This document shows positions 1-35,935 of a stretch of 35,935 bases of DNA, in pieces. Made by a program: the position numbers and the translations under genes. Below the pieces are notes generated by a model that had not been told where the DNA came from, made no database searches, and saw only the letters and a list, made by a program, of their open reading frames with translations. The stretch spans positions 1 to 35,935 of the forward strand of contig CALXPY010000067.1 in assembly GCA_944390395.1 (NCBI GenBank), given 5' to 3'. Source of the stretch: an uncultured Clostridia bacterium (GTDB taxonomy: Bacteria > Bacillota > Clostridia > TANB77 > CAG-508). The first letter of the stretch is position 1; each line of letters starts with the position of its first letter.

Positions 1-397
1 CTATATTTAATTCTGCGGGCTTTTCCGTATCCGGTTTATCCAGATACGGGTTTTCCGTATCTGGTGAAGCCGTATCAGGCTTGGGCGGTTCCGGCTGCCT
101 GGGCTGGGGCTGCTCATAGATGACATACTCGGTGTCGCTGATACGGCCCTGCCGGTCGCGCAGCTGGTGGCGCACGATATACCCGGCGGTCTCCAACTCC
201 CGCAGCGCCCCGCCGATGGCGTCCACGCCCTCCTTGCAGATTTTCGCAAGGCCGCGGGTGGTATAGTTCCAGTCATCCGGCAGGGACAGCATCATGGACA
301 GCAGGCCCTTGGCCTTAAGGGACAGTTTTTCATTTCTCAGATGGTGGTTGCTCATTACGGTATAATCTCTGGTTCGCTCAATACGGAACACAGCCAT
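1..397 (-). CDS. Replication initiator-like HTH protein of the ICE, C-terminus cut off by the window edge
   Basis: The reading frame opens with ATG at 397 and stays open to position 1, so only the first 132 residues are visible. It starts MAVFRIERTRDYTVMSNHH and continues into a winged-helix-like segment (about residues 18-85, with KAKGLLSMMLSLPDDWNYTT). This start is characteristic of the replication-initiator or DUF6017-type helix-turn-helix proteins found beside ParA/ParB in Clostridia ICEs. A proline-rich tail with repeated PDT units follows from about residue 105. The gene is last of a minus-strand run ParA-ParB-small-small-rep. It probably helps the excised ICE replicate. The family name is recognition from the N-terminus only; the C-terminal domain that would settle it lies outside the window. 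Confidence 0.75.
   Translation of the reverse strand, partial: MAVFRIERTRDYTVMSNHHLRNEKLSLKAKGLLSMMLSLPDDWNYTTRGLAKICKEGVDAIGGALRELETAGYIVRHQLRDRQGRISDTEYVIYEQPQPRQPEPPKPDTASPDTENPYLDKPDTEKPAELNI
25..80. repeat. Iteron-like CCGTATCNGG repeats inside the rep-like gene
   Basis: CCGTATCCGG (25-34), CCGTATCTGG (55-64) and CCGTATCAGG (70-79) are direct copies, and CCAGATACGG (40-49) is the inverted copy of the second, giving a 10-bp stem with a 5-nt loop. They encode the PDT-rich tail of the protein. RepA_N plasmids are known to carry their origin as repeats inside rep, so an origin role is plausible but inferred. Confidence 0.55.
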
Positions 398-424
398 TGA
401 CTTCACTCCTCTCATTTCAGGGCA

Positions 425-460
425 TGAAAAAAGCCACAATCCTGTAAAAAGAATTGTGGC
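425..460 (-). terminator. Intrinsic terminator after the 64-aa gene
   Basis: GCCACAAT and ATTGTGGC form an 8-bp stem (433-440 and 453-460) with a 12-nt loop. On the minus strand it is followed by a run of T (complement of 427-432). It lies directly after the stop codon of the gene ending at 463 and separates it from the rep-like gene. Confidence 0.75.
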
Positions 461-462
461 GG

Positions 463-657
463 TCAGTTTCTTGCATATTTTCTTGTGTAAAACCAGAACA
501 CCGGCCTCTGCGGTTTCGGCCTGGAAAACGGTTCCGGCTCCTGGGAGAAGGGGAGTGTCTGGAGGATGTGGTCAATCTCAGCAGATTCCATATCACGCTG
601 GGAACTGCAATCTTCCCGAATGGCGTCTTTGATGCTTTGGACGGTACACATATTCAT
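463..657 (-). CDS. Small ICE protein of unknown function (64 aa)
   Basis: The frame starts ATG at 657 behind a purine-rich site (GAAAGGA, on the minus strand) and encodes 64 residues, MNMCTVQSIKDAIRED onward. The N-terminal half is acidic-amphipathic and the C-terminal half is proline- and arginine-rich (FSRPKPQRPVFWFYTRKYARN region). I do not recognise a domain. It follows the 92-aa gene by 24 bp on the same strand and ends at a clear terminator, so it is probably the last gene of the parA operon. Reality as a gene rests on start signal, position and terminator rather than homology. Confidence 0.55.
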   Translation of the reverse strand: MNMCTVQSIKDAIREDCSSQRDMESAEIDHILQTLPFSQEPEPFSRPKPQRPVFWFYTRKYARN

Positions 658-681
658 TCCTTTCCTTTCATGGTGGTGGGT

Positions 682-960
682 TTACGGGTGGCGGCGGCGC
701 TTGTCCGGCTTGAAGTCGAGGACATGGCCCTCAATCACGCGGGCATACCGCTTGATTTTGATTTCCCGGCGTTTCTGGCTGAGAAGGGCGGCCTGATACC
801 CGTCCTCCGTGAGAAACAGCCGCATTTCATCGCCGGGGTCGCCGTAGGCGGTGCGGGGGCGCAGGACGGAAAACTCGATCATCCAGCGGGTGTGGTCCCG
901 GAAACGCTCCACAGCGAGAATGTTGTGTCCTTTCAGCTCACGGGCCGAAATATCCCTCAT
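682..960 (-). CDS. Conserved small ICE protein, DUF5720-like (92 aa)
   Basis: ATG at 960 lies inside the last codons of parB (overlap 938-960), which suggests translational coupling. The protein begins MRDISARELKGHNILAVERF and carries the segment RLFLTEDGYQAAL around residues 47-60, with basic residues at the C-terminus. The pattern matches what I remember of the small DUF5720 proteins beside ParB in Clostridia conjugative elements. That assignment is from memory. No enzymatic motif is visible, and a DNA-binding or partition accessory role is only a guess from the neighbourhood. Confidence 0.65.
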   Translation of the reverse strand: MRDISARELKGHNILAVERFRDHTRWMIEFSVLRPRTAYGDPGDEMRLFLTEDGYQAALLSQKRREIKIKRYARVIEGHVLDFKPDKRRRHP

Positions 961-1912
961 AGGCGGCTCCTTTCATCGTTCCTGGTCTCTCTCTCTGGCG
1001 CTTGCGCTGCCACGCCTCCAGCAGCTTAATGATGGTTTCCTGCATCCTGGCCGGAGTGTAGCTTTTGGGAAAATACTTGCGCAGGGTGTCAGTGGTAAAC
1101 GTCACTCTGTCCAGATCGCTTTTCTTTTCCTCACCCATGATAACGCGCATCATATCAATGGTCAGATGCCCCTCCTGACTGTATTTCTTGAGACGCTGGG
1201 CCTGGGAGAGCGAGGGGGTAGCCTGTTCACTGTCCATGGCGTCCAGCAAATCCCGCTGTTCCTCTTTTTTGAGGAAAGACAGCTCATAGGCCGGATTGAG
1301 CGCGATTTTCTTCTCATCGACCATATCCAGCAGTTCGGGGATCAGTTCAGTGAGGCGGATGTAACGGGAAATCTGGTTGCGGCTTTGCCCGACCTGTTCG
1401 GCAAGAATCTCTCTGGATTCCTTTCCATCAAAATTCCGCCCAACTTGGGCGGAATTTTTAGAAGGGCGTCCAGCCTGCCGTTTCATAGCATCCAACTTCA
1501 TCTTATAGGCGAAGGCCCTCTCGCTGGGGAGCAGGCTTTCCCGCTGTAAGTTGCTGTCAACCATAATGATGGTGGCGGCGTCATCGTCCAAATCCCGGAC
1601 AATGACCAGCATGGTTTCTTTTTCCGCCAACTCGCTGGCCCGGTGCCGCCTGTGACCGGCTACCAGTTCATAGCCGCCGTTCGGGTCCGGGCGGGCAATG
1701 GCCGGGACCAGCACGCCGTACTGCCGGATGCTGTCAGCGGTCTCCATCATGGCTTCATCGTCCTTGACCTTAAAGGGATGGTTTTTGAAGGGGTGGAGTT
1801 CAGACAGCGGAACCTCCAGCACCTTCTCCAGCCTGGCTTCCTGGCGGCTTTCCTCGGTGGTAAACAGATCATCTACCGATGCCAGCTCTACTTTTTTCGC
1901 GCTGCTTTTCAA
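938..1912 (-). CDS. parB: ParB/RepB/Spo0J-family partition protein (324 aa)
   Basis: This is the centromere-binding protein of a type I partition system that works with the ParA gene just upstream. Visible landmarks are the N-terminal ParB/Srx-like domain (about 31-125) with the AGHRRHRASE motif at 85-94, a second conserved stretch DSNLQRESLLPSERA around 119-133, and a central helix-turn-helix with SRNQISRYIRLTEL at 177-190. A positively charged C-terminus follows. The start codon lies inside the 3' end of parA (44-bp overlap) and its own 3' end overlaps the next gene, so the three genes are tightly coupled. A 29-bp perfect palindrome sits within its coding sequence (see separate entry). The length is normal for the family. 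Confidence 0.93.
   Translation of the reverse strand: MKSSAKKVELASVDDLFTTEESRQEARLEKVLEVPLSELHPFKNHPFKVKDDEAMMETADSIRQYGVLVPAIARPDPNGGYELVAGHRRHRASELAEKETMLVIVRDLDDDAATIIMVDSNLQRESLLPSERAFAYKMKLDAMKRQAGRPSKNSAQVGRNFDGKESREILAEQVGQSRNQISRYIRLTELIPELLDMVDEKKIALNPAYELSFLKKEEQRDLLDAMDSEQATPSLSQAQRLKKYSQEGHLTIDMMRVIMGEEKKSDLDRVTFTTDTLRKYFPKSYTPARMQETIIKLLEAWQRKRQRERPGTMKGAAYEGYFGP
1430..1458. repeat. 29-bp palindrome inside parB
   Basis: Two perfect 14-bp arms (1430-1443 and 1445-1458) flank one central base, with cores CCGCCCAA and TTGGGCGG and A/T-rich outer ends. On both strands the stem is followed by a T-rich run, so it could act as an internal terminator. Because it sits in the partition gene it could also be a ParB-binding site. 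It encodes the linker KNSAQVGRNF between the ParB domain and the HTH. Confidence 0.7.
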
Positions 1913-2690
1913 GTTTCAACACCTCCTTCGTCAGATTTCTGTATCCCTCGGCCACCTTTCCGCCGGGGTCATGGGCGAAAATACTCTTGCCCTCGGCGCT
2001 GGTCTCTTTGGCCCGGACCGAATGGGGAATCTCGGTGCCGAACACCTTGATTTTGCTGCCGTAGGTCTCCCGCAACAGGGCGGCGATCTCTTTGGCGAAG
2101 TTGGTCCGGCTGTCCACCATCGTCAGCAGGATACCGTCAATCTGGAGCTTGGGATTGATCTGCCGCTTGACCTTATTGACTGTCTGGAGCAGCTGTTCCA
2201 GGCCCTTGGCGGGCAGATACTCTGCCTGGACGGGGATTATGACCCTGTTGGCGGCTGCCAGCGCGTTGACCGTGAGCATCCCCAGGGACGGCTGACAGTC
2301 GATGAGGATATGGGAATATTGCCCCTTGAGCGTGTCCAGGTATTGCCGCAGGATGGTCTCACGGCTCATGGCATTTACCAGGGAGACCTCCATGCCGGAG
2401 AGCTGGATGTCGGCGGGCATCAGGTCAACGCCCTCCGGGTGGTGCAGGATGCCCTCGCCGGGGCGCAGCGGCTCGTCCATCAAGATACGGCCCATCGCTT
2501 CAGACAGGGTAAAGGGCAGCTTGTCCGGCTGGGGATGGCCCAGGCTGATGGTCAGGCTGCCCTGCGGGTCCCCGTCGATCAGCAGCACTTTCTTTCCGGC
2601 TTGCGCCAGACCAATCCCCAGATTCGCACAGGTCGTTGTCTTGCCAACGCCGCCCTTCTGATTGGCGATGGCAATGATTTGTGTGTTCAT
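1869..2690 (-). CDS. parA: ParA-family partition ATPase (273 aa)
   Basis: This Walker-type ATPase would position or segregate the circular ICE together with ParB. The deviant Walker A motif KGGVGKTTT is at residues 12-20, switch I-like DGDPQG at about 39-44, and the Walker B region HILIDCQPSLG near 126-136. The start ATG at 2690 follows GAGGTGAGCC on the minus strand, a good ribosome binding site. It heads a minus-strand operon parA-parB-92aa-64aa. Two hairpins (2740-2772, 2811-2836) lie upstream and could terminate readthrough or attenuate this operon. Length and motifs are typical of chromosome- or plasmid-type ParA without an N-terminal HTH domain. Confidence 0.94.
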   Translation of the reverse strand: MNTQIIAIANQKGGVGKTTTCANLGIGLAQAGKKVLLIDGDPQGSLTISLGHPQPDKLPFTLSEAMGRILMDEPLRPGEGILHHPEGVDLMPADIQLSGMEVSLVNAMSRETILRQYLDTLKGQYSHILIDCQPSLGMLTVNALAAANRVIIPVQAEYLPAKGLEQLLQTVNKVKRQINPKLQIDGILLTMVDSRTNFAKEIAALLRETYGSKIKVFGTEIPHSVRAKETSAEGKSIFAHDPGGKVAEGYRNLTKEVLKLEKQREKSRAGIGR

Positions 2691-2734
2691 TGGCTCACCT
2701 CATTTCTGAATGTTGATGATGTTTCTGGAAATAG

Positions 2735-2772
2735 AAAAAGCCGCCACTTACATAAAAAATGAAGTGACGGCC
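2735..2772 (-). terminator. Hairpin with T-run upstream of parA
   Basis: GCCGCCACTT (2740-2749) pairs with the imperfect complement AAGTGACGGC (2762-2771) across a 12-nt AT-rich loop. On the minus strand it is followed by TTTTTC. It lies about 50 bp upstream of parA, so it acts either as a terminator for transcripts arriving from the integrase side or as an attenuator of parA. Confidence 0.65.
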
Positions 2773-2810
2773 TTTTCTGCTCCCGGATAAACTGCCCCGG
2801 AAATGCGAAA

Positions 2811-2836
2811 AGCGCCCAGCATGAATACTGAGCGCT
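2811..2836. repeat. Second hairpin upstream of parA
   Basis: AGCGCCCAG (2811-2819) and CTGAGCGCT (2828-2836) form an imperfect stem. The minus-strand continuation is TTTTCGC, a weak T-run. It is probably a second terminator in series with the one at 2735-2772. Confidence 0.5.
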
Positions 2837-3098
2837 CGGCAATAAATTTATTTTCTTTTATTCAAATCAGGTCAAATTATCTCAAACCCACCAGATGAAA
2901 AATGACCTCTGAAGGAGCAGAAAAACCGCCTCTCCAAAGAGCAAAAATTGGCCTCCGGTTAACCTATTTAGTCACCACTTGGCCCTCATTTTGCCCTCTT
3001 TTTTGCCGGTTAACCACTTGGTAACCACTAAAAATTGGGTGAAAATGGGTCTCGTTACGTCAAACCATATCAAACTATATCAGCCTTTCTGGGTATAA
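2837..3098. other. Gene-free ICE end region with repeated recombinase-like motifs
   Basis: No open frame of interest is present. Direct repeats CCGGTTAACC occur at 2955-2964 and 3006-3015, and ACCACTTGG at 2974-2982 and 3013-3021. TCAAACCATATCAAA lies at 3060-3074 and has an inverted partner TTTGATACGGTTTGA at about 16297-16311, on the other side of the IME. Such clustered short repeats are typical of integrase or excisionase arm-binding sites at the end of an ICE; that role is inferred. Confidence 0.45.
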
Positions 3099-3099
3099 G

Positions 3100-3140
3100 A
3101 AAACCCCGGAAAACCTTGCAATTATAGTGATAAGGAACTA
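3100..3140 (+). repeat. Left terminal inverted repeat of the IME
   Basis: AAAACCCCGGAAAA (3100-3113), a 10-nt variable spacer, then ATAGTGATAAGGAACTA (3124-3140). Compared with the right end read inward, the first block is identical, the spacer length is identical, and the last block matches at 15 of 17 positions. The AGTGATAAG part also forms a local palindrome with CTTATCACT at 3147-3155. Confidence 0.75.
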
Positions 3141-3186
3141 AATTCACTTATCACTGTTAGCTGACGGTTTCGGGGTGCATACGAAA

Positions 3187-3226
3187 GCCCGTCTGATTCC
3201 TAACAGGGATTCAGACGGGCGATTTT
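3187..3226 (+). terminator. Strong terminator-like hairpin just inside the left IME end
   Basis: GCCCGTCTGATTCC (3187-3200) pairs, with one mismatch, with the right arm 3206-3220 around a 5-nt loop and is followed by GATTTTCTT. It lies 29 bp before the start of the 81-aa gene. It may block readthrough from the host side, or act as an attenuator for that gene. Confidence 0.7.
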
Positions 3227-3249
3227 CTTATATTTTGGAGGACAATACT

Positions 3250-3495
3250 ATGGAAAAACTCATTTCCTGCGAGTTCAACATTGATACGGCCTGTGTCGAA
3301 CTGCGCTTCATAGATGGTAGCATGATTTCGATTGACTGCACTGCCGTAGAGGACGAGATTGCACACACCATCCGTCAGCGGTCGGAATTGGACTGGCTGG
3401 TGTATAATGATCCAGTTGGATATGCGAATATGATTCTCAATGGCGATCCAGCGGAATATCTGAAAAATGTGACGGACAACAGCCCTTTAGACTAA
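3250..3495 (+). CDS. DUF6061-like small protein (81 aa)
   Basis: ATG at 3250 follows GGAGGA (3237-3242), so it is preferred to the GTG at 3175, which lies upstream of the terminator hairpin and has no ribosome binding site. The protein begins MEKLISCEFNIDTACVEL and continues with the pattern DGSMISIDCTAVE and QRSELDWLVYNDP. I recognise this as the short family called DUF6061, common in mobile DNA of Clostridia and of unknown function. It is acidic, with no membrane segment. It is the first gene inside the left terminal repeat of the IME and is separated by about 190 bp from the peptide gene, which has its own promoter. Confidence 0.75.
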   Translation: MEKLISCEFNIDTACVELRFIDGSMISIDCTAVEDEIAHTIRQRSELDWLVYNDPVGYANMILNGDPAEYLKNVTDNSPLD

Positions 3496-3583
3496 TAGTA
3501 AGCTACCTGTTTCAAAACCTTAAGATGGGCTTCTACGACCAATGCTTTTTGTAAGATGTTTACGATTTGTTCACAGCCATGGC

Positions 3584-3612
3584 TTGACATGGTGGTTTCT
3601 TCTTGGTATACT
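3584..3612 (+). promoter_or_regulatory. Consensus sigma-70/sigma-A promoter of the peptide gene
   Basis: TTGACA at 3584-3589 and TATACT at 3607-3612 are separated by exactly 17 bp. Transcription would start near 3619, giving a leader of about 70 nt before the peptide gene. This is one of the best promoters in the window and implies high expression. Confidence 0.8.
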
Positions 3613-3687
3613 GTGAATGTGTAATAAAAGGTCGTTTTTTGATGTTTTACGGCGTCTTTACTTTGCTGTTTGAAGGGAGGGAGAAGC

Positions 3688-3789
3688 ATGAAGTATACAA
3701 AGCCGGTCGTTTTGAACCCTAAGCAGGTACAAGCGGCAAAGTGTGGCGATGGCCCCTGCGGCAGACCTTGTAGCAAGAATAAGGCCTGA
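3688..3789 (+). CDS. Putative Cys-rich RiPP precursor peptide (33 aa)
   Basis: The gene is too short for standard ORF cut-offs but has every sign of a real one. ATG at 3688 follows GGGAGG with good spacing, a consensus promoter lies upstream (3584-3612), and an intrinsic terminator follows (3815-3846). The peptide starts MKYTKPVVLNPKQVQAAK, a Lys-rich leader-like half, and ends with a Cys/Gly/Pro-rich core, CGDGPCGRPC, then a basic tail SKNKA. Cysteines are residues 19, 24 and 28, spaced C-x4-C-x3-C. The next gene encodes a radical SAM protein with an N-terminal RRE-like domain, which binds leader peptides in RiPP pathways. I therefore read it as the substrate, probably given thioether (sactipeptide or ranthipeptide-like) links. 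I do not recognise the exact family, and the core/leader boundary is unknown. Confidence 0.75.
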   Translation: MKYTKPVVLNPKQVQAAKCGDGPCGRPCSKNKA

Positions 3790-3814
3790 CTCAGCGCCTA
3801 TACAATGGGTCTCA

Positions 3815-3846
3815 GGACGCAGAGCGGTTTGCCTGCGTCCTTTTTT
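3815..3846 (+). terminator. Intrinsic terminator between peptide gene and first radical SAM gene
   Basis: GGACGCAG (3815-3822) and CTGCGTCC (3833-3840) form a perfect 8-bp stem with a 10-nt loop, followed by TTTTTT. Partial readthrough here would give much peptide mRNA and little enzyme mRNA, a common arrangement in RiPP operons. Confidence 0.88.
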
Positions 3847-3881
3847 ATTCGGCGAATTGCTTTTCAAATGAGGGCGGTACG

Positions 3882-5354
3882 ATGTACTACAAAATCAGGA
3901 ACGATGTTTTATTTAGGCAGTACCCTGGATATGGATATATCACAGATAACTCTGAGTTCGGATACCGGCTGTTAAATGACAGTCGTTGCTTTTCTGGGGA
4001 AAAATATGTTTCAGAAAGCGGAGCGGTTATGCTTGCTACGCTGAGTAAGGTTCCGCGGCATATTGACAATATCATTGAGGATTTGATGCGAGTTTTTGTT
4101 GAGGTAGAATATGATACGTTGAAACAGGATGTGGTGGAGTTTTTTCAGTGGCTTGTAAATGAGGGGTATCTGAGCCATGGTGAAACCTTTGATATCTGCA
4201 AAAATCAGGAAGACATCAGTCTATCGAGATGCTTAGATGATGGATTAGCGCAAGCAATCATCAGAACCGAAAACTGCGAAAATGAGTTTATTGGACAAAA
4301 TGATTTCCTCAGAAGTATTCACATTGAGATTGCAAGTGCGTGTAATGAGCGGTGTGTCCATTGCTATATCCCTCATAGATATAAAGATAAGATAATTGAT
4401 TCTGAACTGTTTTATCGAATTTTGGATGAGGGACGGGAGATGAACATTATCCATGTGACTTTGTCAGGTGGAGAACCGCTACTGCACAGGGATTTCTTGC
4501 AGTTTTTGGAAAAGTGCAGAGAACTAGATTTGTCCGTTAATGTGCTGTCAAACCTGACTGCACTCACAGACGAAATAGTTTTAGAGATGAAAAGGAACCC
4601 CCTTCTCTCTGTCCAAACATCACTTTATTCCATGGATCCATCGGTACATGATTCCATCACAAAGCTTAGCGGTAGTTTTGAAAAGACAAAACAAGGACTA
4701 ATGCGTCTGTACTCTGCTGGTATCCCAGTACAAATATCGTGTCCTGTCATGAAACAAAATAAGAATAGCTTTTTGGATGTTATACGATGGGGGCGGGAAC
4801 ACCACATTGCTGTGGCGGTAGAGCCTATGATATTCGCTACATACGACCATTCGGGTAGTAATCTGGCGAACCGTCTATCCTTAGAAGAAGTCGGTGAGGC
4901 TGTAGATAAACAACTTCCAGAAGGATATGCAGATATGATGCGCGAGGCTGCAAAAGAAAAGGAGTTGCTAACGGGTAACAATCCGATTTGTTCAATCTGC
5001 CGTTACAGCTTTTGCGTCTCTGTAGAGGGAGATGTATTTCCTTGTGCTGGATGGCAGACAAATATTATTGGAAATTTAACTCAGCAAACAATCCGAGAAA
5101 TTTGGGAAACATCGGAGAAGATACAGAATCTACGGCTAATCAAAAGGGAGCAATTTCCAAAGTGTGTTACCTGTAGGGACAGAGGGTACTGCACAGTTTG
5201 CATGATGTGCAACTCCAACGAGAATCTCGATGGCGATATCTTCCGGATCAATAGCTATCACTGTAAAGCAGCTGCTATGATTCATAGCAAAGTGGATGCG
5301 TTCTTCCATGAAATTCCAGAGTCTAAAGGTGGGGATACTTTAAACAATGTGTAG
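3882..5354 (+). CDS. RRE-radical SAM-SPASM peptide-modifying enzyme (490 aa)
   Basis: This is probably the main maturase of the upstream 33-aa peptide. Residues 1-100 look like a PqqD-type RiPP recognition element that docks the leader. The radical SAM core starts near residue 145, with the cluster motif C154-x3-C158-x2-C161 and the SAM-binding GGEP at 196-199. A SPASM domain follows, with cysteines at 370, 373, 378, 388, 428, 431, 437, 440, 443 and 461, enough for two auxiliary Fe-S clusters. This architecture is that of sactisynthases such as AlbA and ThnB and of ranthipeptide synthases. ATG at 3882 follows a GAGGGCGG site. It is expressed by readthrough of the terminator at 3815-3846. The type of bond made (thioether or other) cannot be read from the sequence. 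Confidence 0.9.
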   Translation: MYYKIRNDVLFRQYPGYGYITDNSEFGYRLLNDSRCFSGEKYVSESGAVMLATLSKVPRHIDNIIEDLMRVFVEVEYDTLKQDVVEFFQWLVNEGYLSHGETFDICKNQEDISLSRCLDDGLAQAIIRTENCENEFIGQNDFLRSIHIEIASACNERCVHCYIPHRYKDKIIDSELFYRILDEGREMNIIHVTLSGGEPLLHRDFLQFLEKCRELDLSVNVLSNLTALTDEIVLEMKRNPLLSVQTSLYSMDPSVHDSITKLSGSFEKTKQGLMRLYSAGIPVQISCPVMKQNKNSFLDVIRWGREHHIAVAVEPMIFATYDHSGSNLANRLSLEEVGEAVDKQLPEGYADMMREAAKEKELLTGNNPICSICRYSFCVSVEGDVFPCAGWQTNIIGNLTQQTIREIWETSEKIQNLRLIKREQFPKCVTCRDRGYCTVCMMCNSNENLDGDIFRINSYHCKAAAMIHSKVDAFFHEIPESKGGDTLNNV

Positions 5355-5407
5355 TAGTTAGAAGGGTACTTCTCTGAAATCTTTATAATAAGGGAATGTT
5401 ACAGAGT

Positions 5408-7747
5408 ATGGAAAAAATTCTAATCAAAGACGCTCATGAGAACAATTTGAAGCATCTTGATGTAGAAATCCCCCTAAATGCTTTTACCTGTGTAACAGGC
5501 TGCTCTGGGTGTGGAAAATCCTCATTGGTCTTTGATACGATTTATGCAGAGAGCCAGAGAGGGTTCCTAGAGGGAATGACCGGGAACATCTACGGACAAA
5601 AGCTGATGAATAAGCCTAAGGTTGGGTCCATTGAGAACCTCCGTCCGGCACTTAATATCTCGCAAAATTATTATAATGTCAATCCACGTTCTACTATTGG
5701 AACCACAACAGAAATATCTTATTACCTGCGATCCCTATTTGCAATCGTCAACAGCAATCAAACCGTGGATATTTCGGAAAATGCCTTTTCCGCCAATAAC
5801 CCTAAATCTTTTTGCCCCAACTGTTTTGGACTTGGTGTAGAAACAGTGGTCTCAGAAGCTCTTTTAATTCCAGATAGAGAAAAAACTTTAAGAGATGGGG
5901 CCATCCTATTTTTCAAAGGGCCACAAGATGGCAAAGAGCAAAAATATTTGGAGGCGTTTTGTGAACATTATGGAATTAATGTAGACCAAAAAGTTTCCCA
6001 GTTGAGCCAAAGCGAACTACACACGTTACTTTATGCGGACGATCAGATTAGATTTAAACTCTCTTATAAGGAGGGAAAGCGCAGAAAACAACATTATGTT
6101 GTCTTACGGGGAGCTATTCCTGCCATCCAAGAGCGGACTTCGGGCGGAAGTCCGTCTGAACCATCTGTTGTGTACTCTAAGTACATGGAGGAAGTTCCAT
6201 GCCATGTTTGTGGCGGAGCAAAATTGAGGCAGAACATCTTAGAGTACAAAGTCGGTGGGTTGAGCTATGATGAGGTTGAACGCATGGAACTCACTTCTTT
6301 GTATTCATGGCTACAAAGGTTTAATGATAGTTGGGTCACACCAGCAAAAAAGGAGTTGTCTTCCCAACTGGTAGAGGGAATGCTTCGTAAATTGGAAGCA
6401 CTTATCCAGTTGAATGTTGGATATTTATGTCTGAGCAGATCAATCCCCACTCTTTCGGGCGGTGAGCGGCAGCGGATTCGAATTGCCACACAACTCACAT
6501 GTTCCTTGAAGGGTTTAATCTATATCCTTGATGAACCATGCAAGGGTCTGCATTATAGGGATATTACTAGTATCATTCAAGCCACTCAGAACTTAATACA
6601 TCGAGGGAATACGGTAATCGCAATTGAACACAATAAACGATATATTTCCTCTGCTGACTATACGATAGAGTTGGGGCCTGTTGGAGGACCAGAAGGCGGA
6701 TACTTAATTGATAAAAAAGACAAGCAATCTGACTGCTGGGGCAAGATGACTTTTAAATCCTCTTACAGTCTGGAGCAGTGCTTCGAGCTTGAGAATATTA
6801 ACTTTAGAAACATCAAAGGTCAGACCGCTCGTTTCCCTGTCGGTGGTATCACCTGTATTACCGGGGTCTCGGGCTCTGGAAAATCGACATTGGCTACAGT
6901 TGTTGCCAAATGCTTTGCTAGGCGCTCCAACAACTGTTGTGCTTCTTTCCGCGGAGGAAATTCCATTAAACGGGCAATTCAGGTGGATCAGGCTCCTATT
7001 GGCAAAACTCCAAGGTCTACTATTGTTTCTTATTTGGGAATCTTCGATGAAATTCGCACATTGTTTTCAGAAACAGATGCTGCACGCAAAATGAAAATAA
7101 GTGCTTCGATGTTCAGTATGAACATTAAGGGAGGCCGTTGCGAATGTTGTCAAGGAACTGGACTTCAAAAGATTGAACTGAATTATTTGCCAAGTTCCTA
7201 CATCATATGCCCAGAATGTGGTGGAAAGAGATTCAATGATCGAGTTTTGTCTGTGGAATACCATGGTAAAACTATCCAAGAGGTATTGGAAACTCCAATT
7301 TCAGATATCATAGGAATTTTTAAAGGAACAAAAAAGGTTTTCCCTGTTTTGACCAGTATGGTAGAATTGGGCCTAGGGTATCTAAAGTTGGGTCAAATGT
7401 CCATGAATTTGTCTGGCGGAGAAGCACAGCGTATAAAATTAGCTAAGGCCCTAGGTGCTTCTTCCAGTGGGCAGAATCTATATATCCTAGATGAGCCTAC
7501 GTCTGGACTGAATGATGTAGACATTGACAGGTTTGTAAAAATACTATTCTCCCTGCAAGCCAATCAGGAAACCATCATAATTATCGAACACAATATTGAA
7601 TTTATTGCCAAAGTTGCGGATTATATAATAGATTTTGGAGTGTTCGGCGGCGAGGCAGGCGGAAAAATTGTTGCTCAAGGGTCGCCCGAGACAGTGTTTT
7701 CTAATGAGGCGTCTTCATTATATCAATTGGATAGTATGTTGAATTAA
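5408..7747 (+). CDS. Class II UvrA-like ABC ATPase, candidate self-protection factor (779 aa)
   Basis: The protein has the tandem ABC layout of UvrA. Walker A motifs are GCSGCGKSSL (31-40) and GVSGSGKSTL (486-495), signatures are LSGGERQR (349-356) and LSGGEAQR (668-675), and Walker B/D-loops are LDEPCKGLH and LDEPTSGLN. Zinc-binding pairs are C136/C139 with C265/C268, and C578/C581 with C601/C604. It is about 160 residues shorter than housekeeping UvrA (about 940) and resembles UvrA2/DrrC types that lack the UvrB-binding insertion. DrrC-type proteins give resistance to DNA-intercalating drugs in producer strains. Sitting between two radical SAM genes, it probably protects against the product, but an accessory role is possible. 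An alternative ATG at 5396 exists; 5408 is preferred because AGGGA abuts 5396 directly. Confidence 0.88.
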   Translation: MEKILIKDAHENNLKHLDVEIPLNAFTCVTGCSGCGKSSLVFDTIYAESQRGFLEGMTGNIYGQKLMNKPKVGSIENLRPALNISQNYYNVNPRSTIGTTTEISYYLRSLFAIVNSNQTVDISENAFSANNPKSFCPNCFGLGVETVVSEALLIPDREKTLRDGAILFFKGPQDGKEQKYLEAFCEHYGINVDQKVSQLSQSELHTLLYADDQIRFKLSYKEGKRRKQHYVVLRGAIPAIQERTSGGSPSEPSVVYSKYMEEVPCHVCGGAKLRQNILEYKVGGLSYDEVERMELTSLYSWLQRFNDSWVTPAKKELSSQLVEGMLRKLEALIQLNVGYLCLSRSIPTLSGGERQRIRIATQLTCSLKGLIYILDEPCKGLHYRDITSIIQATQNLIHRGNTVIAIEHNKRYISSADYTIELGPVGGPEGGYLIDKKDKQSDCWGKMTFKSSYSLEQCFELENINFRNIKGQTARFPVGGITCITGVSGSGKSTLATVVAKCFARRSNNCCASFRGGNSIKRAIQVDQAPIGKTPRSTIVSYLGIFDEIRTLFSETDAARKMKISASMFSMNIKGGRCECCQGTGLQKIELNYLPSSYIICPECGGKRFNDRVLSVEYHGKTIQEVLETPISDIIGIFKGTKKVFPVLTSMVELGLGYLKLGQMSMNLSGGEAQRIKLAKALGASSSGQNLYILDEPTSGLNDVDIDRFVKILFSLQANQETIIIIEHNIEFIAKVADYIIDFGVFGGEAGGKIVAQGSPETVFSNEASSLYQLDSMLN

Positions 7748-7787
7748 AATTATCCGCACCTACTAGAATGCGGAAAGGAGCGTCATA

Positions 7788-8852
7788 ATGGTAGCGGAAA
7801 GTGAAGGGAAAATCAAGCAATGTACAATTGTACTAACAAGGGACTGCAATTTGCGTTGCAATTTTTGTTATGTGAAAAGTGCCGGCTATATGGCAGACGA
7901 CAAGATTAGCTATGAAAATCTCAAACAAATAGTGGATTTTTGTAGTGAATCGAAAGTGAAATTTATATTTTTTACGGGAGGAGAGCCACTTTTATACCCC
8001 CACATCATCGATATTTTGCAGTATATCAAAGGCAAACACCATTCGATGACTACTGCAATCGCTACAAACAGCATTCTGCTGAAAGACCCTGCGTTTTGCA
8101 GAAAATTGATTGATAGTGGGGTGGAGTATCTTGATTTGTCGATGAAAGGAACAAATTCGCAGGAGTGGTGCAAAGCAACAGGCTACGATGGATTCGACCA
8201 GCAGTTGCAGGCCATCCGCAATTTATCTATACTGCCGGTTGAATTTACTTGCTCCATGGTAGTAACTCAGGATAACGTTTTGACTATTTGCGACGCAGTT
8301 CAAATAGCTTGTAATAATGGAGCAAAGCAGTTCTCATTTACTTTTGTCATCGACAACGATGATACAGAAGATAAAAATCGAACATATTTGGAAAAACACA
8401 ACCCCTTTGCCTTAGTTGAGGCGTTTATCTCTCAGATTGATCATTTGAACACCATTACGGAAGATTGGTGGATTGAATATAGCTTTCCCATGTGCATTTA
8501 TACCGAGGAGCAGTTGTCCTTGCTGGAAGGGAAGTTAGCTACGCCTTGCCAAGTCCATATGAAAAATGCTGTAACCTTCAACACAAAGATGGAACTGCTG
8601 CCCTGCGATATGTACATTGATCAGAGAATGGGACAACTTGGTACGGATTTTTCATCATATCACGAATTTGTGGAATTAACAAAGCGCCCTTCCTATCGTT
8701 GTGTAATGGAAACTCTGCGGAAACGACCATCAAGTGAGTGTACGACGTGTAAGCATTTAGAGGCTTGTTATGGTGGATGCCCTGTACTCTGGAAGCACTA
8801 TTCTTTTGAGGCATTGAAAGCTTTTGACCAAGAAGTTAGAGCGACCTATTAG
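7788..8852 (+). CDS. Second radical SAM enzyme of the peptide cassette (354 aa)
   Basis: ATG at 7788 follows AAAGGAG, 40 bp after the UvrA-like gene, so it is in the same operon. The cluster motif C20-x3-C24-x2-C27 is almost N-terminal (DCNLRCNFCY) and GGEP lies at 64-67. There is no RRE-like N-terminal domain. The C-terminal part has a shortened SPASM/twitch-like region, LPCDMY near 275 and CTTCKHLEACYGGCP near 325-340. It would be a second modification enzyme on the same peptide, perhaps relying on the first protein for substrate docking. Its reaction (second cross-link, epimerisation, other) is unknown. Motifs give high confidence for the superfamily, low for the function. Confidence 0.88.
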   Translation: MVAESEGKIKQCTIVLTRDCNLRCNFCYVKSAGYMADDKISYENLKQIVDFCSESKVKFIFFTGGEPLLYPHIIDILQYIKGKHHSMTTAIATNSILLKDPAFCRKLIDSGVEYLDLSMKGTNSQEWCKATGYDGFDQQLQAIRNLSILPVEFTCSMVVTQDNVLTICDAVQIACNNGAKQFSFTFVIDNDDTEDKNRTYLEKHNPFALVEAFISQIDHLNTITEDWWIEYSFPMCIYTEEQLSLLEGKLATPCQVHMKNAVTFNTKMELLPCDMYIDQRMGQLGTDFSSYHEFVELTKRPSYRCVMETLRKRPSSECTTCKHLEACYGGCPVLWKHYSFEALKAFDQEVRATY

Positions 8853-8911
8853 ACAAAAATATTAAAAGCGAGAACTTTGCTATAAAAGCAATCATTCACA
8901 AAGGTAAATCT

Positions 8912-9718
8912 CTACTTTCGGTTCTTCCCCCTTTGCGAAACTGAGCCTTTCAGCAGTTCCGACTTCTGCGCAATCCGGGCCAACCACTGTTTTTCTTCCT
9001 CGGTCAGTTTATTGTAGCGGAGTTTCGTCTGCTTGCAAAACAGCATAATCAATTGCTCCAACTTGCTGCCGTTGAATTGGGCCACTTCCTTCAGGTCACG
9101 CTTCAATTCTTCTGCGGCGGAGTTTTCCGGCGCACTGTCGCTCCGCCCCCGATGGGCCTCCCGCATATCTGCCATAATCGTGTCAATGTCACGATGTACC
9201 CGGCTGGCAAAATACTCGCCCTCGTCCACATGAGCCGCTTGCAGAAGATAGGCTGTTCTGTCGTTTTCCCCCGGCTGGTACTTCTCCACGATTTCAGCCC
9301 TCGCCACATCCACCCACGCATTCAAATTTTGTATCTGCATGGCGGCGATGCCCTCCACATAAATCTGGATGTCGGCCAGCAGCTTAACAAAATCCGGATG
9401 TGCCGCCAGTTCGCAGAGCAGGGCATTGTCCACCCGGCCACTTTTCAAAATATCAATCATATCGTCACTCAAACGCAGGTCTGTAAAGTCGGCGTTTGAG
9501 TGGCGTTTTGTTTCTGTCAGCCCCAGCAGATAGTCGGTGGTCACGCCATAGAATTTTGCCAGCCTGACAAGAGCATAGTGGCTGATGTCCTTGGTATCGT
9601 CTGCCTCGTAGCTGCCCAGCGCGGACGAGGACAAGCCCGTCTGCTCCGCAAGCTCCTTCAAAGTCAGGCCACATTCCACCCGCAAATCCTTTATTCGTTC
9701 TTGTATGGTCAACGACAT
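8912..9718 (-). CDS. XRE-family transcriptional regulator (268 aa)
   Basis: An N-terminal Cro/C1-type helix-turn-helix occupies about residues 1-62 (LTLKELAEQTGLSSSALGSYE, then LVRLAKFYGVTTDYLLGL). It is followed by about 200 mostly helical, charged residues of unknown fold that probably dimerise or sense a ligand. ATG at 9718 is chosen because GGAGG lies 8 nt upstream; the upstream in-frame GTG at 9745 has no such site. It is convergent with the second radical SAM gene. Palindromes in its own upstream region (9742-9823) suggest autoregulation. Such proteins are common beside relaxase modules of Clostridia IMEs and may control mobilization genes. Confidence 0.85.
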   Translation of the reverse strand: MSLTIQERIKDLRVECGLTLKELAEQTGLSSSALGSYEADDTKDISHYALVRLAKFYGVTTDYLLGLTETKRHSNADFTDLRLSDDMIDILKSGRVDNALLCELAAHPDFVKLLADIQIYVEGIAAMQIQNLNAWVDVARAEIVEKYQPGENDRTAYLLQAAHVDEGEYFASRVHRDIDTIMADMREAHRGRSDSAPENSAAEELKRDLKEVAQFNGSKLEQLIMLFCKQTKLRYNKLTEEEKQWLARIAQKSELLKGSVSQRGKNRK

Positions 9719-9741
9719 ATCGCTGTCCTCCGTATTCTCTG

Positions 9742-9823
9742 CCACTCTCCCACATTTCCGAAAGCGTGGAAATTTCCGGTTTTAACTCCGGATTTCCTAC
9801 CTCTTGGATATACGGGAGAGTGG
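9742..9823. promoter_or_regulatory. Inverted repeats upstream of the XRE gene
   Basis: CCACTCTCCC (9742-9751) and GGGAGAGTGG (9814-9823) are perfect complements 62 nt apart. Inside lie the palindrome GGAAATTTCC (9768-9777) and a pair of CCGG blocks. The right arm is followed on the plus strand by TCTTTTTT, so it could also serve as a terminator. An operator for the XRE protein is the likeliest role. Confidence 0.5.
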
Positions 9824-9999
9824 TCTTTTTTCTGTTACGATACTTTTATCACAGCAGGTGCAGCTTGAAAACAGAATGACCGTCCGAAAGGGATATGTTT
9901 CCCGGTGAAGTATCGCATAGAGCGTACCAGGGGAAACGAAACGCCGCTGAGAGAACAGGGGCAGGAACGGCTTTCGGGAGTGAGCGGCAAAACACGAAA

Positions 10000-10443
10000 T
10001 TATTGCCCCATTTTGTCCAGAGCCTTCACAGCCCGTCCCATAGCAAGCAAAAGCGTTTTGTTCTCCGGGTCTGCCGTCAGAGGCTTCAACGCCTTGCGGA
10101 TTTCCCGGATGGCTTTCTCGATTTCTCTTGTGGTGTGACCGGCCTTTACCGCTCGAATCGCCAGATTTGTGACATAGATGCAGTCAGACTGCGGCGCATG
10201 ATCCTGTTCCAGCATCCGTCCGATCTGCTCCAGAATACCGTTGCGGCCTTTAGCTGTTTTCGTTGCGTCATCAGAATGCCACAAAAGATGGCTGTCCGGA
10301 ATTTCGGTAGCGGCTACCGAAATAAAATGCACAGCATCAAACAGGTACTTTTCGTTGACCGCCTGTCTCCGGCTGGGCGCTGTGGCCTCCGACAGATGGG
10401 CGTCAATCCTGGGCCTGCCCCGTTTCCGCTTTTCGTTCTCCAA
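10000..10443 (-). CDS. Conserved IME protein of unknown function (147 aa)
   Basis: A TTG start at 10443 is preferred because GGAGG lies 8 nt upstream on the minus strand. The longer frame to 10524 would begin in the arm of a strong hairpin. The protein starts LENEKRKRGRPRIDAHLS; the GRPR stretch resembles an AT-hook, hinting at DNA contact. The C-terminal half is helical and basic (REIEKAIREIRKALKPL), ending DKMGQ. I recognise no domain. It is divergent from the MobV relaxase gene, so it may be a mobilization accessory. A palindromic repeat with a second copy after the relaxase gene lies within it. Confidence 0.6.
   Translation of the reverse strand: MENEKRKRGRPRIDAHLSEATAPSRRQAVNEKYLFDAVHFISVAATEIPDSHLLWHSDDATKTAKGRNGILEQIGRMLEQDHAPQSDCIYVTNLAIRAVKAGHTTREIEKAIREIRKALKPLTADPENKTLLLAMGRAVKALDKMGQ
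10301..10323. repeat. Palindromic repeat, copy 1
   Basis: ATTTCGGTAG and CTACCGAAAT form a perfect 10-bp stem with a 3-nt loop. The 19-nt stretch 10298-10316 is repeated with one mismatch at 12098-12116. It lies within the coding region of the 147-aa gene. Confidence 0.7.
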
Positions 10444-10503
10444 GTCGCACCGCCTCCAATCACGTTTCCCCTTTCTATTGTAGCACGATTTTTGACGATT
10501 GAA

Positions 10504-10550
10504 AAGAAGCAGAACACCGCACATCCGCAGATGGTGGTGTTCTGCTTCTT
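10504..10550. repeat. 15-bp perfect inverted repeat between the 147-aa gene and the oriT region
   Basis: AAGAAGCAGAACACC (10504-10518) and its exact complement at 10536-10550 enclose a 17-nt loop. It lies upstream of both divergent genes. A transcription terminator or part of the mobilization origin are both possible. Confidence 0.7.
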
Positions 10551-10616
10551 TGGCGGGAGTGCCGAGGGCGGCAGGCCCTTTGCGCCGAGTCCAGAGCGGC
10601 GAGCGTCTGGTCAGTG

Positions 10617-10744
10617 TCCAGAGGTGAAACCTTTGGGCCGGGTGCAGGGTGACAACGCCTGCTCAGGTGTTCAGAGGGTGAAACCCTTGGCCCAGGGAAA
10701 GTGATGCTCTGCGTCACTTTATACTGGGTTATTATCTGGCGCAA
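10617..10744 (+). other. Candidate oriT of the MobV relaxase
   Basis: Two imperfect direct repeats containing AGAGGTGAAACC (near 10619) and AGAGGGTGAAACCC (near 10673) lead into a hairpin, AAAGTGA (10698-10704) and TCACTTT (10714-10720). It is followed by ATACTGGGTTATTATC. MobV origins of the pMV158 type have a hairpin ending in CTTTA next to a nick region resembling TAGTGTGTTA, and this sequence is similar. It lies about 80 bp upstream of the relaxase gene, the usual place. The nick position is not determined. Confidence 0.55.
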
Positions 10745-10822
10745 AGCACGCAGATTCGGCGGCTTCGCCGCCCCTGGTCACTCCCGGAAACTCAAAAAAC
10801 GAAAGACAGGAGGGAACTGAAA

Positions 10823-12076
10823 ATGGCAAAAAGACTGACCCGGCACAACGGGAGAGCCGGGAAAAGCGGCGTCTACAAATCCACGCACAATGACAGAACC
10901 TTCAATACCGAACACGCCGACCACATTGATAGCGAGCGCATTCAGCAGAACATCTATTGGGACTGCTTCCGGGGCACGACCTACCCGACCCAGCAGGACG
11001 GCGAGGTGTCCTTTGCGGATGCGGAGCGGGCCTTTTATCTGAACCGCTATTCGGGTTATCTGGACGGCCAACATGAGAGGAACGCCAAACGCCGCCACAC
11101 GGAGCGTGACCGAAGTGTGGACGATCTGCTGGAGGACAAACGCTTCTGCCCGGAGGAAACTATCTACCAGATCGGCACGATGGAGGATTCTGTTTCCCCG
11201 GAAGTGCTTCTGGAAATTGTCGGGGAATTTATGATGGAGTTGGAGCGGCGCTTCGGGGAACACGTCCACATCATTGACTGGGCGCTCCATCTGGACGAGG
11301 CCACGCCCCACATCCATGAGCGGCACGTTTTTGACTATGTGAACCGATACGGCGAGGTTGAACCGAAACAGGAAAAAGCACTGGAGGCCCTTGGGTTTGA
11401 ATTGCCCAATCCAGAGAAAAAGCAGGGGCGCACCAATAACAGGAAGATGGTCTTTGATGCGGTCTGCCGTGTCATTCTGTTCAACATTTGCAAACAACAC
11501 GGGCTGGCGGTCGAGGAAGAACCTGACCCCGGCAACCGAGGGCGCAGCTACCTAGAAAAGAACGACTATATCATTCAGAAACAGAAAAAGGTTATTGCGG
11601 AACAAGAACTTGCGATAGCAGAGAAAACTGAACAGCTTGATTCGGTCACGTTTCGCTTAGAGGATGCCGAGGCCCTGATTGATGAAGTAACGGAAATCGC
11701 CTACGACAAGGCCGTGGAGCTTGTGACCGATGCTGTCCGCGCCGAAACACAGTTGCAGGATGAAACGATTATTTCCAATTACAGAGATTGGTGTCTGGCC
11801 CCGGAGCGGCGCTACTCCCCGGCAGAGAAAGGGCTGATTGGCAAAGTGCTGGGAAAGGCGCAGGAGCTGATCCACAAGGCCGCTCAAAAGGTGCTGGACA
11901 GGGTGCAGACCATTCTGCGAAAGCCGGAGGTCAGAGCCGCCGCCACCAAACAAATCAAGGAGAAAGCCAGAGAATCCGTCCTCGCCAGACTGGAGCAGGG
12001 CAAGGCCGAGATTGCCAGACGGGATGCGGGGCGCAGGGCGGCGCAGTCCACAGCAAGGCACAGCGTGGAGCGGTAA
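10823..12076 (+). CDS. MobV-family relaxase / plasmid recombination enzyme (417 aa)
   Basis: This enzyme would nick the element at oriT and pilot single-stranded DNA into a conjugation channel supplied in trans, for example by the surrounding ICE. The Mob/Pre motif I HNxR is at residues 22-25, and the metal-binding motif H156-x-DE-x2-PH-x-H165 (HLDEATPHIH) is intact. The C-terminal third is coiled-coil-like (about 250-310) and then very basic. ATG at 10823 follows AGGAGG with ideal spacing. The candidate oriT lies immediately upstream. Length is typical of the family, and no frameshift is visible. No coupling protein is encoded in the IME, so it depends on a helper. Confidence 0.93.
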   Translation: MAKRLTRHNGRAGKSGVYKSTHNDRTFNTEHADHIDSERIQQNIYWDCFRGTTYPTQQDGEVSFADAERAFYLNRYSGYLDGQHERNAKRRHTERDRSVDDLLEDKRFCPEETIYQIGTMEDSVSPEVLLEIVGEFMMELERRFGEHVHIIDWALHLDEATPHIHERHVFDYVNRYGEVEPKQEKALEALGFELPNPEKKQGRTNNRKMVFDAVCRVILFNICKQHGLAVEEEPDPGNRGRSYLEKNDYIIQKQKKVIAEQELAIAEKTEQLDSVTFRLEDAEALIDEVTEIAYDKAVELVTDAVRAETQLQDETIISNYRDWCLAPERRYSPAEKGLIGKVLGKAQELIHKAAQKVLDRVQTILRKPEVRAAATKQIKEKARESVLARLEQGKAEIARRDAGRRAAQSTARHSVER

Positions 12077-12096
12077 TCACCCTGATACTGGGCAGC

Positions 12097-12127
12097 GGGA
12101 ATTTCGGCAGCGGCTACTGGAATTCCC
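12097..12127. repeat. Palindromic repeat, copy 2
   Basis: GGGAATT (12097-12103) and AATTCCC (12121-12127) border an imperfect palindrome sharing 18 of 19 bases with copy 1 (10298-10316). It lies 21 bp after the relaxase stop codon, where it may serve as a transcript-end hairpin. Confidence 0.65.
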
Positions 12128-12240
12128 TCTGTCATGTTTTTTGAAACGGGGTTGTCATGCCATTAGCCCGGTCTTTTCAAATTTGCTCATAACCCATACA
12201 GAGGGGCACACAAAACGTCCCTACTACGATTTGAAAGAAG

Positions 12241-13563
12241 GTGAGAACACTGACACAGGAAATTTATCATGAGGGCTGCCCGGACTGGTTTGACGGGGAG
12301 CGCATTGACGAGATGATGTTCTGTCAGGACTTCCTGGCAAAGCACCCCATGAAGTGCGTCCGTGACCGGCTGTTCACCGTGGACGGTGCGGTAGAGGATG
12401 AGCGGCAGATCGGCCAGCTTATTCTGCGGGAGATCAGCGGCTATGTGACTACCAACCTCGCCAAGCGGGTGTCCAATCTGCTGGCAAGCGTCAAACTGCT
12501 TGCCTACTCGCCGCCGCTCCCCATTGAAACAGACCGTATCCACGTTGCCAACGGAACCTACTTCATGGACGGGCGGTTCTCTCCGGAGAAGGACTTTTGC
12601 AACAACCGTCTGACCGTTGCCTACCGCCCCGACGCGCCGCCGCCGGAGCGGTGGCTGCGGTTCCTGTCGGAACTGCTCTACCCGGAGGACATTCCAACCT
12701 TGCAGGAATACCTGGGCTACTGCCTGCTCCCCACCACTAAGGGCCAGAAGATGCTGATGCTCATTGGCAAGGGCGGCGAGGGCAAGAGCCGTATCGGGCT
12801 GATGATGCGCTCCATCTTCGGGGACAGCATGAACACCACCAGCATCCAAAAGGTAGAACAGAATCGGTTCAGCCGCGCCGACCTGGAGAGTAAACTCCTG
12901 ATGGTGGACGATGATATGGATATGAGCGCCCTTCCCAAGACTAACTATATCAAGTCCATTGTCACATCGGAGTGCAAAATGGACATGGAGCGCAAAGGCG
13001 TTCAGAGCTACCAAAGCCAGCTTTATGTGCGGTTCCTCTGCTTCGGCAACGGGGCTTTGACTGCCCTCCATGACAGGTCTGACGGCTTCTTTCGCCGCCA
13101 GATCGTCTTGACCACAAAAGACAAACCGGCAGGGAGAGCGGACGATCCGTTTCTCTCGGACAAGCTGATCGCGGAGCAAGAGGGTATCTTCCTTTGGTGC
13201 CTGGAGGGGCTTCACCGCCTGCTGGTCAACAGCTACCGCTTCACCATTAGCGACCGTGCCAGGGAGAATATCGCCGTTGTGGTCAGGGAGGCCAACAATA
13301 TCGTGGACTTCCTGACCTCAACCGGATATGTCCAGTTCAAGGCGGACGGCGAGGCCGCTACCCGTGATCTCTACGCCGCTTATAAGGTCTGGTGCGAGGA
13401 CAACGCCGAGAACCCGCTTTCCCCCAAGAGCTTTTCCGGCTTCATCGCCCAAAACGCCGACACCTATCGGCTGGAGGCCACCAACAACGTGTATATCGGC
13501 AGCGGCAAGAGGTGCCGGGGCTACTATGGCATTGAGGTCCTGATAAGGCCGATCGCTTTATAA
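12241..13563 (+). CDS. D5/P4-type primase-helicase (about 440 aa)
   Basis: A superfamily 3 helicase core is visible: Walker A GKGGEGKS (176-183), Walker B region KLLMVDDDMD (218-227), an FGNG sensor (268-271), and an arginine-rich GFFRRQ at 282-287. A C-terminal winged-helix-like region follows (about 345-430). The N-terminal stretch (1-140) resembles the D5 N-terminal domain of phage and plasmid primases. The protein probably unwinds DNA so that the IME can replicate after excision or transfer. GTG at 12241 is the reported start, but it abuts AAGAAGG; a CTG at 12250 has better spacing to the site AGAAGGTGAG, so the true start is uncertain by three codons. The gene is followed by a gene-free, repeat-rich region that may be the origin. 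Confidence 0.87.
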   Translation: MRTLTQEIYHEGCPDWFDGERIDEMMFCQDFLAKHPMKCVRDRLFTVDGAVEDERQIGQLILREISGYVTTNLAKRVSNLLASVKLLAYSPPLPIETDRIHVANGTYFMDGRFSPEKDFCNNRLTVAYRPDAPPPERWLRFLSELLYPEDIPTLQEYLGYCLLPTTKGQKMLMLIGKGGEGKSRIGLMMRSIFGDSMNTTSIQKVEQNRFSRADLESKLLMVDDDMDMSALPKTNYIKSIVTSECKMDMERKGVQSYQSQLYVRFLCFGNGALTALHDRSDGFFRRQIVLTTKDKPAGRADDPFLSDKLIAEQEGIFLWCLEGLHRLLVNSYRFTISDRARENIAVVVREANNIVDFLTSTGYVQFKADGEAATRDLYAAYKVWCEDNAENPLSPKSFSGFIAQNADTYRLEATNNVYIGSGKRCRGYYGIEVLIRPIAL

Positions 13564-13986
13564 AAAGAGAAATGAAATCATCTGTACGTCCGTACACGAG
13601 TACACAACAGCCTTGTACCGATGTACGGACGTACAGATAAATTTGAGTTCCCCTTTTATCTTTTATAGGCAGTCATGCGAACCTGACCCCAAAAATCCGG
13701 GGTGAAATTCAATCCTTGTGATTTTCGTGAAAATTATCATACTCCGATGTATAGATTACACCTGTTCGTGATTTATAGAACCGTGATACTGCTTTACGGA
13801 AATATGGGCAAATCCACGGTTCCGGCAGAGGTCACACGAAACAATGAAATGGATTAGGGCGCTTTGTGACCTGGGCTTCATCATAGCAAATCTGAGCGAA
13901 AATCGCAACCTGCAAAATCTTCATTATGCCGTGAAACTGCTTTGCGGCATAATGAACCAAATTCATCAGAAAGTGAGGAAGAAAGA
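13564..13986. other. Gene-free, repeat-rich region after the primase; candidate replication origin
   Basis: A perfect 17-bp inverted repeat lies at 13580-13596 and 13622-13638 (core TGTACGTCCGTACA), with further GTAC units in its loop. CCGTGAWACTGCTTTRCGG occurs twice (13781-13799, 13929-13947). AGGTCACA (13829-13836) has its complement at 13865-13872. A 12-bp stem, TTCATTATGCCG and complement, lies at 13920-13931 and 13945-13956. Dense direct and inverted repeats next to a primase-helicase suggest an origin or an operator cluster. No coding frame is credible. Confidence 0.5.
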
Positions 13987-14208
13987 ATGAAATCTGATAT
14001 GAGAAACGAGATCAAGGCGTACATCGTGCGCCAGGGGATGACCATGCAGGAGGTGGTGGACGTGCTCTCCGACGAGTACGGCTGGTCGGACAGCGTGTCC
14101 AATCTGTCCAATAAGCTCCAGCGGGAATCCCTCCGCTACAAAGAGGCTGTCCAGCTTGCTGATGCGCTGGGCTATGACATTCAGTGGGTCCGGCGCAAAG
14201 CCGACTGA
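13987..14208 (+). CDS. Small helical DNA-binding-like protein (73 aa)
   Basis: ATG at 13987 follows GAGGAAGAAAG. The protein MKSDMRNEIKAYIVRQGMTMQ has a Cro-like pattern: QEVVDVLSDEYGWSDSVSNLSNKLQR, then a second helical pair, RYKEAVQLADALGYDIQWVRR. This is the general form of short XRE-like or DUF6471-like proteins. It is encoded just before TnpW and the serine recombinase and could regulate excision or copy control. The 12-bp palindrome ending 31 bp upstream of its start could be its operator. The family name is uncertain; the helical DNA-binding nature is inferred from pattern only. Confidence 0.7.
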   Translation: MKSDMRNEIKAYIVRQGMTMQEVVDVLSDEYGWSDSVSNLSNKLQRESLRYKEAVQLADALGYDIQWVRRKAD

Positions 14209-14241
14209 CCCCAACAGACTACGAATTACGGAGGTACTTTA

Positions 14242-14490
14242 TTGAACGATTTTGAAAACTATGTTTATGAACCCATTGACCTGTGCGCCTGTTATGAGCC
14301 GATGTTTAACCCGCCCGCCGATTTCATTGAAGAATGGCGCAGGAAACGGGAACAGGAAAACCCGTTCTCCTGCACAGTGACCCGCAAGATTGGCAACACC
14401 TGGTATATCGTCGAAACTGAATGCGATGGTGACGAGCCGCTTCCCCACATGGTGAAGCGGCTGATTTTTTCGGATAAGGAGGCGGTTTGA
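14242..14490 (+). CDS. tnpW: TnpW-family transposon protein (82 aa)
   Basis: TTG at 14242 is the start, 6 nt after GGAGGT. The C-terminal half, TVTRKIGNTWYIVETEC then MVKRLIFSDKE, fits the short TnpW family encoded just upstream of tnpX in Tn4451-like elements; the N-terminal part is variable and acidic-proline-rich. The function of TnpW is not established. Its stop codon overlaps an ATG in TGATG at 14488-14492, so it is coupled to the region upstream of the recombinase. The assignment relies on sequence pattern and gene order together. Confidence 0.75.
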   Translation: MNDFENYVYEPIDLCACYEPMFNPPADFIEEWRRKREQENPFSCTVTRKIGNTWYIVETECDGDEPLPHMVKRLIFSDKEAV

Positions 14491-14576
14491 TGTCGACAAA
14501 GACGCTGGATCATGTTACAATGGAGCCATGCACTACGGTACTGTCGGCTGACCCACACAAGAAAGGAGACAACAAC

Positions 14577-16217
14577 GTGGATCAGCAGAAAATCACGATT
14601 TTGTACTGCCGCCTCAGTAACGAGGACGCCCTGGATGCCGAGAGTAACTCCATCACCAATCAAAGAAATATCTTGCTCCGCTACGCCGCCGACCACGGTT
14701 TCATGAATACCCGTATTCTGGTGGATGACGGTTATACGGGAACGAACTTCAATCGCCCCGGTGTCCAAGAGGGGCTTTCCCTGGTGGAACAGGGCTTGGT
14801 CGGGACTTGGATCGTGAAAGACATGAGCAGATTTGGGAGAGACTATCTGCAAGTTGGCAGATATACGGAAATCGTTTTTCCCAGCTTCGATGTACGCTTC
14901 ATCGCCGTCAATGACGGGGTTGACAGCGCCAGGGGAACGGACGATTTTACCCCGATTCGCAACGTATTCAACGATTTTTATGCCAAGGATACGAGCAAGA
15001 AGGTCCGAGCCGTTCTGAAAGCCAGAGGCACCAGCGGCAAGCACATGGGAAAGCCGCCCTACGGCTACCGCTTCGACCCGGCTGACCGCAACCACTGGAT
15101 CATTGACGAGGATGCCGCCCCGGTGGTCAAGCGCATTTTTGACCTGTCCATCGCCGGGAATGGCCCAAGCCGGATTGCCCGGATTTTGGAGGCTGATAAG
15201 GTTTTGACCACCAAGGCGCTGTATGCCCAGAGGAAGGGCGAACCCTTGCCGGAGCGGCCCTATCACTGGGTGGAGCAATCCATTGTCGGCATCCTGGAGC
15301 GGATGGAGTACACCGGCTGCGTCTGCAACTTCAAAACCTTTTCCAAGTCCTATAAACTCAAAAAGCGCATCCCCAACGCCAGCGAGGATATGTTCATCCT
15401 GCCCGACACCCAGGAGGCTATCATCACACAGGAACAGTGGGACAGGGTGCAGGAGCTGCGAAAGCACAAACGCCGCACCACCAAAGGCGAACGGCAGGGG
15501 ATGTTCTCCGGGCTGGTGGTCTGCGCTGACTGCGGGAGCAAACTCCACTTCGCCACCTGCAAGAACTATGACGGCAAGCAAGACCGCTACGTCTGTGCCA
15601 GGTACAAGAGCGGTCGCGGCACCTGTTCCGCCCACTATATCCGGGAGGATGTTCTGCGGGAGGTCGTGCTGGAGCGCATCCGGGCCGTGACGGAGTATAT
15701 CCGCTCTGATGTGGAGGGCTTTCAGGAGGACTGGCTGATGTGCCGGAGGGCCGACCAGGAGAAGTCCATCCGGGAGGACAAGCGGCGGTTGGAAAAGGCC
15801 AAAAAGCGTCTGGCGGACATTGATGTGCTGATGACCCGTATCTATGAGGACATGGCGCTGGGGAACCTGAGCCGGGAACGCTATCAGAAGATGACCGAGG
15901 GCTATGAGGCGGAACAGGCGGCGCTCAACAATGAGGTCATCGGCCTTGAGGACTGGGTAGCGACCCGTGAGGAAATGGAGGACAACCTTGACCAGTTCCT
16001 CGCCCTGATGGAGAAATATGTGGACATCCCGGAGCTGACACCGACCATCGTGAACGAGTTCATCAAGCAGATCATTGTCTACGCCCCGGAGAAGGTCAAC
16101 AGCAAACGGACGCAGAAGGTCAAAATCGTCTTTAACTTCCTGGAGGAAGTGGAAGTACCGGAAATCAGCGAACCCATTATGACGGAAACCACCTATGGAC
16201 GCAGAAAGACGGCGTGA
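14577..16217 (+). CDS. tnpX: TnpX-type large serine recombinase (546 aa)
   Basis: This protein would excise and integrate the IME. The resolvase catalytic domain (about 1-150) has the nucleophile in YCRLS (Ser14), the Q-R pair in ITNQRN, and DMSRFGRDYL. A recombinase domain follows with GKPPYGYR, then a zinc ribbon (CADC, then paired cysteines around CSAHY), and a C-terminal coiled coil rich in E/K/R. GTG at 14577 is preferred because AAAGGAG lies 8 nt upstream. An in-frame ATG at 14490, overlapping the tnpW stop, would add 29 residues that do not look like resolvase. The gene ends 30 bp before the right terminal repeat, as expected for the element's own recombinase. Confidence 0.92.
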   Translation: MDQQKITILYCRLSNEDALDAESNSITNQRNILLRYAADHGFMNTRILVDDGYTGTNFNRPGVQEGLSLVEQGLVGTWIVKDMSRFGRDYLQVGRYTEIVFPSFDVRFIAVNDGVDSARGTDDFTPIRNVFNDFYAKDTSKKVRAVLKARGTSGKHMGKPPYGYRFDPADRNHWIIDEDAAPVVKRIFDLSIAGNGPSRIARILEADKVLTTKALYAQRKGEPLPERPYHWVEQSIVGILERMEYTGCVCNFKTFSKSYKLKKRIPNASEDMFILPDTQEAIITQEQWDRVQELRKHKRRTTKGERQGMFSGLVVCADCGSKLHFATCKNYDGKQDRYVCARYKSGRGTCSAHYIREDVLREVVLERIRAVTEYIRSDVEGFQEDWLMCRRADQEKSIREDKRRLEKAKKRLADIDVLMTRIYEDMALGNLSRERYQKMTEGYEAEQAALNNEVIGLEDWVATREEMEDNLDQFLALMEKYVDIPELTPTIVNEFIKQIIVYAPEKVNSKRTQKVKIVFNFLEEVEVPEISEPIMTETTYGRRKTA

Positions 16218-16246
16218 CACTCGGTCACGCCGCCCTCTGCGGCAAA

Positions 16247-16287
16247 TAGTTACTTGTCACTATTAACCCTTGATTTTCCGGGGTTTT
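16247..16287 (-). repeat. Right terminal inverted repeat of the IME
   Basis: TAGTTACTTGTCACTAT (16247-16263), a 10-nt spacer, then TTTTCCGGGGTTTT (16274-16287). It is the inverted counterpart of 3100-3140 and is followed by TGA with the border GA at 16289-16290. Confidence 0.75.
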
Positions 16288-16290
16288 TGA

Positions 16291-16464
16291 ACCATTTTGA
16301 TACGGTTTGAACAGCTGATTATCTCTTGCTGAACTGCGGAGCGCGACGGGCTGCCTTGAGACCGTATTGAGAACACAAACTCCTCATTTCCCTTGATTTT
16401 TCAAGGCTTTGCATAACTCACACTCAAATTTGTCCTACCCTTTAATCGTAAAATGGGGATATTT
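16291..16464. other. Gene-free ICE end between IME and first integrase
   Basis: Contains TTTGATACGGTTTGA (about 16297-16311), the inverted partner of 3060-3074, and the palindromic stretch CCTTGATTTTTCAAGG (about 16391-16406). It probably holds part of the ICE attachment region and the end of the integrase transcript. No gene is visible. Confidence 0.45.
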
Positions 16465-17676
16465 TTATGAACCCGCAGACGCAGCAAATGCAGCATTTAC
16501 AACACTCAAAAGCTGTTCGGGTTTATTATACTTTACCTGCGCATAAATGTCCATTGTTGTTTTGCTGTTTTTATGTCCGGCAAGATACTGAACCGTCTTA
16601 GGGTCAACACCAGCGTACAGAAGATTCGTAATGTAGGTATGGCGCAGTTGGTGCGGCGTCACCTCGAAATCAATACTATATACCAGATTTGGATTGTTCT
16701 TCTGATGACCTCCAAGAACCGGCGTAATTGTACGCTTGATTCTTTGGCCATTCACATATTTATAATAGCTGTGTTCCTTGGTCGAGCGAGCAACTACATA
16801 ATGCCATATCCTTTGAAATTGAGAACCGGACAGAGGTTGTCCTTGGCTATCGGCAATCACATATTCAGAAATAGAGGACATCTTTACTTCTCCCAAGCAG
16901 TCCGCCAAACATCTCGGAATAGGGATATCCCTCTGCGCTGTCTTTGTTTTTAATGTCGTCGAAATCACCGGCTTGTTGTGTTCCGTGCGCCATGCTCTCC
17001 TTACAGAAATATATGGAGTAGGTGCATCCAGGAATACACAATCCCACTGTAACGCAAGGATTTCTTCCCGTCGCAGGCCCGCGTACAGCCCAATCATAAT
17101 AAACACATACGGCGGAAGTCCTCGAACAGTTTCCAAAAGCAGCCTCGCTTGTTCATCCGTCAAAGCGTCTTTCTTTTTGCCTGGCTTGCCACCTTTAGCT
17201 GAAATTCCCACACAAGGGTTGTAGTCAAGTAATTGGTTGCGTTCTGCTGAATAAAAGACGCACTTCAAAAGCATGTTGACAGCACTATATAATCCCGCCG
17301 ACTTTTTTGATACAGGTATCAGCGCCAGTCGAATATCGTCTGCTGTCACTTCTGACAGATACATATCTCCCAGAGGCTTGACAACATAATTGTTCATATT
17401 CTGGGTATAACCTTTCAAAGTGCTTGAAGATACCTTGGCTGACTGCATAAGCAGCCACTTCTCACAATATTCAGCCACAGTCGGATGTTTGCGCCGAAAA
17501 ATGATCTCCTCCACTTGCCTCCGAGCTTCTAACTGCTTTTCATATAATTCCTCGCAAGTAGCAGCATATAAACTTACCTGTTTTCCGTCCGCGTCTGTAA
17601 TCCGCGTCCTATAATACTGGATTCCACTCCTTATAACAGTCCCATACTGAGGAATACTCACTTTTTTCTTAGCCAT
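16465..17676 (-). CDS. Tyrosine integrase 1 of a tandem pair (403 aa)
   Basis: This is a site-specific recombinase of the phage-integrase family with an intact active site: R202 (GLRREE), K243 region, H342-x2-R345 (PHQLRH), H368 (AGH) and Y378 (MDIY). An N-terminal AP2-like arm-binding segment (about 10-60) and a SAM-like core-binding domain (about 65-160, TVAEYCEKWLLMQS) precede it. ATG at 17676 follows AGGAAAGGA; the frame is open to 17790, but that part overlaps the upstream terminator. It closely resembles the next gene along its whole length. It lies last in the minus-strand run sigma-MazF-Xis-Int, the usual end of a Tn916-like ICE. Confidence 0.93.
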   Translation of the reverse strand: MAKKKVSIPQYGTVIRSGIQYYRTRITDADGKQVSLYAATCEELYEKQLEARRQVEEIIFRRKHPTVAEYCEKWLLMQSAKVSSSTLKGYTQNMNNYVVKPLGDMYLSEVTADDIRLALIPVSKKSAGLYSAVNMLLKCVFYSAERNQLLDYNPCVGISAKGGKPGKKKDALTDEQARLLLETVRGLPPYVFIMIGLYAGLRREEILALQWDCVFLDAPTPYISVRRAWRTEHNKPVISTTLKTKTAQRDIPIPRCLADCLGEVKMSSISEYVIADSQGQPLSGSQFQRIWHYVVARSTKEHSYYKYVNGQRIKRTITPVLGGHQKNNPNLVYSIDFEVTPHQLRHTYITNLLYAGVDPKTVQYLAGHKNSKTTMDIYAQVKYNKPEQLLSVVNAAFAASAGS

Positions 17677-17749
17677 GCTTTCAGATCCTTTCCTATTAAT
17701 ATGTAGTTCAGCGCCGATACCTTTTTTATACTGAAAATCCATGGCTCTT

Positions 17750-17764
17750 TCAAAGGTGCGATTT
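17750..17764 (-). promoter_or_regulatory. Motif shared upstream of both integrases, copy 1
   Basis: TCAAAGGTGCGATTT lies about 74 bp upstream of the integrase 1 start and is identical to 19115-19129. The repeated position suggests a shared promoter element, operator or integrase-binding site. Confidence 0.6.
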
Positions 17765-17771
17765 ATGTAAT

Positions 17772-17801
17772 AGCAAAAGGCGAGGGGCAACCCCTCGCCT
17801 T
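17772..17801 (-). terminator. Terminator between the two integrase genes
   Basis: AAGGCGAGGGG (17777-17787) and CCCCTCGCCTT (17791-17801) form a perfect 11-bp stem with a 3-nt loop. On the minus strand a short T-run follows. It ends the integrase 2 transcript, so integrase 1 must be separately expressed or reached by readthrough. Confidence 0.8.
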
Positions 17802-17817
17802 CGCTATATCTTCTATT

Positions 17818-19050
17818 TTACTGTGCTGTTCCATACTCGGCCTCGTCCCATTGAGCAAATGCACCCGTTAAAACTCCTGCCAGTTCATCCGGCTTGTTAT
17901 ATTTAACTTTCGCATATATGTCCATGGTGATCTTGCTGCTCTCATGCCCCGCCAAATATTGAACCGTTTTAGGGTCTACCGATGAATGAATCAAATTGGT
18001 GATATAAGTGTGGCGTAATTGGTGCGGTGTAACATCAAAGTCGAGGCTGTAAATCACTTTCCCATTATGTGCTGCTTTTTCTCCAAGAACCGGATTGACG
18101 GTATGTTTCACGCGCTTTCCGTTCTCATACCTATAATATACTCGTGGCTTTGCTGTCCTGGTAACGATATACTGCCACAATCGCTTAAACTGCGTATAGG
18201 AAAGCGGCTCTCCCTCCCGGTTGGCAATCACATATTCTGATGTCGATTGTTTCTTTGCCTCTCTCAAACAATCCGCCAAACGATCCGGAAGGGGGATATT
18301 CCTTTCCGCAGCTTTGGTCTTTAATTCAGTGAGAATAATGGGCCGGTTATGCTCCGTATGCCACGCTCTCCGAACCGTCAAATAGGGAGCCTCTGTGTCC
18401 AAATATACCGAATCCCATTGCAGCGCGAGAATTTCTTCACGCCTCAAACCGGCATACAAGCCAATCATAACAAACACATAGGGGGGCAATCCCCGAATAG
18501 CGTCTAAAAGCCGTTCTACTTGTTCATCTGTCAACGCCTGCTTGTCCTCTTGAGGAACCCCTCCACCTTTGGCGTTGAGGTATATTGTCGGATTCGTATC
18601 AATGACATGGCTCTCCTGTGCCGCGCGAAAAATGGACTTATACAGGATGATAACCGACTTATATACGGATACGGATTTCTTTGAAACCGGAACAAGCGCA
18701 ACCTGGATGTCATCCAATGTTACTTCTGCCATTCTCTTTTGGCCCAATTCCTTAATAATATGCCGCCGTACCTTGGATGTGTAATCCGTCAATGTCGTAT
18801 TACGAACATGGACAGACTGCATAAGCAACCACTTTTCACAATACTCTGCGACAGTGGGGGATTTTTGACGGAATGTGATGTTGTCAATCTTCTCCAATGC
18901 CGCCATTTCCTTATCGTATAGTTCTTCACGAGTTTTGCCGTAAAGGATGACACGCTTGCCCTCTGCGTCCTCAACATCGGTTCTATAATATTTATGGCCG
19001 TTCACTTGAACTGTGCCGTATCTGGGGATTCGCTTTTTCCTTAAAGCCAT
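17818..19050 (-). CDS. Tyrosine integrase 2 of a tandem pair (410 aa)
   Basis: The active site is complete: R203, K244 region, H343-x2-R346, H369 and Y379. The domain layout equals that of integrase 1: N-terminal arm-binding (IPRYGTVQVNGHKYYRT), core-binding (TVAEYCEKWLLMQS), then catalytic. ATG at 19050 follows a GGAGG-type site. Similarity to integrase 1 is obvious along the whole length, but the two are clearly diverged, so this is an old duplication or an acquisition of a related int. Both genes carry the same 15-bp motif upstream. They could act as a heteromeric pair, or one may serve excision of a different element. Confidence 0.93.
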   Translation of the reverse strand: MALRKKRIPRYGTVQVNGHKYYRTDVEDAEGKRVILYGKTREELYDKEMAALEKIDNITFRQKSPTVAEYCEKWLLMQSVHVRNTTLTDYTSKVRRHIIKELGQKRMAEVTLDDIQVALVPVSKKSVSVYKSVIILYKSIFRAAQESHVIDTNPTIYLNAKGGGVPQEDKQALTDEQVERLLDAIRGLPPYVFVMIGLYAGLRREEILALQWDSVYLDTEAPYLTVRRAWHTEHNRPIILTELKTKAAERNIPLPDRLADCLREAKKQSTSEYVIANREGEPLSYTQFKRLWQYIVTRTAKPRVYYRYENGKRVKHTVNPVLGEKAAHNGKVIYSLDFDVTPHQLRHTYITNLIHSSVDPKTVQYLAGHESSKITMDIYAKVKYNKPDELAGVLTGAFAQWDEAEYGTAQ

Positions 19051-19114
19051 TCCACCACCTCCAAAAATAATTTTCAGCGCTGTACTCTTGTTTTATCAGA
19101 ACGCGCCACTTTCA

Positions 19115-19129
19115 TCAAAGGTGCGATTT
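19115..19129 (-). promoter_or_regulatory. Motif shared upstream of both integrases, copy 2
   Basis: TCAAAGGTGCGATTT lies about 65 bp upstream of the integrase 2 start, followed by CGCCTTCGC, which also occurs after copy 1 but inside a terminator. The pattern is consistent with duplication of an int unit with its upstream region. Confidence 0.6.
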
Positions 19130-19141
19130 TCGCCTTCGCAT

Positions 19142-19174
19142 AAAAAAGGCGTCTGCAAAATGCAAACGCCTTTT
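19142..19174 (-). terminator. Bidirectional terminator after the AAA ATPase gene
   Basis: GGCGT (19148-19152) and ACGCC (19166-19170), with TGC/GCA inside, form a stem around a short A-rich loop. Flanking A-run and T-run give a terminator on either strand; on the minus strand it ends the ATPase transcript. Confidence 0.75.
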
Positions 19175-19221
19175 CTTCAAATATTTATAATATAGATTTC
19201 TTTTATTTGCTCTGCTCATTT

Positions 19222-20475
19222 TTAGAGATCAAGGCTATTGGGGTCTAACAAAAAATCCATAATCCCCATTACAACGATACCTTCCTCATTACGCCAGAGC
19301 TTGATATTGTCCTTAACAACAATCATTTTTTTGAAAGAGTCACCAATACGCACCAAAGAGCTTTTCTCCTGTTTCATCTTCTCTTCGTCCGGGATGGCAA
19401 ACGCCGATTGGATGTAGTATCGTTTGCTTCCCTTATTGCAGATAAAGTCAACCTCTAAACGCTTGCGAATCGACTTTCCGTTCTCATCTCTTTGTGAGTA
19501 GTCTACTACTCCGACATCTACATTGAAACCACGGACGAGAAGTTCATTATATATGATATTTTCCATGATGTGGTTTTCTTCCTGCTGACGAAAATTAAGC
19601 TGCGCATTACGAAGCCCCACATCAGTGAAATAATATTTGTATGGAGAAGCAATATACTTCTTTCCCTTAATGTCGTATCGTTCCGCCCTGCTGATGAAAA
19701 ACGCATCCAAAAGATAGCCAATATATGCGCTGACAGTTTTATCACTGACAGGAATCCCATTGCTTGCAAAAGTGTTTGCTAACTTTGACGGATTGGTAAG
19801 GGAACCTACAGCAGAAGCAAGAACATTGACTAAAGCCTCCATGACATGATCCCCTCGAAGACGATTCCGCTCCTCGATATCCTTTAGATACAATTCCCGG
19901 CACAGATCAATCAAATATCTTGACTTCAGCTCATCACTATTACGGCTTAAAATCAATGGCAGACCGCCGTAGGTATAATAGTCGTTCCAGGCTTCATACT
20001 TATCGCCTGGATGTGCTGACAAATATTCCGAAAAGGACAGAGGATATACGCGGACTTCATCTCCCCGTCCCCGAAATTCCGTTAAAACATCCGAGGAGAG
20101 AAATTTCGAGTTACTGCCAGTCACATAGATGTCTACATTCTCTCTGCGATTAAGCCCGTTTAATACCGCTTCAAATCCGCTGCACAGCTGGACTTCATCC
20201 AGAAAAATATACCACATATCGTCGTCCGTCAAGCGCTCTTTTATATAAGCGCTCAATCTTTTGCTTTCGCGCAGTTCTTCATACTCCTCGTCATCTAATG
20301 GAATGCGTATGATTCTGGAAGCATCAATGCCCGAAGCCAACAGATATTGATAATACAGCTTGAACAGCAAATAGGATTTTCCGCACCGACGAATTCCGGT
20401 CACTACTTTTATCAAGCCATTTTCCCGCCGCTCAATGAGTCGATTTAGATATATGTCGCGTTTGATCATCTCCAT
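19222..20475 (-). CDS. AAA ATPase with DUF4143-type C-terminus (417 aa)
   Basis: The N-terminal P-loop ATPase has Walker A GIRRCGKS (27-34) and Walker B YIFLDEVQ with D93/E94. It is followed by the sensor-like YVTGSNS and the C-terminal DUF4143-type nuclease-like region (LEVDFICNKG near 345-355). These proteins are widespread in gut bacteria and their function is not established. ATG at 20475 follows AGGAGG with 7-nt spacing. It has its own consensus promoter and terminator, so it is an independent unit inserted between the excisionase and integrase genes, which are normally adjacent. It may be cargo, perhaps a stability or defence gene; that is speculation. Confidence 0.87.
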   Translation of the reverse strand: MEMIKRDIYLNRLIERRENGLIKVVTGIRRCGKSYLLFKLYYQYLLASGIDASRIIRIPLDDEEYEELRESKRLSAYIKERLTDDDMWYIFLDEVQLCSGFEAVLNGLNRRENVDIYVTGSNSKFLSSDVLTEFRGRGDEVRVYPLSFSEYLSAHPGDKYEAWNDYYTYGGLPLILSRNSDELKSRYLIDLCRELYLKDIEERNRLRGDHVMEALVNVLASAVGSLTNPSKLANTFASNGIPVSDKTVSAYIGYLLDAFFISRAERYDIKGKKYIASPYKYYFTDVGLRNAQLNFRQQEENHIMENIIYNELLVRGFNVDVGVVDYSQRDENGKSIRKRLEVDFICNKGSKRYYIQSAFAIPDEEKMKQEKSSLVRIGDSFKKMIVVKDNIKLWRNEEGIVVMGIMDFLLDPNSLDL

Positions 20476-20535
20476 GTCTCGTCCTCCTATTCGAATTTTT
20501 GCATATTGCTGCACTTTTTCGTAACTTGCAACACC

Positions 20536-20564
20536 AGTATACACCGTCCACATAGCAATGTCAA
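20536..20564 (-). promoter_or_regulatory. Consensus promoter of the AAA ATPase gene
   Basis: On the minus strand TTGACA (20564-20559) and TATACT (20541-20536) are separated by exactly 17 bp. It lies about 60 bp before the ATPase start codon. Confidence 0.8.
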
Positions 20565-20644
20565 CCTCATAGCGATAGTATATTCCGAAAGTTTACAAAA
20601 ATATGCAATTATTCGTAGCAAGAGTAAGTTCATTTCTATAACCA

Positions 20645-20872
20645 TCACTTCTTGTGTTGTATATGCCGGTAAGTTTCCATTTTCTCTATTGGCTTCGCTC
20701 TGTGCGTACTTTTTGCGATATACTCTTGAAGGCCGGTGTGGGTAAAATAGACGCAGCCATTAGGCACATATTGAATATAGGATATTAAACCACAATTCCT
20801 GGCTTCATCCAAAGTGGCCAAACTGATTCCTAATATTTTGGCCGCCTCTTTACGGGTAATCAGTTTTTCCAT
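20645..20872 (-). CDS. xis: Excisionase-like DNA-binding protein (75 aa)
   Basis: The protein MEKLITRKEAAKILGISLATLDEARNCG has the winged-helix/MerR-type helix-turn-helix of excisionases, with a short wing (YVPNGCVYFTHTGLQEYIAKS) and a basic tail. It would bend attachment-site DNA and steer the integrase toward excision. ATG at 20872 follows AAGGTGAGG with 7-nt spacing; the in-frame TTG at 20878 is less likely. It starts 10 bp after the end of the MazF-like gene, so they are co-transcribed. In Tn916-type elements xis directly precedes int; here the ATPase gene separates them. Confidence 0.85.
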   Translation of the reverse strand: MEKLITRKEAAKILGISLATLDEARNCGLISYIQYVPNGCVYFTHTGLQEYIAKSTHRAKPIEKMETYRHIQHKK

Positions 20873-20881
20873 ATTCAATCC

Positions 20882-21412
20882 TCACCTTCTCTCTGTTCTT
20901 TTGACAACTTCATAGTCAAAGCCAGGGCGCTGGCCGCAATAGGTGCAGATGTCCCGTTCCTGCTGCGCAGGGTTTACCCGTTTCAAATAATAAGAGCCTG
21001 TACCATAGAAATTGTTGGCACAGGCCGGGCAAAGGCACATGATTAAATTTTCGGGAACCTCCTCGATCAGCCCTACGCTGACTGCCAGGGCATGGTTGAT
21101 TCTGCGGATATGCTTTTCTTCCAGCCTGCCGATGTACGTTTCCAACCGCTTCTTATCAATGGTGCGAAGCTGCTCTAAAAGAACAAGAGAAGGCAGCTCT
21201 AGGCCGTTCTCTGCTTTTAACAGATAGTGGGTAGGCAGCTTGGCCTTTGCGTCCACCTTGCTGGAAATAGCCGCTACAATGACGGTGGGGCTATATTTGT
21301 TCCCTGTATTGTTCTGGAGAATGAGGACAGGGCGGCGTCCTTCCTGTTCGGAGCCGATTCCCCGGCCCAGATCGGCATAGTACATTTCGCCGCGCAAGTA
21401 CGTTTTGTTCAT
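20882..21412 (-). CDS. PemK/MazF-family protein with C-terminal zinc ribbon (176 aa)
   Basis: Residues 5-118 form the PemK/MazF fold (RGEMYYADLGRGIGSEQEGRRPVLILQN, with the later TIDKKRL and VSVGL strands). MazF proteins are mRNA-cleaving toxins. Residues 125-176 add a segment with C128/C131 and C156/C159, a zinc-ribbon pattern absent from classical MazF. ATG at 21412 follows GGGAGG. No antitoxin gene is visible next to it: upstream lies about 570 bp without a convincing gene, downstream is the excisionase. It may therefore be a regulator of ICE functions rather than a plain toxin, or its antitoxin is elsewhere. Confidence 0.85.
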   Translation of the reverse strand: MNKTYLRGEMYYADLGRGIGSEQEGRRPVLILQNNTGNKYSPTVIVAAISSKVDAKAKLPTHYLLKAENGLELPSLVLLEQLRTIDKKRLETYIGRLEEKHIRRINHALAVSVGLIEEVPENLIMCLCPACANNFYGTGSYYLKRVNPAQQERDICTYCGQRPGFDYEVVKRTERR

Positions 21413-21437
21413 GGTATTTGACCTCCCTTTGAAAATT

Positions 21438-21457
21438 TAGGCGGCAAAAGCCGCCTA
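21438..21457 (-). terminator. Hairpin just upstream of the MazF-like gene
   Basis: TAGGCGGC (21438-21445) and GCCGCCTA (21450-21457) form a perfect 8-bp stem with a 4-nt loop. The minus-strand continuation AAATTTTC runs to the ribosome binding site. It may be an attenuator controlling entry of transcription into the MazF-Xis genes. Confidence 0.6.
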
Positions 21458-21980
21458 TGTAGAGGCCGTACAGCAGAACAGAATGAAGGCCGGGGAGAGA
21501 TAAAACATTTCTCCTGTTTTCATTGGCCCGTCCTGCCGCACGGCCCATATTTCAAAGCGTTCCTACTTGTCCTCGACACCCCGGAACACTGTGGGAAGTC
21601 ATCAAACGGCTGGCAGCTCACCAGCTCCACGGGGAATCTCACCCCTCGCGTGGTTCTCACGCAACCGCCCCCATTGCCTGCGACGGATCACGGCGGCGGG
21701 CCGCTTCAACGCTCGGACGTTAGGCTGGACGGGAGTATCATTGTCCCCGCTGCCGGTCATGGCCGTACCGGGAGCCGCCCGGTACTGACAGTCTGCTGTT
21801 TCTCGCTCCTTGCCGGGAAGAACAAACCTAAGACCTACATTTCTTTTTCGGTGGTGTCTCGTTGTTTTCCCCCGGCAGATCGCCGCGCAGCAACCGTCTG
21901 GGCTTTGGCTTTCGCCAAAGCAGCGGGAATGTGCCTGATGAATGGGTATGCAAGTTTCAAGGTTCTGGGAGAGGTCATAG
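21458..21980. other. GC-rich stretch without a convincing gene; possible structured RNA
   Basis: Several open frames overlap here on both strands but none has a good start signal or recognisable domain. The DNA is rich in short self-complementary pieces (for example CGGCGG/CCGC blocks near 21685-21700, and GGTCATGGCC at 21756-21765). It lies between the sigma-factor terminator and the hairpin before the MazF-like gene. I can support only that it is conserved-looking non-coding DNA; an RNA element controlling the xis-int genes is a guess. Confidence 0.35.
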
Positions 21981-22019
21981 AAAAACCTCTCACCCTTTTT
22001 GCCGTTGGGTGAGAGGTTT
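21981..22019 (-). terminator. Terminator of the sigma-factor gene
   Basis: AAACCTCTCACCC (21983-21995) and GGGTGAGAGGTTT (22007-22019) form a perfect 13-bp stem with an 11-nt loop; on the minus strand the stem ends in a T-run. It lies 8 bp after the sigma-factor stop codon. Confidence 0.9.
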
Positions 22020-22027
22020 GCACAACA

Positions 22028-22477
22028 CTACTCTAAAATTTTTTTGAGTTTTTTGAGAACCTTCATTTTCCGAACATGAACAGCATTGCGGTACACACCA
22101 AGTTCATCTGCGTATTGCCGCTCTGTCTTTTCCTCAAAGAACAAAGCCTGGATCAGCGCCTGTTCTTCTGGAGTCAACATGGAAAGCGCGGTATGTAGCC
22201 TGTCCGTTTCCATCTTGCGGAACACCACACTCTCCACGCTTTCCCGCCTGTCGGAAAACTGCTGGGCATTTTCATCCATCAGCCGGTCTAAAGAATCTTC
22301 GCGGCTGGGAATAATCTGCACCACCTGGCCCTCCTTTCCGAGAACGAACCGCTCGGTTTTCAAGTCGTTCTCAAAATAACGGATTTTCCGGTCGCCTTGC
22401 ATATAGGCCCGGTACACTTCATCCGTGACCTCGACAAATTGGCCGCGAAGCCATATTCTTTTTTTATCAACGTCCAC
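22028..22477 (-). CDS. ICE-type sigma-70-like factor (149 aa)
   Basis: The C-terminal half is a region 4-type helix-turn-helix: ALSMLTPEEQALIQALFFEEKTERQYADELGV, then RNAVHVRKMKVLKKLKK. The N-terminal half (MDVDKKRIWLRGQFVEVTDEVYRAYMQGDRKIRYFE region) is that of the short sigma-like regulators of Tn916-type ICEs (Orf7 class). It probably drives or modulates ICE gene expression. GTG at 22477 follows GGAGG with 9-nt spacing. A hairpin (22495-22522) directly upstream may control its expression, and its own terminator follows. Confidence 0.85.
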   Translation of the reverse strand: MDVDKKRIWLRGQFVEVTDEVYRAYMQGDRKIRYFENDLKTERFVLGKEGQVVQIIPSREDSLDRLMDENAQQFSDRRESVESVVFRKMETDRLHTALSMLTPEEQALIQALFFEEKTERQYADELGVYRNAVHVRKMKVLKKLKKILE

Positions 22478-22494
22478 GCTGTTTTACCTCCGAT

Positions 22495-22522
22495 CAGTCT
22501 GAATTGTGTGAAATTCAGACTG
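22495..22522 (-). promoter_or_regulatory. Hairpin upstream of the sigma-factor ribosome binding site
   Basis: CAGTCTGAATT (22495-22505) and AATTCAGACTG (22512-22522) form a perfect 11-bp stem with a 6-nt loop, ending 5-6 nt before GGAGG. It could control translation or be a protein-binding operator. Confidence 0.6.
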
Positions 22523-22975
22523 TCGGGCGGCCCCCTACAACATGGATTAGGGCAAGTTATATATTTGAAAACGCTCCCACATGATTTAGCATTGTCATAT
22601 ATCAAAGACGTTCTTATTTTTATAAATCACTAGGTATTTTAAAAAACAAAAATTTTAATCTACATGTTTTTATTAATAATTGGCCGATCTCGCAGAATCA
22701 AACACACTGCTTTTAATCGGCAGCGAAGTACGGACATTTCTGCGAATAAAATATCCCTCCAAACCAAAGACTCTGGAATGGAAGGATGGACACAGTAAAT
22801 TATCCCGCCAATACCTCATTTTTATTGGTGGGTTATATTTCTCTCCGGCTTATAATTTTTTATATCTTATTTTCATTAATTTGATCATAGTCTTATTGTT
22901 AACTAACATAGATTTCAAAAGCTTTTTCACGGGTCGCCTCCACAGACAGGACCGGAGGGTTTCACAGGAACAAAT
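22523..22975. other. AT-rich intergenic stretch, no gene seen
   Basis: No frame has both a start signal and plausible composition. CCCGCCAAT (22804-22812) and ATTGGTGGG (22824-22832) form a G-T-containing stem. This is a likely junction between ICE backbone and the cargo block to the right, since base composition changes here. Confidence 0.4.
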
Positions 22976-23009
22976 AAAGAGGCCACCCATCTCTGGGTAG
23001 CCTCTTTAT
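22976..23009 (-). terminator. Terminator of the secreted-protein gene
   Basis: AAAGAGGCCACCC (22976-22988) pairs with GGGTAGCCTCTTT (22995-23007), one mismatch, 6-nt loop. The minus-strand tail is TTTATTTG. It lies 11 bp after the stop codon at 23019. Confidence 0.85.
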
Positions 23010-23018
23010 ACATATCAC

Positions 23019-23495
23019 TTACTTTGCGTAGCTGAGGGTCGAAATGGTCAGATTCGTAGTGCTGGAAGGGTTAGCGATCATCAAGTAATAAGTACCGGCA
23101 GAAGAAACGGTTGCAGTAATGCTCTTAGAACCGCCAGTGAGAGAAACGAGATTGCCAGTAGAAGATGTGGACTTAACCAGACCAATGTGAATCGGAGAGG
23201 TTCCGGGAGTCCAGACTACGTTAATCACAACACTTTGACCAGCAGACAGGGTGCCAATGTCATACATTTTATAGGTAGATGCTGGCAAAGAAATGCTGCG
23301 AGCATTGGGATTGAATTCTTCGGCAATGGCTAAAACATCATCCAGATCGATGGTGACAACTTCACAGTTTCCGCTTTTCTGTGTATACTCAACATCAGAA
23401 ATCTCCGCCGCGAAAGCACCAATGGACATAGAACAAGCCATAACAAGGCAGAGTGCCAGCGCAAACAACTTGCTCAATTTACTTGTTTTTCTCAT
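23019..23495 (-). CDS. Secreted protein of unknown function (158 aa)
   Basis: A classical signal peptide is present: positive MRKTSKLSK, hydrophobic LFALALCLVMACSMSIG, and a likely signal peptidase cut after AFA near residue 29. The mature part, about 128 residues, is rich in Ser, Thr, Val and Gly with alternating hydrophobics (VVINVVWTPGTSPIHIGLV, then KSITATVSSAGTYYLMI). This suggests a small beta-sandwich such as those of secreted carbohydrate- or surface-binding modules. ATG at 23495 follows GGGAGGA. Its promoter region holds a 24-bp palindrome. It is divergent from the lipoprotein-ABC operon. I do not recognise a family. Confidence 0.8.
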   Translation of the reverse strand: MRKTSKLSKLFALALCLVMACSMSIGAFAAEISDVEYTQKSGNCEVVTIDLDDVLAIAEEFNPNARSISLPASTYKMYDIGTLSAGQSVVINVVWTPGTSPIHIGLVKSTSSTGNLVSLTGGSKSITATVSSAGTYYLMIANPSSTTNLTISTLSYAK

Positions 23496-23544
23496 AGGTA
23501 TCCTCCCTTTATAATCAGTTTTCCGTCAACCCTGCAGTGATGAC

Positions 23545-23598
23545 GCCGTAGGAAATATTTCCTGCGGCAATTATACTTTTATTGCCTCCAAAAATAAA
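23545..23598 (-). promoter_or_regulatory. Promoter and palindromic operator of the secreted-protein gene
   Basis: On the minus strand TATAAT (23575-23570) has a weak -35 TTTATT 17 bp upstream (23598-23593). The near-perfect 24-bp palindrome 23545-23568, core AGGAAATATTTCCT, directly follows the -10, over the likely start of transcription. A repressor or activator site is probable. Confidence 0.55.
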
Positions 23599-23740
23599 GT
23601 GATTATATCACACAAATTGGGGGGAGAAAAAGTTCGGAAACATTTGGGGATTTGAGAAATATTTTAGATTTTCCCTCTAAGCTTGTCTGGAAACCGTTTG
23701 CAGCGGCCAACCAAAAAAGTTTAGGAGGAGTTATTTTATA

Positions 23741-25060
23741 ATGAAACATTTTTTAGCCTTGATCCTAGTAGTCGCATTGGCACTATCGCTTGCAGCCTGT
23801 GGTGACAATAATCACGCCGTTCTTCCATCCATACCTTCTGATGGTTCCGATGTGCTGGAAACCGATTTTCAAAAAAATATGAACCAGAGCACCTCCACCA
23901 ATATTTACTGTCTGTGCAAAACCACGGATGGGTATTATTTTCAATTCGATTGTATGCTTTATTTTATAGATAGAGAAACAGGAGACAGCACTATTCTATG
24001 CGGAAAACCAGATTGCAATCATGTTATATCTGAGTTTAACAAAAGCTGTAATGCCTATGTTTATACTAATTTATTATCCTACTACAACGGAAAAATTTAT
24101 TACACTAACAGCGACGCTGTATTAGAAAATGGAAACTACGTGCGTAAAGGAGAGCGTTTATTTTCCATGAATTTGGATGGCACAGAGCATGATGCTGTGC
24201 AAAGCCTTGATTTTATTCCTGACGGTGATACAAATAACTTTATTACAGAGCCAATCATTCACAGAGGTTATGTTTACTTTAGCTACAGTGGAGCCTTATA
24301 CACTGCAAAACTCGGTGCAGACATTGAGAACGCCACGCTTATTTATGGCAAGCAAAAAACGGATGATGGCAGCCATGTGGTAGATTCTAAGGAACAGTAT
24401 TACGAGCTTTGGGCCGACGGTGATCTGGTGTACTTTATGGTCAAAAATATACAACAAGGCAACGGTACTTATAAAGACACGCTATTTTGCTACGATCCAC
24501 AAAGCAATCAGTCAAAACAGATTTGGCAAGTGCCTGAGAAATCAGAAGTTGGAACTTGGGACACTACTGGTGTCAGCGTCAGTCAATGGTATATTTCAGA
24601 TGGATACATCTATTTCTATCTCTGCGGTAATGACATTTGGTGCACGGAGTTATCAACAGAAAAGACAACTAAACTGATCGACTTGGATCTAGAAGCAGGC
24701 GTTGCCGCTTTTTCGGACAAATATATTACAGTTATAAATAAGCAATATAATGATTTTATGTCTTTTACAGGAGAATTAGGAATTGCAGGAGGCGATTATT
24801 TATATATTTACGACTACAACGGTAAATTGATACAAGAAATTTCCCTAGGTCAGATATATCAAGACCATAAAACGGCATTTGCCTGCCATATCGCATTCTG
24901 TGATGCAGGCAAGGTATATGTTTATGTGGATGCCACCGTTTCTGGAATTTATAGTGCAGCCTATAGTTCTAATACTGTACAGGAGCATTATTTATATGCA
25001 GTAGACATCGCTTCCGGCACACTCGGGGATGTTGTTTGGAGTTATTATAAGAAATATTGA
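23741..25060 (+). CDS. DUF5050-like lipoprotein (439 aa)
   Basis: A lipoprotein signal peptide ends in the lipobox LAAC with the modified Cys at 20, so the protein is anchored on the outer face of the membrane. The mature part contains repeated aromatic beta-strand patterns (DGYYFQFD, NGKIYYTN, RGYVYFSY, DGYIYFYL, GDYLYIYD) like the blades of a beta-propeller. The motif CGKPDCNH near 85-92 is typical of Firmicutes lipoproteins labelled DUF5050. ATG at 23741 follows AGGAGGAG. The next gene (ABC ATPase) starts 13 bp after the stop, so the lipoprotein is part of an ABC-transporter operon and may bind or sense the substrate. Confidence 0.82.
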   Translation: MKHFLALILVVALALSLAACGDNNHAVLPSIPSDGSDVLETDFQKNMNQSTSTNIYCLCKTTDGYYFQFDCMLYFIDRETGDSTILCGKPDCNHVISEFNKSCNAYVYTNLLSYYNGKIYYTNSDAVLENGNYVRKGERLFSMNLDGTEHDAVQSLDFIPDGDTNNFITEPIIHRGYVYFSYSGALYTAKLGADIENATLIYGKQKTDDGSHVVDSKEQYYELWADGDLVYFMVKNIQQGNGTYKDTLFCYDPQSNQSKQIWQVPEKSEVGTWDTTGVSVSQWYISDGYIYFYLCGNDIWCTELSTEKTTKLIDLDLEAGVAAFSDKYITVINKQYNDFMSFTGELGIAGGDYLYIYDYNGKLIQEISLGQIYQDHKTAFACHIAFCDAGKVYVYVDATVSGIYSAAYSSNTVQEHYLYAVDIASGTLGDVVWSYYKKY

Positions 25061-25073
25061 GGAGACAAATAAA

Positions 25074-25937
25074 TTGCAATTAGAATTAATTGACTTAACA
25101 AAACAATATGGCAGTTTTACCGCCCTCGACCATGCAAACATTCTCTTCACGGAAGGTATTTACGGGATCCTCGGTGAAAATGGAGCTGGTAAAAGTACGA
25201 TGATGAATCTACTAACCGATAATATTCATAGAACGGATGGACAAATCCTGTTTAATGGAACAGACATTTTAGAGTTAGGGAAAGACTTTCGCAGGGTGCT
25301 GGGCTATATGCCCCAGCAGCAAGGTTTCTATGACCACATGACAGCGCAAACCTTTCTCTACTACATAGCAGATCTAAAGGGGCTCACAAAAAAAGAAGCC
25401 GTGAAAGAAATTGATATGCTCCTAGATGTCACAAACTTATCCCCCGTGAGGCATAAAAAGCTAGGTGGGTATTCTGGCGGTATGAAGCAGCGTGTTCTTT
25501 TAGCGCAAGCACTTCTAGGTGATCCTAAAATAGTTATTTTGGATGAACCTACGGCAGGACTTGATCCAAAAGAACGGATTCGGATTCGTAATTTTATATC
25601 CAGTATGTCACGGAACCGTATTATTTTGCTGGCAACCCATATTGTCAGCGATATAGAATCTATCTCTGACCAGATCTTGATGATGAAGAAAGGAAAATTG
25701 GTCGGTATGGGTACTCCTGCTGAATTGATCCAAAGTGTTGCGGACAAGGTAAAAGAAATGCCCTGCGCTCAGGAAAAGCTAGAGGAAATACATTCACACT
25801 ATAAAGTAGGCAATATTTTTCAGCGTCGCAGCGAAACATGGGTGCGCATCATTGGCGATCATCTTCCCGCAGAGGGACAGTACGTACCAGAGCACCTGTC
25901 TCTAGAAGATGTATACCTATACTATCTCGGAGAGTAG
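25074..25937 (+). CDS. ABC transporter ATP-binding protein (287 aa)
   Basis: The ATPase has Walker A GENGAGKST (34-42), signature SGGMKQR, Walker B VILDEPTAGLDP and the switch His in ATHIVSD. A TTG start at 25074 follows GGAG and keeps the gene clear of the lipoprotein gene; the frame is open further upstream but without a start signal. The C-terminal tail (ERIRI... to YLYYLGE) resembles that of BcrA-type ATPases of bacitracin and lantibiotic immunity exporters. It overlaps nothing and is followed after 8 bp by its permease. Together they would form an exporter or sensory ABC unit controlled by the facing two-component system. Confidence 0.93.
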   Translation: MQLELIDLTKQYGSFTALDHANILFTEGIYGILGENGAGKSTMMNLLTDNIHRTDGQILFNGTDILELGKDFRRVLGYMPQQQGFYDHMTAQTFLYYIADLKGLTKKEAVKEIDMLLDVTNLSPVRHKKLGGYSGGMKQRVLLAQALLGDPKIVILDEPTAGLDPKERIRIRNFISSMSRNRIILLATHIVSDIESISDQILMMKKGKLVGMGTPAELIQSVADKVKEMPCAQEKLEEIHSHYKVGNIFQRRSETWVRIIGDHLPAEGQYVPEHLSLEDVYLYYLGE

Positions 25938-25945
25938 GTGACGGC

Positions 25946-28333
25946 ATGGCTGAATTGAATCGTATTTTTCAGAATCGCCGTCTGTGTATTGCTATACTGG
26001 TAATCCTACTGCTGAACGGCTTTTTGTTCATTCGGGAGCAGAAAATACAGAACTACGGAATGGATTGTGCCATTCCAACTCCTACTATTTCGTTTCAAGT
26101 AGACGGGGGCGGTTATGAAATTGCACAGGAAACGGTAGATAGCCGTGCAGCCTATGAACGGTATCTACAATGGCTGGAGAATTATACGAAGCTTCCGCTT
26201 GAACAAGCCATCTCTGCTCTGCAGACAGAAAAGGATCGACTGACTGCTGTTTTGGAAAACTATGGAGAGGAAGAAAATGTCGAAAAGCCCACCGAAGTAT
26301 ATCTGGATTACGTTGCAGTCAATCATCTTCTGAAACAAGCCGCGTATCTGCATGGCTACAAAGATTATCTAAATATGATCCAGGCAAATAAGGATGCTTT
26401 ATTATCATTTTCCATATTTAATGACCCAAACGAATTTTCTGGTCGAAATATTCTGAAAACAGCAAACGAATTTGAAGCCTTGCAGGATATTTCTCTACGT
26501 TTGGGAATTGACGGGGCAATCCATGCGTTTATGGGGTTTTCTATTACGGACTATTTACTACTGGCCGTACTGGTGTTGGTTTGTGTTGCCTTTCTGGATG
26601 AGCGGAAGAAAGGGCTTTGGAATATTGTTTACGCACTTTATGGCGGCAGACTTCGGCTGGCGATACAACGGGTCAGTATTTTGCTCTGTGTGTCTGTAAT
26701 CGGTGTGACACTGCTCTATGGTACTAATTTATTGGTAGGATTTTTTATATATGGTGGGATCCGCGATCTTGGCAGAGCTGCACAGTCCGTTGAGTTGCTG
26801 GGCAACATGCCGATCCGCTGTACCGTGGGAGAATTTCTACTTCAATATCTACTGTTCAAGATCGGTGCCGCATTCCTTGTGGCATTGCTGCTGTGGTTAA
26901 TCTTTTCCGCGATTCGCAATGTGAAATACACAATCATTGCGGCCTCTGGTATGCTGGCGGCAGAATACAGCTTTTATACCTTTCTCCCTGTACAGAGTGG
27001 GTGGAATATGTTCAAGTACTTCAATATTTTTACATATATTACCTCTGCCGACCTCTATACCAATTACTTAAATATTGACCTGTTTGGCTATCCTGTTGGA
27101 ATCCGCGCGGTGTCGCAGAACGCCTGTCTTCCAATAATTTTATTGTTGGTAGGAGTGTGCATCACGATTCATTGCCACAAGCGACCTGCGTCTGGGAGGA
27201 TTCTCCTCGGGCACTTTGCTTACGGGATCAACCGCATCACAGATGGATTTTTGCGTCGGTTTCATCTGCTTGGAATGGAGCTTTATAAAACATTATTTAT
27301 TCAAAAAGGCATTTTATTGATCATTCTGTTCTTTTATTGTGTTCCAGGTCTGATCTTCACGGTGAATATCCCGGTAGGAGGCAGCAAAGAAGCTGCCGCA
27401 AGAGCGTACACAGCTCAATTATCTGGCCCCATTACAGCGGATACCATGCAGCAAATCCGTGATATTTCGTCCGAGTTGGATACGATCATTGCCGCCCATG
27501 CTTCTGCAAAAGTACAGTACGAAAACGGCACAATGGAATATCCGCAGTATGATGTATTTGTCCGTGCAGCGCAAGCTGCTGAAACAAACAAAAATGGTCT
27601 TTCTATTGTGCGAGAGCGTGTGGAGGAACTGTGTTCCCTTGGAAAAGGCCAAGACTTTACACCGTGGCTGATCGAGGATAGCCCTTATGAGGGGACTTAT
27701 GGAACTCCTGCGAGGCCAAATCAGAGCCGTGTAGCACTCGTTGCTATGTTGACCATCACTCTGCTGCTCACCGGCTCCATGGCTTATGAAACACAGACGG
27801 GAATGAATGAACTGTTAGCTTCTACACAAAATGGTCGAAAACGGCTATTTTTCATAAAAATCAGTACAGCTGCTATTCTTACCACCCTTGTATGGGCAGT
27901 AACTTACGGCCTTGAGTTCTATACCTTCCTCGGCGTGGGCGACATAGGTACTTTTCCAGCTTCTGTACAAAATCTCTCTATGCTGGAGAATTTTCCAGTC
28001 AAGTGCAGCATTGGTACATTCCTGATTGGGATCTACCTATATCGTTGGTTCGCCTTGTTCGTCTGTGCAGTGCTGACCATGTTGGTGTCCTCCTGTGTAA
28101 AGCGACTGGAAACTGCCTGCATTGCCGCTTGCAGCGTGATCCTCCTGCCATCCGTGCTGTACCTCTTTATCGGGCTGGAGCCGCTGAAATTCCTATCGCT
28201 AGCCTTGGCTATAGCGTGTACGCCGATCATTCCGGCAAACGGTTCTATGGTGATCGTTTTGGTGATCGGCACGTTACCTGTGAGTACCATCAGTATTGCA
28301 ATCTATGCGATGCGTAAGCGGATACGTTTATGA
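25946..28333 (+). CDS. Large ABC permease with duplicated halves (795 aa)
   Basis: ATG at 25946 follows AGGTGA. A first membrane segment (about 12-29) leads to an extracellular domain of about 180 residues, then a bundle of about six membrane helices. The design repeats after residue 480: another membrane helix, an extracellular part of about 120 residues, and a second bundle. The two bundles share recognisable sequence: AQSVELLGNMPIRCTVGEFLL in the first and VQNLSMLENFPVKCSIGTFLI in the second. So one gene codes for two fused ABC-2-type subunits. With one ATPase gene upstream this would give a complete transporter. Substrate unknown; the VanRS/BceRS-like neighbours suggest antibiotic peptide handling, which is inference. 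Confidence 0.85.
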   Translation: MAELNRIFQNRRLCIAILVILLLNGFLFIREQKIQNYGMDCAIPTPTISFQVDGGGYEIAQETVDSRAAYERYLQWLENYTKLPLEQAISALQTEKDRLTAVLENYGEEENVEKPTEVYLDYVAVNHLLKQAAYLHGYKDYLNMIQANKDALLSFSIFNDPNEFSGRNILKTANEFEALQDISLRLGIDGAIHAFMGFSITDYLLLAVLVLVCVAFLDERKKGLWNIVYALYGGRLRLAIQRVSILLCVSVIGVTLLYGTNLLVGFFIYGGIRDLGRAAQSVELLGNMPIRCTVGEFLLQYLLFKIGAAFLVALLLWLIFSAIRNVKYTIIAASGMLAAEYSFYTFLPVQSGWNMFKYFNIFTYITSADLYTNYLNIDLFGYPVGIRAVSQNACLPIILLLVGVCITIHCHKRPASGRILLGHFAYGINRITDGFLRRFHLLGMELYKTLFIQKGILLIILFFYCVPGLIFTVNIPVGGSKEAAARAYTAQLSGPITADTMQQIRDISSELDTIIAAHASAKVQYENGTMEYPQYDVFVRAAQAAETNKNGLSIVRERVEELCSLGKGQDFTPWLIEDSPYEGTYGTPARPNQSRVALVAMLTITLLLTGSMAYETQTGMNELLASTQNGRKRLFFIKISTAAILTTLVWAVTYGLEFYTFLGVGDIGTFPASVQNLSMLENFPVKCSIGTFLIGIYLYRWFALFVCAVLTMLVSSCVKRLETACIAACSVILLPSVLYLFIGLEPLKFLSLALAIACTPIIPANGSMVIVLVIGTLPVSTISIAIYAMRKRIRL

Positions 28334-28412
28334 GAAAGCTTATGTGGCTTTCACTACGACTCTTTGTATTTGCTTCTTTTCAAGGAGCAAATGCGCCATT
28401 TTTATTTATGAT

Positions 28413-28619
28413 ATGGATCTAGCAGACACTTTGAGAAAGAAAATGGATAGTGCCCAATTAACAATCAGGCTCTTATCAGACATTTCGGATTTACCTGAAG
28501 ATACGATAAAAGCAATTCTATATCATCGCGTTAAAGACGTAAAACTATCTACAGTTGTGAAATTAGCAGACGCATTTGGTTGCAGCATTGATGAGCTGAT
28601 CGCCAGGCAGAAGCCGTAA
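28413..28619 (+). CDS. Small XRE-type DNA-binding protein (68 aa)
   Basis: The product MDLADTLRKKMDSAQLTIR is a minimal Cro/C1 helix-turn-helix: LLSDISDLPEDTIKAILYHR, then LSTVVKLADAFGCSIDELI. It lies 80 bp after the permease gene, on the same strand, before a terminator, so it is probably the last gene of the ABC operon and a candidate local repressor. ATG at 28413 is the only sensible start but has no strong ribosome binding site; an AAGGAG at 28382 serves a 6-codon frame instead, so translation may be coupled or weak. Confidence 0.72.
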   Translation: MDLADTLRKKMDSAQLTIRLLSDISDLPEDTIKAILYHRVKDVKLSTVVKLADAFGCSIDELIARQKP

Positions 28620-28641
28620 GCGGTCATCCACATTCCTAAAG

Positions 28642-28682
28642 GCAGCGGTAACCTACAAGCGTGTTAGATTACCGCTGCTTTT
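28642..28682 (+). terminator. Bidirectional terminator between the ABC operon and the two-component genes
   Basis: GCAGCGGTAA (28642-28651) and TTACCGCTGC (28669-28678) form a perfect 10-bp stem, followed by TTTT on the plus strand. It serves the convergent histidine-kinase transcript as well, though the minus-strand T-run is weaker. Confidence 0.78.
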
Positions 28683-28683
28683 A

Positions 28684-29895
28684 TTATCTTGTAGTGTCAA
28701 AATATGCAGTTACCTTGGCACCGCCTTGGGGAACGTTTTCTAGTTGTAGATGGCCGCCATGCTTTTCACAGAGGGTACGGCAGATATGCAGTCCCAATCC
28801 AAAATGGTAATTTTGTTTCTGTGTTTCACCACTGTAATAGGGTTGACAGGCTTTGAACAGCTCCCTTTCACCAAAACCTTTGCCATCGTCCGAAATGGAC
28901 AGGATTAAGAAGTTCTTTGTATAACCACAGTGAACATTGACCGTTGTGCGCGAAAAACGGATAGCATTGCTCATTAGGTTTTCATACACCTGTATAACCG
29001 CTCCAGCATCCAAAAGCAACGATTTTTTACAAATCTCAGCAGAAAAACGGCTGACAAGTCCGCTCGATTTGCAGAGAATATCTGCGGTTTCACGCAGATG
29101 ACCAACCAATTCCGTCGCATCGACTTCGGTCTTTTGTATCATAATGTCGTCCAATTTCTGCATAGTATTCATACTTTCTACAAACTGTTCTAATCGAGAA
29201 ACATGGTTAGACATTGTGTTGACAGTTTCTATGATCTCGTCGTCCGATAGCTCCCCAGTAGGACCATATTTTTTCAGCATATCGGTATAACCCTTCAGTA
29301 CGGCAATGGGCGTGCGCAGATCGTGGGTGTACGCATCGTTTAGTTGCTTGCGCTGGTCGCTCATATGGAGCATACGCCGATTGTTCTCGTCCAGAGAAGA
29401 ACGCATTTTTTCAAAAGCAGCACACAGCTTTGCCATTTCATCCGTACCAGCATAATCCACCGTAAATTTCAGTTCATTATCTGCAATTTTATCAGAGGCT
29501 GCCATCAGCACTGTAAGAGGTTTCTTTAACTTTGTAAAGTAAAATAGTAACACCGCAAGGATGATAAAACTTGAATAATAAAATATAGGCGCAAACTCCA
29601 AAATAAAATTATATGTTTTATGCAAGTGTCGATCTTTATCAGAGTATTGATCGTAGTTAAAATTATATTGAACATCTTCACCAATATCTCCGCCGATATA
29701 TGTCACATCCCCGCCATTTGGTACATGGCCTTCCACCACAGTGATATACTTTGCCTGGATGTTCATGTTCAACTTATTAATAACTGCCGTGGTGTTATTG
29801 GAAAAAAAAGAAGCAATCAATAATGCGGCAATCACAAATAGGAATAAGGCAAGCCAAATTGGGATGCTGCGATACCATCTCTTTATCGGATCCAT
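28684..29895 (-). CDS. Sensor histidine kinase (403 aa)
   Basis: Two membrane helices (about 11-31 and 104-121) enclose an extracellular sensor of about 70 residues. A HAMP-like linker (about 122-175) leads to the H-box with phospho-accepting His191 in THDLRTPIAVL. The ATPase part has N306/N310, DDGKGFG (336-342) and GLGLHICR (366-373). The start codon overlaps the end of the response-regulator gene by 13 bp, so they are translated together. It would sense a membrane or cell-wall signal and phosphorylate the neighbouring regulator. Convergent with the ABC operon, its likely target. Confidence 0.93.
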   Translation of the reverse strand: MDPIKRWYRSIPIWLALFLFVIAALLIASFFSNNTTAVINKLNMNIQAKYITVVEGHVPNGGDVTYIGGDIGEDVQYNFNYDQYSDKDRHLHKTYNFILEFAPIFYYSSFIILAVLLFYFTKLKKPLTVLMAASDKIADNELKFTVDYAGTDEMAKLCAAFEKMRSSLDENNRRMLHMSDQRKQLNDAYTHDLRTPIAVLKGYTDMLKKYGPTGELSDDEIIETVNTMSNHVSRLEQFVESMNTMQKLDDIMIQKTEVDATELVGHLRETADILCKSSGLVSRFSAEICKKSLLLDAGAVIQVYENLMSNAIRFSRTTVNVHCGYTKNFLILSISDDGKGFGERELFKACQPYYSGETQKQNYHFGLGLHICRTLCEKHGGHLQLENVPQGGAKVTAYFDTTR

Positions 29896-30560
29896 TTGTA
29901 ACCACTTCCCCAGACTGTTTGAATATAAGGTTTGCAGCCCGCCTTTGCAAATTTTCCACGTATCTTGCTAATATGCTCCATAATCACACCTACATCGGCA
30001 TTGCTGTCCATATTCCAGATATGTTCAAAGATACGGTCTTTTGAAAATAATTGTCCAGGATAGGAAGAAAGGAGTTCTACGATCTCAAACTCCCGTGGTA
30101 ACAAGGCAATCAACGCGCCCTTGAAATAGACCTCTTTTGCCGTATAGTCGATGACAAGATCATCGTCAAATTTTGTTCGTATCCGTTTGTTCTGCCGCCG
30201 TTCCTCCCTGCGCAAATGTGCTTCCACGCGTGCGCCCAGTTCGTCAATAGAAAACGGTTTGACAATATAATCATCACCGCCTGCGGCAAAGCCTTTGAGC
30301 TTGTCCTGATCTTCAACCCGCGCTGTCAGAAAAAGGATTGGGCAAGCCACAAAATCCCGAATGCGCCGACACACTTCAACGCCGTCAAGATCCGGCATAT
30401 TGATGTCCAATAAGATAATATCTGGCTGTTTTCCGGCTTTTTCAATGGCTTGTAAACCGTTTTGTGCTGTCTGCACGAAATAACCGTTCAACTCAAAATA
30501 GCGTTTTAGCATAGCGTTCATATCTTTTTCATCATCAACAATTAAAATCGTCTTGCGCAT
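29883..30560 (-). CDS. OmpR/VanR-family response regulator (225 aa)
   Basis: The receiver domain has acidic residues D9/D10, phospho-acceptor D52 (LLDINMPDLDG), T79 and K101 (VKPFS). The C-terminal winged helix ends with the usual GSGYKW. ATG at 30560 follows GGAGGTGAACC. A promoter lies at 30641-30669 on the minus strand. It forms an operon with the histidine kinase and presumably controls the divergent/convergent ABC and secreted-protein genes; the palindrome at 23545-23568 is a candidate site but no direct evidence links them. Confidence 0.94.
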   Translation of the reverse strand: MRKTILIVDDEKDMNAMLKRYFELNGYFVQTAQNGLQAIEKAGKQPDIILLDINMPDLDGVEVCRRIRDFVACPILFLTARVEDQDKLKGFAAGGDDYIVKPFSIDELGARVEAHLRREERRQNKRIRTKFDDDLVIDYTAKEVYFKGALIALLPREFEIVELLSSYPGQLFSKDRIFEHIWNMDSNADVGVIMEHISKIRGKFAKAGCKPYIQTVWGSGYKWIR

Positions 30561-30640
30561 AGGTTCACCTCCATCTTTTAATGATATGGGATAATTCTAA
30601 ACGGTTTCTCAATTTGAGCCACTTTCTGTTGCGTACCCAT

Positions 30641-30669
30641 ATTATATTTTGCCCAGCGAAAGAATACAA
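30641..30669 (-). promoter_or_regulatory. Promoter of the two-component operon
   Basis: On the minus strand TATAAT (30646-30641) has a partial -35 TTGTAT (30669-30664) exactly 17 bp upstream. The start codon is about 80 bp downstream. Confidence 0.65.
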
Positions 30670-30690
30670 GCCTGCAAAATTGAACTTTAT

Positions 30691-30719
30691 GTACCCAGCC
30701 CTCTGTGCGGCTGGGGTAC
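30691..30719 (-). terminator. Hairpin after the CHAP gene
   Basis: GTACCCAGCC (30691-30700) pairs with GGCTGGGGTAC (30709-30719), one bulge, 8-nt loop, 3 bp after the CHAP stop codon. The T-run on the minus strand is poor, so efficiency is uncertain. Confidence 0.6.
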
Positions 30720-30722
30720 CTT

Positions 30723-32495
30723 TCAATATACCGGGGTACCATATCCGTGGATGATATTGCTTCCTACAGGATATTTTTTCTGTTTACAAGCATCGCCGGA
30801 GTTTCCCTCTACGGTATGGATCACCCCGTCTTCCGAACGTTCCACAATACCTACATGGTCGGCCTCGCCGTCACCATTCCAGTCAAAAAAGATAATATGT
30901 CCTGCAGATGGTGTAAAACTGCCATCCTGCCAAAGTCCCCGTTCCTTAAACCAGTTAGCACCTTGAACACAGCCCGCAAATTTGGGGATAACGCCGCTGT
31001 CAATATAGCCGCATTCATTGGCACACCAGCTCACAAAGCAGGCGCACCATTCCACCCGGCTGTTAAAGCCGTACCAGCTCCAATAGGGAGCGCCGCCTGT
31101 GTTCCCCACCTGGGAAAGCGCCACGGTGACGATCTCGCCATCGCCTCCGGTAATACCATAGAGCACTTGTGACCAAAGGGAATTATTCTCGTCATCCAAA
31201 AGTTCCGCCATCTGTTCCCGCTGGTCTTCGTCAAAACCGAACTGATCGGCCATTTCCTCCGCAGTCTTATGGCTGACGGTGATATACAGATAAGTGCGGG
31301 TGACAGTCGTTTCCGTTTCCACGATATTTCCATTTCCATCATCTGAGGTTTCAATGATGGTTTCCGTCTGGGTAGCGGTACTGGACGAGATTTCATTCAT
31401 CTGCCAGAAAATATCCTTTAAGAGCTGCTTTTTGGAATCGTCCATAGTGGCCACTTCCTGGGCAGCGTCTGGGTCGGTGGTAGTTTTTACCGCGTAAACC
31501 GCCAGAACCTCTTTCCAAACCGCCCGGCTCCCGGACATCTCCAGCACGTCATAGCTGTGGGCCGCTTTAATCTCGTCAAGGTTTTCCTGGTATTCGGTAT
31601 TGATCTCCTGCACGGCGGTCTGCATGGTCTGTCCGGTGCCGGAGTCCTCCCCAGAGAAGAAAATCCCAAAACAGGAGCCGATAATCAAACCAATAAGGCA
31701 GATCACGATAATCACCAGCACCGCAATCCAGCCGCCCGCCGCAATGGCCGCAATCAGCGCCTTTGTTGCCGCTATAATGGCTTTCACCGCCGCGATGGTG
31801 GCCTTGACCGCCACCTTTGCCGCAGTCACAGCCGCTTTCGCCGCAACACGGGCAGCATGGGCGGCAGCTCTGGCAGCCCTTGCCGTGGCCTGGGCTGTTT
31901 TTTGAGCCGTTTTTGCTACTTGCTGGGTAGTCTTGATACTGGCTTTGGCTGTCTTTTCCGCCGTTTTAATGGATTTGCTGGCGGTTTTCACTGTCCCTTT
32001 GGCGGTAGAGGACGCCTGCTTGATGGTCTTGCGGCCCCTGTCTACGGTTTTAATGCTTTTCTGGCCCCGATCCAGGGTCTTAACAGCTCCGCGCTCCTGC
32101 CGGATGGTTTTCACCGGCACCGAAACACGGTCTGCCGCCCGTCTGGTCTGCCTTGCCGCCTGCTTCGACCCTTGTTTTTTCGGCTGTTCGGCTGCGGCCC
32201 TGCGCTTCTGGATTTTCTCTTTGACCTTGGAAATGTTCTCTTTGGTAGTCTTAACCCCTTTTCGGCCCTGCTTGTCAAATTGATGGACAGCTTCACGGGC
32301 TGTATTCTCAACCCCGGAAGAAACACGGTCGGACGCATATTCGCCGGGGGAGCCTTCCTCTGCATACAGGCCACGCTCGCTCTTGTCTTTGGTGCGGATA
32401 TATGCCTCCTTCATCCGTTCAGAAGCAACTGCCGCCTTGTCAATCGCTTTAATGCCCTTTTCGGCAACATTCCTTGTCTTAATGCCCTTACCCAT
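30723..32495 (-). CDS. Membrane-anchored CHAP-domain peptidoglycan hydrolase of the conjugation system (590 aa)
   Basis: Residues 1-250 are Lys/Arg/Ala/Thr-rich with imperfect repeats ([11 protein letters not shown]-type units at 138-160, then AAK/KTA helices to 250). A membrane helix follows at about 255-280, then an extracellular part with a central alpha/beta stretch. The C-terminal CHAP domain (about 450-590) has the nucleophile in WCACFVSWC (Cys484) and His547 in DHVGIV. It would cut peptidoglycan locally so the mating channel can pass. ATG at 32495 is chosen because GGAGG lies 8 nt upstream; a GTG three codons earlier overlaps that site. VirB1-like proteins of Gram-positive ICEs have this role; the long basic cytoplasmic arm is unusual. 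Confidence 0.9.
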
Positions 32496-32528
32496 AGGCT
32501 TCACCTCCTTCCCAGGGCGGGCGCGCCC

Positions 32529-33317
32529 TTATGCCTCAATCTTCTTAGCCACCACAACCATCCTGCCGTTTGTCCGGGAATATTCGCAGGTGGAGAGGGT
32601 GATAAGCTGGTCGCCATATTCCGCAGTCACGCCCGTATCATAGAGGGCCAGCGCCTTGCACTGGGCAATATACTCATCAAAAGCCCCGGTGCTCTCCGCA
32701 TGGACAAAGTGGTAATACTTGAAGCCGTCCTCGGAATAAGCCACTGTCTTAAAGGCGGCAACCACCTCATACTCCCCAAAGCCGTCCAGCGTGTCAAAAT
32801 GGATGATCGTATGCTCCCGGTAGAAATCCTCGCTCTCGTATTTGCACAGGTCGGAGAACATCGAGCCGTTGTTCATGTGGTGGCCGTACAGCACCAGATT
32901 GTCGGACAGGCCGATGTCGCAGTTTTCCTGGATATAGGGCACCCCATAGCTGCTGTACGACTTATCAAAGGCGTGTTTGAGGTAAAAATCCGGGCTGTCC
33001 TTGGTCTGCATGACCGGATAATCAATCCGGGTGCCGGGAATGGAAATCCAGCCCACCAGGTCGCTGTTCTGGGCGTACACCTCCGCATACTTTTCAAACG
33101 CAGTTACTTCCTTCGGGGTCTGTTCCGTGGTGTCGGCAGCTTCCAGAGACGGAAGTTCTGTATCCTCTTTCACCAGTTCCGCCACTTCCTCAAAGGCTTC
33201 GGCGCTCTGTTTCTGGTCGAGGTATTCGCGGGCCAGCATAGCCCCGGAGAAAAGGAAAAGGGCGGCACAAAAGGCCGCCCCTGCGATCATCAGTCTGGTT
33301 TTCATTTTATTGCTCAT
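32529..33317 (-). CDS. Class B sortase (262 aa)
   Basis: A single N-terminal membrane helix (8-28) anchors the enzyme, followed by a linker and the sortase fold. Catalytic residues are visible: His in LYGHHMNNGSMF (146/147), Cys244 in LSTCEYS and Arg252 in NGRMVVV. The SrtB-type features WISIPGTRIDYPVMQ and YYL/FDKSYSSYGVPY are present. It would attach ICE-encoded surface proteins to the cell wall during mating. It sits between the CHAP protein and a coiled-coil protein, all on the minus strand with short gaps, so they form one conjugation operon. Class B rather than A is based on these motifs. Confidence 0.93.
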   Translation of the reverse strand: MSNKMKTRLMIAGAAFCAALFLFSGAMLAREYLDQKQSAEAFEEVAELVKEDTELPSLEAADTTEQTPKEVTAFEKYAEVYAQNSDLVGWISIPGTRIDYPVMQTKDSPDFYLKHAFDKSYSSYGVPYIQENCDIGLSDNLVLYGHHMNNGSMFSDLCKYESEDFYREHTIIHFDTLDGFGEYEVVAAFKTVAYSEDGFKYYHFVHAESTGAFDEYIAQCKALALYDTGVTAEYGDQLITLSTCEYSRTNGRMVVVAKKIEA

Positions 33318-33331
33318 TTTCTTCCCCCTCC

Positions 33332-34084
33332 TTATCGCGCCTGCTCTTTGCCGGCCGCCTGCCGGTGCGGTGCAGCCGGTGCCGCTTTCAGCCCCCGAAG
33401 TTCCGATTTTACGGAAGATTTCTCACCGCCTGCTTTTTCCGCCAACCGGCCCGCGCCGCGTTCCATCCCGGAAAAGGTCTTGCCGCAGGACAGAAACAGG
33501 CCCCGCAGCTTGGCAAGCACGCCCTTGTCGGCCTCCAGCTCCTTATCCTGCTGTACTTCTTTGCCTGCAAGTGCGCGCCCGGCGCTTTTCATGTGGCTCC
33601 CCGCCTGGTGCAGCTCCGCCCGGATCACATCCAGCTTTCCGGCACACTGTTCCATAGCCCTGCCAGCGTGGGAGAAGCCGCGCTCCATCCGTGAAAGCAC
33701 GGCGGGAATCCGCAAAGCCTGCACCGCTTGACGCAGGGCGGAGCGCCCTTTTTCCCGAAAGGTCTGCACCATGTGCCCGGCAGAGGAAATAAGATTTACC
33801 TTGGCGGTGGAAACCATCGTCCGGGCCTGCTGGATTTTTCCTTCCGCCGCAGTCACAAGCTGGGTACACCGGGCGCGGATTCCCTTGTCGTGGAGCTTTC
33901 CCACCTCCAGGCGCATTTCTTTCATTTCCGCCATCATCTGGGCCAGCTTCCCCTCCATACCGTCGATATAGCCCACCAGAGCCTGTACTTCTTCCTTTTG
34001 CTTTTGAAGGTTGTTCTGTTCCAGTACAGAGAGAAGTTCTATGATCTGGGGATGTTCCCCCAGAGTATAGGTTAGTTCAGCCAT
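33332..34084 (-). CDS. Helical ICE protein, DUF6674-like (250 aa)
   Basis: The start, MAELTYTLGEHPQIIELLSVLE, and the following coiled-coil (KQKEEVQALVGYIDGMEGKLAQMMAEMKEM region, about 30-65) fit the ICE family I remember as DUF6674. The rest is helical, rich in Ala, Lys, Glu and Arg, with no membrane helix. The C-terminal 60 residues are low-complexity. It lies 14 bp upstream of the sortase gene. Function is unknown; being within the conjugation operon suggests a structural or regulatory part of the mating machinery. The family name is from memory. Confidence 0.75.
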   Translation of the reverse strand: MAELTYTLGEHPQIIELLSVLEQNNLQKQKEEVQALVGYIDGMEGKLAQMMAEMKEMRLEVGKLHDKGIRARCTQLVTAAEGKIQQARTMVSTAKVNLISSAGHMVQTFREKGRSALRQAVQALRIPAVLSRMERGFSHAGRAMEQCAGKLDVIRAELHQAGSHMKSAGRALAGKEVQQDKELEADKGVLAKLRGLFLSCGKTFSGMERGAGRLAEKAGGEKSSVKSELRGLKAAPAAPHRQAAGKEQAR

Positions 34085-34109
34085 TTTCTGTTCCTCCTAT
34101 CAAAGCGGT

Positions 34110-34520
34110 TTACCGGGCTGGGGCCGCCTGCTTTCTGGCAGGCGGCAGCTCCCGGCAGTATTCCGGGTAACGGATTTTTATGCCCTCCATGAAGTAGGGG
34201 GCAAACTCACAGCAGAACAAGTCCTCCGGGGAATAGGCGTTGCTGTGCTCCGGGTCGGTATAGCCATTCCAGAGATTGAAGGCAAGGCGGCACACCCGGA
34301 CGGTGCCGCTGGTCTGCCAGCCGCCGTGCATACCCTCCGGTTCAATACAGTCCTGACCAAAATCAAACATCTGGCGGATGTTGGCCCTTGTTTCCGGGGC
34401 GATCCCCATGACATAGAAAAAGGCCCGGTGGTAACAGTCGTTCCGCTTGGCCTCGCTCATCATATCCACGAAAAACGCCTGGTGCGCTGTGGACGCAAAC
34501 CGAATATTTCCGCCGCTCAT
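34110..34520 (-). CDS. DUF6075-like ICE protein (136 aa)
   Basis: ATG at 34520 overlaps the stop of the VirB4-like gene in ATGA, so it is translationally coupled. The protein reads MSGGNIRFASTAHQAFFVDM, then YHRAFFYVMGIAPETRANI, GGWQTSGTVRVCRLAFNLWNG and EDLFCCEFAPYFMEGIKIRYPEYCREL. These blocks match the conserved family I know as DUF6075, common in Firmicutes ICEs and of unknown function. Cys-Cys and aromatic residues are conserved-looking, but no enzyme motif is clear. The family name is from memory. Confidence 0.8.
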   Translation of the reverse strand: MSGGNIRFASTAHQAFFVDMMSEAKRNDCYHRAFFYVMGIAPETRANIRQMFDFGQDCIEPEGMHGGWQTSGTVRVCRLAFNLWNGYTDPEHSNAYSPEDLFCCEFAPYFMEGIKIRYPEYCRELPPARKQAAPAR

Positions 34521-35935
34521 AGCAAGACCTCCTCTCCGCCGAACACGCCCTCACCGGGCTTGGTGGTCATCAGGGCATACAGCTTTGTGCTGCGCGGGAA
34601 CCGGTTGACAAAGGGCACCAGGGCGCTGCCGTAACGGATCAGGCCGCAGCCTGCGTCCGCATTGGTGACGTAACTCATCTGCTCCCTGGAGATATTAAGG
34701 AGCTTGGAGAGCTTTTCCCGGTCGGACGCCGCCTGATTCAGCATAACAATAAACTCCGAGTTGCTGAGCATGGTGCTGGCCTGCACGGAATCCAGCAGAT
34801 ACTCCACGTTCTGGGTGATGGCTGTGGGGTAGGCCCCGCGCTTTCTGAACTGCCGCCACGCAGAGTTGAAGAAGATCCCGCTCTGCTCATTTTCAAACAT
34901 CACATGGAACTCGTCGATAAAGACATGGGTGCGTTTGCCCCGTTTCCAGTTGAGGGTCACGCGGTTCAAAATCGTGTCGGTGATGACGAGGGAACCGGCT
35001 GGCTTTAGCTGCTCGCCCAGACCGTGGATGTCAAACACCACATAGGGCTTGCTCAAATCCACCGTGCTGTCGCGTCCAAAGATGTCCAGGGAGCCGGTGG
35101 TGTAAAGTTCCAAAGAAAGGGCGATCTCCTTTGCCTTTTCCTCCGGCTGTTCCAGCAGCTTGTTCCGCAGGTCGCAGAGGGTGGCGGCCCGTCCTGCCTT
35201 TTCCGCCTCCGGGTACACCAGGGCGGTACAGCGGTCGATGATGGACTTGTGCTGCGGCCCCACGCCCCGCTTGTCGATCTGCTCGATCAGCGACATGACA
35301 AACTGGGACTTCTCTACAATGGGATTCTGTTCGCCGTAGCCCTCTACCATGAACATCGCGTTTAACCGGTCTTTGCCTCCTGCCACCAGATGGGCCACCG
35401 TAGCCTTTTCCCGGCCCAGGGCTTTCACCAGTGCGCCAAATTCGCCCTCTGGGTCACACACGAGGATTTCGTCCTCGGCGTAATCTGGATGGAGCATGAG
35501 GAAGGCGATGAGTTCCTTCACCGCAAAGGATTTGCCAGCGCCGGGAACTCCCAGGTAAAAAGAGGACTGGTTGAGCAGGTTCGCCTTATTGCACATGATG
35601 AGGTTGTGGGAGATGGCGTTCTCCCCAAAGTAAATGCCGCCCTTGTCCTGAATCTCCTGTACCTTAAAGGGGATGAACACCGCCAAACTTTCGGTGGTGA
35701 GGGTGCGGAACGCATTGATTTTCCTCGCCCCGATGGGCAGGGCCGTGTTCAGCCCGTCAAGCTGCTGGAATTTCAGCACCGCAAGCTGGCACATGTGTTT
35801 CCTTGCCACGGAAAGCACCGCCTCGGTATCGCTGTCAAGCTGCTCCTTGGTGTCGGCGGTGATGGCCAGGGTAATCACCGCAAACATCATGCGCTGGTCG
35901 CGGGTGGTGAGGTCGTCCAGGAACTCCTTGCTCTC
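34517..35935 (-). CDS. VirB4/TraE-like conjugation ATPase, N-terminus outside the window
   Basis: The frame is open to the right edge, so 472 residues of the C-terminal part are visible; the first Met in the window is not the true start. Walker A GVPGAGKSF is near residue 150 of the visible part, Walker B THVFIDEFHVMFE near 345, and a motif AITQNVEYLL follows, as in VirB4/TraC/ConE ATPases. This protein powers the type IV secretion channel of the ICE. Neighbouring genes in the same direction (DUF6075-like, DUF6674-like, sortase, CHAP) form the usual order of Clostridia ICE conjugation modules. Confidence 0.93.
   Translation of the reverse strand, partial: ESKEFLDDLTTRDQRMMFAVITLAITADTKEQLDSDTEAVLSVARKHMCQLAVLKFQQLDGLNTALPIGARKINAFRTLTTESLAVFIPFKVQEIQDKGGIYFGENAISHNLIMCNKANLLNQSSFYLGVPGAGKSFAVKELIAFLMLHPDYAEDEILVCDPEGEFGALVKALGREKATVAHLVAGGKDRLNAMFMVEGYGEQNPIVEKSQFVMSLIEQIDKRGVGPQHKSIIDRCTALVYPEAEKAGRAATLCDLRNKLLEQPEEKAKEIALSLELYTTGSLDIFGRDSTVDLSKPYVVFDIHGLGEQLKPAGSLVITDTILNRVTLNWKRGKRTHVFIDEFHVMFENEQSGIFFNSAWRQFRKRGAYPTAITQNVEYLLDSVQASTMLSNSEFIVMLNQAASDREKLSKLLNISREQMSYVTNADAGCGLIRYGSALVPFVNRFPRSTKLYALMTTKPGEGVFGGEEVLL

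What the first reader, a model, noticed from the sequence alone, without database searches (positions are those of the whole stretch)
7788..8852. Two different radical SAM enzymes for one tiny peptide
Seen: the first enzyme has an RRE-like domain and a full SPASM domain; the second has none of the former and a shortened version of the latter, with its cluster Cys motif near the N-terminus. A 33-aa substrate with three Cys offers few sites, so the second enzyme may do another chemistry (epimerisation, C-C or ether link).
Basis: inference. Interest (0 to 1): 0.6.

Follow-up and report, generated by a model that had tools for sequence, protein, structure and literature searches.

The report
Mobile four-gene radical-peptide cassette with UvrA
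A short peptide, two different radical enzymes and a DNA-repair-like ATPase form one compact gene set that has spread as a unit between distant gut and rumen bacteria; it probably makes a twice-modified small peptide that acts on DNA and against which the ATPase protects its maker.

Summary
7788-8852 encodes a 354-aa radical SAM enzyme (rSAM2) with CX3CX2C at residues 20-27, no RRE, and a SPASM-like C-terminus missing the last canonical cysteine. It is not a stray gene. In 19 independent loci (5 isolates, the rest mostly MAGs; Bacillota, Synergistota, Pseudomonadota, Actinomycetota) the same order recurs: 32-33-aa peptide, RRE-SPASM enzyme (rSAM1), UvrA-like ATPase, rSAM2. All 19 keep rSAM2; 17 keep an intact UvrA-like gene. 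Conservation ends at the cassette edges, and no exporter or peptidase is shared. On the rSAM1 tree rSAM2 plus UvrA appear once (100/100). Sister lineages have the peptide and rSAM1 without them, and already carry P[CS]GRP; the residues unique to cassette peptides are the glycines of C-G-x-G. rSAM2 therefore almost certainly works on this peptide and most likely adds a second, clade-specific change, perhaps at C-G-x-G. Its chemistry cannot be read from sequence. A rival is a TrnC/TrnD-like complex doing one reaction. I found no description of this cassette. New variant of a known kind.

The parts
3688..3789 (+). precursor peptide gene (33 aa; YxKP leader, core AKCGDGPCGRPC)
   Evidence: SD sequence upstream; 18 aligned homologues, invariant Y3 K5 P6 A17 C19 G20 G22 G25 R26 P27; core pattern found in only 2 of 391 class genomes, both with the cassette
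3800..3846 (+). hairpin followed by a T-run between peptide and rSAM1 (probable leaky terminator)
   Evidence: present after the peptide in 15 of 18 cassettes, stem -9 to -23 kcal/mol, with differing but matching arms
3882..5354 (+). rSAM1: RRE + radical SAM + full SPASM peptide maturase (490 aa)
   Evidence: Pfam PqqD, Radical_SAM, SPASM over cut-off; SPASM Cys kept in 14/14 distant and 17-18/18 cassette homologues
5396..7747 (+). [quoted passage not shown]
   Evidence: alignment to B. stearothermophilus UvrA skips about residues 136-280; Walker and signature motifs and CxxC pairs invariant in 17 homologues; Foldseek matches UvrA, UvrA2 and Ecm16
7788..8852 (+). rSAM2: RRE-less radical SAM enzyme with SPASM-like C-terminus (6 of 7 canonical Cys); the feature of the finding
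   Evidence: model pLDDT 84.7, Foldseek BlsE, anSMEcpe, SuiB, SkfB, ChlB

Best explanation
The region is a self-contained, horizontally moving RiPP cassette of four genes. Steps marked I are inferred. A leaky terminator lets the 33-aa precursor be made in excess (I). The RRE of rSAM1 binds the Y-x-K-P leader (I, from invariance of that motif and of the RRE enzyme) and rSAM1 makes the ancestral modification around the first Cys and P-[CS]-G-R-P (I). rSAM2, which has no RRE, then acts on the same precursor, probably presented by or bound to rSAM1, and adds a second modification found only in this clade; the segment C-G-x-G is the best candidate site (I). The UvrA-like ATPase, acquired together with rSAM2, protects the producer from a DNA-acting product in the manner of Ecm16 (I). 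What is shown: the gene set, its strict synteny, its single origin on the rSAM1 tree, its discrete borders, the residue conservation and the domain architectures.
For: Same gene order in 19 loci with rSAM2 at 44-68% identity. Distances of rSAM1, rSAM2 and UvrA correlate, r 0.70-0.83, p 0.0005. The cassette clade is a single origin, 100/100. DNA similarity to other loci is confined to the cassette apart from one primase stretch in L031, and its GC of 41-42% contrasts with 53-57% in most of the ICE genes around it; no neighbour genes are widely shared except mobile-element ones. Peptide invariants C19 G20 G22 G25 R26 P27; sister lineages L043/L056 keep P[CS]GRP but lack CGxG, rSAM2 and the cassette UvrA. 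The UvrA-like protein has Ecm16/UvrA2 architecture (PMC10192343), while the genome carries a separate full-length UvrA. Distant rSAM2 relatives flank other Cys-rich peptides.
Against: No activity, mass or resistance data exist. Ecm16 is not the closest UvrA (PDB phmmer 341 bits against 564 for B. stearothermophilus UvrA), so immunity is inferred from architecture and position. No exporter or peptidase belongs to the cassette, unusual for an antibiotic. L042 keeps rSAM2 without UvrA, although its peptide is also truncated after GRPR. The CGxG site assignment rests on two sister peptides only. Foldseek's best hit for rSAM2 is BlsE, a small-molecule enzyme, though at 18% identity and 6 A rmsd.
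Confidence: 0.45

Rival explanations
1. One-reaction complex: rSAM1 and rSAM2 form a TrnC/TrnD-like heterodimer that makes a single kind of thioether; rSAM2 is mainly a structural or leader-holding partner and does no separate chemistry.
For: In thuricin CD, TrnD has a truncated SPASM and non-canonical RRE, binds TrnC tightly, and its rSAM activity is dispensable (PMC12093266). rSAM2 has no RRE and an incomplete SPASM.
Against: rSAM2 keeps CX3CX2C and seven further C-terminal Cys invariant in 19/19, unexpected for a dispensable catalytic site; sister rSAM1 enzymes manage without a partner.
Confidence: 0.2
2. Intracellular peptide-UvrA machine: the modified peptide is never exported but works inside the cell with the UvrA-like ATPase on DNA, as a mobile conflict or anti-phage module.
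For: No exporter or peptidase is shared by 19 cassettes. Cassettes sit in mobile elements and some beside defence genes (BREX and PglZ at L020; RM, AbiU and Csx1 hits among other neighbours). rSAM2 and UvrA were gained together.
Against: Many other cassettes sit beside ordinary genes; no enrichment test against random loci was made. PADLOC has no model for it (best matches pVip and mad3 are general superfamily hits).
Confidence: 0.15
3. rSAM2 acts as an anSME-like dehydrogenase on the second Cys/Ser, giving an aldehyde residue.
For: Position 24 is only Cys or Ser in all cassettes; anSMEcpe structures are among the best structural matches and the anSME profile aligns over almost the whole length (62.7 bits).
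Against: 62.7 bits is far below the cut-off of 349; sister lineages without rSAM2 also keep P[CS]GRP, so the site is not specific to rSAM2.
Confidence: 0.08
4. rSAM2 does not act on the peptide but on a separate small metabolite.
For: Best Foldseek match is BlsE; MoaA is the top NCBIfam profile (76 bits).
Against: All curated cut-offs missed; CX2CX5CX3C is the SPASM signature; strict 19/19 linkage to a cassette of precursor and RRE enzyme with no other metabolic gene; no stand-alone close homologue in about 680 genomes.
Confidence: 0.07

Closest known systems
Ruminococcin C and thuricin CD (sactipeptides with two radical SAM enzymes)
   Same: Two rSAM enzymes encoded with small Cys-containing precursors in gut or soil Bacillota
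   Different: RumMC1/RumMC2 are highly homologous to each other and both carry RRE and SPASM (PMC8188230); TrnC/TrnD work on two precursors as a complex (PMC12093266). Here the two enzymes are unlike, one without RRE, with one precursor, and a UvrA-like gene lies between them
Ecm16, DrrC and other UvrA-like self-resistance proteins
   Same: UvrA-like ATPase inside a biosynthetic cassette; no UvrB-binding domain; insertion domain and ATPase motifs kept (PMC10192343)
   Different: Known cases listed protect actinomycete makers of non-ribosomal or polyketide DNA ligands; this one accompanies a RiPP, mostly in anaerobic Bacillota, and is not closest to Ecm16 in sequence. A genome-mining paper lists RiPPs among uvrA-neighbour clusters but did not study them (PMC10413001)
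anSME / PapB / SkfB group of SPASM peptide-modifying enzymes
   Same: Radical SAM plus CX2CX5CX3C C-terminus; fold matches; PapB profile aligns end to end
   Different: All curated cut-offs missed by far; last SPASM Cys absent; substrate motif unrelated
YxKP-leader RRE-SPASM peptides without rSAM2 (L043-L061)
   Same: Same rSAM1 family (26-45% identity), same Y-x-K-P leader and first Cys
   Different: No UvrA-like gene or rSAM2; in several an amidohydrolase-like protein follows rSAM1 instead; cores differ except P[CS]GRP in L043 and L056

Membership tests
SPASM-domain radical SAM peptide maturase (rSAM2) | CX3CX2C radical SAM motif | tested here: met
   C20/C24/C27 in 19/19; PF04055 77 bits
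SPASM-domain radical SAM peptide maturase (rSAM2) | complete seven-Cys SPASM motif | tested here: not met
   six of seven canonical positions (C254, C273, C318, C321, C327, C331) plus C236 invariant; last Cys absent; no PF13186 hit
SPASM-domain radical SAM peptide maturase (rSAM2) | linked precursor peptide | tested here: met
   peptide upstream in 19/19 cassettes, one of them frameshifted
MoaA (GTP 3',8-cyclase) | NCBIfam equivalog cut-off | tested here: not met
   76 bits against 231-325
PapB ranthipeptide maturase | NCBIfam cut-off 340 bits | tested here: not met
   74 bits
Anaerobic sulfatase maturase (anSME) | NCBIfam cut-off 349 bits | tested here: not met
   62.7 bits
Sactipeptide / ranthipeptide | Cys thioether to alpha, beta or gamma carbon in the product | not testable with these tools
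   needs tandem MS
Class II UvrA self-resistance protein (Ecm16/DrrC type) | UvrA fold without UvrB-binding domain and zinc module 1 | tested here: met
   definition from PMC10192343
Class II UvrA self-resistance protein (Ecm16/DrrC type) | both ATPase sites intact | tested here: met
   Walker A and signature motifs conserved in 17 homologues
Class II UvrA self-resistance protein (Ecm16/DrrC type) | confers resistance to the cluster's own product | not testable with these tools
   experiment needed
Class II UvrA self-resistance protein (Ecm16/DrrC type) | closest sequence relatives are Ecm16/DrrC | tested here: not met
   Ecm16 is the weakest of 11 PDB matches (341 bits; UvrA 564)
TrnC/TrnD-type rSAM heterodimer | stable complex and joint reaction | not testable with these tools
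   only the truncated SPASM and missing RRE are comparable
AT-hook DNA-binding motif | R-G-R-P core | tested here: not met
   core is P-[CS]-G-R-P; only G-R-P is shared

The most novel reading that the evidence does not exclude
The cassette makes a twice radical-modified ribosomal peptide that acts on DNA, with a UvrA-class ATPase as its antidote or partner and no exporter: a mobile, toxin-antidote-like DNA-targeting RiPP system spread across several phyla.
Probability: 0.3. Interest if true: 0.85.

Novelty: new variant of a known kind. Interest (0 to 1): 0.6.

Why it matters
UvrA-class self-resistance is documented for non-ribosomal and polyketide DNA ligands; a conserved RiPP cassette with such a gene would point to gene-encoded peptides that attack or bind DNA, and gives a four-gene set small enough to rebuild and test. 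Sister lineages with peptide and rSAM1 alone provide natural controls for what rSAM2 adds.

Tried and rejected
A genome-contig scan with rSAM2 alone found nothing, because its exact 8-mer patterns were too strict; the rSAM1 pair alignment then worked. Plasmid, phage and viral collections gave only distant rSAM hits; two viral matches to the peptide pattern are not precursors. I first thought P[CS]GRP was specific to rSAM2-containing clusters; L043 (MSYSKPAVLAKSSAYKAECRPNSKPSGRPC...) and L056 show it is older, so I moved the suspected rSAM2 site to CGxG and lowered the AT-hook idea. NCBIfam has no model for the peptides. Literature searches for UvrA with radical SAM peptides found nothing relevant.

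Full report
Observation. The 354-aa ORF at 7788-8852 is present as described. It is a radical SAM protein without an RRE, with CX3CX2C at residues 20-27. The peptide is 33 aa with three Cys, and the upstream enzyme has RRE, radical SAM and SPASM domains over their cut-offs. Between the two enzymes lies a gene the finding does not mention: a 783-aa UvrA-like ATPase (5396-7744).

Is the pairing real? In a class-wide sample of 391 genomes only one other genome (G547) had a close rSAM2 (56%) and rSAM1 (61%), side by side in the same four-gene order. An alignment of the two rSAM1 proteins recovered 36 loci from 84,980 species genomes. The scan needs an exact 7-residue match, so this is not a census. 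Eighteen of these loci belong with the window; L034 is the G547 contig again, so there are 19 distinct cassettes including the window. Their order is peptide, rSAM1, UvrA, rSAM2. rSAM2 is present in all 19. The UvrA-like gene is intact in 17, interrupted in L048 (Eubacterium plexicaudatum, where rSAM1 is also split) and reduced to a 66-residue remnant in L042. One peptide gene (L039) is frameshifted. Hosts include the isolates Lachnoanaerobaculum saburreum, Clostridium magnum, E. plexicaudatum, Blautia sp. An249 and bacterium 1xD42-87, and MAGs named Synergistaceae, Succinivibrionaceae, Selenomonadaceae and Atopobiaceae. MAG names may be wrong for mobile contigs.

The unit. Distance matrices of the three proteins correlate (r 0.70-0.83). 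Nucleotide similarity to other loci is confined to the cassette (one primase stretch in L031 excepted), and the cassette is 41-42% GC inside an integrative element whose relaxase, primase and recombinase are 55-57% GC. No neighbouring gene is widely shared beyond relaxases, integrases and similar mobile genes; no exporter or peptidase travels with it. Close stand-alone relatives of rSAM2 (about 680 genomes), of the UvrA-like protein (381 genomes) or of the peptide core (391 genomes) were not found.

rSAM2. Nineteen orthologues keep C12, C20, C24, C27, C52, C155, C236, C254, C273, C318, C321, C327 and C331. C318-X2-C321-X5-C327-X3-C331 is the SPASM signature; the last SPASM Cys is absent. An AlphaFold model (pLDDT 84.7, low around the cluster loop) matches BlsE, anSMEcpe, SuiB, SkfB, ChlB and EpeE without singling out one chemistry. 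NCBIfam cut-offs are all missed. Of five relatives at 23-26% identity in other genomes, three (L064, L066, L067) lie beside Cys-rich small ORFs sharing an APIA-type motif, which favours peptide substrates.

The peptide. In 18 aligned precursors Y3, K5, P6, A17, C19, G20, G22, G25, R26 and P27 are invariant. Cys2 becomes Ser in L041 (and in the broken L039), and Cys3 is lost in L035 and L042, so neither is indispensable. Across the wider rSAM1 family the leader motif Y-x-K-P and the first Cys persist. A hairpin with a T-run follows the peptide in 15 of 18 cassettes, as expected for a precursor made in excess.

What rSAM2 adds. On the rSAM1 tree the cassette is one clade with 100/100 support; L043 (Pectobacterium) and L056 (Muribaculaceae) are its nearest sisters, the latter on a long branch. 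They lack rSAM2 and a cassette-type UvrA yet have P-[CS]-G-R-P in their peptides. What they lack is C-G-x-G. Hence rSAM1 most likely makes the old modification, and rSAM2 a newer one, with C-G-x-G the best guess for the site. This is inference from few sequences. The alternative that rSAM1 and rSAM2 act as one complex has a direct precedent in thuricin CD (PMC12093266).

The UvrA-like protein. It skips the UvrB-binding domain and first zinc module of UvrA, keeps both ATPase sites, the CxxC pairs and an insertion domain (PF17755), and matches UvrA, UvrA2 and Ecm16 structures. The genome has its own UvrA elsewhere. Ecm16 has the same architecture and protects without UvrB (PMC10192343). By analogy the product would act on DNA. 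In L042, where UvrA is lost, the peptide is also truncated after GRPR, compatible with relaxed need for protection, but this is a single case. An intracellular, non-exported role (conflict or anti-phage) is not excluded: some cassettes lie near defence genes, but no enrichment was tested.

Verdict. My estimates: probability that rSAM2 acts on this peptide about 0.85-0.9; that it does a chemistry separate from rSAM1 about 0.65; that the UvrA-like gene is self-protection about 0.5. I found no description of this cassette in the held literature, which lacks most subscription journals.

Noticed in passing
window 3800-3846 and the same place in other cassettes: A hairpin with T-run after the peptide has differing but matching arms in 15 loci (GGACGCAG/CTGCGTCC, GGACACAG/CTGTGTCC and so on), so it is conserved in structure rather than sequence.
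   Followed up: partly
L045, L046, L049, L050, L052, L053, L057: rSAM1 relatives, most with Y-x-K-P peptides (AAGC or FSAGC cores), are followed by an amidohydrolase-like protein (HVHIG motif) instead of UvrA and rSAM2: a wider, apparently unnamed family of leader-sharing RiPPs.
   Followed up: partly
L064 5758-5910 (-), L066 about 5980-6280 (+), L067 2498-2743 (-): Distant rSAM2 relatives sit next to small Cys-rich ORFs sharing an APIA-x-G motif; possibly another uncharacterised precursor family.
   Followed up: partly
L020 11283-17402 (-) and 2543-3451 (-): The G547 cassette lies beside BREX-type genes (BrxH-like helicase, PglZ) and a SIR2-like protein.
   Followed up: partly
L048 7983-14572: In Eubacterium plexicaudatum the cassette is decayed: rSAM1 split, UvrA interrupted by opposite-strand ORFs, while peptide and rSAM2 stay open.
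   Followed up: partly
L056 2-9407: A Muribaculaceae cluster with an rSAM1 relative, a peptide containing PCGRPSC, another SPASM-like enzyme, a receptor-like outer-membrane protein and an ABC exporter.
   Followed up: no
window 19222-21412: AAA ATPase matching PADLOC candidate PDC-S01 (407 bits) near a MazF/PemK-like toxin ORF, in the same integrative element.
   Followed up: no
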